From Planctomycetes bacterium syqfu (lineage in GTDB: Bacteria > Planctomycetota > Phycisphaerae > Phycisphaerales > Phycisphaeraceae): a DNA stretch of 64,000 nucleotides. The DNA is taken from NCBI GenBank assembly GCA_020974905.1, contig CP087563.1:1984001-2048000 (forward strand). Reading direction: 5' to 3'. A model generated the notes under the pieces. It saw only the letters and a program-made list of their open reading frames with translations, had not been told where the DNA came from and did no database searches. The translations under genes were made by a program, and so were the position numbers. Every line of letters starts with the position of its first letter. The first letter of the stretch is position 1. Below are positions 1 to 64,000 of this stretch, piece by piece.

Positions 1-224
1 GTCGGCAAGTTACCCACCCCACGGCGCGGCTCAAGCTGCTGAACACGACGCCGCGTTCGGTAACCAAGCTTCCGCGCACTCTCACGGACACGATCAGCCA
101 ACTCCTCGGAGTAACGGACGTTGTTGTTGTTCCGACCGTTGAGAATGGTTGAAGCTGCTGCCAGGGAGCAGCCTGCCAACTCGGTCACATCTTTGAGTGT
201 GGGTTTGGTTTCCGAACACTTCAT
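1..224 (-). CDS. LacI-family transcriptional regulator, N-terminal part (runs off the left edge)
   Basis: Only the first 74 codons are inside the window. They encode a typical LacI DNA-binding head: TLKDVTELAGCSLAAAS (helix-turn-helix), then ILNGRNNNNVRYSEELADR and the hinge-like ARKLGYRTRR. Family members bind palindromic operators as dimers and respond to sugars through a C-terminal periplasmic-binding-like domain, which here lies outside the window. The ATG at 224 is preceded by an AGG close to the start, so the ribosome site is weak. A TAGAAT hexamer lies a few bases upstream of the ATG, so a very short leader is possible. It faces away from the terminator of the neighbouring oxidoreductase gene and was probably part of another carbohydrate locus to the left. 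The target is unknown. Confidence 0.85.
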   Translation of the reverse strand, partial: MKCSETKPTLKDVTELAGCSLAAASTILNGRNNNNVRYSEELADRVRESARKLGYRTRRRVQQLEPRRGVGNLP

Positions 225-382
225 GCCTGATTCTATCCCAGCTTTGAAAACCACAAACAAGCGGTTTTTGATTAAAAATGATAAAACTCCAAATATTAAT
301 CATAGCAAGCAATGCGGTTTTCATCTTGTTACACAAGCATCCCAAATGTTCGCTGGAACTTGTATTTTCAGGGTTTATCCTA

Positions 383-423
383 ATAAAAAACAACACTCGG
401 CACCTGATGATGCCGAGTGTTGA
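383..423 (-). terminator. Rho-independent terminator of the oxidoreductase gene at 459-1808
   Basis: A perfect stem of ACACTCGGCA and TGCCGAGTGT closes an eight-base loop. On the minus strand it is followed by a run of T (GTTTTTTATT). It lies 36 bases after the stop codon at 459. Confidence 0.85.
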
Positions 424-458
424 GAACGATTGGGTTTGGCGCGTTTAGAACTTTTTCA

Positions 459-1808
459 TCAAACGCAGGCTGCTTCGGGTTCGGGGAACTTGACCAGTGA
501 TGGGATGTCCACAGGCTGACCGGTTTTAAAACAGATGTTGGCAGCAATGCCGGTGAGGATGGACATGGCGCCGTCGACATGGGAGGCAGCATGCTTGAGC
601 GGGTCAGGCGTGCCGGGTTCAAAGACATCACGCAGCAACTTGGCGTCACCCCCACCATGACCGCCTGCATTGGATTGCGGAATGTCGATGAGGATGGGCT
701 TTTGCCAATGATGTTGGAGCACCAATTGCGTCGGTTCCTTGACTTCGTAAGGCGAACCGCCGGAGACGTTGCGGGCGAAGTTGTGATCGTCATCACTGCC
801 TGAGACGTAGGCCGATTCCTGGCAGAAGAGTTCAAGGCGCCCCTTCGTACCATTGAAGGCAACGCGGTAACCTTCCCAGGGTGAGTAGGCGGTGAGGTGA
901 TAGCTCATGGTGGCACCGGATTGGTATCCGACCATGACTGCCATGTCGTCTTCAATATTGATGCCTTTGCCGAAGACAGATTGATCGCGGATGTAACCGT
1001 CTTCGTGTTCGGCGTCGAGGTAAAGTCCCTTGAGTTCCTTGTTGTTTTCCATGTTCAGGCCGAAGGGATCTTTGAGACCCACTTCACTGCCGTGGCAGCG
1101 TTCGTAGAACTCAGTCACGCCACGTGCCTTGGCATTTTCCTGGCCGTAGAACTTCAGGCCACCGAGTGCAAAAACCTTGGCAGGTTGCGAACCGATCCAC
1201 CAGTTGACCAGGTCAAAGTGGTGCGTGGCTTTGTGAACCATCAGGCCACCGGAGTTGGCTTTGTCACGGTGCCAGCGGCGGAAGTAGTCTGCACCGTGCT
1301 TGGTGTTGAGCAGCCACTCAAAGTGCACGGAGACGACGTCGCCGATTTCACCTGCCTGGATGAGTTCGCGGACTTTACTGTTACGCGGGGCATAGCGGTA
1401 ATTGAAGGTCACCGTCAGATGCTTGCCGGTCTTGACCTGCGTGTCGAGAATCTGCTGACATTTCTGGGCATCGGTGGTCATCGGCTTTTCGCTGATGGCA
1501 TCGCAGCCGGCTTCCATGGCACGACAGATGTATTCGTGATGCGTGCAGTCCTTTGAGGTGACGATCACGGTGTCCACCTTCAAATCCGCGATCATCTTTT
1601 CAAACTGGTCGGGCTTGTACGTCGGGACGGGCTTGTAGCCTTCGACTTCCTGGCTGTACTTGTTGTTGTAGTAATCCATGCGGGTCTGGTTCACATCGCA
1701 GAACGCGACCAGCTCGTTCTTTTCTGCATAGTCACCTAACAACGCTTTGGTGAACATGGCAGAACGGCTGCCAAGACCGACGACGGCATATCTTTTTCGA
1801 TCACTCAT
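459..1808 (-). CDS. Gfo/Idh/MocA-family NAD(P)-dependent oxidoreductase
   Basis: A 449-residue cytoplasmic oxidoreductase. The N-terminal Rossmann fold is visible in RYAVVGLGSRSAMF (nucleotide loop, residues 5-18), and the family EKP motif appears as SEKPMTTD near residue 107. A later HHFDLVNWWIG segment matches the substrate domain of the family, which oxidises or epimerises sugars, inositols or sugar acids. The start is set by CAGGAG eight bases before the ATG at 1808; a start seven codons upstream has no ribosome site. It is divergent from an AraC regulator (85 bases between the ORFs at 1829 and 1913), which probably controls it. The substrate cannot be read from sequence. It is longer than the usual 330-390 residues because of inserts in the C-terminal half. 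Confidence 0.88.
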   Translation of the reverse strand: MSDRKRYAVVGLGSRSAMFTKALLGDYAEKNELVAFCDVNQTRMDYYNNKYSQEVEGYKPVPTYKPDQFEKMIADLKVDTVIVTSKDCTHHEYICRAMEAGCDAISEKPMTTDAQKCQQILDTQVKTGKHLTVTFNYRYAPRNSKVRELIQAGEIGDVVSVHFEWLLNTKHGADYFRRWHRDKANSGGLMVHKATHHFDLVNWWIGSQPAKVFALGGLKFYGQENAKARGVTEFYERCHGSEVGLKDPFGLNMENNKELKGLYLDAEHEDGYIRDQSVFGKGINIEDDMAVMVGYQSGATMSYHLTAYSPWEGYRVAFNGTKGRLELFCQESAYVSGSDDDHNFARNVSGGSPYEVKEPTQLVLQHHWQKPILIDIPQSNAGGHGGGDAKLLRDVFEPGTPDPLKHAASHVDGAMSILTGIAANICFKTGQPVDIPSLVKFPEPEAACV

Positions 1809-1912
1809 GGTGAAAACTCCTGTGGGCAAAATTCATGACTTGTGCAGAATATATCTTAACCATTGTAACTTTACATTGACTTGATCAAACCTGGATATTA
1901 GCATTTTCGATC

Positions 1913-2722
1913 ATGCTCCATTATCTCTCATCAGGCAAACGCGACTACCACGCCAAACAGATCGGCATCAGTGTCCGCAGTGGCTGGGAATTTCAGGCGG
2001 TGGTCTCCGGGAAAATGGCACCGTCCTACCCCAGTCCCGAGGGAACAGATTCGTCCTATAAAAAAAGACATTTATGGATATTCACCCCCGGTGTCCCACA
2101 TGGTTGGCTCTCCCCGCCGGGACAGAATTGTCGCATTGTGGTTGCCCATGTGGATACTGAAGATATCCCCCCGTTACTGGTCCAGACCTGCCAGGAAACT
2201 GGTGTGCTGGATCGTGCATTGACGGGTAATGATGTCAAGCGAATTGAAGACCTGACAGCAGATTTAAAGCAGCATTATCCCCGCCTGACCAAACTCACCG
2301 GCCTGTACACCCAGCGGCTGATCACCGAGCTATGCACCATTGCGCTGCGGGATCAGAACCTGCCAGTGGGTGACTGGACGCAGCGGTACAACGAGCAGCG
2401 GGTGCGTGTTGCCATGACGTGGTTCAGTCAGAATATGAATCAGCATGTCGGCGTTGAGGAGATGGCCCAGGCGACGGGTCTGTCCCCTGCTCACCTGCGT
2501 CGACTCTTTGCTCAGACACGCAACGAATCACCATTGCAGGCGATCAACCAATTGCGATTGGAACGGGCAAGACATTTGCTGCGCGACTCGGAATTAGCCG
2601 TCGCGGAAATCGCTGACATCGTGGGCATGTCCGGGCCAACTGTGTTTTGTCGGTGGTACAAAACCGCGACGGGTTACACGCCACTGGAACACCGTAAACG
2701 AATGCGAATGGAAGTGGAATGA
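1913..2722 (+). CDS. AraC-family transcriptional regulator
   Basis: A 269-residue regulator. Residues 1-140 look like a cupin-type sensing domain (RHLWIFTPGVPHGW is typical of the ligand barrel). Residues 165-265 hold the two helix-turn-helix units: VGVEEMAQATGLSPAHLRRLF and then AVAEIADIVGMSGPTVFCRWYK, ending in the usual TGYTPLEHRKRM. Such proteins activate neighbouring catabolic genes when a sugar is bound. It is divergent from the Gfo/Idh/MocA gene and both promoters must lie in the short gap, so that gene is the likely target. No clear ribosome site precedes the ATG, so the exact start is less certain than the family. Confidence 0.9.
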   Translation: MLHYLSSGKRDYHAKQIGISVRSGWEFQAVVSGKMAPSYPSPEGTDSSYKKRHLWIFTPGVPHGWLSPPGQNCRIVVAHVDTEDIPPLLVQTCQETGVLDRALTGNDVKRIEDLTADLKQHYPRLTKLTGLYTQRLITELCTIALRDQNLPVGDWTQRYNEQRVRVAMTWFSQNMNQHVGVEEMAQATGLSPAHLRRLFAQTRNESPLQAINQLRLERARHLLRDSELAVAEIADIVGMSGPTVFCRWYKTATGYTPLEHRKRMRMEVE

Positions 2723-2735
2723 CTTGTCATTTGAC

Positions 2736-2796
2736 CGCATCACTGGTGATGCGCGATGGTGGTTAAGCCTCGAAGACCGCATCACAAGTGATGCGG
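2736..2796. repeat. Pair of short palindromes, CGCATCAC/GTGATGCG type
   Basis: Two palindromes lie between the convergent AraC and plsY genes: CGCATCACTGGTGATGCG at 2736-2753 and CCGCATCACAAGTGATGCGG at 2777-2796. Neither has a T-run, so they are not standard terminators. Related palindromes occur at 4657, 7097 and 35935, often followed by GCT. Confidence 0.75.
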
Positions 2797-2814
2797 CTAA
2801 ATTCCAGATACTCG

Positions 2815-3474
2815 TCACTCGCTGGGTTGCGATTTTTTTTGCAACACCTTGGATTCAGTCCCCGCAAGCAGGCGGCTGATGTTGGTACGGTGACGCAGAA
2901 TCACCAGTAATCCAAGCAGGCAACTGACAATCAAAAACGGCAGGACATCCACCACGTTCTGATGGTGATGGAACTTATTGATCAGAATCAAGAACACCGG
3001 CAAGACCAACGCGCCGATGATGCTTGCCAAGCTGATGTATCGCCAGATCAACACACAGATGATCCAAACGACAATCGCGCCCAATGCCGGTAACGTGAGT
3101 GTCGGCCAGAACCCCAGCAAGACGCCGAACCCGGTCGCGACACCTTTACCGCCCTTGAACTTCAGCCACACCGGGAAGACATGGCCCAACACGCAGGCTG
3201 CTGCGACCGCCAACCATTGCCACTGTCCTGCAACCGTGCTGTGATCAATGAACTGTCCTGCGATGGCAACCGGTAAAGCGCCCTTGAGCACGTCCATGAG
3301 AAAGCAGGCGATGCCATAGGGTTTACCCAGCACGCGCCCGACATTGGTTGCCCCGACATTGCCACTGCCCTGCTTGCGGATATCCACGCCTTTGGCAAAA
3401 CCAATGAGCAGGCTAAACGGGATCGAGCCAGCGACATAACCAATCAATAACCAGATGAGCCAGTTTGAAAGCAT
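2815..3474 (-). CDS. plsY: Glycerol-3-phosphate acyltransferase PlsY
   Basis: An integral membrane enzyme that moves the acyl group of acyl-phosphate to glycerol-3-phosphate, the first step of phospholipid synthesis in most bacteria. The 219-residue protein starts with a membrane helix (MLSNWLIWLLIGYVAGSIPF). It carries the family motifs GSIPFSLLIG, the phosphate-binding GSGNVGATNVGRVLG, and VFPVWLKFKGGKGVATGFG. About five membrane spans are visible. The length fits the usual ~200 residues. A 12-codon longer start at 3510 is possible. Neither start has a strong ribosome site; the internal one puts the first helix right at the N-terminus. It appears to be a single-gene unit. Confidence 0.95.
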   Translation of the reverse strand: MLSNWLIWLLIGYVAGSIPFSLLIGFAKGVDIRKQGSGNVGATNVGRVLGKPYGIACFLMDVLKGALPVAIAGQFIDHSTVAGQWQWLAVAAACVLGHVFPVWLKFKGGKGVATGFGVLLGFWPTLTLPALGAIVVWIICVLIWRYISLASIIGALVLPVFLILINKFHHHQNVVDVLPFLIVSCLLGLLVILRHRTNISRLLAGTESKVLQKKSQPSE

Positions 3475-3633
3475 GGGGCGTATGGTAACCAGACTCTGCT
3501 GCGGATGCACATGCGATCTGCAAATTGTACATTTTGAGCAACATCGCCAAATAACGCCTTCAACTTACCTGTCAGTTGGGTATCATCAAAAACCTTGTAT
3601 CCTGCACGACTCCAACTTTAAGGCTCAACAATC

Positions 3634-4644
3634 ATGCTCTGGAATGATGTTCTCTTACACAATGTCGCTCAAATCAATGATGTCTTGCGTGAAGGCAAAC
3701 AACTTCAACGCGTCCCTGATGATGTCCGCGAACATCTGAATCCCAGGGCACAGGAACGCTGCCGCGTTGCTTCGAACAGCGAGATCCGATTTGTCGCAGA
3801 CGGCCCGGTGAAAGTCACCCTCTCCTCACCCCAGGGCAACGGTACCTTCCATGTCTCGTACGGCTCATTCATGGACTCAGGCCAATACCCGCTGACCAAT
3901 GCACCATTGACCATTGAGTTAACCGTCAACGAACGCTTAACCACGCTCAACAAGCAATTCCTGAAAAATGACCCATGGTCACCCAACGTGATCCGACTCC
4001 TTTTCCCGCGACAGGAAATCGTGGTTTACAAAATCGAAGGTAAAAATCTCCGTGCTCCCAAGCCCGAGGAAATGCCAAGCCTGCGATACCTTGCCTACGG
4101 CACGTCGATCACCGAAGGCGGATGTGCCACCAAACCGCATCTCTGTTACACCGCACAGACCGCCCAACTGCTCGGGGCAGACCTGATCAACCTGGGCATG
4201 TCGGGCTCGTGTCACGCTGAGCCGGAGATGTTCGATTACATCGCTTCACGTGATGACTGGGACATTGCAACACTGGCTTTGTCGGTCAACATGATGGGCT
4301 TTGAAAATGACGAATTCCGCAAGCGCGTAAAGTACGGCATTAACAAGGTCGCCCAAGCGCATCCCGACAAACCCATCGCCTGTATCACGCTCTTCCAACA
4401 TAGTCACGATTTCTGTGAAGCACCCGATTCGGAACCTGCTCAAAAGACGCAGGCCTTCCGCCAGATTCTCCGTGATGAAGTCGCTGCCTCCGGCAAAGCC
4501 AATCTCCATTTGATCGAGGGACCGGAGATTCTCGACAGCGCCCAATGCCTGACCCATGACATGATCCATCCGTCGGACTGGGGCATGCGTCGCATGGCAG
4601 AAAACCTGTCCGCCAAACTCAAAGCATTGCTCGAATCGAAATAA
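3634..4644 (+). CDS. SGNH/GDSL-family hydrolase (cytoplasmic esterase-like)
   Basis: A 336-residue protein without a signal peptide. Residues 1-140 form a beta-rich N-terminal domain like that found before SGNH_3 domains. The hydrolase core begins at YLAYGTSITEGG, with GTS in place of the classical GDS and Ser as the expected nucleophile. It continues with DLINLGMSGSCH (block II Gly) and ends with HDMIHPSDWGMRRMA, which supplies the Asp/His pair. The third-block Asn may be in LALSVNMMGF, where the usual GxND is altered. Family members remove acyl groups from sugars or lipids. The ATG follows AAGG with ten-base spacing. In a carbohydrate-rich region a sugar-ester deacylase is plausible, but the substrate is unknown. 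Confidence 0.8.
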   Translation: MLWNDVLLHNVAQINDVLREGKQLQRVPDDVREHLNPRAQERCRVASNSEIRFVADGPVKVTLSSPQGNGTFHVSYGSFMDSGQYPLTNAPLTIELTVNERLTTLNKQFLKNDPWSPNVIRLLFPRQEIVVYKIEGKNLRAPKPEEMPSLRYLAYGTSITEGGCATKPHLCYTAQTAQLLGADLINLGMSGSCHAEPEMFDYIASRDDWDIATLALSVNMMGFENDEFRKRVKYGINKVAQAHPDKPIACITLFQHSHDFCEAPDSEPAQKTQAFRQILRDEVAASGKANLHLIEGPEILDSAQCLTHDMIHPSDWGMRRMAENLSAKLKALLESK

Positions 4645-4656
4645 GTTCGCGGATCA

Positions 4657-4673
4657 GCATCACGCAGTGATGC
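4657..4673. repeat. Short palindrome GCATCAC-GCA-GTGATGC
   Basis: Perfect seven-base arms around a three-base loop, 12 bases after the SGNH stop codon and followed by AGCT. It is the same type as the copies at 2736-2796 and 35935-35951. Confidence 0.7.
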
Positions 4674-4711
4674 AGCTATTTCTCAAACACAAATACAAAC
4701 ATCACCAAGTC

Positions 4712-4742
4712 AAAAGCACACGCATCACCGTGTGCTTTTTTC
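4712..4742 (+). terminator. Rho-independent terminator of the SGNH gene
   Basis: The stem AAAGCACACG/CGTGTGCTTT with a six-base loop is followed by TTTTTT. It sits 68 bases after the stop codon. The left A-run could also let it act from the other strand. Confidence 0.85.
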
Positions 4743-4829
4743 ATTGCGCAACATCCTGACAAGCATGCTTGCGGGAATAAATCACGCCTTATCCGGGTTT
4801 ACTCATGACCTCATGATAAGGAGTTGATC

Positions 4830-5540
4830 ATGCCCGCCATCCTGCATCAATCCGAAAGTCGTGGCAAAGCTGACCACGGTTGGTTAAAAGCCCGTCACAC
4901 GTTCAGTTTCGCTGGCTATCAGGACCCCACACGCATGCGGTTTGGTCTGCTGCGTGTACTCAACGATGACATCATCGCACCGGGGATGGGGTTTGATACC
5001 CACCCGCATCAAAACATGGAAATCATCACAATTCCTCTGGCAGGCCTGCTTGCCCACAAAGACTCCATGGGACATGAACGAACGCTCAGCCCCAATGAAG
5101 TCCAGATGATGTCTGCTGGCAGTGGTCTGACGCATTCAGAGTACAACGCGTCGGACACCTTGTCGGTGAATCTACTGCAACTGTGGATTTTCCCCAAGGT
5201 CAAAAACATTGAACCGCGTTATAACCAGAAACGTTTTGCATCCGACGAACGTATCAATCGATGGCAGCTACTGGTCTCACCCAATGGTGCAGAAGGCTCA
5301 TTGGAGATTAATCAGGATGCCTGGCTCAGCCGTGTGGATTTGGAAGAAAACCAAAGTATCACCGCAAGGACACATGATCCGGTCAACGGTTTGTACCTGT
5401 TTGTGATTGATGGGCATGTTTCTGCCAATGAGCAGTATCTGGGTGAACGGGATGCGATTGGCTTTGACAGTGTGCGTGATGTTCAAATCAAAGCAGAGAA
5501 GTCTGCACGGATACTGGCCATTGAAGTGCCGATGGGTTGA
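4830..5540 (+). CDS. Pirin-family protein (YhhW-like cupin, possible quercetin 2,3-dioxygenase)
   Basis: A 236-residue bicupin protein. The N-terminal cupin carries the metal-binding pattern of the family: THPHQNMEI (two His) and GSGLTHSEYNAS (His and Glu). The opening ESRGKADHGWLKARHTFSF is a pirin signature. Characterised relatives bind a single metal and some open flavonol rings; many have no known substrate. The start is fixed by AAGGAG six bases before the ATG at 4830; a TTG two codons earlier lies inside that site. It is a single gene bounded by terminators on both sides. The fold call is firm and the reaction is not. Confidence 0.92.
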   Translation: MPAILHQSESRGKADHGWLKARHTFSFAGYQDPTRMRFGLLRVLNDDIIAPGMGFDTHPHQNMEIITIPLAGLLAHKDSMGHERTLSPNEVQMMSAGSGLTHSEYNASDTLSVNLLQLWIFPKVKNIEPRYNQKRFASDERINRWQLLVSPNGAEGSLEINQDAWLSRVDLEENQSITARTHDPVNGLYLFVIDGHVSANEQYLGERDAIGFDSVRDVQIKAEKSARILAIEVPMG

Positions 5541-5554
5541 CCATTTGAATCACG

Positions 5555-5585
5555 AAAAAAGCACACTCAAATGAGCGTGCTTTTT
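5555..5585. terminator. Bidirectional terminator between the pirin and small membrane protein genes
   Basis: The stem AAAAGCAC...GTGCTTTT is flanked by A and T runs on both sides, so it can end transcripts from either direction. It serves the convergent pirin gene (plus) and the 69-residue gene (minus). Confidence 0.85.
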
Positions 5586-5640
5586 CCATCAATCAACAAT
5601 CATCATTTCACTACGAAGTGTTTGGGAGCTGGATTGGTTC

Positions 5641-5850
5641 TTACTTGCGGACTTCGACGGTCTGTGCTTTTTGAGCCTGCTGAGCAAGCTGCTTTTTGCG
5701 GGCTTCCATGCACATGCCAAGACCGATGAGGCCGATGCCGATGGCGGCGCCGGGGCTTTGGAAGATCACGCCGGAGGTTGGGTTGAGTGCGGCAAAGAGG
5801 ATGATGCCAGCGACAAAGGCCCATGCGGCGAATTGAGCGAAAGATTTCAT
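5641..5850 (-). CDS. Small hypothetical membrane protein, 69 residues
   Basis: No family was recognised. The protein has two hydrophobic stretches, FAAWAFVAGIILFAALNP (residues 6-23) and a Gly-rich AAIGIGLIGLGMCME (residues 35-49). A charged tail, EARKKQLAQQAQKAQTVEVRK, could form a short helix on one face of the membrane. GGAGG seven bases before the ATG supports translation, and a terminator follows the gene. It is probably a two-pass inner-membrane protein; the function is unknown. Confidence 0.75.
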   Translation of the reverse strand: MKSFAQFAAWAFVAGIILFAALNPTSGVIFQSPGAAIGIGLIGLGMCMEARKKQLAQQAQKAQTVEVRK

Positions 5851-6065
5851 GACGATGCCTCCAAAGAGTGAGTTACTGCTTACTGCTTGCCCTGTTGATC
5901 AAACCAAACGATTTGGGATTTACAGATGCAAATGCAAACGTCAAAAAAATTGTCCTCATTTTGACTGCAAACGACAAAACCGCACATGAAGCATAATCCC
6001 GGCATTCTTGCCTGTTCAGGGACATGATTATCAGACCTAGGGTGTAAGCGATTCTGACAATGCAC

Positions 6066-6088
6066 AAAAAAAACTGACATGTGTCAGC
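6066..6088 (-). terminator. Short Rho-independent terminator of the PDZ gene
   Basis: On the minus strand the perfect CTGACA-CA-TGTCAG stem is followed by eight T residues. It lies 30 bases after the PDZ-protein stop codon. Confidence 0.75.
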
Positions 6089-6117
6089 CTGAACAATGAG
6101 TGAGATGTTTAAGGCGA

Positions 6118-6888
6118 TTACTGACTGGCGTTGGCATGCCACTGAATGGAGATGGGATTGGCGGAGAGTTCACTGTCTTTGGCGTTGCGTGGCTGGGGTT
6201 GCTTGAAGAGTTCGACCATGCGTTTGTGCCAAAGGTCACGGGCGAATTTGGAAAGCGTGATTGAGGCTTGCGAACCAACGCGTTTGGACTCGTAAAGTTT
6301 ACCCAATGCCGGAGCAGGTGCGGTGGGTAGCGAGACGGTGATGGGTTGTTTGTCACGAATGACTTTGAACTCGATCATGGTGCCAGCCCGGTGAGCCTGA
6401 ACGAGATTTTTGAAGCTTGCGTCGATGCCCTGCTTATCCGATGCCGCGACGAGTGGTTGCTGATTGACTTCGACGATCACGTCACCGGCACGCAGCACCT
6501 CATGGGCCGGCATGCCCGGCAGTGTGTCCTGAACCATCACCCCACCGGACTCAAGCAGGGGTTGTGAAATCGGTTTGACTTCCGCCAACTGGATACCAAT
6601 GGAACCAGGCTGATTACTGTAATTTTCAACCTGGCTGATCCATGCTTTGAGACAGCGGTGCATGGCGATTTCTTCAAGACGGTAACGCTGCTCAGGGGTC
6701 TGAGCTTGATGAAAGAGTTCGTTGAGTTGATCGTCGGTGAGTTGGGTTTCCTGCATCAACTGCTCGGTAACCTGCTGGCGGATGGCATAGTCAGCATGAT
6801 CCAACTGGTCCAGGCGCGTCGACAGTGACAGCTCACCCGTCTGGGTCAGCAGTGCCAGGCATAACACCATTTGCACACCCGTGATCAT
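6118..6888 (-). CDS. Exported PDZ-domain protein
   Basis: A 256-residue protein with a signal-like N-terminus (MITGVQMVLCLALLTQTGEL). Residues 25-90 are helical, with an HEAT-like look (YAIRQQVTEQLMQETQLTDDQ). A PDZ domain covers about residues 95-195: GSIGIQLAEVKPISQPLL, then GMPAHEVLRAGDVIVEVNQQPL, the classical carboxylate-loop and inter-repeat pattern. No protease domain is attached. Stand-alone PDZ proteins of this type bind protein C-termini in the periplasm or act as scaffolds. The start at 6888 has AGGAAG just upstream; a longer reading to 6945 lacks one. It is a single gene with its own terminator. Confidence 0.82.
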   Translation of the reverse strand: MITGVQMVLCLALLTQTGELSLSTRLDQLDHADYAIRQQVTEQLMQETQLTDDQLNELFHQAQTPEQRYRLEEIAMHRCLKAWISQVENYSNQPGSIGIQLAEVKPISQPLLESGGVMVQDTLPGMPAHEVLRAGDVIVEVNQQPLVAASDKQGIDASFKNLVQAHRAGTMIEFKVIRDKQPITVSLPTAPAPALGKLYESKRVGSQASITLSKFARDLWHKRMVELFKQPQPRNAKDSELSANPISIQWHANASQ

Positions 6889-7096
6889 TGTCTTCCTGAG
6901 TACCCAATCTAAAAAGAGCTGCCCAATGCAGTCGAAGCATTGCAATCGCCGCCGACACCCTCAATTGATCGGCAATTTGCAACCCCCATGACACCCTATT
7001 GTGTGATTATAACACAGATATTTGGGATACCAATTAAAATTGCACTTTGAGATGGAAACCAGCAGTTTGAATGACATGTTGAGCGTTGCTCAAACC

Positions 7097-7115
7097 CCGC
7101 GTTGACACAACGCGG
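7097..7115. repeat. Short palindrome CCGCGTTG-ACA-CAACGCGG
   Basis: Perfect eight-base arms around ACA, followed by CTCGCC, 22 bases after the phosphotransferase stop codon. There is no T-run on either strand. It resembles the other short palindromes near gene ends in this window. Confidence 0.65.
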
Positions 7116-7136
7116 CTCGCCTGATGGATTCGGACA

Positions 7137-8294
7137 TCAACTATCGAGGATTTCGGACAGACGTTGGGCATGTTCCTGAAGCCAACGGACTTTGCGTTCG
7201 ACCATCAGCAGGAAACTTAACCCCTCCATCCGCGCAAATTGACCGGTCTGGGCGATGGGGATCACACTTTCTGCAATCAAGGCTTCGATCATCAGCCAGG
7301 GGATGGTGCGCAACTCAGCACGTGAGAGCACACAATTGGGCACTGAGTCATAAGCCCGCAAAAACCGCTTGAACCGGGCTTCGTCGAGGTTGTCGGGCCA
7401 CTGCACCGGATCGTCACCGCCACCGATGATGGAGAACTGCAACGCGCCGTTGGCAATATCCGTGATGCGCTGCTGAATGCGGGCTGCGTCATAGTCGATC
7501 ACAGCAACGACCTTGGGGCCACGGAAGAGCATGTTCCCCGGATGCCAGTCACTGTGGACGATCTGCATCGGCCAGTCAGGCAGGCCCATTTCGTTGACCT
7601 TCATGGCTGCTTCGTTGTATGCCGTCTTCACAAAATTGGCTAGATCCAGTATTTGCTGCTTGGAGGCACGCTCAAATTCCGGGTCATTCCTGTGTAATGC
7701 CTGGGGGATGCGCTCAAAGGAGGCTGCAACGGATCGCGAGGCATGGTAGGAGCCCATGGCCGGTTCATACTCCGGCTGGAAGTCTGCCAGGAGTTTATGG
7801 AAGATCGCCAGCGTTTTGCCAGAATCCCCGGTGGCTTCGAGGGAGTTGTCGTAGCTGATGCCTTTGATGTACTCGAAGAGTTCATAGATGTTATGCCGCC
7901 ACTGGAGCATGGAGTTGTTGTCATTGGTGGTGCCAATGAGATGCGGCAGTGGGAACTGTTTAGACGCCAGGTAAAGCTGTAACTGGTGACAGAATGCGAC
8001 TTTGAACGGGTCATCCTTACCGCGTGCCCGGCGCTTGAGCAGGAACAGGCCCTTTTCCGAACGGATCAGCAGCTTGGGAGCTTTGCGTGAACCGCGGGGA
8101 AATTCCTGGATAGCTTCAATAATCCCAATGTCGAAATAGGACAGAACGATGGCCAACTCTTCACTGCTAAAGCGGGTCCGCCCGTCTGCTGCGGTCATGG
8201 CGCTGGAGACCCCGGATTGGCCGGAGGCTGAGAGCCCGGACATCCCGACGTTGACGCCGGTGTGCTGGGATGGTGGAGGAGGCGGATAGGCCAT
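7137..8294 (-). CDS. Aminoglycoside-phosphotransferase-like kinase (APH/HSK-II fold)
   Basis: A 385-residue cytoplasmic protein with an eukaryote-kinase-like fold. The catalytic loop is HSDWHPGNMLF near residue 255 (catalytic Asp and metal-binding Asn), followed by the metal-binding VIDYDAAR. The ATP-binding lobe includes LFLLKRRARG with a candidate lysine near residue 87. Family members phosphorylate small molecules such as homoserine, choline, sugars or aminoglycosides; nothing points to resistance in particular. The first 45 residues are a low-complexity Pro/Ser/Gly extension starting MAYPPPPPS, which is unusual. The ATG at 8294 is favoured, with AGGA upstream. A good promoter lies about 55 bases upstream. 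Confidence 0.85.
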   Translation of the reverse strand: MAYPPPPPSQHTGVNVGMSGLSASGQSGVSSAMTAADGRTRFSSEELAIVLSYFDIGIIEAIQEFPRGSRKAPKLLIRSEKGLFLLKRRARGKDDPFKVAFCHQLQLYLASKQFPLPHLIGTTNDNNSMLQWRHNIYELFEYIKGISYDNSLEATGDSGKTLAIFHKLLADFQPEYEPAMGSYHASRSVAASFERIPQALHRNDPEFERASKQQILDLANFVKTAYNEAAMKVNEMGLPDWPMQIVHSDWHPGNMLFRGPKVVAVIDYDAARIQQRITDIANGALQFSIIGGGDDPVQWPDNLDEARFKRFLRAYDSVPNCVLSRAELRTIPWLMIEALIAESVIPIAQTGQFARMEGLSFLLMVERKVRWLQEHAQRLSEILDS

Positions 8295-8348
8295 AGACAA
8301 TCGTCCTTGGTTGACTTGCCTGCGGGCATGTGTCGCACGCCCAAAGCT

Positions 8349-8375
8349 ATTATAGAGTTACAATCGGCCAATCAA
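8349..8375 (-). promoter_or_regulatory. Candidate sigma-70 promoter of the phosphotransferase gene
   Basis: On the minus strand TTGATT and TATAAT are separated by 15 bases. The -10 ends 54 bases before the ATG at 8294. The match is good but the spacing is short. Confidence 0.5.
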
Positions 8376-8524
8376 AGGGAGAATATGAATTTCAGGCAAT
8401 GGAAGTCCGTTTTGATGTCCCCGAAGATGCTTTTGCCGAGTCCAACCGTGCTAAAGTGCAAGCGGTTTGAGAGTTAAAATTCCGGGACTCGGGGGCAAAA
8501 TCGGCATCTACTCCCCGTTTCCAC

Positions 8525-8552
8525 TTGCAGGCAGTTAATGTCCTGTTACAAT
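8525..8552 (+). promoter_or_regulatory. Candidate sigma-70 promoter of rpsB-tsf
   Basis: TTGCAG and TACAAT are separated by 16 bases. The predicted transcript start near 8559 would give a 5' leader of about 260 nucleotides before rpsB, which contains the two hairpins annotated below. Confidence 0.55.
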
Positions 8553-8586
8553 GTGCGAATCGGCTCTGGTGGGCTACGTGGAGTCG

Positions 8587-8660
8587 ATGTCTATGTGGCA
8601 TAGGGCCTATAGACACCTTTGTATATCGGATGCCGGCCTGTGAAAGGGACGGCATTTGTT
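8587..8660 (+). promoter_or_regulatory. Structured 5' leader of rpsB with a terminator-like hairpin
   Basis: Two hairpins follow each other. The first pairs GTCTAT (8589-8594) with ATAGAC (8609-8614), with an inner GGC/GCC pairing. The second pairs ATGCCG (8630-8635) with CGGCAT (8650-8655) and is followed by TTGTTTTTTG, which looks like a weak intrinsic terminator. The rest of the 524-base gap (8295-8818) holds the two divergent promoters and no credible gene. Ribosomal protein leaders often bind the protein product; this is inference here. Confidence 0.45.
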
Positions 8661-8818
8661 TTTGACAGTAATAAGCGCCCTGAAGGTGTTGTGACTTCCG
8701 CCCTGATTTTAAATGGCGGACACTGTGAATCGCTCCTGATTTTCCAGGCTTTTCACCGTGAATCGTAGCTCTCGCAACGCTGGTGCCGCTGCCTCCACAG
8801 CTCAGGAGTAAGGAAACA

Positions 8819-9679
8819 ATGGCTTCACTGGTAAAAGATCTCATCGATGCAGGGATTCACTTCGGCCACCGTGCCACCCACTGGAATCCCAAAATGGCCC
8901 CCTACATTTTCGGCAAGCGCAACAAGATTCACATCATTGATGTGCGCGCCACCATCAAGGGCCTGCTGCTCGCCCGTAAGTTTGTCACCCGTACCGTCGC
9001 TTCCGGCAAAGACGTTCTCTTCGTCGGCACCAAGCGTCAGGCACGTGCGTGTCTCCAGCAGCACGTCGGTGAAACCGGCATGCACTGGGTCACCGAACGT
9101 TGGCTCGGTGGTACGCTCACCAACTTCCGCACCATTCGTGAACGTCTCAAACGTCTGGAAGAACTCGAAGGTCTGGAAGAATCCGGTGAAATCAACAAGT
9201 ATTCCAAGAAGATGGAATCCCAGCTTCGCCGCGAAAAGACCAAAATCCAACGCAACCTTGATGGTCTGCGTCGTATGTCCAAGCTTCCCGGTTGTATGGT
9301 CGTCATCGACGTCAACCGCGAATCCAATGCACTCAAGGAAGCTCGCAAGCTTGGCATCCCCACCATCTGTCTGATCGACACCGATTCGGATCCGGATATG
9401 GCTGACATTCCGATCCCCGGTAACGACGACGCCATGCGTGCCATCGAAGTGGTGACCAGCGCTCTGTGTGCTGCGATCCAGGAAGGCAAGCAGGCCCGTG
9501 CGATCCAGAACGAAGGTAAGGACTCCGAAAGCGGCGAACAGCAGCGTAAGCGTTCCAGCCGTGCACAGTTCCGTGCAAGTGAAGAAGCTGCCGCCGAAGC
9601 CGAAGCCATTGAAAAGGCTGCTGCCCCGGCACCGGAAGCTGCACCTGCCGAAGCTGCTGCTGAAAAGTCCGAAGGTTGA
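8819..9679 (+). CDS. rpsB: 30S ribosomal protein S2
   Basis: Small-subunit protein S2, which binds late at the junction of the 16S rRNA head and body. The start matches the family: SLVKDLIDAGIHFGHRATHWNPKM (read as two parts, SLVKDLIDAGIHFGH and RATHWNPKM). FVGTKRQARACLQ, RWLGGTLTNF and PTICLIDTDSDPD are all family signatures. At 286 residues it is longer than the usual 230-260, with an Ala/Glu-rich tail from about residue 255 ending AAEKSEG. AAGGAA before the ATG sets the start. tsf follows after 141 bases, as in most bacteria. That gap contains an imperfect ACCGAG/CTCGGT stem but no T-run. Confidence 0.98.
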   Translation: MASLVKDLIDAGIHFGHRATHWNPKMAPYIFGKRNKIHIIDVRATIKGLLLARKFVTRTVASGKDVLFVGTKRQARACLQQHVGETGMHWVTERWLGGTLTNFRTIRERLKRLEELEGLEESGEINKYSKKMESQLRREKTKIQRNLDGLRRMSKLPGCMVVIDVNRESNALKEARKLGIPTICLIDTDSDPDMADIPIPGNDDAMRAIEVVTSALCAAIQEGKQARAIQNEGKDSESGEQQRKRSSRAQFRASEEAAAEAEAIEKAAAPAPEAAPAEAAAEKSEG

Positions 9680-9820
9680 TATTCCGTAAGCAGTCCCCGA
9701 TTCGCCCAATGACCGAGGCATCCTGCTAGAATGTCTTGCTCGGTTGGGTCTTGAAAGAGACGCGACCAGGTGATCGGGAACGTACTTTTTACCAAAACAC
9801 TCTTGTGAGGAGACGAAACT

Positions 9821-10642
9821 ATGGCGATTTCCGCCAAAGACGTAATGGCTCTGCGTGCACGCACCGGCGTGGGCATGATGGAATGTAAAAAAGCTTTGGC
9901 AGAAGCCGACGGCGACAGCGCCAAGGCCATCGAAATTCTGCGCGAAAAGCTCAAAGGCAAAATGGATGAACGCACCGATCGTGCTGCTGGCGAAGGCGCT
10001 CTGGCAATCGCCAAGGGTGACGGCGCTGTGGCATTGATCGAACTCAAAGCCGAATCCGACTTCACCGCTCGTAACGATGCGTTCGTTGCTGCTGCTCAGA
10101 AGATTGCTGACCTGGTCCTTGCTGGTGACGAAGGTGAAACCACCACCGCCACCCCTGAGATCACCGAAGAAGTCGACAACCTGCGTATCACCACCAAGGA
10201 AAACATCAGCTTCGCCCGTGGCATCAAGCTGGTCGGTTCCAAGGTTGGCGGTTACGTCCACTTCGACCGCAAGACCGGTTCGGTTGTGGCTGGCGAAGGT
10301 GACCTCGACGACAAGCTCATGTCCGGCATCTCCATGCACGTGACCGCTTCGGTCCCCACCCCCATGGGTGTCGACCAGGACTCACTGCCTGCAGATAAGG
10401 TCGAAGCTGCCAAGCAGGAAGCCATCCAGGAAGCCAAGGACTCGGGTAAGCCCGACGAAATCGCAGAAAAGATTGCCACCGGCAAGCTCCGCAAGTGGGT
10501 TGATGACAACTCACTGATGGGTCAGATCTATCTCCCCGAGATGGACGCCAAGAAGCCCATCCGCGACTTCATGCCCAAGGGCAGCAAGATCACCGCTTTC
10601 GTCCGCTACCAGGTCGGCGAAACCGGCGCAAGCGAAGAATAA
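9821..10642 (+). CDS. tsf: Elongation factor Ts
   Basis: Guanine nucleotide exchange factor that recycles EF-Tu during translation. The 273-residue protein opens with the UBA-like domain typical of the family (AKDVMALRARTGVGMMECKKALAEADGD). The core domain contains the conserved ESDFTARNDAF, which contacts EF-Tu, and then two subdomains (GGYVHFDRKTGSVV; KPIRDFMPKGSKI). The length fits the bacterial type with one longer core. GAGGAG lies nine bases before the ATG. It is co-oriented with rpsB and followed at once by a strong terminator, so pyrH is not part of this unit. Confidence 0.98.
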   Translation: MAISAKDVMALRARTGVGMMECKKALAEADGDSAKAIEILREKLKGKMDERTDRAAGEGALAIAKGDGAVALIELKAESDFTARNDAFVAAAQKIADLVLAGDEGETTTATPEITEEVDNLRITTKENISFARGIKLVGSKVGGYVHFDRKTGSVVAGEGDLDDKLMSGISMHVTASVPTPMGVDQDSLPADKVEAAKQEAIQEAKDSGKPDEIAEKIATGKLRKWVDDNSLMGQIYLPEMDAKKPIRDFMPKGSKITAFVRYQVGETGASEE

Positions 10643-10684
10643 TTCGCCCCCGGAAGTTTCAAACGAAACGACCAAATACAAAAT

Positions 10685-10720
10685 CAAAAAAGGCTGGCTC
10701 AATCGAGTCAGCCTTTTTTC
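10685..10720 (+). terminator. Rho-independent terminator of rpsB-tsf
   Basis: The stem AAGGCTGGCTC/GAGTCAGCCTT with a four-base loop and a TTTTTT tail lies 43 bases after the tsf stop codon. The A-run on the left means it can also end the minus-strand zinc-ribbon gene. Confidence 0.9.
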
Positions 10721-10724
10721 ATAC

Positions 10725-11330
10725 TCAATGCCAATCGCATGTTGATTGCTCTTGGGTGTCAGTCATTTGAGTCGAATCATGCGTTGTATTGATGTACCCG
10801 CATTCAGGACATGATGAAGAGACGGATAACCCCTGTTGATTGTAGCCGCAATTGAGACATCGTTTTTTATCACGGTTGGAAATACAGTGATTAAGCCATA
10901 GGCCATAGATAAATGTCAGAAGGCCAAAGATGAGAATCAGTGATATATGCCATGCGACATAGACTGCATTGTTAAATACGGTCGGTGAATCCCAAAAATC
11001 GATGTAGTCAAAACCATAAGTATCCCATCCCGGATCGAACTGAAAATCCCAGCCTTTGAACTGACTGCGTGACCGGAGACTTAAATAGATCGGAAAATCG
11101 GACTCCCATTGATCGGAAATGGTGGGATCAAGAATAGAAAAGATGAGCATATTTTTTTCATTGTTCAAGGTGTACTTGACCTTGTCGATCTCAACACCCA
11201 ATTCAATGGTATGAACATACCCATCAATATAAAAGATAATTAACAATCCTGTCCCGCACACCATGGCCCAGAACAACAATCGACGCTTTTTATATTGAGC
11301 AATAGTCAGTCGATTCGGCGTTTTGATCAC
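10725..11330 (-). CDS. Membrane protein with C-terminal zinc ribbon, hypothetical
   Basis: A 201-residue protein with two predicted membrane helices, LFWAMVCGTGLLIIFYI (residues 19-35) and AWHISLILIFGLLTFIYGLWL (as AWHISLILIFGLL plus TFIYGLWL, residues 125-145), and a ~90-residue domain between them. The C-terminus carries CLNCGYNQQGL...SSSCPECGY, a four-cysteine zinc ribbon of the CxxCGY(D/N)xxGL type common in planctomycete proteins of unknown role. It starts with GTG that overlaps the stop of the upstream hydrolase gene (GTGA), so the two are translationally coupled. The function is unknown; membrane anchoring with a cytoplasmic ribbon is inferred. Confidence 0.72.
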   Translation of the reverse strand: MIKTPNRLTIAQYKKRRLLFWAMVCGTGLLIIFYIDGYVHTIELGVEIDKVKYTLNNEKNMLIFSILDPTISDQWESDFPIYLSLRSRSQFKGWDFQFDPGWDTYGFDYIDFWDSPTVFNNAVYVAWHISLILIFGLLTFIYGLWLNHCISNRDKKRCLNCGYNQQGLSVSSSCPECGYINTTHDSTQMTDTQEQSTCDWH

Positions 11331-12037
11331 CCCAACCCCCGCGCAAGCAGATGCATGGCAATGTTCGTTCCCTGACTATGTGCCACGATCACCAGATCGT
11401 CTTGGGGCAACGTCTTGAGCCAGTGATCCAACGTCTGCAAGACACTGGGTGCCACTTCGCCCGTCGGTTGCCAGGAGTAGGTGTAGCGTGGTCCAGTCGG
11501 CTTGTGATTGGGACGGCGACGTTTGACGCGCTTGACGATCTGCGGCTTGGCAACGAGATAGTCCCCCAACGCATGCTCAGCTTTAAGCGGATAAACCATC
11601 GACGTCCAGGTCCGCCAGAACTTCAGCGAGTCCGGCTTGAAGATGCCCTGATTGGGAACTGCGTCGTAAGTCCCCCAGTAAATCTCCATCGTCTGAGGCT
11701 TGTGTTGCGGGTACATGTTAGTCTTGGGCGCAAGCAGGATCACGTGAACCTTGCGATCTGCCATCTCATTTTTCTTGATCCCCGGCAAAACCTCATGCAA
11801 GCCCAACGCAATGGCATGGGCCTCACCATCCAGCTTCCGCTCAGGGTGAAGACAAACCACGTTCTTGGGCTCGGGGTAGTACTGCCTGCTCCCCAGTCGG
11901 CTGGCGTAGCGACGGGCAAGGTGCTTGGGCTTGAGCGAATCGAGCCCCTTGAGCAAGGCCTCGCCGACATAATCGACAAATGGGCCGTGGGCAAAGGGCT
12001 GATTGTTGATCCCTGATAACGTCCAGATTTCCGGCAT
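11327..12037 (-). CDS. Alpha/beta-hydrolase-like protein ending just after the nucleophile motif
   Basis: A 236-residue protein. Near the C-terminus DDLVIVAHSQGTNIAMHLL is a textbook nucleophile elbow (strand, H-S-Q-G, helix). The protein ends about 15 residues later. A complete alpha/beta-hydrolase would need another 80 or more residues to supply the catalytic acid and His, so it is either C-terminally short or uses residues from elsewhere. The upstream part resembles lipase-like proteins that search for esterified substrates (KVHVILLAPKTN). AGGGGG five bases before the ATG at 12037 supports this start over longer ones. The stop overlaps the GTG of the zinc-ribbon gene. Confidence 0.65.
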   Translation of the reverse strand: MPEIWTLSGINNQPFAHGPFVDYVGEALLKGLDSLKPKHLARRYASRLGSRQYYPEPKNVVCLHPERKLDGEAHAIALGLHEVLPGIKKNEMADRKVHVILLAPKTNMYPQHKPQTMEIYWGTYDAVPNQGIFKPDSLKFWRTWTSMVYPLKAEHALGDYLVAKPQIVKRVKRRRPNHKPTGPRYTYSWQPTGEVAPSVLQTLDHWLKTLPQDDLVIVAHSQGTNIAMHLLARGLG

Positions 12038-12301
12038 GGTTACCCCCTGAAGCGAGGAGATCGAATGTGCAACTTCAATTGTGAACAAGTTCCGATAATG
12101 CGTCAATATCAATTTAATACTGAACATGGTTGCAATTCGCATTTATTGGCCAATTGGGTGACAATCCAGCAGATTGAGACACAAACTGAACGTTAATCAT
12201 AATTTAAAATCGAAACCAAACGTCATTTCAGCACGCTTCTTCAAAATTTTAGCTCCTGACCATTTGATCTGACAGGACTGGAGGTCTAGTATTACCCAAC
12301 C

Positions 12302-13423
12302 ATGAAAAACGATTCGGCAAACAATACAGCAAGTGTTTTGCAAACCGCACCCACTCGGCAGAAAACACGAAACACCAGTGTGAGTATCAAAGATGTGGCG
12401 CGTAAGGCAAAGGTCGCTCCCTCCACCGTCTCCGCTGCGCTGTCAGGCAACGGTCGGATCAGCGACAGCCTGCGGGACAAGGTCACCAAAATCGCCACGG
12501 AGATGAACTACCGCCCACGCATGGCGGCCCAGTTGCTCCGGGCCAACAACACCGGCTACATCGGTTTGCTCTTTGCAGGTCAAGCCAAAAGCGCCCCGCA
12601 TAAAACTGAAAGCAGTACCTTCGACTACGCAGGCTGGTACACAACACATTTCCTCAGTGCCTGTCAGGCAGAAGGACTCCGCAGCCAGATTGAATTCGTC
12701 ATGGAAGACGAACAGCCCAACACCGGTATCTCACAACTGGTTCACGGGGGCATGCTCGATGGCGTCATTGTCGTGGGCATGAACAACCCGGACTGTCGTC
12801 TTGCCCAACAACTCCGGGAGCAGAACAACATCCCATGGGTCACGTTCGATGAACCCTCAAAACACTGCGTACTCTCTGCTGCGGACATGGGTATCGAACA
12901 GGCGGTCCAACATCTGGCAGCTTTGGGACACCGCAAAATTGCCATGACACACGGCCCGTTGAACTGTGAAATTCACAACGAAGTCAAACAGGGTTTCGAC
13001 CGTGCTTTGACGCGCTTTGGCATTGAGTGTCGCGAAAACTGGGCTGCACAGTTTGCCAACGCTGCGGGGGAAAACAAAACCAAACAGCTGCAATGGATCA
13101 CGCAAGTGCTCAGTTGTGAGGACCGCCCCACCGCGATCATCTGTGGCGGGTCGGCAACCGCGGGGATGGTCCTGCATCTGGCAACGGAGATGGGCATTTC
13201 AATCCCACGTGATTTAAGTGTCATTGCAGTGGGTTACTCGGAATTGGCATCCGTACTTCACCCACGACCGGTGATGATTGAAGCCGACTTCGCTGCCATG
13301 ATGCGTTTGGCTTTGAACAATCTGCGTGCACGCATTGCAGACCGCCCGGTCAACGAACCGGTTCAACGCGTCATGCCCCATCTGACTGAAGGCGACACCG
13401 TCGCATTGGCCCCCACTGCTTGA
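12302..13423 (+). CDS. LacI-family transcriptional regulator
   Basis: A 373-residue regulator. The DNA-binding head lies at residues 27-75: VSIKDVARKAKVAPSTVSAAL, then SLRDKVTKIATEMNYRP and the hinge AAQLLRANN. The periplasmic-binding-like effector domain follows (GYIGLLFAG, GVIVVGMNNPD, AVQHLAALGHRKIAM, PTAIICGGSATAG, LSVIAVGYSELASVLHP). A ~25-residue Ser/Thr/Gln-rich leader precedes the head and is longer than usual. It is the first gene of a same-strand run with a pseudopilin, a GH2-like enzyme and a jelly-roll protein, and most likely represses that run until its sugar appears. No clear ribosome site is visible close to the ATG. Confidence 0.93.
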   Translation: MKNDSANNTASVLQTAPTRQKTRNTSVSIKDVARKAKVAPSTVSAALSGNGRISDSLRDKVTKIATEMNYRPRMAAQLLRANNTGYIGLLFAGQAKSAPHKTESSTFDYAGWYTTHFLSACQAEGLRSQIEFVMEDEQPNTGISQLVHGGMLDGVIVVGMNNPDCRLAQQLREQNNIPWVTFDEPSKHCVLSAADMGIEQAVQHLAALGHRKIAMTHGPLNCEIHNEVKQGFDRALTRFGIECRENWAAQFANAAGENKTKQLQWITQVLSCEDRPTAIICGGSATAGMVLHLATEMGISIPRDLSVIAVGYSELASVLHPRPVMIEADFAAMMRLALNNLRARIADRPVNEPVQRVMPHLTEGDTVALAPTA

Positions 13424-13468
13424 GTTATTGGCAGAACAATATCAAATCAGAAGATCGAGGAGATCAAT

Positions 13469-14203
13469 ATGAACGCATGCTGCCCTGACAACACATCCAA
13501 TCCAGGCGCAACACACAGAGCTTTCACACTCATTGAGTTACTGGTGGTCATCTCGATTATTTCACTGCTCATTGCGATTCTGTTGCCAGCTTTGGGTGGT
13601 GCTCGCGAAGCAGCAAGACGGATGCAGTGCTTAAACAATCTCAAGCAGATGAACCTGGGCATCATGTTCTATGCCAACGATTTCGAAGGCAAACTTCCCC
13701 ATGTTAATGATTCGCACTCCCCTTCCCATCCCAACAATCCGCATGGCTGGGCGTTGTACTACACGGATCAACTCCGCGCAATCAAAAATAAAACCGGCAT
13801 CTCGGTCTGTCCCAGTGACAACCGGGTAGGCTTTGCTCGTAACAACTGGATGACATGGAAATACTCCCCCAATGACACCAACTGGAACGTACAAAGCAGC
13901 TTCACAGCCAATTCGGAAACCGCTTTCCGCTTTCCTCCGAATCCCAACACCGTGGTTGATTCCATTCGCAAACCCAACAAGCTCATGTTCTTTGCTGAAG
14001 GCTGGAACCGCCTGTATGTCACCCGTTGGGATCAGTACTTCATCCTGCTTCACGGTTCAGCGTTGAATATGAGTATGGCCGACGGACATGCCGAAGCGTA
14101 TTACATGGGTGAAGCAAAAAACTACAAGTATGACAGCAGTACCCTGGGGACCAGCGAAGCATTTTCGACTTCACTGAGCCAGTTCCCATGGTCCAAAGAT
14201 TAA
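13469..14203 (+). CDS. Prepilin-like H-X9-DG protein (type II secretion pseudopilin/DUF1559-like)
   Basis: A 244-residue protein with a class III prepilin signal: a positively charged leader, cleavage site [20 protein letters not shown] (Ala at -1 instead of Gly), the Glu at +5, and a long hydrophobic helix. The C-terminal half has the H-X9-DG motif, read as [16 protein letters not shown] (residues ~196-211). Such proteins are abundant in planctomycetes and are assumed to be pseudopilins of a type II-like system. CGAGGAG before the ATG fits. It sits between a LacI regulator and a large secreted hydrolase, the arrangement seen twice more in this window. Confidence 0.9.
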
Positions 14204-14247
14204 CAATCTATTCAAATCCCTCTCAAAACATATAAGGATTTCTCTCG

Positions 14248-17200
14248 ATGAATGCACAGAGCTTACGTTGTGCTGCATCCCTGTCAGTCTATCTATTGCT
14301 GACATGGTTGCCTTCGTTGACATCGGCCCAATACGTTTCGCATCCCCAGCATCCCATCATGGGCTGGCAGATTCAACCGGCCGAGGATGTCGATCAACTG
14401 CCAGGCGATTCAGATTGGGCCATTCTACCTGTCAACGATCGAGATCCACATAACAACAGTCAGTTTGACTGGCGTCACCTGTCCTTTGATAAATCACAGG
14501 TCACCTGGGGCAAAGTCCGTCGCGACGATGTCCATCGTCTGTGGTGGAAGACGGACATTGCCTTTGAGAAACCGGATTTGTCCAAGCGTGTCTTTATCGA
14601 CTTTGCCCAGATTCAAGGCGATGCCATCGTCTTTTTCAACGGCAAGCGCGTCGGAGAACTGTTACGTCCCGGGGGCAAAATCGAACTGACGCCCTATCTC
14701 ACCAGGCAACCTATTCAAAGTTTACTCGTCTATACGACGCGCGATTATGCTGGCATTTCCCGCAATTTTGAGCAGGACATCCTGCGATACCATGCCCGGA
14801 AACTGCGCCGGGAAATCCCCATGAGCCAGTGGGGACTTGGCATCACCGGGCCTGTCACAATCACCACCATCCCCAAGCCTGTGGGCGTGACGGATTTGTA
14901 TACCCATTGTGATTGGGCAAAAAAGAACATTGCAATCGAGGTTCAAACTGATGCAACAAGTGCATTGGACCATGTCACACTTCAAGCCAACATTTTCGAT
15001 CAAGACCGCAAACTCGCTCTGACGTTCGAATCCAAACCGCGATCCATTGTCAAAGGCGTCCAAACCCACACCATCACCGCGGCATGGCCTAACCCCATCG
15101 GTTGGCAGATCGATGCGCCTTATCTCTACTCCATGCAGATCATCCTCAAACAAAATGAGCAGATCATCGACCAGTCCCCTGCCCAAAGCTTTGGGTTCCG
15201 CGATCTGAAAACCGTTGGCAGGGAAATTCACATCAACGGCATTAAAACGCGACTGCGCACCAGCAGCTTTGTCGGTGGGAAAACCTTTGCAGATGTCGCC
15301 TTCATGCGCATGATGGGTTACAACTTTTTCTATCTCCAACCCAACCCCACCGGCTGGTGGCAGAACTGGTCCGAGTCCCGTCTTTACACTGCCGACTACT
15401 TGCAATATGCAGACCAAACCGGCACCGGCTTGAGCTTGCCCATCCCCGGCGTCGACCATCTGCGTGGTGCTCTACTTGAAAACGAAGCTGTCAAAGAAGC
15501 CTATGTCAAAGAGCAGCAAGCCTTCGTCCGTCGCTATCGCGGTCATCCCAGTGTGTTGTTCTGGACAGTAGGGATGAACACCATGAACCCGCGTGACGCG
15601 ATCCATCCCCTGCCGATGGGTCAGCGCGTGAACTATAGTCATCCCATGGCGGATGTCATCGCCTTCGCCAGCCAGACCGCCAAGGCCGTCGATCCAAACA
15701 CCCTGGTTTACTCGCATGCGGACGGCAATCAAGGTGACCTTTCAACCTCTAATCTCTATACCAACTTTGCCCCGCTTCAGGAACGTGAAGACTGGCCGAT
15801 GTACTACGCTCAAAAGGGTGACATGCCGTTTTGTGCAGTGGAGTTCGGCCAACCCATCACTGCCAACTTCATCAAAGGCAAACAGGTTTACTTCGCTGAA
15901 TTCATGGCCAAGGAGTTGGGCGACATCGTCTACCAACAGGAGTCGGCTGACGCATTGGCGAACACCAACGATGTAATCAACAGTCCATGGGCATCGGAAA
16001 AGTATCTCCCCAGCTACATGGATACCTACTGGGATTTCCATGGCAAATTCATGGATCAAACCAACCGTGCCTGGCGGACCTATGACGTGACTGCACTGGG
16101 ATATTACTGGGACTTTTCCATCAGCTTCGGTGACCCGCCGGGCTTTGATCCCAAGCGTGAAAAAGTGTTCGGCAAGTATGCCAGGTACATCAAGCAAATC
16201 CCCACCGAAGTCCCCGATTGGGTTAACAAAAACTTCTATATCCATCGTCGTGGTCAACAACCGTTGATGTCCTACATCGCAGGCTATCCGACGCATACGG
16301 ATAAAACACACGCCTACTTCTCAAACAGCAACGTCACCAAACAATTGGCTTATGTCTGGGACGGCCCGGGCAACACCAACGCAACCGCCAATTGGCAGGT
16401 CACCGATGCAGCAGGCAAAGTCATCGCCAAGGGCAGCGACTCTGCCAATCTCAAAGCAGGTGACATCCAACTTCAACCCATCACCTTCACCACCCCCAAA
16501 GTCAACACACGTTCGGTCTTGACGATTCACATGTCAGTGAAACAAGGCGATAAACAGATTGCTCAAGACCAAACACAAATCGAGATCTTCCCTGTCTTTT
16601 CAGGCAAAAAAATCAATCACAAGATTGCAGTCTTTGACCCGGCAGGCAAGAGTACACCCTGGATCAAAGCTTTGGCCGGTGATGCCACAATGTGGCAACC
16701 AGGCCAAAACATCGGCGACATCAAAATGCTGATCGTGGGTCGTGAAGCGCTTAAAGATTTGAAGACACTCCCCTACACCGCAACCGACATTGCCAACGGT
16801 TTGAACGTTGTGATGCTTGAGCAGTTGCCGGTCGACTGGGAAAAGATGGGACTTAAGAGCATTGAAGTCGGCACGCGCGTGCTTGAACCGCGTCTGATCC
16901 ATGATCCGGTGATTGATGGTTTGAGTATGACTGACTTATCGTATTGGCAAGGTCACGCGGATCTCCTGCCGGAAAATCAACCGGCACGGAGTTACGATCT
17001 GCGACGTGCTGCACGTGTGAACAACAAGCACGTGGTCGCACCAGCGATGCTTGAGATTCCGCAGCGTGTTGGCTTTACTCCCCTGCTCGCTGGTGAGTTT
17101 GACATGAACTACTCACCGTTGATTCGCTATCGTCAGGGTAAAGGTTCGATCACGTTCTGCTCCCTGAGCCTGACGGATCGCGTGGGTAAAGACCCGGTGC

Positions 17201-18399
17201 CAACGCAGATTGCGCATGGCCTGTTGAGCACCATCGCTGATCAGGCAACGCGCCCGACCACACTTGTAAGCAACAATGCATCACTGGCAGAACTCGGTGT
17301 TCAACAAGTTCAGGATGTGACCAATGGCTTGATGATTCTCAACGGCGTTGATCACACCGTCACCGCAGAGCAAATCCGCAGCTATGCATCCGCAGGCGGC
17401 AATGCACTGATTTTCCAGGCATCTGACAAACTGCTTAAAGACATGGGATACAAAACTCAATCGCTGTCACTGCATAAAGCCGATCTCTCTGAAACACTCA
17501 TGCAAATGGGCATCGGCCCGAACCTCATGCGTTGGCGTGAAGCGATCAAGACCACGGGCTTTGCAGCAGACGGTCAACCGCAAGGCGCCCAGGTTCTGGC
17601 AAGTGGCTTGATGCTCAAGCAACAGGTCGACAGTGGAACCATCTTCATCACGCAATTCACCCCCGACATGTTCGGCAGTGATGAGCCTTACCACACGCAA
17701 CTCTCCGCTCAACGTCTGCGTCAACTGGCAAGCCAACTCATCACCGCGATGGGTGGTACACCCTCCATAGAGATGGCCAAACGTTTGAACACCATCCAAT
17801 CCGGCGCCAAATTCCATTGGCTTAAACACTGGCATGTCCTGGGCCCCATCAAAGCCCAAGGCTCCGGCGTGCAGGCACTGAATCCGGCTTATCCCGGGCA
17901 AAAAGCAGCCATCGCCGGTGATACCAATCCTAACTTCTACTACCAGCAGGCTGATGGCAGCAACCTCGACTTCCGCAAGACGGTCATGGCCAAGGACAAC
18001 GGTTATGTCGACATCGCGTCGGTCGTTAATCAGGCCGATGGTTACGTGGCCTATGCCACCCGTGAGATCAACAGTGATGAAGATCGTGCTGCCATCTTCA
18101 AGATGGGCGTGGACTATTGGGCAGATGTCTATCTCAACGGCAAGCATGTTTACCGTGCGATCAACCGCAAGGGTTCGCCCCGCGCCAATGCCATGTCCGT
18201 CAAGTTGAATCTGACCAAGGGTAAGAACATCATCACCCTCAAAATCGTCTCCGGCTCGCGTGGCTTTGGCTTCTGGGCCAGTCTCTCGGAAGGCGACATT
18301 AACGAACTGCAACAGGAACAACAGGATCAAACCGCAGGCGTCCGACTTTACACGCCAATGCCCCAGCCGTTTGATCCGTATGAGTATCACTACTGGTAA
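14248..18399 (+). CDS. Large secreted GH2-like glycoside hydrolase, 1383 residues
   Basis: A signal peptide (residues 1-27, ending TSAQ) is followed by a GH2-type sugar-binding jelly roll (LWWKTDIAFEKPDLS, then VFFNGKRVGEL, residues ~92-150), an immunoglobulin-like region, and a TIM-barrel-like domain starting at FGFRDLKTVGREIHINGIK. The barrel shows YRGHPSVLFWTVGMN near residue 430, where GH2 enzymes have HPS...W(S/T)xGNE; here the Glu acid/base position reads differently. VEFGQP near residue 532 could hold the nucleophile. A flavodoxin/GATase-like middle region and a C-terminal jelly roll (DYWADVYLNGKHVYR) follow. It probably acts on an algal polysaccharide. The substrate and even activity are open. 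It lies 44 bases after the pseudopilin gene. Confidence 0.75.
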   Translation: MNAQSLRCAASLSVYLLLTWLPSLTSAQYVSHPQHPIMGWQIQPAEDVDQLPGDSDWAILPVNDRDPHNNSQFDWRHLSFDKSQVTWGKVRRDDVHRLWWKTDIAFEKPDLSKRVFIDFAQIQGDAIVFFNGKRVGELLRPGGKIELTPYLTRQPIQSLLVYTTRDYAGISRNFEQDILRYHARKLRREIPMSQWGLGITGPVTITTIPKPVGVTDLYTHCDWAKKNIAIEVQTDATSALDHVTLQANIFDQDRKLALTFESKPRSIVKGVQTHTITAAWPNPIGWQIDAPYLYSMQIILKQNEQIIDQSPAQSFGFRDLKTVGREIHINGIKTRLRTSSFVGGKTFADVAFMRMMGYNFFYLQPNPTGWWQNWSESRLYTADYLQYADQTGTGLSLPIPGVDHLRGALLENEAVKEAYVKEQQAFVRRYRGHPSVLFWTVGMNTMNPRDAIHPLPMGQRVNYSHPMADVIAFASQTAKAVDPNTLVYSHADGNQGDLSTSNLYTNFAPLQEREDWPMYYAQKGDMPFCAVEFGQPITANFIKGKQVYFAEFMAKELGDIVYQQESADALANTNDVINSPWASEKYLPSYMDTYWDFHGKFMDQTNRAWRTYDVTALGYYWDFSISFGDPPGFDPKREKVFGKYARYIKQIPTEVPDWVNKNFYIHRRGQQPLMSYIAGYPTHTDKTHAYFSNSNVTKQLAYVWDGPGNTNATANWQVTDAAGKVIAKGSDSANLKAGDIQLQPITFTTPKVNTRSVLTIHMSVKQGDKQIAQDQTQIEIFPVFSGKKINHKIAVFDPAGKSTPWIKALAGDATMWQPGQNIGDIKMLIVGREALKDLKTLPYTATDIANGLNVVMLEQLPVDWEKMGLKSIEVGTRVLEPRLIHDPVIDGLSMTDLSYWQGHADLLPENQPARSYDLRRAARVNNKHVVAPAMLEIPQRVGFTPLLAGEFDMNYSPLIRYRQGKGSITFCSLSLTDRVGKDPVPTQIAHGLLSTIADQATRPTTLVSNNASLAELGVQQVQDVTNGLMILNGVDHTVTAEQIRSYASAGGNALIFQASDKLLKDMGYKTQSLSLHKADLSETLMQMGIGPNLMRWREAIKTTGFAADGQPQGAQVLASGLMLKQQVDSGTIFITQFTPDMFGSDEPYHTQLSAQRLRQLASQLITAMGGTPSIEMAKRLNTIQSGAKFHWLKHWHVLGPIKAQGSGVQALNPAYPGQKAAIAGDTNPNFYYQQADGSNLDFRKTVMAKDNGYVDIASVVNQADGYVAYATREINSDEDRAAIFKMGVDYWADVYLNGKHVYRAINRKGSPRANAMSVKLNLTKGKNIITLKIVSGSRGFGFWASLSEGDINELQQEQQDQTAGVRLYTPMPQPFDPYEYHYW

Positions 18400-18421
18400 A
18401 TTCGCAACAGGAGTTTTCGCG

Positions 18422-19183
18422 ATGAAAATGAATATTACATTGACTCTCACCACAGGCATGCTCTGTTTGACTGCTTTGCTTGGCAGCAGCGGTGTTCTCA
18501 AAGCTGATGAGACCAAACCGTTCGTCGATTTGAATTTTGATGACCAAGTGCCGGGCATGAACTGTGATGCGCTCAAACGCAATTGGGGCAAACAGAACGA
18601 AGACCTGATTCTCATTGACAATGTCAAGACCTACAACGGCGACGGCAACTGCATGCTCTTTGAACGGAGCAAGAAAAACAGTCACTGGGGCGTGGGCAAG
18701 AATCTGCCACAGGAAAAATATGACTGGCTGAAAATCCAAGTGGTCTTCAAATTCGACGGCGCTGCCACCAAAGCCAACGCCGGTCTTGAACTCCGCGAAC
18801 ACTTTGGCAAACGGCTGTATCACATGTCTCTGGGTTCGAGCAAAGGTAAGGACCCGATCACCCTGATTGATGGCGGCAGCGGTTGGAAAACATCCAATGT
18901 CAACCATTTTGATCGCTATGCCTGGAACCGCGTCACATGGCTCGTCCCCTCGGTCACTGCCAGCGACATGACCATGTATCTGAAGCTCGAAACATGGGAT
19001 GCCAAGACCAGTCAGTGGCAACAGGTTGACAAAGTCGGTTCCATGGCAGCGTCCAAGGTCGAAAAACCCTTCGCCTTGTTTCGCATCAACTTCCCCAGCA
19101 GCGAAGACAGCCTCAAATTGCGTTTTGATGATTTGAAGATCGAGCCGGTGAGTAACGATCAGATCAAAGCGTTGATCCAGTAG
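18422..19183 (+). CDS. Secreted jelly-roll (LamG/CBM-like) protein
   Basis: A 253-residue exported protein. The signal peptide covers residues 1-27 (LTLTTGMLCLTALLGSSGV). The remainder is beta-rich with the pattern of a concanavalin-like or carbohydrate-binding sandwich: VDLNFDDQVPG at the start, KIQVVFKFDG and YLKLETWD in the middle, and LKLRFDDLKIEPV at the end, which is typical of LamG-like or DUF1080-like folds. ACAGGAG before the ATG at 18422 sets the start 22 bases after the GH2-like gene, so the two are co-transcribed. It probably binds the same glycan. No catalytic motif was seen. Confidence 0.7.
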   Translation: MKMNITLTLTTGMLCLTALLGSSGVLKADETKPFVDLNFDDQVPGMNCDALKRNWGKQNEDLILIDNVKTYNGDGNCMLFERSKKNSHWGVGKNLPQEKYDWLKIQVVFKFDGAATKANAGLELREHFGKRLYHMSLGSSKGKDPITLIDGGSGWKTSNVNHFDRYAWNRVTWLVPSVTASDMTMYLKLETWDAKTSQWQQVDKVGSMAASKVEKPFALFRINFPSSEDSLKLRFDDLKIEPVSNDQIKALIQ

Positions 19184-19221
19184 CGTGCTTCAAACAATAC
19201 AGTTCCATACTGTTTTCATAT

Positions 19222-19315
19222 CGTCATTCCCGTGCCCCCGGAAGTCAGGAATCCAGTGGCATACAATTGACGCTTGCAGGTTTCACTGGACTCCCGCCTG
19301 CGCGGGAGTGACGGA
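19222..19315. repeat. REPIN-like repeat, copy 1 (GTCATTCCCG...CGGGAGTGAC)
   Basis: A palindromic unit starting CGTCATTCCCG and a second unit ending CGCGGGAGTGACGG point towards each other around AATCCAGTGGCATACAAT and related bases. The same 85-95 base layout recurs at 35988-36071 and 48003-48086. In this copy the first palindrome is degraded. The 339-base gap 19184-19522 holds nothing else except the ribosome site of the next gene. Confidence 0.8.
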
Positions 19316-19522
19316 AGGTGGAGATCATTATTTTGATCCGCCCGAGTCACACAGGTTGACGAAATCAAACGTCACATTGTGAATCATCCCATTGATATCA
19401 AATGTTTATCAACCGGCAGCATTCCGTTGCCGGTTGTTTTTTGTACACTGGCATGCAACGGTCAAGAAATTGGCTACATTGGTGATGCATTTTTAAACCA
19501 ACCCACTGAAGGTGACAGACAC

Positions 19523-20500
19523 ATGAATCCGTTGAAACTAGGTCTTTGGGGCAATAATGGACACTCCATCCACGGCCGACTTGCCAACTACCCGCAACTC
19601 CAACTCATTGCTGTCGGCGATATGGGAGACGAGGTCCACGATAAACTCAAAGCACAGTACCCCGACCTGATCATCTGTGAGAGTTACGAGCAAATGCTCG
19701 CCTTGCCGGACCTTGGGATGGTGACACTCAACAGCCGAGTCCGTGCCAATCAGGCGGACGAAATCATGGCAGCGCTAGCAAAGAACATCCATGTTTACGC
19801 GGAAAAACCATGCGGTGTCACCGAAGCACAACTTGATCAGATTATTGAAGCTTCGCAAAAGTCCGACGCCAAATTCCATGAGATGGCGGGTACGGTGTTC
19901 GACACTCCCTATTGGCAGATGAAGCAACTCGTTGCAGATGGCGTCATCGGAGATGTGGTGCAGGTGCTGGCTCAGAAGTCCTACCCGATGCACGAACGCC
20001 GCCCGTTATCTGAAAAAATCGATGCGGGATTGGTTGCGCAAAACGGTGTCCATGCCATGCGGTTTGTCGAACATCTGACGGGCATCAATGCAGCCACCGC
20101 CACCGCCATGCAGACGCCATTGGGTGAGACACGCCCTGACAGTGATCTGCAGATGGCCTGTCATATCACAGGCCAACTGGAGAACGGCGGACTTTACACC
20201 ATCATTGCCAACTACCTCAATCCCACCGGTTTTGGGACATGGGGCAATGAAATGGTTCGCGTGTTCGGCACCAAAGGCATGATGGAGTCCACCGATGCAG
20301 GCAAGCGCACCCGCCTGGTTGTCGGTGATCAAGACCATGGTCCGATCGACACCACCACCCCGACTCCGGATTGGCTGAAAATGGTGATTGAAGATTTTAT
20401 GGGTATCTCAGAAATGCCCATCGACCTGCAGACAGAGCTGCATCCAACGCGCATGGTTTTGCGTGCCAAAGCCAGTGTTGTGCAGGCTACGTTGCCTTAA
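19523..20500 (+). CDS. Gfo/Idh/MocA-family oxidoreductase
   Basis: A 325-residue oxidoreductase. The N-terminal fold is atypical at the nucleotide loop: LKLGLWGNNGHSIHG replaces the standard GxGxxG, but YAEKPCGVTEAQLDQII (EKP motif) and GVIGDVVQVLAQKSYP are clear family signatures. NGVHAMRFVEHLTG is the His-containing substrate region. AAGGTGA eight bases before the ATG at 19523 supports this start; the open frame extends 48 codons upstream across part of the repeat region, which should be ignored. It follows the LacI module and may process its sugar, but the 339-base gap with a repeat suggests a separate promoter. Confidence 0.85.
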   Translation: MNPLKLGLWGNNGHSIHGRLANYPQLQLIAVGDMGDEVHDKLKAQYPDLIICESYEQMLALPDLGMVTLNSRVRANQADEIMAALAKNIHVYAEKPCGVTEAQLDQIIEASQKSDAKFHEMAGTVFDTPYWQMKQLVADGVIGDVVQVLAQKSYPMHERRPLSEKIDAGLVAQNGVHAMRFVEHLTGINAATATAMQTPLGETRPDSDLQMACHITGQLENGGLYTIIANYLNPTGFGTWGNEMVRVFGTKGMMESTDAGKRTRLVVGDQDHGPIDTTTPTPDWLKMVIEDFMGISEMPIDLQTELHPTRMVLRAKASVVQATLP

Positions 20501-20526
20501 AAACGTTTTCTGAAAATTGGCTCAGA

Positions 20527-22302
20527 TTAAGCTGCCGACTCTTCAACCGACTCTGATTGCTTAAGCCACTTGTTGAGAATACCGCGTAAAGCAAGCAGTT
20601 TGACCGGCTTGGCCATGAAGTCGTTCATGCCGACATCCAAGCAGCGTTCGCGGTCCGGGGGCAAGGCATTGGCGGTCATGGCAACGATCGGTAATTGGTC
20701 AGCAGTGAAGTGCTCACGAATCACCTGCGTGGCCTCATAGCCATCCATCACCGGCATCTGACAGTCCATCAAGATCAGGTCATAGTGACTGCTGCTGACC
20801 AGCTTCACCGCTTCCTGACCATGTGGAGCCATGTCCACCTGACAGCCGAGTTTCTGAAGCATCACACGGGCGACGCGCTGGTTGATCACGTTATCCTCAA
20901 CCACGAGCACCTGTGCATTGAACTGATCCGGGCCAACCTGTTGCTTGACTTCGCTGATGGCTTGTTCGTCGGAGACAACGTTGACAGGAATGTTGAACTT
21001 GAATTGTGAGCCTTCGCCTTCAACACTTTGCACGCTGATTTGACCGTTCATCAGGTCGACAATTTTTCGTGAGATCGCCAAGCCCAAACCTGTGCCACCA
21101 AACTTGCGCGTGGTGGAAATATCCGCTTGCGTGAACATGCAAAACAGATTGCCAATCACGTCCTTGCTGATACCGATACCGGTGTCCGTTACCGAGACGT
21201 TCAAATCACATTGACCTTGATGTCCGGGCAATTGGTTAGCTGTTGCATGCAGACAAATCGTACCGCGATGGGTGAATTTGGTGGCATTGGATGCCAGGTT
21301 CAAAACGACCTGACGCAAGCGTACCGGATCGACCAGGATATAGCGTGGGACATTTTCATCGATACGTATTTCAAAGCTGTTGCCGTTCTCTTCGGTCTTG
21401 GGTTGCAGGATCAGACGGACATCTTCAAGCAACGTCGTCAGATCACAGGTGACCGGCTCAAGGGTCATCTTGCCTGCATCAAGCTTGGAAAAATCGAGGA
21501 TATCATCAATGATGGAAAGCAATGCATCACCGCTGCGCTGCACGGTTTGGACATAGCCGCGTTGCTGGTCATTCAGTGGCGTGGTCAGCAGGACATCGGT
21601 CATGCCGATGATGCCGTTCATGGGTGTCCGAATTTCATGACTCATGGTGGACAGGAACTCCGTGCGACTCTTGGCAGCCTGCTCAGCCTGATTCTTGGCT
21701 TTGGCAAGATCATCATTGACACCAAGCAGTTGATCGTGAATATGCTTGAGTTCAAGTGTTCGTTGCTCAACCATCTGTTCCAGTTCACCGCGTTTGAGTG
21801 CCGCTTCGGTTGCCAGGTTCCAACGTTTGGTGAGTGCTGCTGCCAATTGTTTGACTTCGACAACGTCGAATGGTTTTTTGAGAATCAGCAGATGATCGGT
21901 ATCGCCTAATTGCCGAACCATGTCGTCCCATGAGTGATCCGAATAGGCGGTGCAGATCACGCAAAGCAGGTTTGAATCCACTTCCCAGAGATGTTTGATG
22001 GTTTGAACACCATCCCATCCCGGGGGCATGCGCATATCCACAAAGGCCATGGCATAGGGCATGTCGTCGGCCTTGGCCTGTCTCACCTTTTCCATCGCTT
22101 CCTGACCTTGCATGGCAGAATCGACCACGTACTTACGTGCAACATCTTCGCTGGTGTTCACTTTGATCTGCAGGAGCGCTTCCAAGGCACCGCCCTTGAT
22201 CTGTCCGGGTCTGGACGCACACTGCAGAATCTTACGGAAGTCCGTATGAATCGCCTGGTTGTCATCAACAATCAGAATGCGGTTATTAAAGTCCTTGTCC
22301 AA
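20527..22302 (-). CDS. Hybrid histidine kinase, REC-HisKA-HATPase-REC
   Basis: A 591-residue soluble signalling protein. Residues 8-160 are a receiver (ILIVDDNQ; phospho-acceptor in FVDMRMP). A coiled coil follows, then HisKA with FLSTMSHEIRTPMNG (His near residue 223) and an ATPase domain (NLASNATKF, DTGIGIS, FGGTGLGLAIS). A second receiver runs from VLVVEDNVINQRVAR to LMDCQMPVMDG near residues 460-580. There are no membrane segments, so input comes through the first receiver. The start is a TTG with AAGGAG six bases upstream; no ATG is suitably placed. It is alone on this strand before fabI. The partner is unknown. Confidence 0.93.
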   Translation of the reverse strand: MDKDFNNRILIVDDNQAIHTDFRKILQCASRPGQIKGGALEALLQIKVNTSEDVARKYVVDSAMQGQEAMEKVRQAKADDMPYAMAFVDMRMPPGWDGVQTIKHLWEVDSNLLCVICTAYSDHSWDDMVRQLGDTDHLLILKKPFDVVEVKQLAAALTKRWNLATEAALKRGELEQMVEQRTLELKHIHDQLLGVNDDLAKAKNQAEQAAKSRTEFLSTMSHEIRTPMNGIIGMTDVLLTTPLNDQQRGYVQTVQRSGDALLSIIDDILDFSKLDAGKMTLEPVTCDLTTLLEDVRLILQPKTEENGNSFEIRIDENVPRYILVDPVRLRQVVLNLASNATKFTHRGTICLHATANQLPGHQGQCDLNVSVTDTGIGISKDVIGNLFCMFTQADISTTRKFGGTGLGLAISRKIVDLMNGQISVQSVEGEGSQFKFNIPVNVVSDEQAISEVKQQVGPDQFNAQVLVVEDNVINQRVARVMLQKLGCQVDMAPHGQEAVKLVSSSHYDLILMDCQMPVMDGYEATQVIREHFTADQLPIVAMTANALPPDRERCLDVGMNDFMAKPVKLLALRGILNKWLKQSESVEESAA

Positions 22303-22550
22303 GACAGACTCCTTTGCTTATCGCCCCGAAATCACCAAGCCACACCAGACGGATTGATGCTGATGCTTCCATCCCCCGGTGTGAATCATTTGTACTTGAG
22401 AAAGATCGGTAAAACAGACGACCTGAATCAGCCTCAGTTCTGAAAAACTGGAAGTCGCAGCCCCAGAAAAGTTGCCCAATCGTTGCAGGTGGAATCAGAC
22501 GCCCGATAAACCTGTTGCGTCTGTCACTTCCGACCAATTAAGTCATGCCA
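22303..22550. other. Gap upstream of the hybrid kinase gene
   Basis: The stretch between the fabI terminator and the kinase start must hold the kinase promoter. No repeat, RNA gene or convincing promoter hexamer pair was seen by eye. Confidence 0.4.
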
Positions 22551-22591
22551 TAAAAAAACACGGCAGCATCCATCAGGACACAGCCGTGTTG
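22551..22591 (-). terminator. Rho-independent terminator of fabI
   Basis: The stem AACACGGC/GCCGTGTT surrounds an 18-base loop, and on the minus strand it is followed by TTTTTTTA. It begins 30 bases after the fabI stop codon. Confidence 0.8.
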
Positions 22592-22620
22592 ATCGTTTGT
22601 GATTGGGTTATCGGAGTGTT

Positions 22621-23412
22621 TTACAGCCCGACGATGCTAAAGCCAGCATCAACGTGAATGTTTTCGCCGGTCACACCAGTCGACAGATCGCTGACCAGAT
22701 AAACTGCCGTGCCACCAACTTCTTCGCCGGTGATGTTGCGCTTCATGGCAGCCTTGCGTTCCTGGTGTTCGAACATGTCGGAGATGCCACCGACCGCCGA
22801 TGCTGCCAGGGTTCGCAGCGGACCGCCGGAGATGGTGTTGACGCGAATCTTGTTTTCGCCTTCACCCAGGTCAAAGGCCAGGTACTTGGCGGTATGCTCC
22901 AAAGCGGCCTTGGCGATACCCATGATGTTGTAACCGGGGACAACCTTTTCGCCACCGTAATAACTCATGGCAAGAATACTGCCACCGTCGGGCATGATGT
23001 CCTTGGCACGCTGTCCCATGGCAAGCAGTGAGTAAGCGCTGATGTCCATGGCCTGAGCCCATGCCTCGCGGGTGGTCTTGTGGAAGTTTCCGAGCTTGAG
23101 GAATTCACGATCGGCAAAGGCGACGGCGTGGATCACGAAATCGATCTTGCCAAAATCTGCCTTGAGCTTATCGAAAACGGCATCGAGATCTTCATCCTTG
23201 GACACATCGCAGGGCATCAGCCAGGGATCGGAAATACCCAACTCTTCAACGGCGCTGCGGCAGCGACGTTCCATCTTGCCCTTGGGATCGGGTAAATGCG
23301 TAAAGGCACATTCGGCTCCGTGAGCGATCAATTCCTTGGTGATGAACCATGCATAGCTGCGGTCATTGGCGATACCGAATACAATGCCACGTTTGCCGTC
23401 AAGTAAACCCAT
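22621..23412 (-). CDS. fabI: Enoyl-[acyl-carrier-protein] reductase (NADH), FabI
   Basis: The last reducing enzyme of each fatty-acid elongation cycle; it reduces trans-2-enoyl-ACP with NADH. The 263-residue protein is an SDR with the FabI-type loop KRGIVFGIANDRSYAW instead of the usual TGxxxGxG. The active site Tyr-X6-Lys occurs at residues 155-164 in SYYGGEKVVPGYNIMGIAKAAL (read as SYYGGEKVVPGYN then IMGIAKAAL). IRVNTISGGPLRTLAA is the conserved loop near the substrate. GGAG nine bases before the ATG fits. It is monocistronic with its own terminator. No inhibitor-resistance change was assessed. Confidence 0.97.
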   Translation of the reverse strand: MGLLDGKRGIVFGIANDRSYAWFITKELIAHGAECAFTHLPDPKGKMERRCRSAVEELGISDPWLMPCDVSKDEDLDAVFDKLKADFGKIDFVIHAVAFADREFLKLGNFHKTTREAWAQAMDISAYSLLAMGQRAKDIMPDGGSILAMSYYGGEKVVPGYNIMGIAKAALEHTAKYLAFDLGEGENKIRVNTISGGPLRTLAASAVGGISDMFEHQERKAAMKRNITGEEVGGTAVYLVSDLSTGVTGENIHVDAGFSIVGL

Positions 23413-23533
23413 TATCTGTTCTCCATAGTTGCTATTTGGAAGCCAGATAGTTTACATTCAATCCGCACATTTTGCATATCGGGCTGTCTAAAACCGCTAG
23501 CGATTCAGGTCGATCGACAAAGCATGGGAAAAT

Positions 23534-24438
23534 TCAAACATAGCCCAACTCGCGGAGCATCGCCCCCCCTAACTCCATGAACACCGCTTCAGACTTCTCA
23601 TCGAAATGATTCTTCCAATCGCCGGTGACCCCTTTTCGGAAGAAGCTGCCCCGATCTTCCTCCCCCCCTTTGCGCCCCTTGGCCAGATTCTTGAAGGACG
23701 CTGCTTCCAGGCACTGCTGCACGGCAGTCTCGTTGGCATCGACACCTAGAAACTGGAACAATCGCGTGGTCACATCCGGGGCATCGGCGTGGAGGTCTTC
23801 ATATTTGAGTTCGAAATAGCGATCGGGAAACTGCTTGCCAAACGCACGGGCCTGATTGATGTAAGGAAGCCAGTGATGCTGAATCAGGTAACGGATGTAC
23901 GTGGGCATGTCCGGGAAATTCTGCTTGAATTTGTCACCTGAAAACCGAATGTTGTGAAACCAACCCGAGACCGCCACATCACGACCGTCACGGATGATCT
24001 GCACCACTTTGCAATTGGGGAAATACTTGTTGAGCACCGGCAAGGTCATCGCATGCTCCGGCGTCTTCTCTCCAATGAGTTTCACATCCGGCTTGTCTTT
24101 GATCCATGGGCTGACCAACGCACCGATGGCTGTGAGATACAGGTAATCCAGTTGCACCTGATTGAACATCAACTCATTGTGATCACCAAGTTGAGCGTTG
24201 CGGTATTTGATCTGTTCGTTGAAAGCACCAGCGCCTGATTCAGTGCTGGTGCAAGCACGTTGCCGAACACTGCCTCGCCGCGACAGATCATCTCCGGATG
24301 GTTGTCGAGAATTTTCTCAAGCCATGTCGTGCCGGACTTTTGGCAACCGACAACAAAAAAGAACTGTTTTTCCAGTACTTTTTTGATCTGGTCATGCAGT
24401 TGATCGTAAACGTGAATCAGGGATGTGCTTTGGGACAT
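23534..24438 (-). pseudogene. Sulfotransferase interrupted by a frameshift
   Basis: Two overlapping reading frames together make one sulfotransferase. The first (24438 down to 24169) carries the PAPS 5'-phosphosulfate loop FVVGCQKSGTTWLEKIL. The second (ending at 23534) carries the 3'-phosphate motif QIIRDGRDVAVSGWFH and the C-terminal RKGVTGDWKNHF. The homologous frame continues upstream of the second part as FNEQIKYRNAQLGDHNEL, so one base appears to be missing near 24215-24235. Intact enzymes move sulfate from PAPS to a sugar, lipid or protein hydroxyl. The gene starts 24 bases after the asparagine-synthetase-like gene, itself broken. A sequencing error is possible. Confidence 0.8.
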
Positions 24439-24461
24439 CAAGTTAATCTTTCTTTTTCAAT

Positions 24462-26816
24462 TCAATGCAATTCACAGCGGACCACCAGTGCAGCTTTGAC
24501 TTCCGAGAGATTGATCACCTGGTGACCGGCAATGGTGCCCAATGCTGCAATCTGCTGAAGCAAGGCCTGAACCTGCGCCTGTTCATTGGCTGCAAATGGG
24601 ATTAAGCAAACCAGTCGCTTGCCTGCATAGTGTTTAGCCTGGAGTTGATTGGCAATCTTATCCAGACCAATCATGATCGTCCCGGCGACCGCAAGCTCGC
24701 TGACTTGATCGGGTTGTTGCGTCTGCACCGGTCGGGTATTCGTCAAGGAAACAACCTGCGATTCCGGCCAATCATCAAGGGACAACATGCGGGTGACCGC
24801 CTTGCCGGATGCCTGAAAAACCCTTGAAAACCAGCCATTTTCGTCACCAACGAGTAACACATGATCGTCGGATTCAAAATGGTTAAACATATGATTGACC
24901 AGTCGGGTTTCGTTGAGAGTCTCCTGCTGCGTCATCAACGTCCCGCGGTGCCAATGGTGATCCTGCTCGCTGGCAGGAATCTGAAAACCGGCTGCTTCCA
25001 GGGGTAAGTCCGGCTGGATGTAGTCTGCGTATTTCTCACACCACTTGGTGAACATCAAGCTGTAAAACACCGGCATGGTGTGTTGCTGGGTGAACTGCCC
25101 TGCCTGCAAAAATGCCTGCCATTGTGGGTCGAAAAGCTGTTTGGTCCAGTTACGTGTCTGCGTGAACATTTGCCCGAGCTTGGGAGCTGCCTGCACAATC
25201 CATTGTCCCAGCGGTGGCGTAAAACCGCGCTTGGGTCGGTCGATGGCTTCGATCGGACCGTAGCGTTTAGCCAACTCAAAGAGAATCCATTTGTACTGAT
25301 TGCCCTGAACCTTCATGGATGTCGGCAGGGACAGCATGAAATTCACCACCCGCCAATCGAGCATCGGATTGCGCGCTTCAAGCGATGCTGCCATGGTCAT
25401 GCGTTCTTCAACACAGACAAGATAGTCGGGCAAATTGGTTTTGACGTCCGCGTAAAGTGCCTGATTTAACGTATCAAAATGCTTATGTCGCATCCAGAAT
25501 TCACCGACATGCGTGCTCCCGGTGACGGACTTGAGAAGCATCTGACGCATATCATTGGCATACATGCCTTGGCGTGCGCCGGGTCAGGGGAGCAGGTTGG
25601 TTCGCAACAGGTACGAGGCAAGGTGGTCCATGGAGGACGGCTTGATTTTGTCATTGGTGGTTGCCACCGCCCAGTTGTATCGGCCTTCGTAACCCGCAGC
25701 CAACTCATCACCGCCCTGCCCCGAGAGTACGACGGTGAGTTGTTCTCGACATAATTGAGCCAACCGTCGCATGGGGAACATCGCGAAGTTGGCAAAGGGT
25801 TCGTCGAAGTACGTCGATACATCATCGACCAGTTCAAGAAAGTCCCCCAGCGAGACCACTTTTTCGTTGTATTCACAACGGTGATGTGCTGCGGTCATTT
25901 TCGCATAGGGCAACTCGTTGAAGCGCGGATCGTCACTGTCAAAGCCAATGCTGAACGTCTTGAGAGGGACATTGCCCATGGCTTTGGCTGCCATCGCGGT
26001 CATGAGTGTGGAATCAATGCCACCGGAAAGTAGACACCCAAACGGTACGTCCGCAATGAGTCGTTTTTGCACCGCATCACTGAGTAGTTCATCAAGCTGA
26101 TCAATCGCCTGCATCGGATCACTGGGAACGTCCACCGGTGAGTAATCCCAGTAACTGCAAATCGTATGTTCCCAACTGGCAGCATCAAGTTTGAGACTGC
26201 AACCAGCGGGGAGTTTGTGAATGTTCTTGAAAATGGTTCGCGGCGAGAGAATGTAGCCACGTGCAAAATACTGATCGATGGCAATGGGATCGAGGAGAAA
26301 TTTACGTTCCAGAAATCGAAGAATGGCCTTGAGTTCGCTGGCAAAAACGCAGCATTGATCGTCCTTGAACCAATACAAGGGTTTTTGCCCCAGGCGATCT
26401 CGGGCCATGATCAACGTTCGCGCCATGGTGTCCCAATGGGCAAAGGCAAACATGCCATTAAAATGTTCAAGGGCATCAAGTCCATCAACATTCAGCAGCT
26501 TGAAAAGGACTTCGGTATCGCAGGCGGTTTCGATGGATAGACCACGTTTTTTACAGGTCTGCTGGAGCTGCTGGAAATTGTAGATTTCGCCGTTGTAGAC
26601 CAGTGAATACCGGTCATTGACCATGGGTTGCTGACCATGTGACAGGTCCAGAACACTTAGTCGGCGATGCGCCAGACCAACGCCACCTGAGGCATCAAGC
26701 CAGAGTCCCGATTCATCCGGGCCGCGATGGGCAAGGGTTTCGCGAGCTGCAACCAGACGCGACCGATCCACAGCCTGGTCGGGGTTTTTGAAGATGACTC
26801 CGACAAATCCACACAT
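24462..26816 (-). pseudogene. asnB-like: Asparagine-synthetase-like amidotransferase with an in-frame stop codon and extra C-terminal domain
   Basis: The gene reads as one frame of 784 codons broken by a single TGA at 25584-25586. Before it: Cys-2 glutaminase (MCGFVGVIF, HRGPDESG, LVYNGEIYN) and the ATP-pyrophosphatase loop LLSGGIDSTLM with LSGQGGDELAAGYEGRY. After it: MYANDMRQMLL, EERMTMAASLEARNPMLD and RPKRGFTPPL, all family sequence, so the stop is a nonsense change or an error. The last ~170 residues lie beyond the normal family end and include DHVLLVGDENGWFSRVF, a Rossmann-like loop. Homologues in surface-glycan loci amidate unknown targets. It is co-directional with the broken sulfotransferase. 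Confidence 0.82.
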
Positions 26817-26871
26817 ATTGGAGTTATCGGTCGGTGATGCGATGGAAGATGAAAATCCCGCGGATTTGGGA

Positions 26872-26976
26872 TTTGGGATTTCTATCCCAGTGTAAACCGC
26901 AAGCGGTTTTTAAATCCGAAATCCGAAATCCAAAATCCGAAATTTCCAATCTACTCCCTACTCCCTACTCCCCCAC
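26872..26976. repeat. Seven-base tandem repeats in opposite orientation plus ACTCCCT repeats
   Basis: GGATTTG is repeated about three times (GGATTTGGGATTTGGGATTT), followed after ~35 bases by the opposite-strand version AAATCCGAAATCCGAAATCC and AAAATCCGAAAT. They can pair into a long imperfect hairpin with an ACCGCAAGCGGT palindrome in the loop. CTACTCCCTACTCCCTACTC follows at once. No gene is present in the 349-base gap 26817-27165. Confidence 0.75.
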
Positions 26977-26982
26977 GGATCA

Positions 26983-27021
26983 TAAAAAAGCAACCCGGTG
27001 TTGCGGATCACCGGGTTGCTG
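26983..27021 (-). terminator. Second terminator downstream of flagellin 1
   Basis: The stem AGCAACCCGGTG/CACCGGGTTGCT, an eight-base loop and a minus-strand TTTTTT tail form a strong terminator. It may back up the one at 27064-27099. Confidence 0.85.
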
Positions 27022-27063
27022 GAAACACGTTTGAATTGTCGAATCACTGCCCTCACTGGAGAA

Positions 27064-27099
27064 TAAAAACGGAGCGAGGGTCGTCCGGACCCTCGCTCC
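27064..27099 (-). terminator. Rho-independent terminator of flagellin 1
   Basis: The perfect stem GGAGCGAGGGTC/GACCCTCGCTCC has a five-base loop and is followed on the minus strand by GTTTTTATT. It lies 66 bases after the flagellin stop codon. Confidence 0.9.
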
Positions 27100-27165
27100 T
27101 GCATCAGTGATCGGATGCCCGCGGGACTGCGGACATGCCTAAGACTGTGACGTATACCCTGATGA

Positions 27166-28662
27166 TTAGCCAAGCAGTGAGAGCACGGAGTTCGGCTGCT
27201 GATTGGCAATACCAAGGACGTTGGTCGATGCGTTAACGAGGATCTGGCTACGTGTGAGTTCGGCGGTTTCGGCAGCAAAGTCGGTATCGCGGATGCTGCT
27301 TTCGGCGGCCGAGGTATTTTCAAGAGCGACGCCCAAGTTACGTGAGGTGGCACCAATCACATTGGATTGGAAGGCACCAATGCGCCCACGCAGATTGGAG
27401 ACGGAACTGATGGCAATGTTGACGATCTTCTGGGCAACTTCAAGGTCACCGTCGACCAGGTTGGCTTGGTTACCTGAGCCCAGGTCGTTGAGGAAACCGA
27501 TGTCACTGTCGCCAAGCTTACGGGCAGCAACGTTCTGGATGCCGATCGAAGCCTGATTGGTGATATTGACTTGCGGTCCAAGGTTGAACTTGGCACCACC
27601 GCCGGTGATGGTAAAGGCACTGATGGTGGCCTGTGATTGTGCACCCGCTTCAGTGAGTTCAATTTCCATATCCAGGAAGTCAGTTGCAATGCGTGCGGTA
27701 CGACCATCACTGGTGGCAGCAATACCGTTGATAATGGCTCCCACGTCCTGGCCTGCGTCACGAATGGGGTTATTGACGTTGGCAAAGGTGGTACCTGCAC
27801 CGGTATCTGCCGTGTTTTCGTCGATGGTTGACAGCGTGAAGACACTGCCTGCCTGACCGCCCTGATTGACGATGTCAAAGGAGACGAATTCGTTGGTGCC
27901 GTATTCGGTGCTCTTGACGACCAGGCCTGTGCCTGAGGTCGCAGCGGAGACACCGGTGGTTGCCTTGAAAGTGTTGATGGCTTCGGCGATGGATGCCAGC
28001 GTGGTGCCTGATGCAAAGGAGAATTCGCGACTCCCCTTGGAACCGGCAATTTCGAAGGTGAAAATATCGCTGCTCGAAGCCAGGTCCAATGCACCGTTGG
28101 TCGACAGGAACAAGCCTGCGTGCTGGGCGGATGCTGTGACAACGACTTCGACATCGCGTGTTTCGTTGTGTGAAAGCTTGGCAGCATTGATCTGGAAGCT
28201 GTTGACCGTGGTGGCCTGGCCGGAGATGGTGAAGTCAAACGTACCATTAAGGAGTTTGACACCTTCAAAGCTGGTGGCTTCGGCAATACGATCGATGGTC
28301 TGAAGAATGGAGTCCACCTGAAGCTGGTTGGCTTCTTTTTCCTCGACGGACAAACCAGCATCATTTGCTGATTCACCGACAAGGCTCTGGACTTCCAGAA
28401 GCAGTGCGTTGATTTCCTGAAGACCGCCTTCGGCAATGTTCATCACCTGGTCGGCACGTTCAGTGTTGGTGATGGCTGCAGAGATGGCTGCCTTTTCAGA
28501 ACGCAGGTTTTCACTGGCGATCAGACCTGCGGGGTCATCCTTACCACGGTTGATGGCAAGGCCGGTGCTCAGACGCTCGAGACTGGTGTTCAGCGAGTTG
28601 TTCTGCTGGGTCAGAATCCGTTGCGAGATGAGCGAGTTAACGTTGGTGTTGATGCGACTCAT
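27166..28662 (-). CDS. fliC: Flagellin 1
   Basis: The filament protein of the flagellum, exported by the type III flagellar apparatus without a cleaved signal. The 498 residues show conserved N-terminal D0/D1 helices (SRINTNVNSLISQRIL, ERLSTGLAINRGKDDPAGLIAS) and the C-terminal D1/D0 (LRGRIGAFQSNVIGA, IRDTDFAAETAELTRSQIL, ending NSVLSLLG). The middle ~220 residues form the variable region and include a flagellin IN-type motif (REFSFASGTTLASIAEAINTF). CGGAGGA before the ATG at 28662 sets the start; a longer frame upstream is spurious. A second flagellin lies upstream on the same strand with its own terminator, so each has its own transcript. Confidence 0.95.
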   Translation of the reverse strand: MSRINTNVNSLISQRILTQQNNSLNTSLERLSTGLAINRGKDDPAGLIASENLRSEKAAISAAITNTERADQVMNIAEGGLQEINALLLEVQSLVGESANDAGLSVEEKEANQLQVDSILQTIDRIAEATSFEGVKLLNGTFDFTISGQATTVNSFQINAAKLSHNETRDVEVVVTASAQHAGLFLSTNGALDLASSSDIFTFEIAGSKGSREFSFASGTTLASIAEAINTFKATTGVSAATSGTGLVVKSTEYGTNEFVSFDIVNQGGQAGSVFTLSTIDENTADTGAGTTFANVNNPIRDAGQDVGAIINGIAATSDGRTARIATDFLDMEIELTEAGAQSQATISAFTITGGGAKFNLGPQVNITNQASIGIQNVAARKLGDSDIGFLNDLGSGNQANLVDGDLEVAQKIVNIAISSVSNLRGRIGAFQSNVIGATSRNLGVALENTSAAESSIRDTDFAAETAELTRSQILVNASTNVLGIANQQPNSVLSLLG

Positions 28663-29142
28663 GGTGTCGGTCCTCCGTGATCTTTTTGAGCACATTGCTC
28701 GTTGTTATGTCCGGCATCCATGCCTTGAACGTTTGTCCCGAATCACTCCGATCCGTACTGATGCGTGTACACAGAACTCTGAAAACAAGCGGCCGGCCGT
28801 GACCTGCTGGTGTGACTGACTGCGTGAGCTTTTGTTTCTTTTTGTCTAGCTCAGTGACAGGGTCAGAGACCAGTTTGTTTTTTCGAATCCTGAGAACTCT
28901 CGTTCCGCTACTGTTTTTCGGGAAGTCACGGGCAAAACAGCCAGCGTCCGTTTTGAAAGTTTCTTATCGGACCACGTCAAGTCCGAATTCGTTTTATCAA
29001 CAACACCTCACAAAGCAAAAAGCCTGAAAAACAAGCTGTTTTTTAATATTGACACGAACAAACGCGCAACTGAACACAATAAAAGAAACGGTATCTGAAA
29101 ACATCGGTTTTGGTCTGATAATTACAAAACCGCATGGTGCGC
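28663..29142. other. Upstream region of flagellin 1
   Basis: The 552-base gap between the flagellins holds the flagellin 2 terminator and about 480 bases of likely promoter and leader DNA. A minus-strand TCCGATAA at 28964-28971 resembles a sigma-28 -10 element but lacks a matching -35. No gene is supported. Confidence 0.4.
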
Positions 29143-29178
29143 ATAAAAAAACACGGCAGTCGCAATGACTGCCGTGTG
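29143..29178 (-). terminator. Rho-independent terminator of flagellin 2
   Basis: The stem ACACGGCAGTC/GACTGCCGTGT (with one loop region) is followed on the minus strand by TTTTTTT. It lies 37 bases after the stop codon at 29215. Confidence 0.9.
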
Positions 29179-29214
29179 AAAAATTGTCAACTTGTCGCAG
29201 GTATCTTTTCGGTT

Positions 29215-30705
29215 TTATCCGAGCAGACCCAGAACAGATTGCGGGCGGGCGTTGGACATGGCCACCACATTCGTTGCCGCGGAGACCAGAATCTGGCTAC
29301 GGGTCAGGGATGCAGTTTCTTCAGCAAAGTCGGTATCGCGGATGGCGGATTCGGCTGCTGAGGTGTTTTCGTAAGCAATGTTCAACGAGTTAATGGTTGC
29401 ACCAATCACGTTTGACTGCACTGACCCCAGGCGTCCACGCATCTTGGAGACCTGGTCGATGGCATTGTCGACGATTTTCTGGGCATCGTCGAGATTATCG
29501 CTAAGCAGCGAGTTGGTGCCACCGGAGGCCAGTGTGTCCAGATAACCATCCGTGGAGTTACCAATGTTACGAGCAGCCATGTTCTGCATACCGATGCGGA
29601 TCTGGTTGCCGATGTTGACATCCGGGCCAATATTGAAGGTCGCCCCACCGCCGGTGATGGTCAGTGCGTTGACGGCACCGGTTGCAGTTGCCTGTGCAGT
29701 GGTCAGGGTCATTTCCATGTCCAGACCTTCACTGCTGACGGTCAATTCCTTACCGTTACCACGTGCGGTGATACCGTTGACGGCAGCGGTGACATCCTGA
29801 CCTTCGTCGCGAACAGCGGCGGTGACTGCGGTAAAGGCGGTGCCCCCACCGGTGTCTGCCGTGTTTTCGTCGATGGTTGACAAGGTGTAGACACCACCGG
29901 CCTGGCCGGCGGCATTGGTGACATTGAAGGACACGAAGTCATCTGAACCATAACCGGTGCTCTTGATGACGACGCCGGTGCCTGATGTGGCAGCGGAAAC
30001 GCCGGTGACATCCTTGAACTGGTTGATGGCGGTGACCATCTGGGCCTGGGTGGTACCGGAAGCGAAGCTGAATTCGCGGGTACCTTCTTTGCCGGCGATT
30101 TCGACGACGAAGCTGTCGGTGGCATTGGTCAGGTCAAGCTGACCGCCGGTCGACAGGAACAGACCACCATGCTGAGCCGAAGCGGTGACAACGGCCTGAA
30201 CGGCGACGCTGCCATTGGCTTCGAACTTGGCGGCATTGATCTGATAGTCGCTGACCGCAACGCCGGAGACCTGGAAGTCCTGGCTACCGTTGAGAAGCTT
30301 CACGTCACCAAAGCTGGTGGTTGAAGAGATACGGTCGATGGTCTGAAGAATCTGGTCAACCTGGAACTGGTTGGCTTCTTTTTCTTCCGTGGACAGACCG
30401 GTGTCGTTGGCGGTTTCGCTGACGAGGCCTTGCAATTCCGTAAGCAGGCTCTGCATTTCGTTGAGGCCACCTTCAGCGATGTTGATGACCTGGTCGGCGC
30501 GTTCGGCGTTACCGATTGCGGCCGTGATTTTTTCCTGGTCAGAGCGAAGTTTTTCGCTGGCGATCAAACCTGCGGGGCCGTCGGCACCACGATTGATCTT
30601 CAGACCGGTGCTCAAGCGTTCGAGTGAAGTGCTCAAGCTCTTGTTGTTTTGGGTCAGAATACGCTGACCGATGAGTGAACTGACGTTGGTGTTGATTGTA
30701 GTCAT
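29215..30705 (-). CDS. fliC: Flagellin 2
   Basis: A second flagellin of 496 residues, a paralogue of flagellin 1. The N-terminal helices read TTINTNVSSLIGQRIL and ERLSTGLKINRGADGPAGLIAS, and the C-terminus ASKMRGRLGSVQSNVIGA-like and ends ARPQSVLGLLG. The variable middle shares the same layout as flagellin 1 (ASAQHGGLFLSTGGQLDL, REFSFASGTTQAQMVTAI, LSTIDENTADTGGGT), so the pair arose by duplication. GGGAG nine bases before the ATG at 30705 sets the start. Two flagellins may build different filament segments or be expressed under different conditions. The long leader (see 30889-30922) is structured. Confidence 0.95.
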   Translation of the reverse strand: MTTINTNVSSLIGQRILTQNNKSLSTSLERLSTGLKINRGADGPAGLIASEKLRSDQEKITAAIGNAERADQVINIAEGGLNEMQSLLTELQGLVSETANDTGLSTEEKEANQFQVDQILQTIDRISSTTSFGDVKLLNGSQDFQVSGVAVSDYQINAAKFEANGSVAVQAVVTASAQHGGLFLSTGGQLDLTNATDSFVVEIAGKEGTREFSFASGTTQAQMVTAINQFKDVTGVSAATSGTGVVIKSTGYGSDDFVSFNVTNAAGQAGGVYTLSTIDENTADTGGGTAFTAVTAAVRDEGQDVTAAVNGITARGNGKELTVSSEGLDMEMTLTTAQATATGAVNALTITGGGATFNIGPDVNIGNQIRIGMQNMAARNIGNSTDGYLDTLASGGTNSLLSDNLDDAQKIVDNAIDQVSKMRGRLGSVQSNVIGATINSLNIAYENTSAAESAIRDTDFAEETASLTRSQILVSAATNVVAMSNARPQSVLGLLG

Positions 30706-30885
30706 TTGAGTTTTCTCCCAGGGCTGGTGGCGATGGCAACCATGACACGATGAACCTTTCGAGTTACTTAAGTGAGTCCAGTGTTGCCTTTTCTTCGAGT
30801 CTTGATCGCCAGGAGCCTCCTGTTGGTAAAGACGACCCTGTCTAAGTTTCATCCAACAACGCCCGGGGCCTCCGCCCGTAACGCC

Positions 30886-30922
30886 TGAGTCAGAAGCCCG
30901 CAGGGTACTCAGCGCTTCTGAC
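30886..30922 (-). promoter_or_regulatory. Structured element in the flagellin 2 leader or promoter region
   Basis: GTCAGAAGC and GCTTCTGAC (30889-30897 and 30914-30922) form a nine-base stem. CTGAGT (30886-30891) can instead pair with ACTCAG (30907-30912), so the two pairings compete or form a pseudoknot. It lies about 180 bases before the flagellin 2 ATG. The remaining ~270 bases to the terminator at 31197 show nothing clear. Confidence 0.4.
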
Positions 30923-31196
30923 TGTCACATGTTGTTTGCGGTTGCAAGCCGCTGGTTTAAACCGTTTGACCATTCGGAGTCATCCAACTCCTCGTGGCTG
31001 GGAATGAAAATCGTCGTTTTGCATGAATGAAATCAGGAACCATGAGAGAAACAATGCCAAATATCACTTAGGCGTATGTCATGTTCATCACAGTCGAAAA
31101 ACACGCAAAATACCGCACAAAACGCACAAACTCACACATCGCACCCAGAACGAACAAGACACATAACCGTCACAATCGCGCACGGCGTTACAACAT

Positions 31197-31230
31197 GAAA
31201 AAAGATGCCGACCACGGGGCCGACATCTTT
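31197..31230 (-). terminator. Terminator of the LEPR beta-helix protein gene
   Basis: On the minus strand AAAGATGTCGGCC pairs with GGTCGGCATCTTT (one mismatch or wobble pair each) and is followed by TTTTTTC. It lies 80 bases after the stop codon at 31310. Confidence 0.75.
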
Positions 31231-31309
31231 CGAATTGCTCTCTATTTCAATATGAATCTGTCCTGCCACACACATCACGGGCATGTCAAGACTCAGAAAT
31301 CAACACGCA

Positions 31310-34300
31310 CTAAACACTTGGCAAGGGATTGTCATTGTCAAAGCCCAATCCTGCATAGCTTGCATCCTGTGCATCAAAAGCATCATCAATAAAATCCCAA
31401 ATCACCGAAGTCCCCAGGAAATAACGGCCATCACCATCACTGTCATCAAGATCATCTGCATCGACATAAAGTGGATTGATCGTCGTGTTGGTCAAACCAT
31501 CACTGGCTTTGCCAAAGAGTTTGACGTTGGCAGACGAATAGCTGACCCGAGCTGCATGACTGAAATATTTCCCCGCAGTCCAATCCTTGGCAGCCGTGTT
31601 GGTGTTGGAGAAAATCGTGTTGCTGATGATCGCCTGGGTGAGTCCTGCGGTCCCGCCATTATCAATTTCAATGCCGGTGGAGACATTATGAATCGTGGAG
31701 TTAGTGAGTGTGATCACCGCATTGGGATCAAGCCAGATGCCTGCCCCGCCCTGCGTGCCTGATGACCATTTATAAGTCCAGGCCGAGAGGATATTGTCCA
31801 TGACGATATCGACATTACCCCAGATGCGGTAGTTGCGATAGTTGCCGATGGAAACCGTGTTGACAAACTGGACATGATGGGCCTTGACGTCAAAGCCACC
31901 GTCGGTGTTGTTGAATGCTTTGGCGCCGTAGTAGTAAATATATTCGTTATTGGCCTCAGCAGTGTAGCCGTCACCGTTCCAGTATCCGCCACCGTTGTCA
32001 TCATGGATATTTTGACCTGTGGTGTTGACGAAATAGATGTAACGATTGGGTGCGTTGTTCGAGTCGACCGAGTAAACCTCAAAGCCGATGGCAAAGCGTT
32101 CACCGTCCCATGCCTGACCGCCGGCATCCGCCAGGACATTGGTCAAAACCGCATTCTCCACACCGTCACGAATTCGCACACCCCGTTTTTCAAAGCCAAC
32201 GATCGAGCTGTCGGTAATCGTGACATTGCTCGATCCATCACCGTCACTGCCCTGAGCACCACCATCGATGTAGAAACCTTCACGGACCGCAGTCACATGG
32301 ACATTGCTGATATGAATATCCCAATCGACCAGTGTACTCACCGACTTGCCTGAGTTGTTCAGGAGGATGCCGTTTTCGAAGTTGGTGATATTGATATTCT
32401 GAATCTTGATATGACCGACACCGTTATCCACCTGAATACCGCGGCGATAGGTCGAGCCCGAGCCCTTGGTCCATGAACCATTGAGTGTCGGGAAAACACC
32501 ATTGCCATCCGCCACGCCGACGAGTGATTTGTATCGCACTTCACCGTTAACGACATCACCGCCGGAATCTAGATCGAAGGTGAGATTAAAGAAGTTACTT
32601 CCCTGAAGCGCAGTTGAGTTAATCAGAAACATCGTCTCCCCGGGGTTCAGACTGTTCCATGCTGCTTCGAGTTCAGCCATGTTTGCAACGCCCAACGGAC
32701 TGTTGACCGACGAGCCGTCACCGGTGCCCCCTGCCATGACATAGATGCCTGCGACCGCGCGTTGGAGGACGATCTGACTGTTGGCTGCGTCATGCACAAT
32801 CGCAAAACCGTCTGGCAGATTGGAGACGTTACCAAAGATGTTGGTGCTATCGGTGATGACACTGCCGCCGCCGGCGTAGTCCACGAGGACATAGCTGTCG
32901 TTAAGCAGTGTTGCTGGATCAATGCTACCGCTACCAGTGTTGGATTCAAAATTCAGGTTCATCTGCGAGATATCCAGCGTGCCTTCGTCAACAATGAACT
33001 TGGATTGTTCGACACCCCCACCGGATTTATGGCCGAGGTTAAAGTCAAACGTTGAGAGATAAGCCAATGTTCCCGTGCCGGTCTTGTTGACCTGGAACGT
33101 GCGTCCGCCGGTGGTGACAGCACCTTCGAAAGTGATATTGCCATCGGCTTCAATGGTGTGGGTGTAAATGGAATCCTTATCGCCACTGGTGTTGGCATAG
33201 GACCCGAGGATCAGTTCACCGTTACCGAGATTGCGTGCGGTGAAGTTGCTGTGACCTTTGAGCAGTGAATTGATTTCCTGATCGTTGGACACACCGTCTT
33301 CGACGACGACGGAGTAGATATCAAAGCGCTGGCCATTGATGGTGTGCGAGAAGGCGTCGTCCATGAAATTCAGTTGGTTAATCGCGACATTGCTTGAAAG
33401 CGTGATCGTGGTGTTCTGACTGAGATTGCCGAAGTACGCGATGTCACCACTACCGGGGATATCATCACCAACCCAGTTCTCAGCAGTTTGCCAACTGCCA
33501 CTGACATCGCCGACCCATTGACCGGGAATGCCCTGGATTTCACGGAGGAGAATTTGTTTATTGGCAGTGTCATGGTAAATCTCAAACCCGTCAGGCAAGC
33601 CTGCAACATTGCCGAAGATGTTGGTTGAATCGACGGTCACGTCTCCGCCTGCATAGTCCACGAGGAAATAGCTGCTTTGCGTGAGTGTCGCTGGATCAAT
33701 GCTGCCACTACCAGTATTGGTTTCAAGATTCAGCGTCATTTGCGAGATATCCAGCATGCCTGCATTGACGGTGAATTTGGACTGCTCCACACTGCCGTTG
33801 GTGCGGTGACCGAGGTTAAAGTCGAAGGTGGATTGATAGGTAAGTGTGCCTGATCCGTTCTTGACGATCTGGAATGTTCGACCACCGGTTGTCACAGCGT
33901 TGCGGAATATCACATCGCCATCTGCATTGATGGTGTGCGTGTATGTTGACTCTTTATCTCCACCCGTGTTGGTATAGGCGTTGAGCAGAAGATCTGCAGA
34001 ACCGTTATTGGTCGCTGTAAAATTACCATGTCCCTTGAGCAGTGAATTGACGGTTTGATCATTGGACACACCACTGTCAACGACGATGGAATAGATGTCG
34101 AAGCGTTGATTGGAAAGCGTGTAAGCCGAAGCACCGGAGACAAAATTCAATTGGGAGATGGTAACGTTGTTTGAAAGTGTGATCGTGGTGTTGGTTGCAT
34201 TGCCATCAAACGTCGCAACATCGGTACTGGCAGGCAAGGTGTCATTCTCCCAGTTGGTTGCTGTACTCCAGGCACCACTGACGCCCCCTTCCCACATCAC

Positions 34301-34399
34301 CGCTGAGAGCAGTTGGCGGGGTTCGAGATTCTGGACATAAACCGGGTGATGACGGCGACGTGATTTTTCCCGATGGGCAAGGCGAAATAGACGTTTCAT
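31310..34399 (-). CDS. Secreted LEPR-motif protein with duplicated beta modules and a parallel beta-helix
   Basis: A 1029-residue surface or secreted protein. The N-terminus has a basic stretch (REKSRRRHHPVYV) and the LEPRQLLSA motif, a planctomycete-type sorting signal. Two homologous modules of ~250 residues follow: GGVSGAWSTATNWENDTLP...TTITLSNNVTISQLNF and GDVSGSWQTAENWVGDDIP...TTITLSSNVAINQLNF, each ending VDSTNIFGNV- or TDSTNIFGNV-type sequence. They look like autotransporter-associated beta repeats. From about residue 560 a right-handed beta-helix begins (NVTITDSSIVGF, ENAVLTNVLADAGG, NEYIYYYGAKAFNNTDGGFD), as in pectate lyase-like families. GGAGA before the ATG at 34399 sets the start. 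A polysaccharide lyase or adhesin role is possible. Confidence 0.8.
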   Translation of the reverse strand: MKRLFRLAHREKSRRRHHPVYVQNLEPRQLLSAVMWEGGVSGAWSTATNWENDTLPASTDVATFDGNATNTTITLSNNVTISQLNFVSGASAYTLSNQRFDIYSIVVDSGVSNDQTVNSLLKGHGNFTATNNGSADLLLNAYTNTGGDKESTYTHTINADGDVIFRNAVTTGGRTFQIVKNGSGTLTYQSTFDFNLGHRTNGSVEQSKFTVNAGMLDISQMTLNLETNTGSGSIDPATLTQSSYFLVDYAGGDVTVDSTNIFGNVAGLPDGFEIYHDTANKQILLREIQGIPGQWVGDVSGSWQTAENWVGDDIPGSGDIAYFGNLSQNTTITLSSNVAINQLNFMDDAFSHTINGQRFDIYSVVVEDGVSNDQEINSLLKGHSNFTARNLGNGELILGSYANTSGDKDSIYTHTIEADGNITFEGAVTTGGRTFQVNKTGTGTLAYLSTFDFNLGHKSGGGVEQSKFIVDEGTLDISQMNLNFESNTGSGSIDPATLLNDSYVLVDYAGGGSVITDSTNIFGNVSNLPDGFAIVHDAANSQIVLQRAVAGIYVMAGGTGDGSSVNSPLGVANMAELEAAWNSLNPGETMFLINSTALQGSNFFNLTFDLDSGGDVVNGEVRYKSLVGVADGNGVFPTLNGSWTKGSGSTYRRGIQVDNGVGHIKIQNINITNFENGILLNNSGKSVSTLVDWDIHISNVHVTAVREGFYIDGGAQGSDGDGSSNVTITDSSIVGFEKRGVRIRDGVENAVLTNVLADAGGQAWDGERFAIGFEVYSVDSNNAPNRYIYFVNTTGQNIHDDNGGGYWNGDGYTAEANNEYIYYYGAKAFNNTDGGFDVKAHHVQFVNTVSIGNYRNYRIWGNVDIVMDNILSAWTYKWSSGTQGGAGIWLDPNAVITLTNSTIHNVSTGIEIDNGGTAGLTQAIISNTIFSNTNTAAKDWTAGKYFSHAARVSYSSANVKLFGKASDGLTNTTINPLYVDADDLDDSDGDGRYFLGTSVIWDFIDDAFDAQDASYAGLGFDNDNPLPSV

Positions 34400-34706
34400 G
34401 CGATCTCCAAAGTAAGATGTGGACAAAGTTGGCGCAGCGACAGCATGCACCGGATTGGCTGAGAATTTCCGTGAACTCTGAATGTCAATTGCCCGGGGCA
34501 CAGTGAAATGTTGTTTGATCCATCCATCGACCGTGCGAGATCGAATACATGCCATTGGATTTCGTCAGAATGACGCAACCGACACTGTGTTGGGAGGAAA
34601 TTAATCAGCACAGACATAAACAGTCAACAGTTTTTTGACATTTTTTCAAACAAGTCTGCAGAGTTCCGAATCAAGCCTTGATCACAAAGAATGCCGGACG
34701 TGGGAA
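34400..34706. other. Divergent intergenic region, left part
   Basis: This is the start side of the 416-base gap between the LEPR protein gene and the SGNH gene. Apart from the ribosome site of the LEPR gene and a TGGGA/TCCCA inverted repeat beginning at 34701, nothing specific is visible. Confidence 0.4.
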
Positions 34707-34736
34707 TTGAAATCCCAACTCCTTTAAACCTATACT
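34707..34736 (+). promoter_or_regulatory. Candidate sigma-70 promoter of the CE2-like esterase gene
   Basis: TTGAAA and TATACT are separated by 18 bases, about 80 bases before the ATG at 34816. The inverted repeat TGGGAATTGAAATCCCA (34701-34717) covers the -35 and could be an operator. Confidence 0.5.
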
Positions 34737-34815
34737 CATAGGCCCAAGCTCCATTGTGGACTTGCCGTTAAACGACTCCCGCCTTCACTCGCACACTTTC
34801 CGAAAGAGATTTGAA

Positions 34816-35895
34816 ATGTTGATCAAACGTAACACAGGTCTATCGATTTTGTTTGTCACGCTGCTGACCAGTTTGGCAACCATGGTCCAGGCGGTTGAGA
34901 CCCAAGCGATTAGCCCCAATGATCCAAACCTGCAATATGTCGGGCGCTTTACCAGCGACTTCAAATCATCATGGACCGGCAGCACGGTGCGTTGTCATTT
35001 TGACGGCACGTTCATCGCTGCCAAACTCCTCACGCACAACAAAAAGATTGCCTACGCTGTTATCGTCGATGGCAAACCCACCAAGACGATCATGGTCACC
35101 CCCAAGTCCTCGTATTATGTGCTGGCGGAAAATCTGCCTGCGGGGCAACACACCGTTGAACTGTTCCGCCGCTGTGAAGCCTATTTCGGCATCGTCCGTT
35201 TTGAGGGTTTTGAAGTCAACAAGACGGCCAAGCTGCTGCCGGTGACTGTTGCCAAGCGTAAGGTCATGGTCATTGGTGATTCGATCACCTGTGCCTATGG
35301 CAGTGAAGCCACCGACAAAAGCCAGGGCAATACCGCAGAGAACGAGAACGGCTACATGTCCTATGCTGCCATCACCGCACGCAATGTCGAGGCGGACATC
35401 ATGATGGTCTGCTGGTCGGGACGTGGGATGTATCGCAATCGCGGGATCAATGACAAACCCGGTGTCGAAACCATGCCGGTGTTATTTGATCGCATCATCC
35501 CACAGGACAAGAACTCCAAGTGGGACATCGACAGCTACAAGCCCGATGTGGTCATCATCAATCTGGGCACCAATGACCTGTATCGCGGGAAGGATCAGAA
35601 GCCGGCATTGACCCAGGAAAACTATCTCGGTGCGTATCGAGACATGGTGGCCAAACTCAAAACGACGTATCCGGGTGTGCAGGTTTTCGCCTGCATCGGT
35701 CCCATGGCACAAAAACCTGTGAGTGATTGGTTAACTGAATATCAAAACGAAGACGAAGCCGTCCACGCCGTGATCTTCCCCGGCTACAACGGCGTCAACG
35801 AAGACATCGGCGGACACTGGCATCCGTCCAACAGCAAAATGATCAAGATGGCTGATCAACTCACTGGTGAGATTAAGAAGGTGATGAAGTGGTGA
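34816..35895 (+). CDS. Secreted SGNH esterase, CE2-like (jelly roll plus GDSL domain)
   Basis: A 359-residue exported enzyme. The signal peptide ends near residue 26 (LTSLATMVQAVE). Residues 30-140 form a beta sandwich (YVGRFTSDFKSSWTGSTVRCHF, read as YVGRFTSDF and SSWTGSTVRCHF), as in carbohydrate esterase family 2. The catalytic domain has VMVIGDSITCAYG (Ser near residue 158), CWSGRGMYRN, IINLGTNDLYRG and GGHWHPSNSKM (His). CE2 enzymes remove acetyl groups from xylan or glucomannan. AAAGAGA before the ATG at 34816 sets the start over a longer frame. It is divergent from the LEPR protein gene. Confidence 0.88.
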   Translation: MLIKRNTGLSILFVTLLTSLATMVQAVETQAISPNDPNLQYVGRFTSDFKSSWTGSTVRCHFDGTFIAAKLLTHNKKIAYAVIVDGKPTKTIMVTPKSSYYVLAENLPAGQHTVELFRRCEAYFGIVRFEGFEVNKTAKLLPVTVAKRKVMVIGDSITCAYGSEATDKSQGNTAENENGYMSYAAITARNVEADIMMVCWSGRGMYRNRGINDKPGVETMPVLFDRIIPQDKNSKWDIDSYKPDVVIINLGTNDLYRGKDQKPALTQENYLGAYRDMVAKLKTTYPGVQVFACIGPMAQKPVSDWLTEYQNEDEAVHAVIFPGYNGVNEDIGGHWHPSNSKMIKMADQLTGEIKKVMKW

Positions 35896-35934
35896 GTGTA
35901 TGTTGACGGAAACATAAACTGCCTTGCAGTTTCA

Positions 35935-35951
35935 GCAACACGCAGTGTTGC
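35935..35951. repeat. Short palindrome GCAACAC-GCA-GTGTTGC
   Basis: Perfect seven-base arms around GCA, followed by AGCT, 40 bases after the CE2-like gene. It shares the loop and trailing AGCT with the palindrome at 4657-4673. Confidence 0.7.
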
Positions 35952-35987
35952 AGCTAGAGCAGTTCAATTAATCCATCTCTATTTTCC

Positions 35988-36071
35988 GTCACTCCCGCGA
36001 AGGCGGGAGTCCAGTGAGAACTGCAAGTGTCAACAGAATGCCACTGGATTCCCGCCTTCGCGGGAATGACG
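35988..36071. repeat. REPIN-like repeat, copy 2
   Basis: CGTCACTCCCGCGAAGGCGGG and TCCCGCCTTCGCGGGAATGACG are two palindromic units facing each other, separated by a ~40-base spacer with TCCAGTG and CCACTGGA. This is a well-preserved copy. Confidence 0.88.
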
Positions 36072-36140
36072 AAACGGACGGTAGCACAGAGATTCATCCT
36101 TTGAAGTGCTCTACAGGCAAACAAACGCAACAAGTAAAAC

Positions 36141-36175
36141 AAAAAACACCGCGTCGATGGATGCGGTGTTTTTTA
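36141..36175. terminator. Bidirectional terminator between the CE2-like gene and the GT-REC gene
   Basis: The stem AAAACACCGC/GCGGTGTTTT with a ten-base loop has A and T runs on both sides, so it can end both convergent genes. Confidence 0.85.
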
Positions 36176-36200
36176 TTTTGTGTTATTTGCTGTCGGAAAT

Positions 36201-37436
36201 CTACTCGTCGGACTGTTCGCGTTTTTCGATGTCCTGAATGTAGGCCATGGTGCGGTCGAGTTCACGCTTAAGGTGACGGACACGCAACAGTGATTTGACG
36301 CGGGTGAGCAGTTCGAGTTTGTTGACGGGCTTTGTGACGAAGTCATCGGTGCCGGACTCGACGCCGCGTTCGATGTCGCCCAACTCGTTAAGGGCGGTGA
36401 CCATCATGATCGGAATCGCGCGGGTGTTGGGGTCTTCCTTGAGTTTGGTGCAGACTTCAAAACCGCTCATCCGTGGCATCATCACGTCCAACAAAATCAA
36501 ATCGGGCATCGGTTCGTCGTTGTTCTCGATCCACTGCATGGCTTCCAAGCCGTCGTAGGCCACGAAGGTCTTGCAGCCGAGTTCTTCGAGATAGGCCTGC
36601 ATCAGTTCCACGTTCTGGGCGTTGTCATCAACAATGAGAATGGTGGAAGCGGAAAGGTCCATCTGGTCAGAAGCGTTTTCCTGGGCTGGTGTTTGTGATG
36701 TTGTATTCATATCTAGTTGATCCTCACAGATCGCATCAAGTTGTTCCCGTAACGCGATCAGGTCTGCATCATGCGTCTCCGTCAGGCGGTGTCGCAGTGA
36801 GGCAAGGTCCTCGGGGGTGTCTACGTCGTACCAATGTGCCCCACTTGCCAGATCAATCCCGGCGTCACGTGCTGCCTGAATCGTCTGATGGTACACGTTT
36901 GCGCTGCCCCAGTCGATCCCCATTAGCAATTGTGGGAAGAATTGGCTGGCGGCCAGCGTCCAATAACCACCGTCGGCAACAGGACCCACCACGGCGTCGG
37001 CACGGGTGAGAATCTGGATCATATTTTCCAGATCCACACGCGGCACATCCGGGCTATCCACGCCAAAGAACATCACCGGCCCTTTGCCGATGCGTCCCCA
37101 GACATATTCAAGTCGCTGACCAAGGTCACCATCGCCCTGGTCGAGCAATTCCCAGGGCTCATGAGGTAACGCACTGGGCCATGCCGCAGTACCACCATCG
37201 ACAGCCAGCCCGAAACGGACGGGGTAATCCTGAATTTGGCTGAAAATTTTCACTAACCGTGTCATGACACAGGACATGAGAGCTTGATGGATATCGGCCG
37301 CCTGCTGATCGGACAGCTCACCGATCAGGCGCGTCTTGACCTTGCCAGCCAAGGGAGGCCGGGTCATGACAATAATCCATAAAATCTTTTTTTCACCCAT
37401 CTTAGCGTCCAAACTGCCCTTTGGCCGACTGGTCAT
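36201..37436 (-). CDS. Fusion of DUF2064-type glycosyltransferase and response-regulator receiver domain
   Basis: Residues ~15-220 match the TIGR04282/DUF2064 glycosyltransferase-like family: IIVMTRPPLAGKVKTRLIG, FGVDSPDVPRVDLE, VGPVADGGYWTLA, YDVDTPEDLASL. Residues ~265-390 are a receiver domain: STILIVDDNAQNVELM, LILLDVMMPRMSGFEV (acceptor Asp) and DDFVTKPVNKLELL, with a coiled tail. No stop codon separates them. An internal ATG at 36710 with AGGA about ten bases upstream could start a separate receiver protein. The family is found near arsenosugar or glycan genes. No ribosome site helps choose the first start; codon 13 (MGEKK) is an alternative. Confidence 0.82.
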   Translation of the reverse strand: MTSRPKGSLDAKMGEKKILWIIVMTRPPLAGKVKTRLIGELSDQQAADIHQALMSCVMTRLVKIFSQIQDYPVRFGLAVDGGTAAWPSALPHEPWELLDQGDGDLGQRLEYVWGRIGKGPVMFFGVDSPDVPRVDLENMIQILTRADAVVGPVADGGYWTLAASQFFPQLLMGIDWGSANVYHQTIQAARDAGIDLASGAHWYDVDTPEDLASLRHRLTETHDADLIALREQLDAICEDQLDMNTTSQTPAQENASDQMDLSASTILIVDDNAQNVELMQAYLEELGCKTFVAYDGLEAMQWIENNDEPMPDLILLDVMMPRMSGFEVCTKLKEDPNTRAIPIMMVTALNELGDIERGVESGTDDFVTKPVNKLELLTRVKSLLRVRHLKRELDRTMAYIQDIEKREQSDE

Positions 37437-37749
37437 TTACCGTACTGTCAAAACGCCTATCGACCAAACGCGCCCAAGTTCTGCATGATTGGTGGATGAG
37501 ATGTGGCATCCCGATCAATCGTTATAGGCCGTGATCAGGAGCATGAACGATGATCATGTCGTCACGGTGCGACTTGTCAGATCAAAATCCGAGCCTACAA
37601 TGGTTCTTTACATTTTTCAGGCATCAGTGTGCTTTTTTAGCAACTACGAATGCAACCTGGGATGATTGATACGCGTAAATACAACCAGAGCAGCAGGTCC
37701 GATGACTGAATCGCTGCTTGGTCTTGGATATTAGGGACTGATTGACACG
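37437..37749. other. Divergent intergenic gap
   Basis: This gap of 313 bases separates the GT-REC gene from the DUF3788-like gene. No repeat or RNA gene was seen. Promoters for both genes must be here but none stands out. Confidence 0.35.
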
Positions 37750-38223
37750 ATGACACAGAACCTCACACCTGCCCTACCCTGGCAAAATCGCTGGACAACA
37801 CCGACCCTCGAAAGCCTGCTTTCGCCGCTGAATCCTCAGCACAGCGCGGTCTTCACCGATTTGATGAAGGATCTGGAACAATACGAAGACGTCACCTACG
37901 AATTCCACTGGTACGGTCCGAGTTGGAACTGGACGCTGGAGTATTACTTCATCAATCCCAAGGCTAAGGACAAAAAAGGTTCGACGCTTTGCTACCTGGT
38001 CCCCAATGTCAACGGCCCGGTGGTCTGTGTGACGCTGGATGACGAGCAGATGGAAGCCATGCCGATGCGCCGTCTGAATCGTATGATCCGTGAAGCGCTC
38101 AAGAGTGCCAAGTCAGCGGTGCAACTGCACTGGTGTACCTGGACGCCCACCACCAATGCCGAAATCGGTCACCTGTCAGACTTGATCAAGCGCAAGCACA
38201 AGCTGGTCACCGGCGAGAAATAA
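37750..38223 (+). CDS. DUF3788-like hypothetical protein
   Basis: A 157-residue soluble protein with no signal or membrane segment. The pattern TYEFHWYGPSWNWTLEYYF followed by LCYLVPNVNGPVVCVTLDDEQ matches the layout of DUF3788 (YdjI/YoaU-like proteins): an aromatic-rich strand pair and a hydrophobic strand. It ends in HLSDLIKRKHKLV. The family's role is unknown; the fold resembles other small ligand-binding proteins. It stands alone, followed by a repeat-rich gap. Confidence 0.65.
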   Translation: MTQNLTPALPWQNRWTTPTLESLLSPLNPQHSAVFTDLMKDLEQYEDVTYEFHWYGPSWNWTLEYYFINPKAKDKKGSTLCYLVPNVNGPVVCVTLDDEQMEAMPMRRLNRMIREALKSAKSAVQLHWCTWTPTTNAEIGHLSDLIKRKHKLVTGEK

Positions 38224-38313
38224 GCTCGTTACTTCCCATTTTTTATTTGTTGGAAAATGACAATTCGCCAATCAATTGGTGATTTTCTATGACGTGCGCT
38301 GATGGCTTTCATG

Positions 38314-38763
38314 CCAGGGAGCTTCGCCCCCCGGACCCCCTTGCGAGGTCGACGTGTTATGGCAAGTGATGTTGCTGTGTTGCATCTGAATGATTGAAGA
38401 GCATTTTGCCATGGGGTTCCACCCCAAACCCCGCCAACGGGCAGCCGTTGGATCGCTGCCCCCGGAAGTTGGGTTATTCTTGTGGTTCAGAACATTAGTT
38501 CACAAACGTTAATCGGACGATGAACATACCAAGCGTGTTGGCGATCAGACAAATATCCGATTAACCAGTTCAATTCACGAACACCAGACAGCAAAGGCCC
38601 AGCCCTTCCTGGGGGACGTGATCCAGCGGCGGAACGCTGGCGGGGTTTGGGGCAGAGCCCCATCTCATCTATGTCTTCAATTCATTTGAATGCAACACAG
38701 CAACACCCCTTGCCATAACGCCACAATCTCGACAGGGGGTCCGGGGGGCGAAGCTCCCTGGCT
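38314..38763. repeat. 450-base inverted-repeat element with ~155-base arms
   Basis: The left arm (about 38314-38470) starts CCAGGGAGCTTCGCCCCCCG and the right arm (about 38605-38763) is its imperfect reverse complement, ending CGAAGCTCCCTGG. Shared blocks include CGGACCCCCT, GTTATGGCAAG, GTTGCTGTGTTGCAT and CCCCAAACCCCGCCA. The ~134-base centre has no gene. The 851-base gap 38224-39074 contains nothing else recognisable apart from a possible promoter for the amidase gene. Confidence 0.85.
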
Positions 38764-39074
38764 ACGAGAAAAAATTGACCTATCACGCTCATCAATGAAC
38801 GAACATGCAAAATCGCGTTCCCACCTTTCCCAATTCTGAACAGATCAACGATGACTATTCTGTCTGTGATCACGACGTTTCAGCAATTTTTGCGCGTTGT
38901 GCGTCAAAATTGCACACCATAAACCGAATTGTCCGATGATTTCTTTGCAAGCCGTGTTACACTGTCCGGCAAGCTTGTTATTGGACGCCTGACTTGAACC
39001 GTGAAGTCATCCTTTTCCTGCAGGTTCCAACCGTATTTACCGCCGCAGACGCCAAGATCAGTAGGGAGCTGAAC

Positions 39075-39872
39075 GTGGAGTCATCATCAAGGAAATTAAC
39101 CCGACGCCAGATGTTGCTGGCATCATTGGGCGCCCTCGCCGCTGGATGCAGCGAAGCGCCGCTTATCGTCCAACAGCGACCACGCCCCAGTTGGCCGACC
39201 CAGATGCCCCAGCCGCGGCACGATTACACCACCAGCTATCAGTCCTACAAGCCCCTGCCGCAGCCGGCGCAACCTGCTACGTCAACTTACCCATCGACAC
39301 CGCAGCCTGCTCCGACTTACACGACGCCCAAGCCATCAAGTAGCTACGCAACAAGCTACAACTCACCCAACATCATCTCCCGTTCATCCTGGGCCAAGAT
39401 GTCGACCAACACCAGTCGCGTCAATGCCATGAACGGCATTAATCGCATCACTATGCACCATGAAGGCTGGCATTCGGTCAACTTCACCGACATGAACACC
39501 ACCATGGAACGCCTTCAGCACATCCAACGCTTCCACATGAAGGAACGCGGCTGGGGTGATGTCGGCTATCACTACATCATCGACCGTGCAGGTCGCGTCT
39601 GGGAAGCCCGCCCCCTCAAGTATCAGGGAGCCCACGTCGCCGATCAAAATGAACACAACGTTGGCATCATGCTTCTGGGGAACTTCGAAAAGCAGGCTCC
39701 CTCGAACATCCAACTCGCATCCGCTCAATCCATGGTCGGCTCGATCATGAGCCAATACCGTGTGCCCGTGCATCGCGTCTACACTCACCAGGAACTCAAG
39801 CCCACCCAATGCCCCGGCCGATTCCTGCAACCCAGACTCGTTGCCATGCGTCAGTCGGGTTACCTGGGGTAA
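39075..39872 (+). CDS. Tat-exported lipoprotein N-acetylmuramoyl-L-alanine amidase (Amidase_2/PGRP)
   Basis: A 265-residue cell-wall hydrolase. Starting at GTG 39075 (GGGAG six bases upstream) places a twin-arginine signal right at the N-terminus: RKLTRRQMLLASLGALAAGC, with lipobox LAAGC, so the mature protein is a lipid-anchored lipoprotein. Residues 30-95 are a Pro/Ser/Thr-rich linker. The amidase domain follows: RITMHHEGWH (zinc His), GWGDVGYHYIIDRAGRVWEARP, HNVGIMLLGNF and HQELKPTQCPG (zinc His and Cys). It cleaves the bond between MurNAc and L-Ala. It could serve cell-wall turnover or defence. A longer TTG start at 38994 has no ribosome site. Confidence 0.87.
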   Translation: MESSSRKLTRRQMLLASLGALAAGCSEAPLIVQQRPRPSWPTQMPQPRHDYTTSYQSYKPLPQPAQPATSTYPSTPQPAPTYTTPKPSSSYATSYNSPNIISRSSWAKMSTNTSRVNAMNGINRITMHHEGWHSVNFTDMNTTMERLQHIQRFHMKERGWGDVGYHYIIDRAGRVWEARPLKYQGAHVADQNEHNVGIMLLGNFEKQAPSNIQLASAQSMVGSIMSQYRVPVHRVYTHQELKPTQCPGRFLQPRLVAMRQSGYLG

Positions 39873-39878
39873 ACATCC

Positions 39879-40163
39879 TTGGCAGGAACATCACGTCAAT
39901 ACCGCAATACCCAGGCTATGATTCAACAGGTTCTACTGGATCATTGGGACCCCATTGGCGTCGGCCATGAAATGGCTGGACAAGATGAATATGTCACCTA
40001 TATCCCTGTGATTTATCACATGCTCAATACGGCTTGCGACGAAACGGTCATCGCGGCACATTTGGCAGATATTGAAACACAGCAATTCGGACTTACGCCC
40101 AATCCTGATCGCAATCTTCATGTCGCTCGTTTACTTCTTGAGCTTCAAATCAACAAGCTATAG
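39879..40163 (+). CDS. Hypothetical small protein, YugE/DUF1871-like
   Basis: A 94-residue protein right after the amidase gene. The pattern LLDHWDPIGVGHEMAGQDEY...YIPVIYHMLNTACDETVIAAHLADIETQQFGL matches small proteins of the DUF1871 type (WDPIGV, DEYD, IxxxL, IExxxMGL), here read in short pieces. The start is doubtful: TTG at 39879 or ATG at 39918 without clear ribosome sites. It was probably translated with the amidase. The function is unknown; similar proteins in other bacteria sit near toxin-immunity genes, but no toxin is seen here. Confidence 0.6.
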   Translation: MAGTSRQYRNTQAMIQQVLLDHWDPIGVGHEMAGQDEYVTYIPVIYHMLNTACDETVIAAHLADIETQQFGLTPNPDRNLHVARLLLELQINKL

Positions 40164-40271
40164 CACACCCCATACAGGCCGATAATCGACTTGCTGAACA
40201 GAACTTATCCCCCAGCACACAAATCACACCACACAAAGCGGACTGATTTTAAAAAAGTCCTGCCCAGCAAC

Positions 40272-40299
40272 TTGCCACGCCTAAAAATATCTGTATACT
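40272..40299 (+). promoter_or_regulatory. Promoter of the tRNA-Glu gene
   Basis: TTGCCA and TATACT separated by 16 bases, ending about 70 bases before the tRNA. This is one of the cleanest sigma-70 matches in the window. Confidence 0.65.
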
Positions 40300-40367
40300 G
40301 TTCCGTCTAACAAGTCCTGACCAGATCTGACTGTGTAAAAGCAGTTGGTGAAACAAAACTTGAAGTT

Positions 40368-40442
40368 GGTCCCTTCGTCTAGCCTGGTCCAGGACGCCAG
40401 GTTTTCATCCTGGAAACACGGGTTCAAATCCCGTAGGGATCA
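40368..40442 (+). tRNA. trnE: tRNA-Glu (anticodon UUC)
   Basis: Acceptor GGTCCCT pairs with AGGGATC plus discriminator A. The D arm contains TCTAGCCTGGTCCAGGA, the anticodon stem CCAGG/CCTGG closes TTTTCAT with anticodon TTC, and the T arm contains CGGGTTCAAATCCCG. CCA is not encoded. The gene is 75 bases long. Confidence 0.97.
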
Positions 40443-40449
40443 CTTTCCT

Positions 40450-40486
40450 TAAACCGCTTTGGCAACACGTCAAAGCGGTTTTTTTG
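40450..40486 (+). terminator. Terminator after tRNA-Glu
   Basis: The stem AAACCGCTTTG/CAAAGCGGTTT with a nine-base loop is followed by TTTTTTT, eight bases after the tRNA. Confidence 0.88.
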
Positions 40487-40529
40487 TGCGCGGGTACAAT
40501 CGGGGCTTCCAGATATAAGGGGATTCAGG

Positions 40530-41465
40530 ATGACCGCATCAGTAATACATGCTATCACCGGGGCGTTTGGGTATTCGGGGAAATACATTGCATCGCGATT
40601 GCTGGATCACGGCCAATCTGTGATCACACTCACGCAATCGCTGCAACGTCCCAATCCGTTTGGGGATCGAGTGAAAGCCATACCGCTATGCTTTGATGAC
40701 CCCCAAAAACTGACGCAACAGCTTGATGGGGTGAACGTACTCTACATCACGTATTGGGTGCGCTTTAATCATCGCCAATTTACTTATGCTCAAGCAATCC
40801 AAAATACGCTGCGGTTATTCGAGGCAGCAAAGCATGCAGGTGTCCGACGGGTGGTGTATGTGAGCATTACCAATCCGTCGGTAGACTCCAAAATGGAATA
40901 CTTCCGGGGCAAGGCTAAACTCGAAAAGGCGTTGGCTGAATCAGGTCTATCTCATGCGATCCTTCGCCCCACCGTGCTCTTTGGTCGAGAGGATATTCTG
41001 GTGAACAACATTGCCTGGACACTGAGAAAGCTACCTGTGTTCGGCGTGTTTGGTGATGGGCAATATCGTGTGCAACCCATCCACGTTGATGACCTAGCAA
41101 GACTGGCGGTTGAGTTGGGTCAAGGCAGTGAAAATGTCACCGTCAATGCCAACGGTCCTGAGACGTTTACGTATCGACAGATGGTTGAGATGATTCGAGA
41201 TGAACTGAAAATCAAGTGTCGGATCATTAGCGTGCCCCCGAGATTGGCCCATGCGATTGGCTATGCCGTGGGGAAAGTCGTTGGGGATGTCACGATCACA
41301 TGGGATGAAATCCTGGCATTGAAAAATGAGTTGCTGTATGTGGACACGCAGCCAACGGGAAAGATCAAATTGACGGAATATGTGCGTGAACATGCAGATG
41401 AATTGGGCCAGCGATATCACAGTGAAATAGCACGGCGTCTTGATCGCAATCGTGCTTATGTTTGA
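40530..41465 (+). CDS. NmrA-like NAD(P)-binding protein (atypical SDR)
   Basis: A 311-residue cytoplasmic protein with an N-terminal nucleotide loop HAITGAFGYSGKYIASRLL (GxxGxxG type) and the segments NTLRLFEAAKHAGVRRVVYVS and HAILRPTVLFG of atypical SDRs. The active Tyr/Lys pair is replaced by YFRGKAKLEKAL. The C-terminal half (QPIHVDDLARLAVEL, then FTYRQMVEMI) resembles NDUFA9- and NmrA-type proteins that bind NAD(P) and may sense redox state or act on an unknown substrate. AAGGGG eight bases before the ATG sets the start. It forms a single unit after the tRNA. Confidence 0.85.
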   Translation: MTASVIHAITGAFGYSGKYIASRLLDHGQSVITLTQSLQRPNPFGDRVKAIPLCFDDPQKLTQQLDGVNVLYITYWVRFNHRQFTYAQAIQNTLRLFEAAKHAGVRRVVYVSITNPSVDSKMEYFRGKAKLEKALAESGLSHAILRPTVLFGREDILVNNIAWTLRKLPVFGVFGDGQYRVQPIHVDDLARLAVELGQGSENVTVNANGPETFTYRQMVEMIRDELKIKCRIISVPPRLAHAIGYAVGKVVGDVTITWDEILALKNELLYVDTQPTGKIKLTEYVREHADELGQRYHSEIARRLDRNRAYV

Positions 41466-41590
41466 GATGACTGATCAACATCACGTTGCTGATTGAGATA
41501 TGTTAGACTGCAAGTCCCCCCCACTTGTGGTCATGCCTTGTGCGTGATCCTGCCTGAACCTTTACCCACAGATTGATTGGAGTCTTTTGG

Positions 41591-42196
41591 ATGTGGAAAA
41601 CACTTAACAGTCCCATTGTGGTTGTCATTGTTGGAGTTGTTTTGTTAGCCGTGGTGATGCAGATGCGTAAGCCGCGTCTGGCTGGTGAGATTCGCGGGGT
41701 GTATGAGGAGTTGATGCACATTGCTGAAGATGGTGCATCGGATGCTCAGAAGACCAAGGCGATTCAGGACTTTGCCCAGGAGATTGCCAAGCAGATGCGT
41801 GAAGGTTTTTCTGCGGGTTTTAAAGCGGCTACCGATGAAAAGGAAAACAAGGATGTTGCGTTTCTGGCGGTTCAGGAAAAGCTTCAAATCCAGGGGCTCA
41901 AGTCCGTGCCTTCACAATGGGGTAATCGTCAGCGTCACCTTGGCACGTTGATCAACAACTCCGACAAGCCCATTGGTCAGATTCATCTGCATGTGACTTA
42001 CAAGCGTGACGGTGAGTTGATTGACGTCGAGAACAAGTGGCTCAATGACATCAAGATTCTCAAGCCCGGCCAATCCTTCGCCTTTGAGATTGAACGCAGC
42101 CTGCCACGTGAACTCAAGGCAGAGGAACTTGAGGCGTTCACCGCGGACTCAGTGGACGTGATGGTCTCTGGATTCGATATCAAAAAGCTTGATTAA
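41591..42196 (+). CDS. Membrane-anchored hypothetical protein
   Basis: A 201-residue protein with one N-terminal membrane helix (SPIVVVIVGVVLLAVVMQM, residues 6-24) and a soluble C-terminal domain. Helical segments (residues 40-85) are followed by a beta-rich part (GQIHLHVTYKRDGELID, FAFEIERSLP) that resembles FxLYD or DUF-type immunoglobulin-like folds. GGAG eight bases before the ATG at 41591 sets the start over a TTG six codons upstream. No family was named with confidence. It is on the same strand as the next gene, 167 bases away, but not clearly coupled. Confidence 0.68.
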   Translation: MWKTLNSPIVVVIVGVVLLAVVMQMRKPRLAGEIRGVYEELMHIAEDGASDAQKTKAIQDFAQEIAKQMREGFSAGFKAATDEKENKDVAFLAVQEKLQIQGLKSVPSQWGNRQRHLGTLINNSDKPIGQIHLHVTYKRDGELIDVENKWLNDIKILKPGQSFAFEIERSLPRELKAEELEAFTADSVDVMVSGFDIKKLD

Positions 42197-42363
42197 GACA
42201 GCGATTGGCTTATCGGACAACTGGACGAAGTATCGGCTGTCAAGGACGATTCAACGCGTCCTGATAACCTGACGCCATGGATGAATTGCTGCAAATTCAC
42301 CCTGTCATATCCACATTCAAAGCAATGTCACTGTCCTATTGAGCCGACATTGAACAAGTCCAA

Positions 42364-42891
42364 ATGTTTTCTCGAGGACCTGGCAGTACGATGAATCGGC
42401 TACGACGCTATCAATTCATGGGTCGGTGGACCCTCCGAGCGGTTCTTTTCGGCGGGATACTTTTGGTCTGTTCATTTGTTTTCGACTGGGATTACTACGA
42501 AAGCATCCATGCCTTTCTGGATGAACTTGATCACTTTGAATTGGACGAGATTTTGCTCATGGGCGGTCCGGTCGTGGTGGGAGTTCTGCTGGATATTGTT
42601 CGTGCTAAGAATCTCAAGCAGCAGCAGGTCAAACTTTACGAACAGCATCTGGAAACACTCGGTCAGACCCTGCACAATGCCCAGGACATCATTAATAATT
42701 TCCTCAACAGCATCCAACTCTACATTCTCAAAGCCAATGACCAGAAGCTGGACCCGGAGGACATCACCAAACTTGAATCGCTCATCGAACAGACCACCCA
42801 GCGACTCAATCACCTTGAACAACCCCTGCTCGAAAAGAACCAACAGCCTCCCAAAGCGTCCGAAGCGAATCATGAGCAACCGCTGGCATGA
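42364..42891 (+). CDS. Two-span membrane protein with kinase-dimerisation-like helices, hypothetical
   Basis: A 175-residue protein. Two membrane helices (residues ~24-41 and ~66-80, around VVVGVLLDIVRA) precede a helical C-terminal half, LKQQQVKLYEQHLETLGQTL then AQDIINNFLNSIQLYIL and LESLIEQTTQRLNHLEQ. This layout resembles the dimerisation helices of sensor kinases (INNFLN in place of a His-containing box), but no His box and no ATPase domain are present. The ATG at 42364 or codon 10 at 42391 could be the start. It may act as a sensor-like partner or be unrelated. It is followed by the ~133-base TIR element. Confidence 0.6.
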   Translation: MFSRGPGSTMNRLRRYQFMGRWTLRAVLFGGILLVCSFVFDWDYYESIHAFLDELDHFELDEILLMGGPVVVGVLLDIVRAKNLKQQQVKLYEQHLETLGQTLHNAQDIINNFLNSIQLYILKANDQKLDPEDITKLESLIEQTTQRLNHLEQPLLEKNQQPPKASEANHEQPLA

Positions 42892-42910
42892 TCCCGTACC
42901 AAAGCCTTTA

Positions 42911-43042
42911 TTGCATTTTTCACTCAAGTATCGCGTCGACGTGTGACGCGCGAGCTGTCAGCTCGCGGTTATTGAATTGTTTTTTATCGAAGACGCCCGC
43001 AGACATGAGCGCGTCAGATGCTACATTTGAGTGAAAATGGAC
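42911..43042. mobile_element. MITE-like terminal-inverted-repeat element, copy 1
   Basis: TTGCATTTTTCACTCAA at the left end and its near-reverse complement TTTGAGTGAAAATGGAC at the right end flank ~100 bases containing GAGCTGTCAGCTC and GCGTC/GACGC palindromes. TA lies directly outside both ends, as in IS630/mariner-type insertions. A close copy in the same orientation lies at 47831-47964. There is no coding capacity. Confidence 0.8.
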
Positions 43043-43156
43043 TAGAGATGACATCATCAAAAAAAGCATCTCAACTGAGCTTTCACGTTTTGTAGGGTTT
43101 GAAAACAATACAAAAACAAGCCGTTACGGCGACTTTCAGACCATTCCAATACAAAC

Positions 43157-43184
43157 GTTAAGCACTGTTATTAATTAACTTAAC
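43157..43184. promoter_or_regulatory. Candidate operator of the GntR gene
   Basis: GTTAAG and CTTAAC are separated by 16 bases in the AT-rich region ~80 bases before the GntR start. GntR proteins bind such paired half-sites; autoregulation is inferred. Confidence 0.35.
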
Positions 43185-43261
43185 AAGAATTTATATCGAC
43201 TACATCTTTTTTATATCTCACAGCTTGACTTTCATATCAAACAGGCATTGAATTGAATGAT

Positions 43262-44380
43262 ATGAAACCGATCGAGAGCAATACCAAATCCCGATATCAG
43301 CAAATTGCTGACGAACTCAGACTTCAGATTATTCAGGGACAAACAGGTCCCGGGGAGAAGTTGCCAACGTTTGATGATTTGGTCACGATGTTCGACACCA
43401 GCCGATCGATTGTGCAGATGGCGATTGGCCAGTTACGCGATCAGGGGTTTGTGCGATCAGACGGCCGTCGGGGAATGTTCGTCGCGGACTATCCGCCGCA
43501 CTTGTATCGGTATGGGATCCTCTTTCCCGGGCATCCGGGTGATGCATACTGGTCACGCTTTAACAACTCACTGACACAGGAAGCAGCAAGGTTACAGTCT
43601 CAGACACCGGGCTATCGTTTTGAGTGTTATTACGATTTAAACAAGAACGAATCAGCCAGTCTCAACCAGTTGCTCGAAGATGCAGCCAATCACACCCTTG
43701 CCGGGATCATTGAGATGCCCTTCTGCGATCATGTCCTTGAGCATCCAACCATCAAACACAGCGGCATTCCCATTCTCTATCTCTTTGGACCTGAGGATTC
43801 GGACCGTCTGCCATCGTTGACGACGGATCATCACAGTTTTCTGGTAGACAACGTGATGCCCAAGCTCATTGATATGGGCGCCCAGAACGTAGCAACCGTC
43901 AGTCTTGCAGACCATCCCAATCCCAACATGCTATCCCTGATCCAGAATGCCGGCCTGTATTCAAAACGTTCATGGATTCAATATGTCAGCCGCGATCACA
44001 CGGAGACCATTCGCCGGATCGTCTGGTTGCTCTTTGACGAGGATGCCAATGTCCGTCCTGATAGTTTGCTCGTTCTCGATGACAACCTGCTTGAACATGT
44101 GATGATGGGCTTGGCCGACTGCAATCTCCAGGCAGGGCGCGATGTGTTTGTGTTTTCTCAAAACAACTGGCCATGTGACACACCACGGATGTGGCCGATT
44201 CAACGTTTCGGCGTCCATACCGGTCAACTACTCATCAGCGCCTGTCGTCTGATTGAAAAAATGCGCGACAACCAACCCATCGAACGGTATCAGAGCATGC
44301 CATCCTGGTTGGAGCAGGATATCCCACAATATCCGGGTTTTGATGATCCCTTGCCGGATCTGATTCATTACGAATTTTAA
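43262..44380 (+). CDS. GntR-family transcriptional regulator with LacI-type effector domain
   Basis: A 372-residue regulator. Residues ~8-75 are a GntR winged helix (RYQQIADELRLQII, GEKLPTFDDLVTMFDTSRSI, QLRDQGFVRSDGRRGMFV). The rest is a periplasmic-binding-like domain (YRYGILFPG, IIEMPFCD, IPILYLFGPED, VMPKLIDMGAQNVATVSLAD, LLVLDDNLLEHVMMGL). This combination is that of AraR-type regulators. An ATG at 43262 or TTG three codons earlier may be the start; neither has a clear ribosome site. It is the first gene of a GntR-pseudopilin-GH5 run and probably controls that run in response to a sugar. Confidence 0.9.
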   Translation: MKPIESNTKSRYQQIADELRLQIIQGQTGPGEKLPTFDDLVTMFDTSRSIVQMAIGQLRDQGFVRSDGRRGMFVADYPPHLYRYGILFPGHPGDAYWSRFNNSLTQEAARLQSQTPGYRFECYYDLNKNESASLNQLLEDAANHTLAGIIEMPFCDHVLEHPTIKHSGIPILYLFGPEDSDRLPSLTTDHHSFLVDNVMPKLIDMGAQNVATVSLADHPNPNMLSLIQNAGLYSKRSWIQYVSRDHTETIRRIVWLLFDEDANVRPDSLLVLDDNLLEHVMMGLADCNLQAGRDVFVFSQNNWPCDTPRMWPIQRFGVHTGQLLISACRLIEKMRDNQPIERYQSMPSWLEQDIPQYPGFDDPLPDLIHYEF

Positions 44381-44436
44381 GCACCTTGCTCGGTATCACT
44401 ACAGGCAACCACACAACGTACGTAAGGAGCATTGAC

Positions 44437-45093
44437 ATGTCATGTCAGACCCATCAGCATCGCGGCTTCACACTCATTGAGCTGTTGGTGGTAATCTCCA
44501 TCATCTCGTTACTCATTGCCATCCTGCTCCCCGCATTGGGTAAGGCTCGCAAAGCTGCACAGACTGCCAACTGCATGTCCCGTCAGCGTCAAAGCGTGCA
44601 AATGCTCATGCAGTACAACATCGACTTTATGGACGGTGATACGTGGTTACCCGGTGTTGATAAATTTGATGGTGGTAGTCGCTACTGGTCCCAACGCATC
44701 ATCCAGGCAGGCTATGTCAAAACCATCACGATTCTGCAGTGTCCCAGTTGGAACAATGAAAACACGGCAGGCGGTATCTACAAACCGGCTTTTGGTGTGC
44801 GTGAACGCCCCAACTGGAGCGTCGGTTCTTACACGCCTTATACCGTCGATCCCCCTGCCAGCAACTTCCCGGTCGGTGGTGATTCAATTGAAATCAAAAC
44901 CAACTACGACACGGGTTACCCACAGAACGGTCGCCTTGATGGCAACCTGACACAAATCCATTTACGACATAACCAAAATGCCAACATCTTCTTCGGCGAT
45001 GGCCATGTGACGACTATGAGTTACGAAGCCTTGCTCGATCTGTCGCCCAACTCCGCGATGTTTATGTTTCGCGCCCCGGTTTACTATCCGTAA
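44437..45093 (+). CDS. Prepilin-like H-X9-DG protein (pseudopilin)
   Basis: A 218-residue protein with the class III signal [21 protein letters not shown] (Gly at -1, Glu at +5). A long N-terminal helix follows, ending ALGKARKAAQTANCM. The C-terminal motif RHNQNANIFFGDGHV is an exact H-X9-DG. The protein is shorter than its relatives here. AAGGAG eight bases before the ATG at 44437 supports this start over one 17 codons upstream. It lies 56 bases after the GntR gene and 48 bases before a secreted GH5 enzyme, so it belongs to that run. It is probably a substrate of the prepilin peptidase and a type II-like secretion system. Confidence 0.92.
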   Translation: MSCQTHQHRGFTLIELLVVISIISLLIAILLPALGKARKAAQTANCMSRQRQSVQMLMQYNIDFMDGDTWLPGVDKFDGGSRYWSQRIIQAGYVKTITILQCPSWNNENTAGGIYKPAFGVRERPNWSVGSYTPYTVDPPASNFPVGGDSIEIKTNYDTGYPQNGRLDGNLTQIHLRHNQNANIFFGDGHVTTMSYEALLDLSPNSAMFMFRAPVYYP

Positions 45094-45141
45094 ATCAACA
45101 CACCATCAACCACATCACCCAATTGGAAGAATGAACCAAGT

Positions 45142-47751
45142 ATGAGCTTGATCATAAAAAAAACTGTCGTCTGCGTAAGTAGCTGTTTGATCCTGTTGAT
45201 GAACTTCTCGACCGTCTGCCAGGCACAAACCCATGCCGGCGACTTGACGCGCCATGTGCTTGAACTGTTCCCACAAGGCCCAATCGGTGGCGGTCTCACA
45301 CACTATGGCAATAACATTGCCAAAGGGATCAATCTTGATGGTCAACGCGGCATCCAATTTCAGCAGGTCCATGGCAAAGGTCACTGGATGGTGCGCTGGT
45401 TCCCCAATCACAATCCACTGAAGCTTTCGTCTTTGTCGACCACGGATCATCTCTCGATCCAAATCGTCTTGCGCTCTGAATCTGATGTGACCACCACGTT
45501 CAATGTGGACTGGAAAATGGATCAACGCAAACCCGGTCGTCTCATTGCAAGCAGCAAGGCCATCCCACTTAAAGCTGATCAATGGCAAACCATCGACATC
45601 CCCCTGCCCCCCGCTGAACCCGACAGCAACCTCAAAGGCCTGTTCATTCAAGCTCAACAAGAAGGCACTTACGATATCCGTAGCATTCACATCGTCGCTG
45701 CCAGTCCAATCCAACTCAATCCCATCGCGCGGGATGTCCTGCTAAACAATCCCCAGGCGAGTATCACTGGCAAAGTGTCTACAGGCATCAAACAAGTCCA
45801 ACTCAACATACGAATGGACGAAGCAGATGGCGAGCATCTCGCTGTCACCCAAACGTTAACTGTCAGCAAAACAGGGCAGTTTCAATACACACTCAATGCC
45901 AACCAACTTAAAACAGGCAAACTCTATCACGTCCAATGTCAACCTGTCGGCGTGTCAGAAACCATCGTCAGCCAGCCTGTCTTTGCCTACTATCAATTCG
46001 TCGGCAAGCAACTTCCCCCCGTTCACGTTAAACATGGCAAACTCACGGTCAATGACAAACCCTTCGCATTCGTCGGCACCAATTACACCAAGTTCCAACT
46101 CGGGCTCTCCGTTCGCAGCGATTTTGAAATGCTCAACCGGCATCTGCTTGAACTCAATGACTGGGGTGTTCAAACCATTCGTATCCCCATTAATCTCGGT
46201 CTGATTCAAGTCGCGTCGGGCATCTTCCCCGATGACCCGCAGTGGAAAGAAATCATGCACCAACATCAACTGGACGCCCGCTTTTTCCAGGCGTTGGAAT
46301 ATTGCATCAACATGGCAGGTGAACTGGGCATTTACAGCATCATCGACTGGCATGGCTATGCCAACAACCCCTACCGTTATTTCCTGGGTGGCATGCCTTC
46401 GGATCGTGAAAAAGGCTTACCCGGCAAGGCCATCGCCTGGCTCGCTCCTGACGACAAAACGCGCGTCCCCTTTGAGTGGGCAAAGCCCCTTCATCGCAAA
46501 GCCTTGCTCGATTCGCATGACTGGATTACGCGATATTTCAAAGGCAATACCAACATCATGGGGATTGAAGTGCCCTTTAACGAACCGCATGATGCCTATG
46601 CCGCCGTCGAAGCCAATTGGCGTGAAATGACAGCGGCATGCAGCCGTGCGGTGAAGTTGGCTGATCCTGATCGTCTGACTTTTTTCATGGGTAGTTCCTA
46701 CAGTCATGACAATGCCACCGCAGCAGGAACATGGCTCAAACCGGACATGGCGGATGGCAGTGGTAATCACTTTTACTTTGCCAATGGTCCCGTGGCACTG
46801 CGTCCTGAAGCGTCCAAACACAAACACCCCTGGCTGGTCCGGGATGTCGATCAGACATTTAAAATCGCATCCACCGCCGTCCTGCTTCCCTATGCCACGC
46901 AGGCCTATCCGCAGTACAACGGTGAAGACGGCAATCACGGGTTTGCAGACTTGCTGCCTGACATGCAACCTGGTGATGCGGCCAAGCAGATGATCGAAGC
47001 AGGTATGTTCCGAAACTGGGCCAGCGGTCAAGCCGGTTGGTTACTCTGGACGATGCATCAGACCAAGCATTTTAAAATGTTCCATGATGTGTATGCTCAG
47101 CTATTCAAGAAATTTTCCCCGCTTTACGCAGCAGGTCCAGTGGACTGGTCGCAAGCCGATTTACTTTTCATCCAGAATCCGGCAGCAGACAAAATTGCCA
47201 ACGGTCACAACTTCAGTTGCGTCCCCATTGCCAACCTGATGCTTGATCTGCATCTTGATCCTGCACATTACATGACCGATGACCAATTCCTGAGTATCGG
47301 CGTGGCTCGTTATGCAAAAGGTCTGGAACAGGTGCAGGAAGGCGCCCGTGATCTGTCCTACAAGGCTGTCGTCCTGGACACACGCAACTGCGACCAACGT
47401 GTCATCAAGATGGTCAGCAAGATGAAAATCCCAACGCTCATCACCGATGACGTCAGTAAGGTGACCAAAGAACAGTTGGCCAAGTTCCTCGGTGATGCAG
47501 GCATCGCAACCGACACACAAACCCCCGAGAGTGTGCACTGGACCACCGGCCCGGAACATGTGGTGATTTATAACCATACTGGCAAGCCTGTCACCGCCAA
47601 CGCCTTCCCCCGCGTTAAACGTGACAGTCAATTCAAACTTGTTACCGCAGATGGCAAAGCTGTCTTCACTGGCACCAGCAGTCAATTGCAAAGCGACGGC
47701 GTTGCTGTAAGCATCGAACCACGCACTGCGTTGATTCTGAAAATCCAGTAA
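45142..47751 (+). CDS. Secreted GH5-like glycoside hydrolase, 869 residues
   Basis: The signal peptide covers residues 1-29 (LILLMNFSTVCQAQ). Residues ~30-190 form a carbohydrate-binding-like sandwich (ISLDWKMD-type strands), residues ~190-290 a second beta domain, and the catalytic (alpha/beta)8 barrel runs from about 300 to 640. Barrel motifs: TNYTKFQLGLS, WGVQTIRIPI, YSIIDWHGYANN, IMGIEVPFNEPHD (acid/base Glu) and QYNGEDGNHGF (likely nucleophile Glu). The last ~220 residues include a beta sandwich (VVIYNHTGKPVTAN). The substrate is unknown; beta-glucan, mannan or similar is expected. It ends in a strong terminator, then a TIR element. Confidence 0.85.
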   Translation: MSLIIKKTVVCVSSCLILLMNFSTVCQAQTHAGDLTRHVLELFPQGPIGGGLTHYGNNIAKGINLDGQRGIQFQQVHGKGHWMVRWFPNHNPLKLSSLSTTDHLSIQIVLRSESDVTTTFNVDWKMDQRKPGRLIASSKAIPLKADQWQTIDIPLPPAEPDSNLKGLFIQAQQEGTYDIRSIHIVAASPIQLNPIARDVLLNNPQASITGKVSTGIKQVQLNIRMDEADGEHLAVTQTLTVSKTGQFQYTLNANQLKTGKLYHVQCQPVGVSETIVSQPVFAYYQFVGKQLPPVHVKHGKLTVNDKPFAFVGTNYTKFQLGLSVRSDFEMLNRHLLELNDWGVQTIRIPINLGLIQVASGIFPDDPQWKEIMHQHQLDARFFQALEYCINMAGELGIYSIIDWHGYANNPYRYFLGGMPSDREKGLPGKAIAWLAPDDKTRVPFEWAKPLHRKALLDSHDWITRYFKGNTNIMGIEVPFNEPHDAYAAVEANWREMTAACSRAVKLADPDRLTFFMGSSYSHDNATAAGTWLKPDMADGSGNHFYFANGPVALRPEASKHKHPWLVRDVDQTFKIASTAVLLPYATQAYPQYNGEDGNHGFADLLPDMQPGDAAKQMIEAGMFRNWASGQAGWLLWTMHQTKHFKMFHDVYAQLFKKFSPLYAAGPVDWSQADLLFIQNPAADKIANGHNFSCVPIANLMLDLHLDPAHYMTDDQFLSIGVARYAKGLEQVQEGARDLSYKAVVLDTRNCDQRVIKMVSKMKIPTLITDDVSKVTKEQLAKFLGDAGIATDTQTPESVHWTTGPEHVVIYNHTGKPVTANAFPRVKRDSQFKLVTADGKAVFTGTSSQLQSDGVAVSIEPRTALILKIQ

Positions 47752-47783
47752 TACACAACATCGAATAACGCATCCGCACAACG

Positions 47784-47817
47784 GGCACCGGATTCACATC
47801 CGGTGCTCTTTTTTTGT
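47784..47817 (+). terminator. Rho-independent terminator of the GntR-pseudopilin-GH5 run
   Basis: The stem GCACCGGAT/ATCCGGTGC with a four-base loop and a TTTTTTT tail lies 33 bases after the GH5 stop codon. Confidence 0.9.
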
Positions 47818-47830
47818 GAGATAATGGCTA

Positions 47831-47964
47831 TTGCATTTTTCACTCAAGTGTCGCGTCGAGGGGTGACGCGTGCGCTGTCAACTCGCGACTATTGAATTGG
47901 TTTTTCATTAAAGACGCACACAGACATGATCGCGTCAGACGCTGCATTTGAGTGAAAAATGCAC
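47831..47964. mobile_element. MITE-like terminal-inverted-repeat element, copy 2
   Basis: TGCATTTTTCACTCAA at the left and TTGAGTGAAAAATGCA at the right are perfect inverted copies. The inside matches the copy at 42911-43042 over its whole length with scattered changes, roughly 85 percent identical by eye. TA flanks both ends. The two copies bracket the GntR-pseudopilin-GH5 module in the same direction. Confidence 0.85.
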
Positions 47965-48002
47965 TAAAAACACCGGTATTTGTGTGGCAAATAACACGCT
48001 CT

Positions 48003-48086
48003 GTCATTCCCGCGCAGGCGGGAATCCAGTGGCATGCAGTTGAAGCTTGCAGATTCCACTAGACTCCCGCCTGCGCGGGAGTGACG
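48003..48086. repeat. REPIN-like repeat, copy 3
   Basis: GTCATTCCCGCGCAGGCGGG and CTCCCGCCTGCGCGGGAGTGAC face each other around AATCCAGTGGCATGCAGT. It is a well-preserved copy next to the TIR element and 36 bases before the end of the beta-propeller gene. Confidence 0.88.
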
Positions 48087-48121
48087 AATAAAAACAAGTG
48101 CTTCGGAAAAATGTATGAGCC

Positions 48122-49324
48122 TTAAAACGTCACAGCGACATGTTCGATGAGTGTGCCTTTGGCCAGTTCACGGTCGTTACCCTCAGCATCATGGTAGACG
48201 ACTTTGAGACCGTCGGTGTAGACGTAGCTACCATCGGAGCAGACGTCGAAACTCAGAACGCGATCCTGTAAAACGGTCTGATTACCAGAAGCATCCTGCT
48301 TGACCAACTCCCAATCCTTGGGGGCAAGAACGGAGGCGGTGTCGCGTTTGGCTTTGTCTTCCTGTTGCATTTCAAGGAGTCGGCCGGCAACGAGCATCCG
48401 TCGGACATCCGGGCCTTTCTTGCGGAGTCCGCCTGCTGCACTGAGATGTTTGCCGGTGACGAAATGGCTGATGGTGTCGAGCAACCAGTACAGTGTCACA
48501 CACAGACGAACGGGAAAGAGCAGGATGTCCTTGAGGATTTGCCAGGGTGAAATGCGTGTGCGGTTATCGATGGATTTGTAGGGTCGACGGATGAAATAGA
48601 GTGTGCCATCGGAGAGCATTCTCGGGTGGAAGCAGTCGTACCCGTCCTCTTCGACGAGGGTTTCGAGTTTGTTTTCATCCATGTCGATGGACTTGATGGC
48701 ATAGGGACTCATGTCCACGGGGAAGCCATGTTCGTCACGCGCGATGCCTGCAGATTGGTAGACGAAAGTCCGGCCTTTACCCCGGACCCAACGCGGTGCA
48801 TCATCGTAGGAGTCGCCTTCGGTGCACTCTGCCATCTTCCCACCTGAAGCGCGCATGGTGACGAGGTTGGCTGAGCCGTCTTCGTAACCGATGCTGCAGA
48901 CTGCAAGGTCTTCATCGGGATGGACCGCCATTTGTCGGATCTGGAGATTTTGTTTGTGCGCGATACGGTCTTCGGAATCGGACTTGAGGTTGTAGCGGAA
49001 GACCCCGCCGATGGTCTGAGTGTTCAATGCGTAGAAAATCTCGCCGGACTGCTGGCCGATGCACACAGCGGAGATATTTTCCATGCGCGTGTTGCCCGCC
49101 AACGCCGCACCACGGACCTGTGCGATGGCCTGCCAATCCTGCTGGGCGGTGACGTTCCACATCATGCCCTGGCTTTTCCAACTTGAGCGTTGATTGTCAC
49201 GATTGCGACGATCAAGCAACTCCTGGAGGAAGTGGCTTTGGATGAGTTTGACATCTTTCCCGGAAGGTTTGTGATAAAGCTTACCTTCGGCCAGATACGC
49301 TATTTCAGGATCAGGCGTAGACAT
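48122..49324 (-). CDS. Beta-propeller-like hypothetical protein, TolB/WD40-type
   Basis: A 400-residue protein without a signal peptide. Repeated strands of the form EIFYALNTQTIGGVFRYNL, QIRQMAVHPDEDLAVCSIGY, TLYFIRRPYKS and VYTDGLKVVYHDAEG suggest a beta-propeller of the TolB kind. One insert (residues ~268-295) contains a hydrophobic stretch LFPVRLCVTLYWLLDTISHF that could touch the membrane. No ribosome site precedes the ATG; instead TATAAT lies seven bases upstream, so the mRNA may be leaderless. The function is unknown; such propellers often report on or bind protein partners. Confidence 0.6.
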   Translation of the reverse strand: MSTPDPEIAYLAEGKLYHKPSGKDVKLIQSHFLQELLDRRNRDNQRSSWKSQGMMWNVTAQQDWQAIAQVRGAALAGNTRMENISAVCIGQQSGEIFYALNTQTIGGVFRYNLKSDSEDRIAHKQNLQIRQMAVHPDEDLAVCSIGYEDGSANLVTMRASGGKMAECTEGDSYDDAPRWVRGKGRTFVYQSAGIARDEHGFPVDMSPYAIKSIDMDENKLETLVEEDGYDCFHPRMLSDGTLYFIRRPYKSIDNRTRISPWQILKDILLFPVRLCVTLYWLLDTISHFVTGKHLSAAGGLRKKGPDVRRMLVAGRLLEMQQEDKAKRDTASVLAPKDWELVKQDASGNQTVLQDRVLSFDVCSDGSYVYTDGLKVVYHDAEGNDRELAKGTLIEHVAVTF

Positions 49325-49405
49325 GGTTGAGATTATAGCGTTGATTGATGCGATGGTGTTTTGGGTTTGCTACAGATTTACATCTGGCCGTGTTCAAGAC
49401 AATGT

Positions 49406-49551
49406 AACCACAGATGAACACAGATAAAGACAGCGTTGATTAACAGACTGGAGGTATTGCCTGTCCTTGAAATCAATCACAGTGTAGACACAAAAAAACA
49501 CAGACACTCCCTATTGGAAACATCTGTGTTTATCTGTGTTCATCTGTGGTT
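49406..49551. repeat. Inverted repeat with ACCACAGATGAACACAGAT arms
   Basis: The left arm AACCACAGATGAACACAGAT (49406-49425, continuing to 49433) and its reverse complement at 49524-49551 can pair into a long hairpin with a ~90-base loop. The gap around it (49325-49584) has no gene. The hairpin could also end the oxidoreductase transcript from the right, although no T-run follows the stem. Confidence 0.85.
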
Positions 49552-49584
49552 AACTGTCTTTAAACCAACAATCGAGATGATTCA

Positions 49585-50727
49585 TTACAGTTGAACTTCC
49601 TTGCCCGTCTTGGCGGACTCGTAAATCGCGCCGAGGATTTGGATCATGTGTACGCCGTCCTGTGGGACGAACATGGGTTTGTCGCGGCCCATGAGGACGT
49701 CAACCCAGTGATCCAGGTACAGGCCATGCACGGCCCAGATGTCGCTGCGAATCTGGGGATGGATATCGCAGAGCGTGCCTTCGATTTCGGTGAACAATTT
49801 GAGCGGTTGGCTGGAGTCCAGACAGGCGCCGGACTTTTCGCCACGCAGTTCGACGAAGTTCTTTTCCTGTTCAATGTTGCTTGCCCAGGAGAACTCGATT
49901 TGCAGGGACGCCCCGTTATCAAAACGGACAAAGCCCATGGCGAGGTCTTCGACATCAAATGTGCCATCGTCTTTGGCGCGGCCGAACTGACTGTGTGCCG
50001 AATCGCCTGCAACGTCGGAGTTGGCAAACTTGCAGTAGGTCGAACCGGAGACGGCCACGGGACGGGGGTTACCCATCAACCAGATGGCCAGGTCGATCAT
50101 GTGGACCCCCAGGTCGATGAGCGGGCCACCGCCGGAAAGTTCTTTGGTGGTGAACCAACCGCCCTTGCCGGGGATACCACGACGACGAATCCAACCGACG
50201 CGGCCGGCATAGATGTCACCCATGTTGCCCGCAGCGATGTACTTCTTGAGGAACTGGGAATCGGGACGCATGCGGTTGTTGCGCATGACCATCAGGGTCT
50301 TGCCACTGGCCTTGGCGGCGTCAGCCATCCGCTGGGCTTCCTTGGGACTCACCGCGTCGGGCTTTTCGCACATGACATGCTTACCCGCTTCCAAAGCGGC
50401 GATGGCAATCTCACTGTGGAACTTGTTGGGTGTGCAGATGTCAACCGCATCGACGGACTTCATCTTGAGAATGTCTTTGTAGTTTTTACAAGTTTTATCG
50501 ACACCATATTCCTTGCCCAACGCCTTGGCCTTGGATTCCTCGATATCGCAGAACGCAACGAGCTTGACATCAGCATTTTCACTGAGCGGTTTGACGTGAA
50601 CTGCTTTGAAGATGTTACCCGTGCCGATGGCAGCAACGCTCAGTTGCTTGGGGGCGGACTTCTTCTTTGACGTTGACTTCTTCTTGGAAGTGGGCTTCTT
50701 GACGGACTTTTTACTGGATTTAGCCAT
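49585..50727 (-). CDS. Gfo/Idh/MocA-family oxidoreductase with lysine-rich N-terminal tail
   Basis: A 380-residue enzyme. The Rossmann loop LSVAAIGTGNIFKAVHV (residues ~30-45) is typical, followed by ICTPNKFHSEIAIAAL, MCEKPDAVSPKEAQRM (EKP motif) and LIDLGVHMIDLAIWLMGNP (substrate His). The first 27 residues are an unusual basic tail (SSKKSVKKPTSKKKSTSKK and on), like histone H1 tails. AAAGG eight bases before the ATG at 50727 sets the start and includes the tail. The tail might bind nucleic acid or polyanionic sugar, or be a passive extension. It is divergent from a small membrane protein gene; the substrate is unknown. Confidence 0.88.
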   Translation of the reverse strand: MAKSSKKSVKKPTSKKKSTSKKKSAPKQLSVAAIGTGNIFKAVHVKPLSENADVKLVAFCDIEESKAKALGKEYGVDKTCKNYKDILKMKSVDAVDICTPNKFHSEIAIAALEAGKHVMCEKPDAVSPKEAQRMADAAKASGKTLMVMRNNRMRPDSQFLKKYIAAGNMGDIYAGRVGWIRRRGIPGKGGWFTTKELSGGGPLIDLGVHMIDLAIWLMGNPRPVAVSGSTYCKFANSDVAGDSAHSQFGRAKDDGTFDVEDLAMGFVRFDNGASLQIEFSWASNIEQEKNFVELRGEKSGACLDSSQPLKLFTEIEGTLCDIHPQIRSDIWAVHGLYLDHWVDVLMGRDKPMFVPQDGVHMIQILGAIYESAKTGKEVQL

Positions 50728-50801
50728 GGGAATAACCTTTAAAAATCGGATTGGGTCAAAGTCTACGTCCATGTGAATCGGACTGCAAGGTCAGATGAGG
50801 T

Positions 50802-51188
50802 ATGATACTCAATATGAACGCCAGCAAGCTGCAATCCGATGAAAAGTCTGTCGAGACAAAGTCCGATTCGCCGCGTCAACCGACACGTCATCCCACGCAT
50901 CGCCCGCTGTTGGTGGACCTGATCGGTGTGATCGCCGGGATTCTCATGTTCCTGTCAGTCGGACTGTGGTTTACCAGGCTCTACGCCCCCAACAGCCAGA
51001 TGCTCGAATTGAGCAACCTGGTCCATCGCTGCTTTGGACTCTTTGCCAGCTTGTGGTTGGTTTTGTATGTCACATGGTTTGTAACCTCAAGCAAACAGCG
51101 TCAAAAGAATCTCCAATCGCATCGTCAACAGGCCAACGACAATTACCAGTTGGGGCAGGTTCGTAAAGAGATTGATTCGAGACGATAA
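50802..51188 (+). CDS. Small two-span membrane protein, hypothetical
   Basis: A 128-residue protein. Residues ~1-33 are polar (SVETKSDSPRQPTRHPTHR). Two membrane helices follow, LLVDLIGVIAGILMFLSVGLW (as LLVDLIGVIAGILMF plus LSVGLW) and FGLFASLWLVLYVTWFV, then a basic tail. No family was recognised. Starts at 50802 and 50814 are both possible. It ends 49 bases before a heparinase-family gene on the same strand, so the two may be co-transcribed. Confidence 0.62.
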   Translation: MILNMNASKLQSDEKSVETKSDSPRQPTRHPTHRPLLVDLIGVIAGILMFLSVGLWFTRLYAPNSQMLELSNLVHRCFGLFASLWLVLYVTWFVTSSKQRQKNLQSHRQQANDNYQLGQVRKEIDSRR

Positions 51189-51237
51189 TGGCCGACTTAG
51201 CAATCGTCGTACCCGCTATCTCCCGAGAGGTCGACAA

Positions 51238-53142
51238 ATGAAGTACTTTGTCCTTTACCTGAGTTTATTATTTTGCATTGCCAATCCCATGTCTTCAGTA
51301 CAAGCCCAAACCGATGATTCGTCGCTGAACCTACCCCAGACTTTGCCTGCTCATCCGAGACTGATGCTCACGCCTTCGGTCAAAGCGCGCGTTGCCAAAC
51401 TTCTTGAAACGGACGCCAAGGCGCAGCAGTTTTTTCAGCGGATTCACGAAGGTGCCAAGCTCATCGCCAAGACGCCCCCCATCGTGCGCAAGCTTGAAGG
51501 GGATAAGCGCAGCCGCATGCTCGACACAGCCCGTCTTGCGTTGCATAACATTGTCACCATGGGGCTCTCACATGCCTTTGCACCCGATGATGCCATGCGC
51601 GATCGCATCATCGCGGAGATGCTCAGTGCGGTGGCCTTTGTCGATTGGCATCCGAGTCATTTTCTGGACACCTCGGAAATGACGCTGGCGGTTTCGCTGG
51701 GTTATGACTGGTTGTATGACGAATTGACTGAAGAACAACGCCAGACCATCCGTGACGGTATCATCCGCATGGGATTGGAAGCAGCACAGACCAACAAAGG
51801 CGGTTTGACCTGGGATAACAACTGGAATCAGGTTCGGCACGGCTCACTCTCGGCCGGTGCCCTGGCAGTCTATGAAGACGCGCCGGAACTGGCGACGCAA
51901 ATCCTCCAGCAAGCCAAAGACAATTACCAAAACGCGCTGCATGTCTATCACGGTGATGGTGTCTACCCGGAAGGTCCGGTTTACTGGCACTATGGAACAA
52001 GCTTTTCATGGGTGATGGCAGCCTGCCTGAACTCCGCATTGGGTGATGACTGGGGCATTCTCAATTCACCGGGGTTTGCTGAGAGTTTTGAGTACATCAA
52101 ACAGGTGACCACCCCCACCGGACTGCTGTTTAACTATGCGGACTGTAACCGGGGGCCGATCGATCAGCCGATCCACATCTGGGCTGGCGTGATGCTTGAT
52201 CGCCCCGACTACATCCAGTTCGGCATCGACAGCATGTCCCGCTACTTCAAACATATTCGTAAACGTGGCCCGCGTCTTACTCCCTTAGCCCTACTCTGGT
52301 ATCACCCCACGGGTGATCTTTTGCCGACGCATGGTCCGAGTTGCTATGTCGGGGAAGGTGAGAAGGTCAAAATTGCCACCCTCCGATCCGCATGGGACGA
52401 TCCCAAGGCCAGCTTCGTCGGCATCAAGGGCGGTCACATTCGCGTCAATCACGGGCACATGGATATCGGCTCGTTCATCATCGAAGCCGATGGCGTCCGA
52501 TGGGCTGAAGACTTGGGCATGGAAAAGGAAATCTATGACCGCAAGGACAGTTGGGGAACCGATCAGAATGCCCACCGTTGGACATTCCTTCGTGCCAACA
52601 ACATGGGGCACAACACGCTGACACTCGGTGGCAAACTCCAGGATGTCGATGGCATGAATCCCATCATTGCCCACGGTCAGAATGATGCCATGCAATTTGC
52701 GGTCCTTGATATGTCCAATGCGTATCATGGGCAGGCTGCATCACTCCAACGCGGCATTGCCATCCTCACTGACAAGTCCATGATCGTACAGGATGACTGG
52801 ACGCAGATGACAGCGGACAACGATCTGCTTTGGACCATGTTTACCATGGCAGACGACATCCAGCTCTCGGACGATAAACAACTCGCCACCCTCACCGAAC
52901 ATAGCAAGACGATGCACGTGTCGATTCGCCAGGGTGTCAATGCGACGTTCGAGGTCCGCGACGCGTCCCCTGCGACTGAGGCAGAAGACCCCAACAAGGG
53001 TTACCAACGACTGCTCATCCGCATCACTGCTCCTCAAGCCAACGGCTCGTTGATCGTGCATTTTGTCCCCGGCAGTGTCGACTCGACGACGCCCCCAAAG
53101 CCCCTGAAAATCGACCAATGGCAAACTTCAAACGCCCCGTAA
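51238..53142 (+). CDS. Secreted heparinase II/III-family protein 1
   Basis: A 634-residue exported polysaccharide lyase-like protein. The signal peptide ends near residue 24 (ANPMSSVQAQ). The alpha/alpha toroid domain follows (PAHPRLMLTPSVKARVAKLL, read as PAHPRLMLTPS and VKARVAKLL; TLAVSLGYDWLYDELTEEQ; WDNNWNQVRHGSLSAGALA; YPEGPVYWHYGTSFSWVMA). The beta-sandwich domain has the family markers HGHMDIGSFIIEADGVRW and GHNTLTLGG. Relatives cleave uronate-containing glycans such as heparin or alginate by beta-elimination. GAGAGG seven bases before the ATG at 51238 sets the start. It is a paralogue of the protein at 55679-57574. The substrate is not known. Confidence 0.88.
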   Translation: MKYFVLYLSLLFCIANPMSSVQAQTDDSSLNLPQTLPAHPRLMLTPSVKARVAKLLETDAKAQQFFQRIHEGAKLIAKTPPIVRKLEGDKRSRMLDTARLALHNIVTMGLSHAFAPDDAMRDRIIAEMLSAVAFVDWHPSHFLDTSEMTLAVSLGYDWLYDELTEEQRQTIRDGIIRMGLEAAQTNKGGLTWDNNWNQVRHGSLSAGALAVYEDAPELATQILQQAKDNYQNALHVYHGDGVYPEGPVYWHYGTSFSWVMAACLNSALGDDWGILNSPGFAESFEYIKQVTTPTGLLFNYADCNRGPIDQPIHIWAGVMLDRPDYIQFGIDSMSRYFKHIRKRGPRLTPLALLWYHPTGDLLPTHGPSCYVGEGEKVKIATLRSAWDDPKASFVGIKGGHIRVNHGHMDIGSFIIEADGVRWAEDLGMEKEIYDRKDSWGTDQNAHRWTFLRANNMGHNTLTLGGKLQDVDGMNPIIAHGQNDAMQFAVLDMSNAYHGQAASLQRGIAILTDKSMIVQDDWTQMTADNDLLWTMFTMADDIQLSDDKQLATLTEHSKTMHVSIRQGVNATFEVRDASPATEAEDPNKGYQRLLIRITAPQANGSLIVHFVPGSVDSTTPPKPLKIDQWQTSNAP

Positions 53143-53470
53143 TCTGACATCCCCAACACATGGCAAAATGGCTTGACGTGGTTTCTTGACCGCGTTGACA
53201 TGGCTCTGCTCAAATCCTTTGCAGACCTCAATTCAGCAAGACCATTTCTCACGCCAAGCCCGCAAAGTCGCAAAGAAAAGCTCGCAATTAATCACTTGGC
53301 GGCTCTGCGTCTTGAGCGAAGCGGGCGTGAGGATGGTTTGAGCCAAGGGGTTCTAAAGAGCCTGTTGGAATCGATACAACGCACCTTTAAATGTATGGAC
53401 ATTTAAGCCCATCTCAGGTATCCATTGTCTTTTTCCTGAACATTGCAGCCAAAGCTTTAAAATGTTATTA
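53143..53470. repeat. Gap with a degenerate CGCAAAG-type inverted repeat
   Basis: CTCACGCCAAGCCCGCAAAG (53250 region) and, reversed, TTGGCGGCTCTGCGTCTTGA...GGGCGTGAG (to ~53334) are decayed arms of an intergenic repeat of the ACGCAAAGNCGCAAAG type. A 77-codon open frame crossing it has no family features and is not called. The rest of the gap to 53524 is AT-rich. Confidence 0.55.
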
Positions 53471-53524
53471 ATATATAAAAATTAACACTTTAAACAAATA
53501 AAAACACACCTATCGCCCTCACAA

Positions 53525-53555
53525 TTGTACATCTCCAATCGTCAAATATGTACAA
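53525..53555. promoter_or_regulatory. Candidate operator of the second GntR regulator
   Basis: TTGTACAT and ATGTACAA are perfect inverted half-sites separated by 15 bases, about 56 bases before the GntR start. They resemble the half-sites of AraR-type operators (TTGTACGTACAA), and the regulator has the AraR-like domain layout. Confidence 0.55.
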
Positions 53556-53610
53556 AATGTTTGACTCATTTCAAGGCGACTCATAGAACTAGCCAGAAGG
53601 TTTACAGCAA

Positions 53611-54819
53611 ATGGCAACGACCCAATCACAAAGCAAAATCACCGTGATGACGCCTTCGTCGGATCAACGACGCAGCGGGCCCTTGCATAAGTGGCTTGCC
53701 AGCGAAATCCGCAATCATGTCCGCGAGCACAATCTCGGGCCGGGCACACCGTTGGAACCGGAAGTGGAGATTGCAGAACGATACCAGGTCAGCCGTGGCA
53801 CAGTTCGTCAGGCGATGGCAACACTCGTCCACGAAGGTCTCATCGATCGCATTGCCGGTCGCGGTTCGTTTATCCGTGATCAACAAGCTGTGCCTTCCAA
53901 TGCCGAATCCAAACCCAACTGGGCGGGAATCACCGCCAAGACCCATCGCATTCGGGTGTTGGCTGATTGCCCACATCAACCCCACCCCGGACACATCGTG
54001 CTGACCCAGAGCATTGACGGGCTGGGGCAATTTGCCAGCCAAACCAATGGCAGTATCAAACTCACCTTTGAATACCATGGCGTCAGTCACGTCAACGATC
54101 CGGCAGCACACGCATTCATGAAACAGGATGACTGTGAAGGCATGATCATTCTCCCGGTGACACAGGAGTGTGTTCAGTTCGTCAACGAAATGGGCAAACC
54201 TGACAAACCCACCGCGGTGCTCTATCGCCGGGTCACCAATCCACATGTCCATCGTTTTGCATTGGACAACGCGGCAGGTGCCTATCAGGCGACCGACTAT
54301 CTGCTGCGACAAGGACACCGTCGCATCGGCATGTTGATTCTGACATGGCCTCTGGCTTGGCCCAGTACACTCAAGCGTTTGGATGGTTACCGTCAGGCGA
54401 TGCGCGAAGCCGGGTGCGAAAGTCCTTCGCTTGTTGCCATGGCCAATGATGCCAAGAACATGACCGAAATCAAAACCGCCTGTCGCCAGCTGCTGGGACA
54501 AGACAATCCCCCCACTGCGATTCTGGTCAACAACTACAACAACCTTCGACCGACCCTTGAGACGATGGCAGAAATGAACCTGCGTGTGGGGGAGGATGTC
54601 TCGCTGATCTGTATCGATGAATCCGAACTGGCGATGAATCACGATCCGCAGATCAGCGTCGTCCACATGCCCCTTGCACACAATGCCATCCGGGCGATGA
54701 ATCATCTGTACCATGCCATACTCAATGACCAACCCCCGGGGCCTGAAGTGATGACGTATCCCGAATTACGCCTGCGTCAATCATGCTCCCCGATTCAGAC
54801 ACTTGATCAACTCAAATGA
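53611..54819 (+). CDS. GntR-family transcriptional regulator with LacI-type effector domain
   Basis: A 402-residue regulator. Residues ~22-95 are the winged helix ([21 protein letters not shown], read as [13 protein letters not shown] and [41 protein letters not shown]). The effector domain is periplasmic-binding-like ([68 protein letters not shown]). The layout is that of AraR-type repressors. AGAAGG lies ten bases before the ATG. The stop codon is 23 bases from the following pseudopilin start, so this is a run with a pseudopilin, heparinase and symporter. Confidence 0.93.
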
Positions 54820-54842
54820 CATTTGCCCAAAGGATACAAAGG

Positions 54843-55637
54843 ATGTCACACCGCACAAAACAAGCCGCGTTCACACTCATCGAATTACTCGTGGTCATCT
54901 CGATCATCTCACTGTTGATCAGCATCCTGTTACCAGCGTTGGGCGCAGCAAGACAAGCTGCCCAATCCACCAAGTGCCTTTCCAACCTCAAACAGATCGG
55001 CACCATGCATGTCATGTATGACGGGGACACAGGTACTTTACCGATTGCTGCAGAATACAGTTCGACACTAAGCAAGATGTACAAGGGCTGGAACTGGCGT
55101 TACTACACCCAGAAGTACACCCAATCCTACGGCGTCTTTGATTGCCCCTCGATCAACAATGCCACCGGTGTGAACCAACTCTTGGAAAACACTGATCAAT
55201 ATGCCACCGAAAGTGGTAGTCAATGGTCTCGGTGGGCGTACTGTGAGTATGGTGTCTCGGTTAACAATCTCTTTGGCAGCTACCGTTACTCCACAACCGG
55301 TGGTGGAAATGCCAATTCACCCTTTACCGACTCATTCAATCCCGCACGTCTTGCAGACCTGCAGCGCCCCTCGAAGATCTTCAGCACCATGGATACCGAA
55401 GTGTTCGAAGCCATCGAACCGCGTGGCTCTTACACTGTCACCGACTGGCGTGCTGCTCCCGTGACATATGGCGACATCATTCCCGGCGCCCGTCATGCCA
55501 GCGCGGTCAATGTCTCCTGGGCCGACGGCCATGCAAGCCCCATGAAAGTGGGCGATGTCACCGATCCCTACAACACCGGCATGTCCAGCAACACCGTCAC
55601 CGTCGATGGCATGAACTACTGGAACCGTTACAACTGA
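54843..55637 (+). CDS. Prepilin-like H-X9-DG protein (pseudopilin)
   Basis: A 264-residue protein with the class III signal [22 protein letters not shown] (Ala at -1, Glu at +5). The helix runs into [18 protein letters not shown]. The C-terminus has an exact H-X9-[23 protein letters not shown] nine bases before the ATG at 54843 supports this start; an ATG at 54816 overlapping the GntR stop (ATGA) has no site. It precedes a heparinase-family enzyme by 41 bases. It is the third complete regulator-pseudopilin-enzyme run in the window. Confidence 0.92.
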
Positions 55638-55678
55638 TTTACGCATCTTGCCCCGCGTCATAACAAAGTATCCCAATC

Positions 55679-57574
55679 ATGAAAATCAATCTCCCTATCA
55701 TGCTGATCAGCCTGTTGCTGATCATGGCAGGTCTGTTGCACGCACAATCGCGGCAACAACCCTCCCCCCAGCCGCAAAAGCTCATCACGCAAACGCTGCC
55801 ACCCCATCCGCGTTTGATGCTCACGACGGACGTCAAGCAACGCGTTGCCAAGGTGATCGCAACCGACCCATGGGGACAACGTTTTTTCAAGCGCATCAAG
55901 CTCGGCGCTTATGCGGTACGCGACTTGCCGGTCATCCAACGCAAACTCGTCGGTAACAACTTCAAACGCATGCTCGGCACTTCGCGTGATGCAATGCATA
56001 ACATCTTTACCATGGGTCTTGCCAACACCTTCCAACCCGACAAACAATTGCGCGATCGCATGGTCCAGGAAATGATCAGCATTGCCAACTTCGAAGACTG
56101 GCATCCAAAACATTTTCTGGATACCGCGGAAATGACCATGACCATGGCAGTTGGTTATGACTGGCTGTATCACGAAATGACCGAAGACGAACGTCAAATC
56201 GTCCGAGACGCCATCATCAACCATGGACTTAAAGCGGCCCTCAAATACAAGGGTGGCCTCAACTCCAACAACAACTGGAACCAGATCCGACACGGCTCAT
56301 TGCTTGCGGGCGCTCTGGCAGTCTACGAACATCAACCGGAACTCGCAGAGGAAATTCTCCAACAGGCTCACCAATACTACCAATGTGCCTTGGCTTCGTA
56401 TGAGGGTGGCATCTACCCCGAAGGGCCAAGCTATTGGGGCTATGGTACAAGCTTCTCATTCCTCATGTCCGCCTGCCTCAAATCCGCAACCGGTGATGAC
56501 TGGGGTATCACGCAAAGCCCCGGTTTTTACGAGAGTTTTGACTTTGTTCTCCAAACCACGGCCCCGAGCAAAAGGCTTTTTAACTTCGCGGATTGTTCCG
56601 AAGGGCCGATGCATCTGCCAATTCACATGTGGGCTGGCGATGTCTACAACCGACCGGACTTCACAACGGTGAGCATGGCAAGTTTCTACCGTTATCTTGA
56701 TCGCGTGGACACCACCAGCTTCCGCATCAATCCCTTGGCACTGCTCTGGTATCACCCCATCACCGATGCCAAAGCAGCAACACCTCCCACGCTCTATGTC
56801 GGTCAAGGTAAGAAAGTCCACCTGGCAACCATGCGTAGCAGTTGGGATGACAACGCCAGCTTCATCGGCATCAAGGCAGGCGAAATCCGAGTCAATCACG
56901 GGCATATGGATATCGGCTCATTCATCATCGAAGCTGACGGCGTCCGCTGGGCAACCGACCTGGGCGCTGAACGCAAAATCTATGACGGGCGCGATGCCTG
57001 GTCAACGGCACAGGACAGTAAACGCTGGTCCTACTTCCGCGTCAATAACTTCAGTCACAACACGCTGACACTTGGCAATCACATTCAAAACGTCTCAGGT
57101 GAAAACAACGTCATTGCCAGTAAACAGGATGCCTCAGGCAGCTTCGCGGTCATTAACATGTCCAACGCGTATGACGGTCAAGCCAAACAAATCCATCGGG
57201 GTATCACCGTGCTTCCTGATAAATCCATGCTGGTCCAGGATGACTATCAAGGCATTGATCCGACGATGGACCTGCGTTGGAACATGATGACACAAACGCG
57301 CATCAGCATCGCAGAGGATGGCCAATCAGCATCACTTGAACGTGGCGGTCAGACCATGCAGGTGAAGCTTCTGCAACCTGCCAAGGCGCGATTCATCATC
57401 ACAGATGCAACCCCGCCGACCAAGGATGAAAATCCCAACCAAGGCTATCAACGGCTATCCGTCATCCTCCCCGCACCGGTCTCCGACGGATCATTGACGG
57501 TGCAGTTTATTCCCGGTTTGACCCAATCACCCCATGCACCCGCTCTGAAATCTCTTTCGGTTTGGTGTGAGTAA
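55679..57574 (+). CDS. Secreted heparinase II/III-family protein 2
   Basis: A 631-residue paralogue of the protein at 51238-53142. The signal peptide (residues 1-23, LISLLLIMAGLLHAQS) and the same markers are present: HPRLMLTTDVKQRVAKVI, NNNWNQIRHGSLLAGALAVYE, YPEGPSYWGYGTSFSFLMSA, HGHMDIGSFIIEADGVRW and SHNTLTLGNHIQ. It probably acts on a uronate-rich polysaccharide in the periplasm or at the surface. No clear ribosome site precedes the ATG at 55679, so it may depend on translation of the pseudopilin upstream. The SSS symporter gene follows after 36 bases. Confidence 0.88.
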   Translation: MKINLPIMLISLLLIMAGLLHAQSRQQPSPQPQKLITQTLPPHPRLMLTTDVKQRVAKVIATDPWGQRFFKRIKLGAYAVRDLPVIQRKLVGNNFKRMLGTSRDAMHNIFTMGLANTFQPDKQLRDRMVQEMISIANFEDWHPKHFLDTAEMTMTMAVGYDWLYHEMTEDERQIVRDAIINHGLKAALKYKGGLNSNNNWNQIRHGSLLAGALAVYEHQPELAEEILQQAHQYYQCALASYEGGIYPEGPSYWGYGTSFSFLMSACLKSATGDDWGITQSPGFYESFDFVLQTTAPSKRLFNFADCSEGPMHLPIHMWAGDVYNRPDFTTVSMASFYRYLDRVDTTSFRINPLALLWYHPITDAKAATPPTLYVGQGKKVHLATMRSSWDDNASFIGIKAGEIRVNHGHMDIGSFIIEADGVRWATDLGAERKIYDGRDAWSTAQDSKRWSYFRVNNFSHNTLTLGNHIQNVSGENNVIASKQDASGSFAVINMSNAYDGQAKQIHRGITVLPDKSMLVQDDYQGIDPTMDLRWNMMTQTRISIAEDGQSASLERGGQTMQVKLLQPAKARFIITDATPPTKDENPNQGYQRLSVILPAPVSDGSLTVQFIPGLTQSPHAPALKSLSVWCE

Positions 57575-57610
57575 AAAGCCTGCAATTCAAGTATCAAAGT
57601 GAACTGACCC

Positions 57611-59389
57611 ATGAGTATTGAAGTCGTTACCATTATCGTCTACCTGCTGTTGATGCTTGTCATTGGCGTGGTTGTCCAACGTATGAACAAGGACGTCAGC
57701 GACTACTTCCGTAACGGATGTCGCGGCCAATGGTGGCTTGTTGGTGCCAGCGCGTTTATGACCATGTTCAGTGCCTGGACATTCACTGGTGCTGCAGGTG
57801 TCGCCTTTACTGCGGGATGGAGTGCGATGATTATTTTCATTGCCAACTTCGTCGGCTTCATGCTCAACTTCATGTTCCTTGCGCCCTGGTTTCGACAACT
57901 GCGAGCGACCACCGCGCCGGAAGTCATTCGCGATCGCTTCGGGATCACGACACAGCAATTCTATGCATGGGCTTCGATTCCGACGGGTTTGTTTTACGCG
58001 TCATTGCATCTGTATGGGCTTGCGATTTTCAGTTCATCGGTGTTTGGCCTGCCGATCAACGCGGTGATCATCGGTGTCGGGTTGGTGGTGTTGATTTATG
58101 CAACCACCGGCGGGAGTTGGGCGGTGATGAGTTCGGACTTTCTGCAGTTTTTGATTCTCATGCCGATGACACTTCTACTTGCATTTCTTGCCATCAAAGC
58201 TTGCGGTGGGATTGACGGCTTTTTCGATTTGGTTAAGCAAAAGCAACTCACCACCGAGTTCCAGATCATTAACAGCCCCGAGCAATTCTCCGGCGAGAAG
58301 TTCTCCATGCTCTGGGCGATTGCCATCAGCACCCAACTGATCTTCGGTGCCAACACACTTAACTCCGCCCCCCGTTATTTCGCGGTTAAAGACGGACGTG
58401 AAGCCCGCAAGGCCGCTTTGCTTGCAGCGATCATGATGTTGCTGGGTTCGGTGATCTGGTTCATCCCGCCGATGGTTGGGCGATTGCTTTTTGAAGACCA
58501 GATCAACGCGGTCGACATCACCACCCCCGCCGAAGCAGCCTATGCGATCACGAGCATGAAGCTGCTCCCCGTGGGGATGACAGGCTTGATGGTGGTTGCG
58601 ATGTTCTCAGCAACGATGAGTTCGATGGACAGTGGTTTGAATCGTAATGCCGCCATTTTCACCAAGGACATTTACCCGGCATGGTGCAGTCTCCGGGGCA
58701 AAAAACCACTGGAAGACAAGGCACTTTTGCGTCTTGGCCAAGGGTACTCCATGATCATGGGTGTGGTGATCATCTGTCTTGCCAGTTACTTTGCCAACGT
58801 CACCACGGACGGCATTTTTGTGATCATGAACAACATCGGTGCGCTGCTTGGCATCCCCATGGCCGTCCCGACCATGCTTGCGATCTTCATCCGGCGTGCC
58901 CCCTGGTGGAGTGCCATTTTCTCTGCCTGTTGTTCCCTGTGTGTTTCAGCGTACAGCTTGATGCTTGAAGAACCGATGCTCTTTCATGTGAAGGTCTTCA
59001 CCATCCTGGGTGTGGGTTGCGTGGCTTTCCTGCTGACCCTGCCCTTCTGGTCAACAAGCAGTCCGGCATACCGTGAGAAGGTCACTGCGTTCTTCAAGAA
59101 GATGCACACCCCCATCGACTTTGAAAAAGAAATCGGCCAAGCTAACGATTCGACCCAGCTTCGGATTGTGGGCATGTTCGCACTGATCATCGGCATCCTG
59201 ATTCACCTGCTGTGCTTTGTCCCCAATCCCATGAGCGATCGGCTGGGGATCGTGTTCGTCGGTATGACGCTGGTGGCTATCGGCAGCCTGATGATCATGG
59301 TCGGCAAAAAACTCGACCGACAGAACAAGCGACAAATCAATCACGCAGCAAGCGATAATGACGCGGCGTCTGATTCGTCTCACGCTTAA
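57611..59389 (+). CDS. Sodium:solute symporter (SSS family)
   Basis: A 592-residue inner-membrane carrier with about 13-14 spans. Typical SSS features: VYLLLMLVIGVVVQ (first span), SAFMTMFSAWTFTGAAG, WFRQLRATTAPEVIRDRFG, VMSSDFLQFLILMPM, and MFSATMSSMDSGLNRNAA (family signature). Such carriers bring in sugars, amino acids, sialic acid or uronates with Na+. It follows the heparinase and probably imports its unsaturated oligosaccharide or monosaccharide product. The gene's end overlaps the convergent AraC gene by 53 bases. The polar tail ends SDNDAASDSSHA. Confidence 0.93.
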   Translation: MSIEVVTIIVYLLLMLVIGVVVQRMNKDVSDYFRNGCRGQWWLVGASAFMTMFSAWTFTGAAGVAFTAGWSAMIIFIANFVGFMLNFMFLAPWFRQLRATTAPEVIRDRFGITTQQFYAWASIPTGLFYASLHLYGLAIFSSSVFGLPINAVIIGVGLVVLIYATTGGSWAVMSSDFLQFLILMPMTLLLAFLAIKACGGIDGFFDLVKQKQLTTEFQIINSPEQFSGEKFSMLWAIAISTQLIFGANTLNSAPRYFAVKDGREARKAALLAAIMMLLGSVIWFIPPMVGRLLFEDQINAVDITTPAEAAYAITSMKLLPVGMTGLMVVAMFSATMSSMDSGLNRNAAIFTKDIYPAWCSLRGKKPLEDKALLRLGQGYSMIMGVVIICLASYFANVTTDGIFVIMNNIGALLGIPMAVPTMLAIFIRRAPWWSAIFSACCSLCVSAYSLMLEEPMLFHVKVFTILGVGCVAFLLTLPFWSTSSPAYREKVTAFFKKMHTPIDFEKEIGQANDSTQLRIVGMFALIIGILIHLLCFVPNPMSDRLGIVFVGMTLVAIGSLMIMVGKKLDRQNKRQINHAASDNDAASDSSHA

Positions 59390-60179
59390 AAACACGGTGA
59401 AAATGTCGCAGGTCTTCAAAGCCACTGCGTGAGGCAATCTCGCGCAAATCCATCTCCGTATGCCGTAACAACCCCATGGCGGTACGTAATCTTGCTTCCA
59501 ATAAAAGTTGTTGGAAGGACCGCCCGAAAGTCTCACGGACCACATGACTGGTGCGACTTTCGGTGAGTCCCAGGAGTTCAGCAAGGTCCGTCAAATAGAG
59601 TGTCGACTGCGTGTGTCGCTGAAGGATGAAAGTCTGAATGATGATCCGCCGTTGTGCAGTGCTTGCGTCATGGGCCATGTGTGGCAAGTTGAAATTCTTC
59701 AGCTCAGCCAACCAATCTTTGAGACGCGTAGCCAACTGATGCAGATGCTCAAAGATCAACACCGATTCATCATCATCCACCGTCGGCAAATCGGTCTGCC
59801 CCCAAACCGGTAAACGCGTCGGTCGGATGGCAACTTTCAAATCACTGGCAGGCAAACGTATCCCCGCAAAGAGAACCACCTGCAACGCATTCTCCGTCAT
59901 CACCGGCACAACCCATTCAACATAACCGGCATGACAGATATGCACTCGCCCCTGCGGCTTTTCAATGAGTTGCTCTTGTAATTTCACACCCTCAAACGCC
60001 AGACACTTGCTGCCCTTCGGCGAATACTTCACAGCATTGCACTGCGGGATGTCATGACGAAAACGCTGAGGTGGCAAGAACGGCCAAAGTCTTCCTGTCA
60101 GATCATGAACCGTCACACGTAACCGGTGAAGCCGGTCAAACACCTCAATGGCATGATGCGGTATCTCAAAAAAGTCCAT
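59337..60179 (-). CDS. AraC-family regulator with PocR-like sensory domain
   Basis: A 280-residue regulator. Residues ~5-150 match the PocR-type input (CLAFEGVKLQEQLIEKPQ, then RVHICHAGYVEWVVPVM and LQVVLFAGIRLP: the paired Cys/His pattern). The C-terminal 90 residues carry the AraC double helix-turn-helix (LYLTDLAELLGLTESRTSHVV; DLREIASRSGFEDLRHFHRVF; TNQTPRHYRLL). A GTG two codons earlier (60185) is an alternative start. It is convergent with the SSS symporter (53-base overlap) and divergent from the FAD oxidoreductase (82-base gap), so it probably regulates the latter. Confidence 0.88.
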   Translation of the reverse strand: MDFFEIPHHAIEVFDRLHRLRVTVHDLTGRLWPFLPPQRFRHDIPQCNAVKYSPKGSKCLAFEGVKLQEQLIEKPQGRVHICHAGYVEWVVPVMTENALQVVLFAGIRLPASDLKVAIRPTRLPVWGQTDLPTVDDDESVLIFEHLHQLATRLKDWLAELKNFNLPHMAHDASTAQRRIIIQTFILQRHTQSTLYLTDLAELLGLTESRTSHVVRETFGRSFQQLLLEARLRTAMGLLRHTEMDLREIASRSGFEDLRHFHRVFKRETNQTPRHYRLLRD

Positions 60180-60260
60180 CGACACATGATAGCAGAATAA
60201 GCCACTTTTTCAGCATCTCAAGCCACGTATTGATTTTTCTCAGAGCCTACACTGATACTC

Positions 60261-61652
60261 ATGAAAACCTATGAATTCAAACGTCAAATCGCGATCGACA
60301 AAACTTATGACCTTGTTGTCTGTGGTGGAGGTCCATCTGGTTGCTCAGCAGCAATCGCCGCAGGACGGTTGGGCGCCAAAGTTCTGCTCATTGATGCTGT
60401 CGGCTGTTTGGGGGGGATGGGCAGCAGCGGTCTTGTCACCGCGTTTGATCCCATGGCAAACGGTGAAGTCGGTTTGGTACGCGGTATCATGGGTGAGATT
60501 GTTCAGCGTGTCCACGACCGAGGCTTCACCGGCCCGCACGTCACGCCGGAGTTCTGGGGCAAAAAGTATCATTGCTGGACACCATTTAATGCTGAGGGTT
60601 ACAAACTGATTCTCGATGAAATGTGTGCGGATGCAGGTGTTGAAGTGCGCTTCTTCACGCGCGTGATTGATGTCGATGCTGCCAACAAAACCGTCAACGG
60701 GATCATCATCAACAACATCGAAGGTCATCAATATATCCCAGCCAGAATGTTCATTGATGCAACAGGTGATGCGGTCCTTACCGATCTATGCGGCGCAGCA
60801 TGTCGTGAAGCAGGACGGGACACGCCCAACATCATGCCCCCGACACTCTGTTCGGTGATGAGCCATATCGACTGGTCACGTGCACAAAGAGACCAGACTC
60901 ATACCGGTGCTTCGGATCAGCAAGAATATTTAAACCAAGCCATCGACGACGGTTTCTTTTCACACACCGATCGACACATGCCCGGGCTGTTTAAAATCAG
61001 TCCAACCATGGCAGCACTCAATGCCGGTCACGTGTTCAAAATGAATGCGCTGAACTGTCGAAGCCTGTCCGATGGCATGGTCCGCGGTCGCCAATTGGCT
61101 CAGGAATATCTGGCGTTTTATCGCAAGTATGTCCCTGGCTGTGAGAAGATGGAACATGCAACGACCGCCAATCTCATGGGTGTGCGCGAGTCACGGCGAA
61201 TTGTCGGCGAATATGAACTGAACATCCATGACTACCTGGCAAGGCGACAATTCCCGGATCAGATCGGTGTGTTCAACAAGGCGGTTGACATTCATGTGTA
61301 CGACGACTCCCCGGAAGAATATGCCCGTTTTTGTGAGGAATATCAGGATCGAGGAAGACTACACCCCGGTGAATGTTTCGGGATTCCGTATGGCATTCTG
61401 GTCCCCAAAGGTTGGCAGAATCTCTGGACGGCTGGACGGTGTGCCAGCAGTGATGTCCAGGTGCATGGCTCGATTCGTGTTCAACCGGCAGCGAGCATGA
61501 TGGGTCAGGCTGCGGGGACCGCTGCTGTGCAATGTCTGCGGACTGGGCAGGTCGCCTGTGACCTGAATACCGCCCAACTCATCGAGCAGTTGCGCAGGGG
61601 TGATGCCTACCTGCCACAGTCGGATTTATCGCAAACCATGACACGCTGCTGA
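60261..61652 (+). CDS. FAD-dependent oxidoreductase (FAD_oxidored type)
   Basis: A 463-residue soluble flavoprotein. The dinucleotide fold is YDLVVCGGGPSGCSAAIAAGR (residues ~16-36, as two parts YDLVVCGGGPSG and CSAAIAAGR), the second motif LIDAVGCLGGMGSSG follows, and RMFIDATGDA is the GD motif. The C-terminus has LWTAGRCASSDVQVHGSIRV and AASMMGQAAGTAA, typical of this family. Family members oxidise sugars or sugar acids or have unknown substrates; many accompany carbohydrate catabolic genes in planctomycetes. It is divergent from the AraC regulator and convergent with the GH-like gene (18-base gap). Confidence 0.88.
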   Translation: MKTYEFKRQIAIDKTYDLVVCGGGPSGCSAAIAAGRLGAKVLLIDAVGCLGGMGSSGLVTAFDPMANGEVGLVRGIMGEIVQRVHDRGFTGPHVTPEFWGKKYHCWTPFNAEGYKLILDEMCADAGVEVRFFTRVIDVDAANKTVNGIIINNIEGHQYIPARMFIDATGDAVLTDLCGAACREAGRDTPNIMPPTLCSVMSHIDWSRAQRDQTHTGASDQQEYLNQAIDDGFFSHTDRHMPGLFKISPTMAALNAGHVFKMNALNCRSLSDGMVRGRQLAQEYLAFYRKYVPGCEKMEHATTANLMGVRESRRIVGEYELNIHDYLARRQFPDQIGVFNKAVDIHVYDDSPEEYARFCEEYQDRGRLHPGECFGIPYGILVPKGWQNLWTAGRCASSDVQVHGSIRVQPAASMMGQAAGTAAVQCLRTGQVACDLNTAQLIEQLRRGDAYLPQSDLSQTMTRC

Positions 61653-61670
61653 TTCAACTCACCATCACGA

Positions 61671-63806
61671 TCAAGGCACAGTCAACTCATACACCATGAC
61701 AGCCTGTTGGCCGTGTTGGGTATTCAGTTGCATGTTGATCTGTTTGCCGTCGCTATTGAACTCAACTGTTGAAAGACGCTTCCCACTACAGTCCAGCGCA
61801 TAAGCCTTGAACTGTGAGGCGTTCTGGTTTTCAAAGCTCAATGCGACATGGCTGTCCCGAGCAAGCAACGGCAGGGAACCGACCTGTTTGAGGAGTTGAC
61901 GTTTGTCGGTGGCAAAGACACTGCCGGTGTTCTGCACATCTGAAAGATGCAGGATCAAGACGCGTTTACTTTGCTCAAGGGGCTTCTCATCAGCAGACGC
62001 AAGATAAATGACGACGGGCAAATCGTCCTTGTTTTCAAGGGTTATTTTGCCGAACTGGTCTTTGCTTTTAGGTTTGAGAATGGCACATGTCAGATGTGAT
62101 GTCTGAATGGACATTTTGCCAACCCAGTTGTGTAAGGCAATCTCACCAGTCTGCGAAAGGTAGTTACCTTTGCGCGTATCGACCTGACTTTCACCCAGGG
62201 CTTTTTTGATGTCCGTGTGATTCTCCAGGAAATTCTGTCGTGCGATGCCGACACTGCCGTCGGTGGAGACGATGGCATCGACCTTGGGCGTGTTGGCTTT
62301 GTCACGGGCATCGTAGCTGCCAATCTGCACCGCCATGCCGAGTTTGGTGAAGCTGCTATCAAACTGTCCATGATTCCATGAGCCACTCTTGGGATTTTTC
62401 AGATCGGTTTCGGTGACCGCATAGGCAAGGCGACTTGATGCAGGTGCGACGAGGTTCCGACGGAAGCAGTCGATAATGATGCGTTCGGAAAGCCACATGA
62501 TCGGATCCTTGGCCGTGTCGAAACGGTGCATGGGTTGGTTGCCGAGAATCGCTTTATCCTTATGTGCATAAGCAAAGCGATACATGGCGTCCCAATCCTG
62601 CAAAGCTGCGAGTCCGCCCATCACCGGGCCAGCTTCAGCACGATAGCGATTGGGGAAGGTGAAGTTGTATTCGGTAACCATGAACGGTTTGCCGAAGATG
62701 CGTGATCCCATGATGGTGCGCGGGACAGGATAGGTTTCACTCATGCCGGTGGTGTTACGATATTTTTCGGGCAAACCCCAACTGCCACGGGGGAATTGGG
62801 GATGATCCCAATAGCCATGATTGTCCACGACATCCATGGCCTCACGGGTGGGGGTGACGTGGTACTGACCGAGCATGTTGGCATCGGTGAGATAGGCTTG
62901 ACATCCCAGATCGCGGACGACCTTTTGACATTTGAGAAACGTCTGTAATTGGATATCCGCATCAAACTGCGTCCGCCATGCTTTGCGATCATCTCCAGCA
63001 ACATTGGTTTTACCCTTATTTTTCAGGTATTTTTCAAATGCCGCGTCGACTTGTTGCTTGACCAATTGGTTGCTTCGACGATAATTCTGCGGCGCATTAT
63101 TTTCATTGGTCATGCAAAGCGCAAAAAGTGCTGGATCATCTTTCCATGCGATGCCGGTGTAGGGATTGACGTGATTGAGCAGATTGGTGGAAAACGTTAC
63201 CCAATTTTTAAAAGCATCATCATTGACCATCATCAGTACTTTGAAACTGGCGGGGTCCAATTTTTCAAAACCGGGAATTTCATTAGGTGCAAAGATGCGC
63301 GAAACGAACAGGTCGATGGTGATGTACATGCCCTGCTGTTTCATCTCGTAAAACAGTTCATCAAGGCGATCCATGTTTTCATCGAGCTTGGTGGAGTCAC
63401 CGGATTCATGGTCGGTGATTTCGCGGTCAAAGTGATGAAAGCGAACGGTGTTGTAACCCATCATGCGGAAGGTCTTGGCCAACTGCTTGCACTGATCCGA
63501 AGGCAGGATGTTGGCAGAGAAGCACAGATTATTGCCATACAGTCGGATGCGTTGGTCGTTGTCTTGCGTTGCAAAGTGCCCCTCTTTGTTGATGACAATG
63601 CGACCGTGTTTACCAGCTGGCGCATCGACGGTGTGCGACAAGTCAAGCACGCTACCTGCCTGGATTTCAGGCGTAAAAGTCAGTGGCGTCCAACCTTTGC
63701 CCTGCTCCACGGTTTCGGATACCGCATCGCGGACACCTGCAAATGAGAATTGAGCGATAGCCATGCAGAGACACAGGCCAAGGGACATACACAATGATCG
63801 ATGCAT
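61671..63806 (-). CDS. Secreted GH5/GH-A-like hydrolase, 711 residues
   Basis: The signal peptide covers residues 1-25 (LCMSLGLCLCMAIAQFSFAG). After a short beta region (IRLYGNNLCFSANILP) a barrel runs to about residue 470: MGYNTVRFHHFD, GMYITIDLFVSRIF, LFALCMTNENNAPQNY (acid/base Glu in NEN) and KPFMVTEYNFTFPN (nucleophile Glu). The last ~230 residues look like beta sandwich (HVALSFENQNASQF). GGAG six bases before the ATG at 63806 favours this start over one four codons earlier. It is downstream of a pseudopilin gene, whose 3' end is visible at 63877-64000, in the same order as the other modules. The substrate is unknown. Confidence 0.8.
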   Translation of the reverse strand: MHRSLCMSLGLCLCMAIAQFSFAGVRDAVSETVEQGKGWTPLTFTPEIQAGSVLDLSHTVDAPAGKHGRIVINKEGHFATQDNDQRIRLYGNNLCFSANILPSDQCKQLAKTFRMMGYNTVRFHHFDREITDHESGDSTKLDENMDRLDELFYEMKQQGMYITIDLFVSRIFAPNEIPGFEKLDPASFKVLMMVNDDAFKNWVTFSTNLLNHVNPYTGIAWKDDPALFALCMTNENNAPQNYRRSNQLVKQQVDAAFEKYLKNKGKTNVAGDDRKAWRTQFDADIQLQTFLKCQKVVRDLGCQAYLTDANMLGQYHVTPTREAMDVVDNHGYWDHPQFPRGSWGLPEKYRNTTGMSETYPVPRTIMGSRIFGKPFMVTEYNFTFPNRYRAEAGPVMGGLAALQDWDAMYRFAYAHKDKAILGNQPMHRFDTAKDPIMWLSERIIIDCFRRNLVAPASSRLAYAVTETDLKNPKSGSWNHGQFDSSFTKLGMAVQIGSYDARDKANTPKVDAIVSTDGSVGIARQNFLENHTDIKKALGESQVDTRKGNYLSQTGEIALHNWVGKMSIQTSHLTCAILKPKSKDQFGKITLENKDDLPVVIYLASADEKPLEQSKRVLILHLSDVQNTGSVFATDKRQLLKQVGSLPLLARDSHVALSFENQNASQFKAYALDCSGKRLSTVEFNSDGKQINMQLNTQHGQQAVMVYELTVP

Positions 63807-63876
63807 CATAGACTCCATGATGTTGATTGGTTAGAGATTGAAAAAAATGACGACGTTGGGTCTCGCGTTTGTTGGA

Positions 63877-64000
63877 TCAGTCTTCCTTGAACAGTTGCCC
63901 ACCGATGAGTGACCAACTGGCATTATTGGGATTGGTACCCTTGTAAAGATCAAACTCATCGACACCTTTGTAGGTTGCGCCATGCCCATCGACGAATGCC
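63877..64000 (-). CDS. Prepilin-like H-X9-DG protein, C-terminal end only (runs off right edge)
   Basis: Only the last 40 residues are inside the window: AFVDGHGATYKGVDEFDLYK and then a tail ending QLFKED. The FVDGHG piece is the DG part of the H-X9-DG motif seen in the three complete pseudopilins of this window. It precedes the secreted hydrolase gene by 70 bases on the same strand, repeating the pseudopilin-enzyme order. The upstream regulator would be outside the window. Confidence 0.75.
   Translation of the reverse strand, partial: AFVDGHGATYKGVDEFDLYKGTNPNNASWSLIGGQLFKED

Follow-up and report, generated by a model that had tools for sequence, protein, structure and literature searches.

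In Planctomycetes bacterium syqfu a nucleotide-sugar-transferase-like enzyme of the TIGR04282/DUF2064 type and a complete response-regulator receiver are encoded by one uninterrupted gene. Comparison with related genomes shows this gene to be one of several instances, in separate lineages of the Phycisphaerae, in which the border between two genes of an operon has been lost while the predicted active regions of both halves have been kept. The reading that we favour, and regard as reasonably probable, is that a two-gene operon became a single gene, that the enzyme is of the arsenosugar type and that the halves are tied by co-production and tethering. Coordinates refer to the stretch of 64,000 nucleotides that was analysed (the window).

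The fused gene and its domains

The fused gene lies on the minus strand (36201..37436) and is open for 411 codons without an internal stop. An earlier sequence-only reading had placed an enzyme and a whole receiver in a single stop-free frame, and this was borne out by matches to TIGR04282, PF09837 and PF00072. The TIGR04282/DUF2064 domain (36804..37376, minus strand; residues 21-211) matches its profile over the entire model (1-189 of 189) with 147.4 bits against a cut-off of 134, and the PF09837 match covers residues 73-178. The receiver (36294..36641, minus strand; residues 266-381) matches PF00072 over its full length (1-111 of 111; 98.2 bits, cut-off 30.2). A structure predicted from an alignment using 74 of 96 possible rows is confident for both domains (mean pLDDT 91.7, pTM 0.65), and residues 244-256 between them (36669..36707, minus strand) form a disordered linker with pLDDT below 50. 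Since residues 1-13 are weakly conserved and modelled with low confidence, translation may begin at M13 (37400), giving a protein of 399 amino acids.

Four enzyme motifs read from the alignment (GKVKTRL, GDLG.RL, FFG.DSPD.P and DGGYW) are present in the window protein as in its relatives. Across the ten fused loci found in the class 23 of 27 tallied motif positions are identical, and the other four deviate in one row each (three in genome G490, one in G040). The receiver site consists of the acidic pair D270/D271, D317, T347 and K369, invariant in nine aligned fused proteins and intact in all ten fused loci. We take D317 to be the phospho-acceptor and assume the customary roles for the remaining residues. 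The three aspartates are found in 53 of 53 pair loci (10/10 fused, 43/43 split) and the threonine and lysine in 52, the one remaining row (G292) ending early. Within the genus the nonsynonymous distance is well below the synonymous in both halves and lowest in the receiver, several of the synonymous values being near saturation. Judged by their sequences, both halves of the fusion look active.

Response regulators with enzymatic output domains, such as PleD and CheB, combine a receiver and an enzyme in one chain. Unlike regulators of this type, the window protein carries its enzyme at the N-terminus, the enzyme is of the sugar-nucleotide type and the linker is disordered. In sequence as well as in fold the solved receiver nearest to that of the window protein is PleD's, with DivK among the next, but PleD has two receivers and a GGDEF domain whereas the window protein has one receiver and no GGDEF match, and it scores 145 bits on the PleD model against a cut-off of 474, which places it outside PleD membership. 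For the enzyme half the closest solved structure is 3cgx (fold match with a TM score of 0.80 on the target), and its likeness to the TIGR04282 arsenosugar glycosyltransferase family lies in the whole-model match above the curated cut-off and in co-occurrence with ArsS. In the limited literature collection searched no paper was found on DUF2064 or on arsenosugars, ArsS and a glycosyltransferase together, and none described a role for this class-wide receiver. In the same collection, TIGR04282 surfaced only in metagenome work on soils and in work on an iodate reducer; titles and abstract openings revealed none on a receiver-glycosyltransferase fusion and, for response regulators of the Phycisphaerae, none on this receiver.

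Split and fused pairs and the origin of the fusion

Among 400 genomes of the order TIGR04282 was matched at 63 places in 61 genomes (E up to 1e-15). Forty-eight of these are of a compact type, and all 48 lie directly upstream of the receiver; the other 15 are of a larger type, with no receiver within 1.5 kb at the seven loci inspected (L009-L015). One larger-type locus (G045, L010:766-3027) joins GT2, TIGR04282 and TIGR04283 in a single frame of 753 amino acids and is a second fusion type of this enzyme family, the window enzyme being fused to a receiver instead. In the larger-type genome G004 a further, weak match to TIGR04282 (28 bits) just upstream of the receiver was left outside all counts. 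No TIGR04282 match other than the fused gene was found in the genome of the window.

The receiver is far more widespread. At E up to 1e-35 it occurs in 357 of the 400 genomes of the order; samples of the class and of the phylum contain it in 284 of 298 genomes (1e-30) and 45 of 246 genomes (1e-32), respectively. Twenty-eight of these last lie outside the class, and all 28 matched by the receiver part only, at a threshold that a weak pair could escape. The next best receivers in the genome of the window are just 36-37% identical, so that the fused gene holds its only close copy.

The sequence-only reading had suggested looking for the same fusion elsewhere, and it was found in three further genomes of the genus (G001, G002 and G003). 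All four genomes examined from the genus, the window's included, thus have the open frame; the other three proteins are 97, 85 and 72% identical to that of the window, and the codons flanking the junction vary. A TGA flagged in the G003 match is the first codon of that match, before the frame opens, and does not lie between the domains. In the nearest relative outside the genus (G019) the junction reads AAGGA-ATAG with an in-frame TAG, followed by two codons and then the receiver ATG in the same frame. The corresponding internal ATG of the window gene (M243; 36708..36710, minus strand) matches the receiver-start position of split relatives and would be the ancestral start codon of the receiver gene. 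These split relatives support the proposal that the halves were once neighbouring genes and that the border between them was lost. A stop separating the domains in relatives had been expected to count against the fusion; such relatives do exist outside the genus, and they show where the fusion came from without falsifying it.

In the order the 48 pair loci divide into 9 fused and 39 split; in 22 of the 39 split pairs (counted by eye) the receiver start codon lies in a four-base overlap with the enzyme stop. Five pairs from other orders (G490, fused; G458, G495, G400 and G418, split) bring the class total to 53, with 10 fused and 43 split. On a tree of both domains the fused or split label requires six changes, at least five of them forced by well-supported branches; such counts give no direction, the split state being the commoner one. 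The fused groups are the genus of the window, G012, G024 with G065, G040, G125 and G490. Split neighbours are well supported for the genus (G019), G040 (G052), G125 (G393) and G490 (G495); G012 groups with split rows with weak support, and G024 and G065 sit in an open fork. The fusion most likely arose through loss of the stop between the neighbouring genes, as this comparison suggests. Because such a loss gained only about three codons, an open frame is poor evidence that the fusion was selected for.

The internal ATG is preceded by a Shine-Dalgarno-like AGGA (36721..36724, minus strand) ten bases upstream, as had been noted from the sequence, and the same motif stands at identical spacing in G001, G002, G003 and the split G019. 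The anti-Shine-Dalgarno sequence was assumed to be the standard one, which may differ from the host's own, and the window's own internal ATGs served as background for scored sites in every genome. Of 415 internal in-frame ATGs in the window 4.6% pair as strongly as the internal ATG of the fused gene (-6.0) or more strongly, and of 26 ORF-start ATGs 15% do. The averages of the two sets (-1.9 for internal ATGs, -2.6 for ORF starts) lie so close together that the score is weak evidence here and settles little by itself. The receiver ATG is retained in 8 of 10 fused loci. In G490 it is replaced by a GTG with a Shine-Dalgarno-like site, in G012 the ATG is present without such a site, and in G065 the ATG has been lost and only GTGs are found, the one tested scoring weakly. 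An internal start with a Shine-Dalgarno-like site is thus present in 8 of 10 fused loci, the GTG of G490 included. G065 and G012 indicate that a free receiver is not required everywhere. In the genus of the window, because the old start and the site upstream of it persist, a free receiver is probably made besides the fusion, and so the suggestion that the receiver is also produced on its own may well hold there.

A scan for promoters found none within the fused frame on the coding strand, and upstream of the gene two promoter-like sites, one per strand, against 1.5 expected. A terminator-like hairpin (36141..36174, strand not assigned) containing a 20-base inverted repeat lies just past the gene. 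The hairpin scan reported 15 pairs for the form on the plus strand and just 5 for that on the strand of the gene; in our reading the hairpin would stop minus-strand transcription too. Also just past the gene, a 33-base inverted repeat with 91% complementarity (35984-36074) resembles a short interspersed palindrome.

The loss of the stop may have been neutral, a harmless by-product after which the halves work as before and an internally started free receiver does the signalling. The two codons that separate stop and ATG in G019 make such an event easy to envisage, and the internal starts kept in 8 of 10 fused loci would serve it. We nevertheless consider it rather unlikely, as the fusion has been retained in four species down to 72% identity, has arisen in several lineages and is kept in G065 though the ATG is absent. 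The single receiver match of G065 is in its fused gene, on which this genome seems to rely, suggesting that a tethered receiver is tolerated.

A probable tie between the halves

That the genes are constantly adjacent and have fused repeatedly speaks for a functional tie of some kind between enzyme and receiver. One form that this could take, which the sequence-only reading had raised, is a phospho-controlled enzyme, in which phosphorylation of D317 alters the receiver and so toggles the attached enzyme on or off. The unbroken adjacency at the 48 compact places of the order, the recurrence of fusion on the tree and the receiver aspartates present in every fused and split locus are all in keeping with such control. 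The model of the window protein points the other way: a pTM of 0.65 with both domains confident, taken with the disorder of the linker and read without an inter-domain error estimate, suggests no fixed domain arrangement, and a flexible linker argues in favour of tethering over a rigid switch. The linker also varies in length and sequence among fused proteins, and the receiver is present in 357 of 400 genomes of the order but TIGR04282 in only 61 of them. On balance we judge phospho-control of the enzyme to be unlikely, and co-production with tethering remains the favoured tie.

Association with ArsS and the gene neighbourhood

NCBI names TIGR04282 an arsenosugar-pathway glycosyltransferase, as a hypothetical equivalog. 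ArsS is reported to act early in arsenosugar synthesis (PMC8552651), and arsenic to be adenosylated by a radical-SAM enzyme (PMC12159101). The search for ArsS (TIGR04167) covered 51 genomes of the family and 80 genomes hand-picked before their ArsS status was known, which comprised pair genomes of any completeness and mostly well-covered genomes lacking the pair. After exclusion of 14 genomes with the larger TIGR04282 type, 117 genomes were tallied: 44 with both pair and ArsS, 10 with the pair only, 2 with ArsS only (G068 and G137) and 61 with neither (Fisher p 5.5e-20, kinship ignored). The association extends to a single genus in which G040 has both and G044, G048, G056 and G060 have neither. 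Two genomes, G013 and G014, entered the tally as pair genomes on the strength of an enzyme fragment at the end of a contig. The fragment of G014 is followed by the receiver on the same contig; in G013 no receiver was seen, the fragment and ArsS sharing one contig. Of the ten genomes with the pair only, in all of which ArsS was absent at the threshold, five are less than 90% complete (G023, G190, G292, G337 and G394), in three the motifs of the enzyme are wrecked (G033, G400 and G418, the last 88% complete) and two are well covered and have intact motifs (G024, which is fused, and G103).

The genome of the window has an ArsS gene of its own (G000:C1:168589-169536; 442 bits, cut-off 300), which lies about 1.85 Mb from the fused gene and is not clustered with it. 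This ArsS gene adjoins genes for a response regulator of the NarL type and a BarA-like hybrid kinase on the opposite strand (L183:5494-10369). The partner glycosyltransferase TIGR04283 was not found in this genome at E 1e-25. It exceeds its cut-off in only 16 of the 51 family genomes, all 16 with ArsS, and is therefore not a fixed companion. Taken together, the co-occurrence with ArsS and the adjacency at 48 of 48 compact places make it probable that the enzyme half belongs to the arsenosugar pathway and is tied to a core receiver. At L097, L161 and L162, loci of three genomes that gave no ArsS match, the receiver is still preceded by an enzyme half whose motifs are destroyed.

Around the pair, a divergent DUF3788 gene (37750..38223, plus strand) upstream of the fused gene is a conserved neighbour: within the flank examined, 37 of the 48 pair loci have it upstream on the opposite strand; it also adjoins some lone receivers. 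Downstream, beyond two other genes, the window contains two flagellin genes (27166..28695 and 29215..30852, both minus strand). The run from 22621 to 28695 (minus strand) comprises flagellin followed by genes for GATase/asparagine synthase, asparagine synthase, a sulfotransferase and a short-chain dehydrogenase, and has the appearance of an island for modifying flagellin or a surface glycan. Beyond it lies a histidine kinase of 591 amino acids with receiver domains (20527-22302, minus strand).

The enzyme half might accordingly serve flagellin or another surface glycan and not arsenosugars. Within about 9 kb downstream, flagellins are present at 19 of the 30 family f1 pair loci, several of the other loci being truncated by contig ends, and in the window they are followed by the asparagine-synthase-type and sulfotransferase genes. 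However, G005, G083 and G009, in which TIGR04282 gave no match, also have flagellins after their lone receiver; none was seen in the 0.5-6 kb examined downstream of the pair loci of families f3 and f5; and presence of the enzyme follows ArsS. A surface-glycan role is thus improbable, more so than phospho-control. The idea that the receiver serves flagella alone was likewise set aside, the receiver being present also in G073, G077 and G090, which have no flagellin match. Finally, the proposal that a sequencing or assembly error had deleted a stop codon, plausible only in that the split and fused states are a small change apart, is refuted by the three further assemblies (records PAIY01000186, DLCK01000066 and JAESSU010000038) that share the open frame with differing junction codons.

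Our preferred reading is therefore that of an operon turned into one gene with an arsenosugar-type enzyme. In the Phycisphaerae a TIGR04282 gene stands directly upstream of the gene for a nearly universal single-domain receiver. In the genus of the window, as the comparison shows, the enzyme stop has been lost, giving one protein with a short flexible linker between its halves, and the transcript would yield the fusion together with some free receiver. The enzyme half would be a nucleotide-sugar-type enzyme of the ArsS arsenosugar pathway, as its family name and co-occurrence suggest, while D317 would be phosphorylated by an unlinked kinase and the receiver would keep its class-wide role while tethered. 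Co-production and tethering would most likely constitute the tie, with allosteric control possible. A more far-reaching idea, which we hold to be doubtful, is that the TIGR04282 half and the core receiver control each other, either as a phospho-gated enzyme or through a substrate-sensing enzyme half that sets the receiver. A non-catalytic role of the enzyme half would fit the retention of wrecked halves in three genomes where ArsS was not matched, G033, G400 and G418.

What is newly seen here is that the enzyme half tracks ArsS and that every compact TIGR04282 place in the order directly precedes the receiver. Through this strong co-occurrence an enzyme family that is uncharacterised becomes linked to the ArsS pathway, and recurrent fusion with fixed adjacency makes a concrete case for a connection between arsenosugar chemistry and two-component signalling. 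If mutual control were true, the synthesis of arsenic sugars would be wired into a core signalling receiver of the Phycisphaerae.
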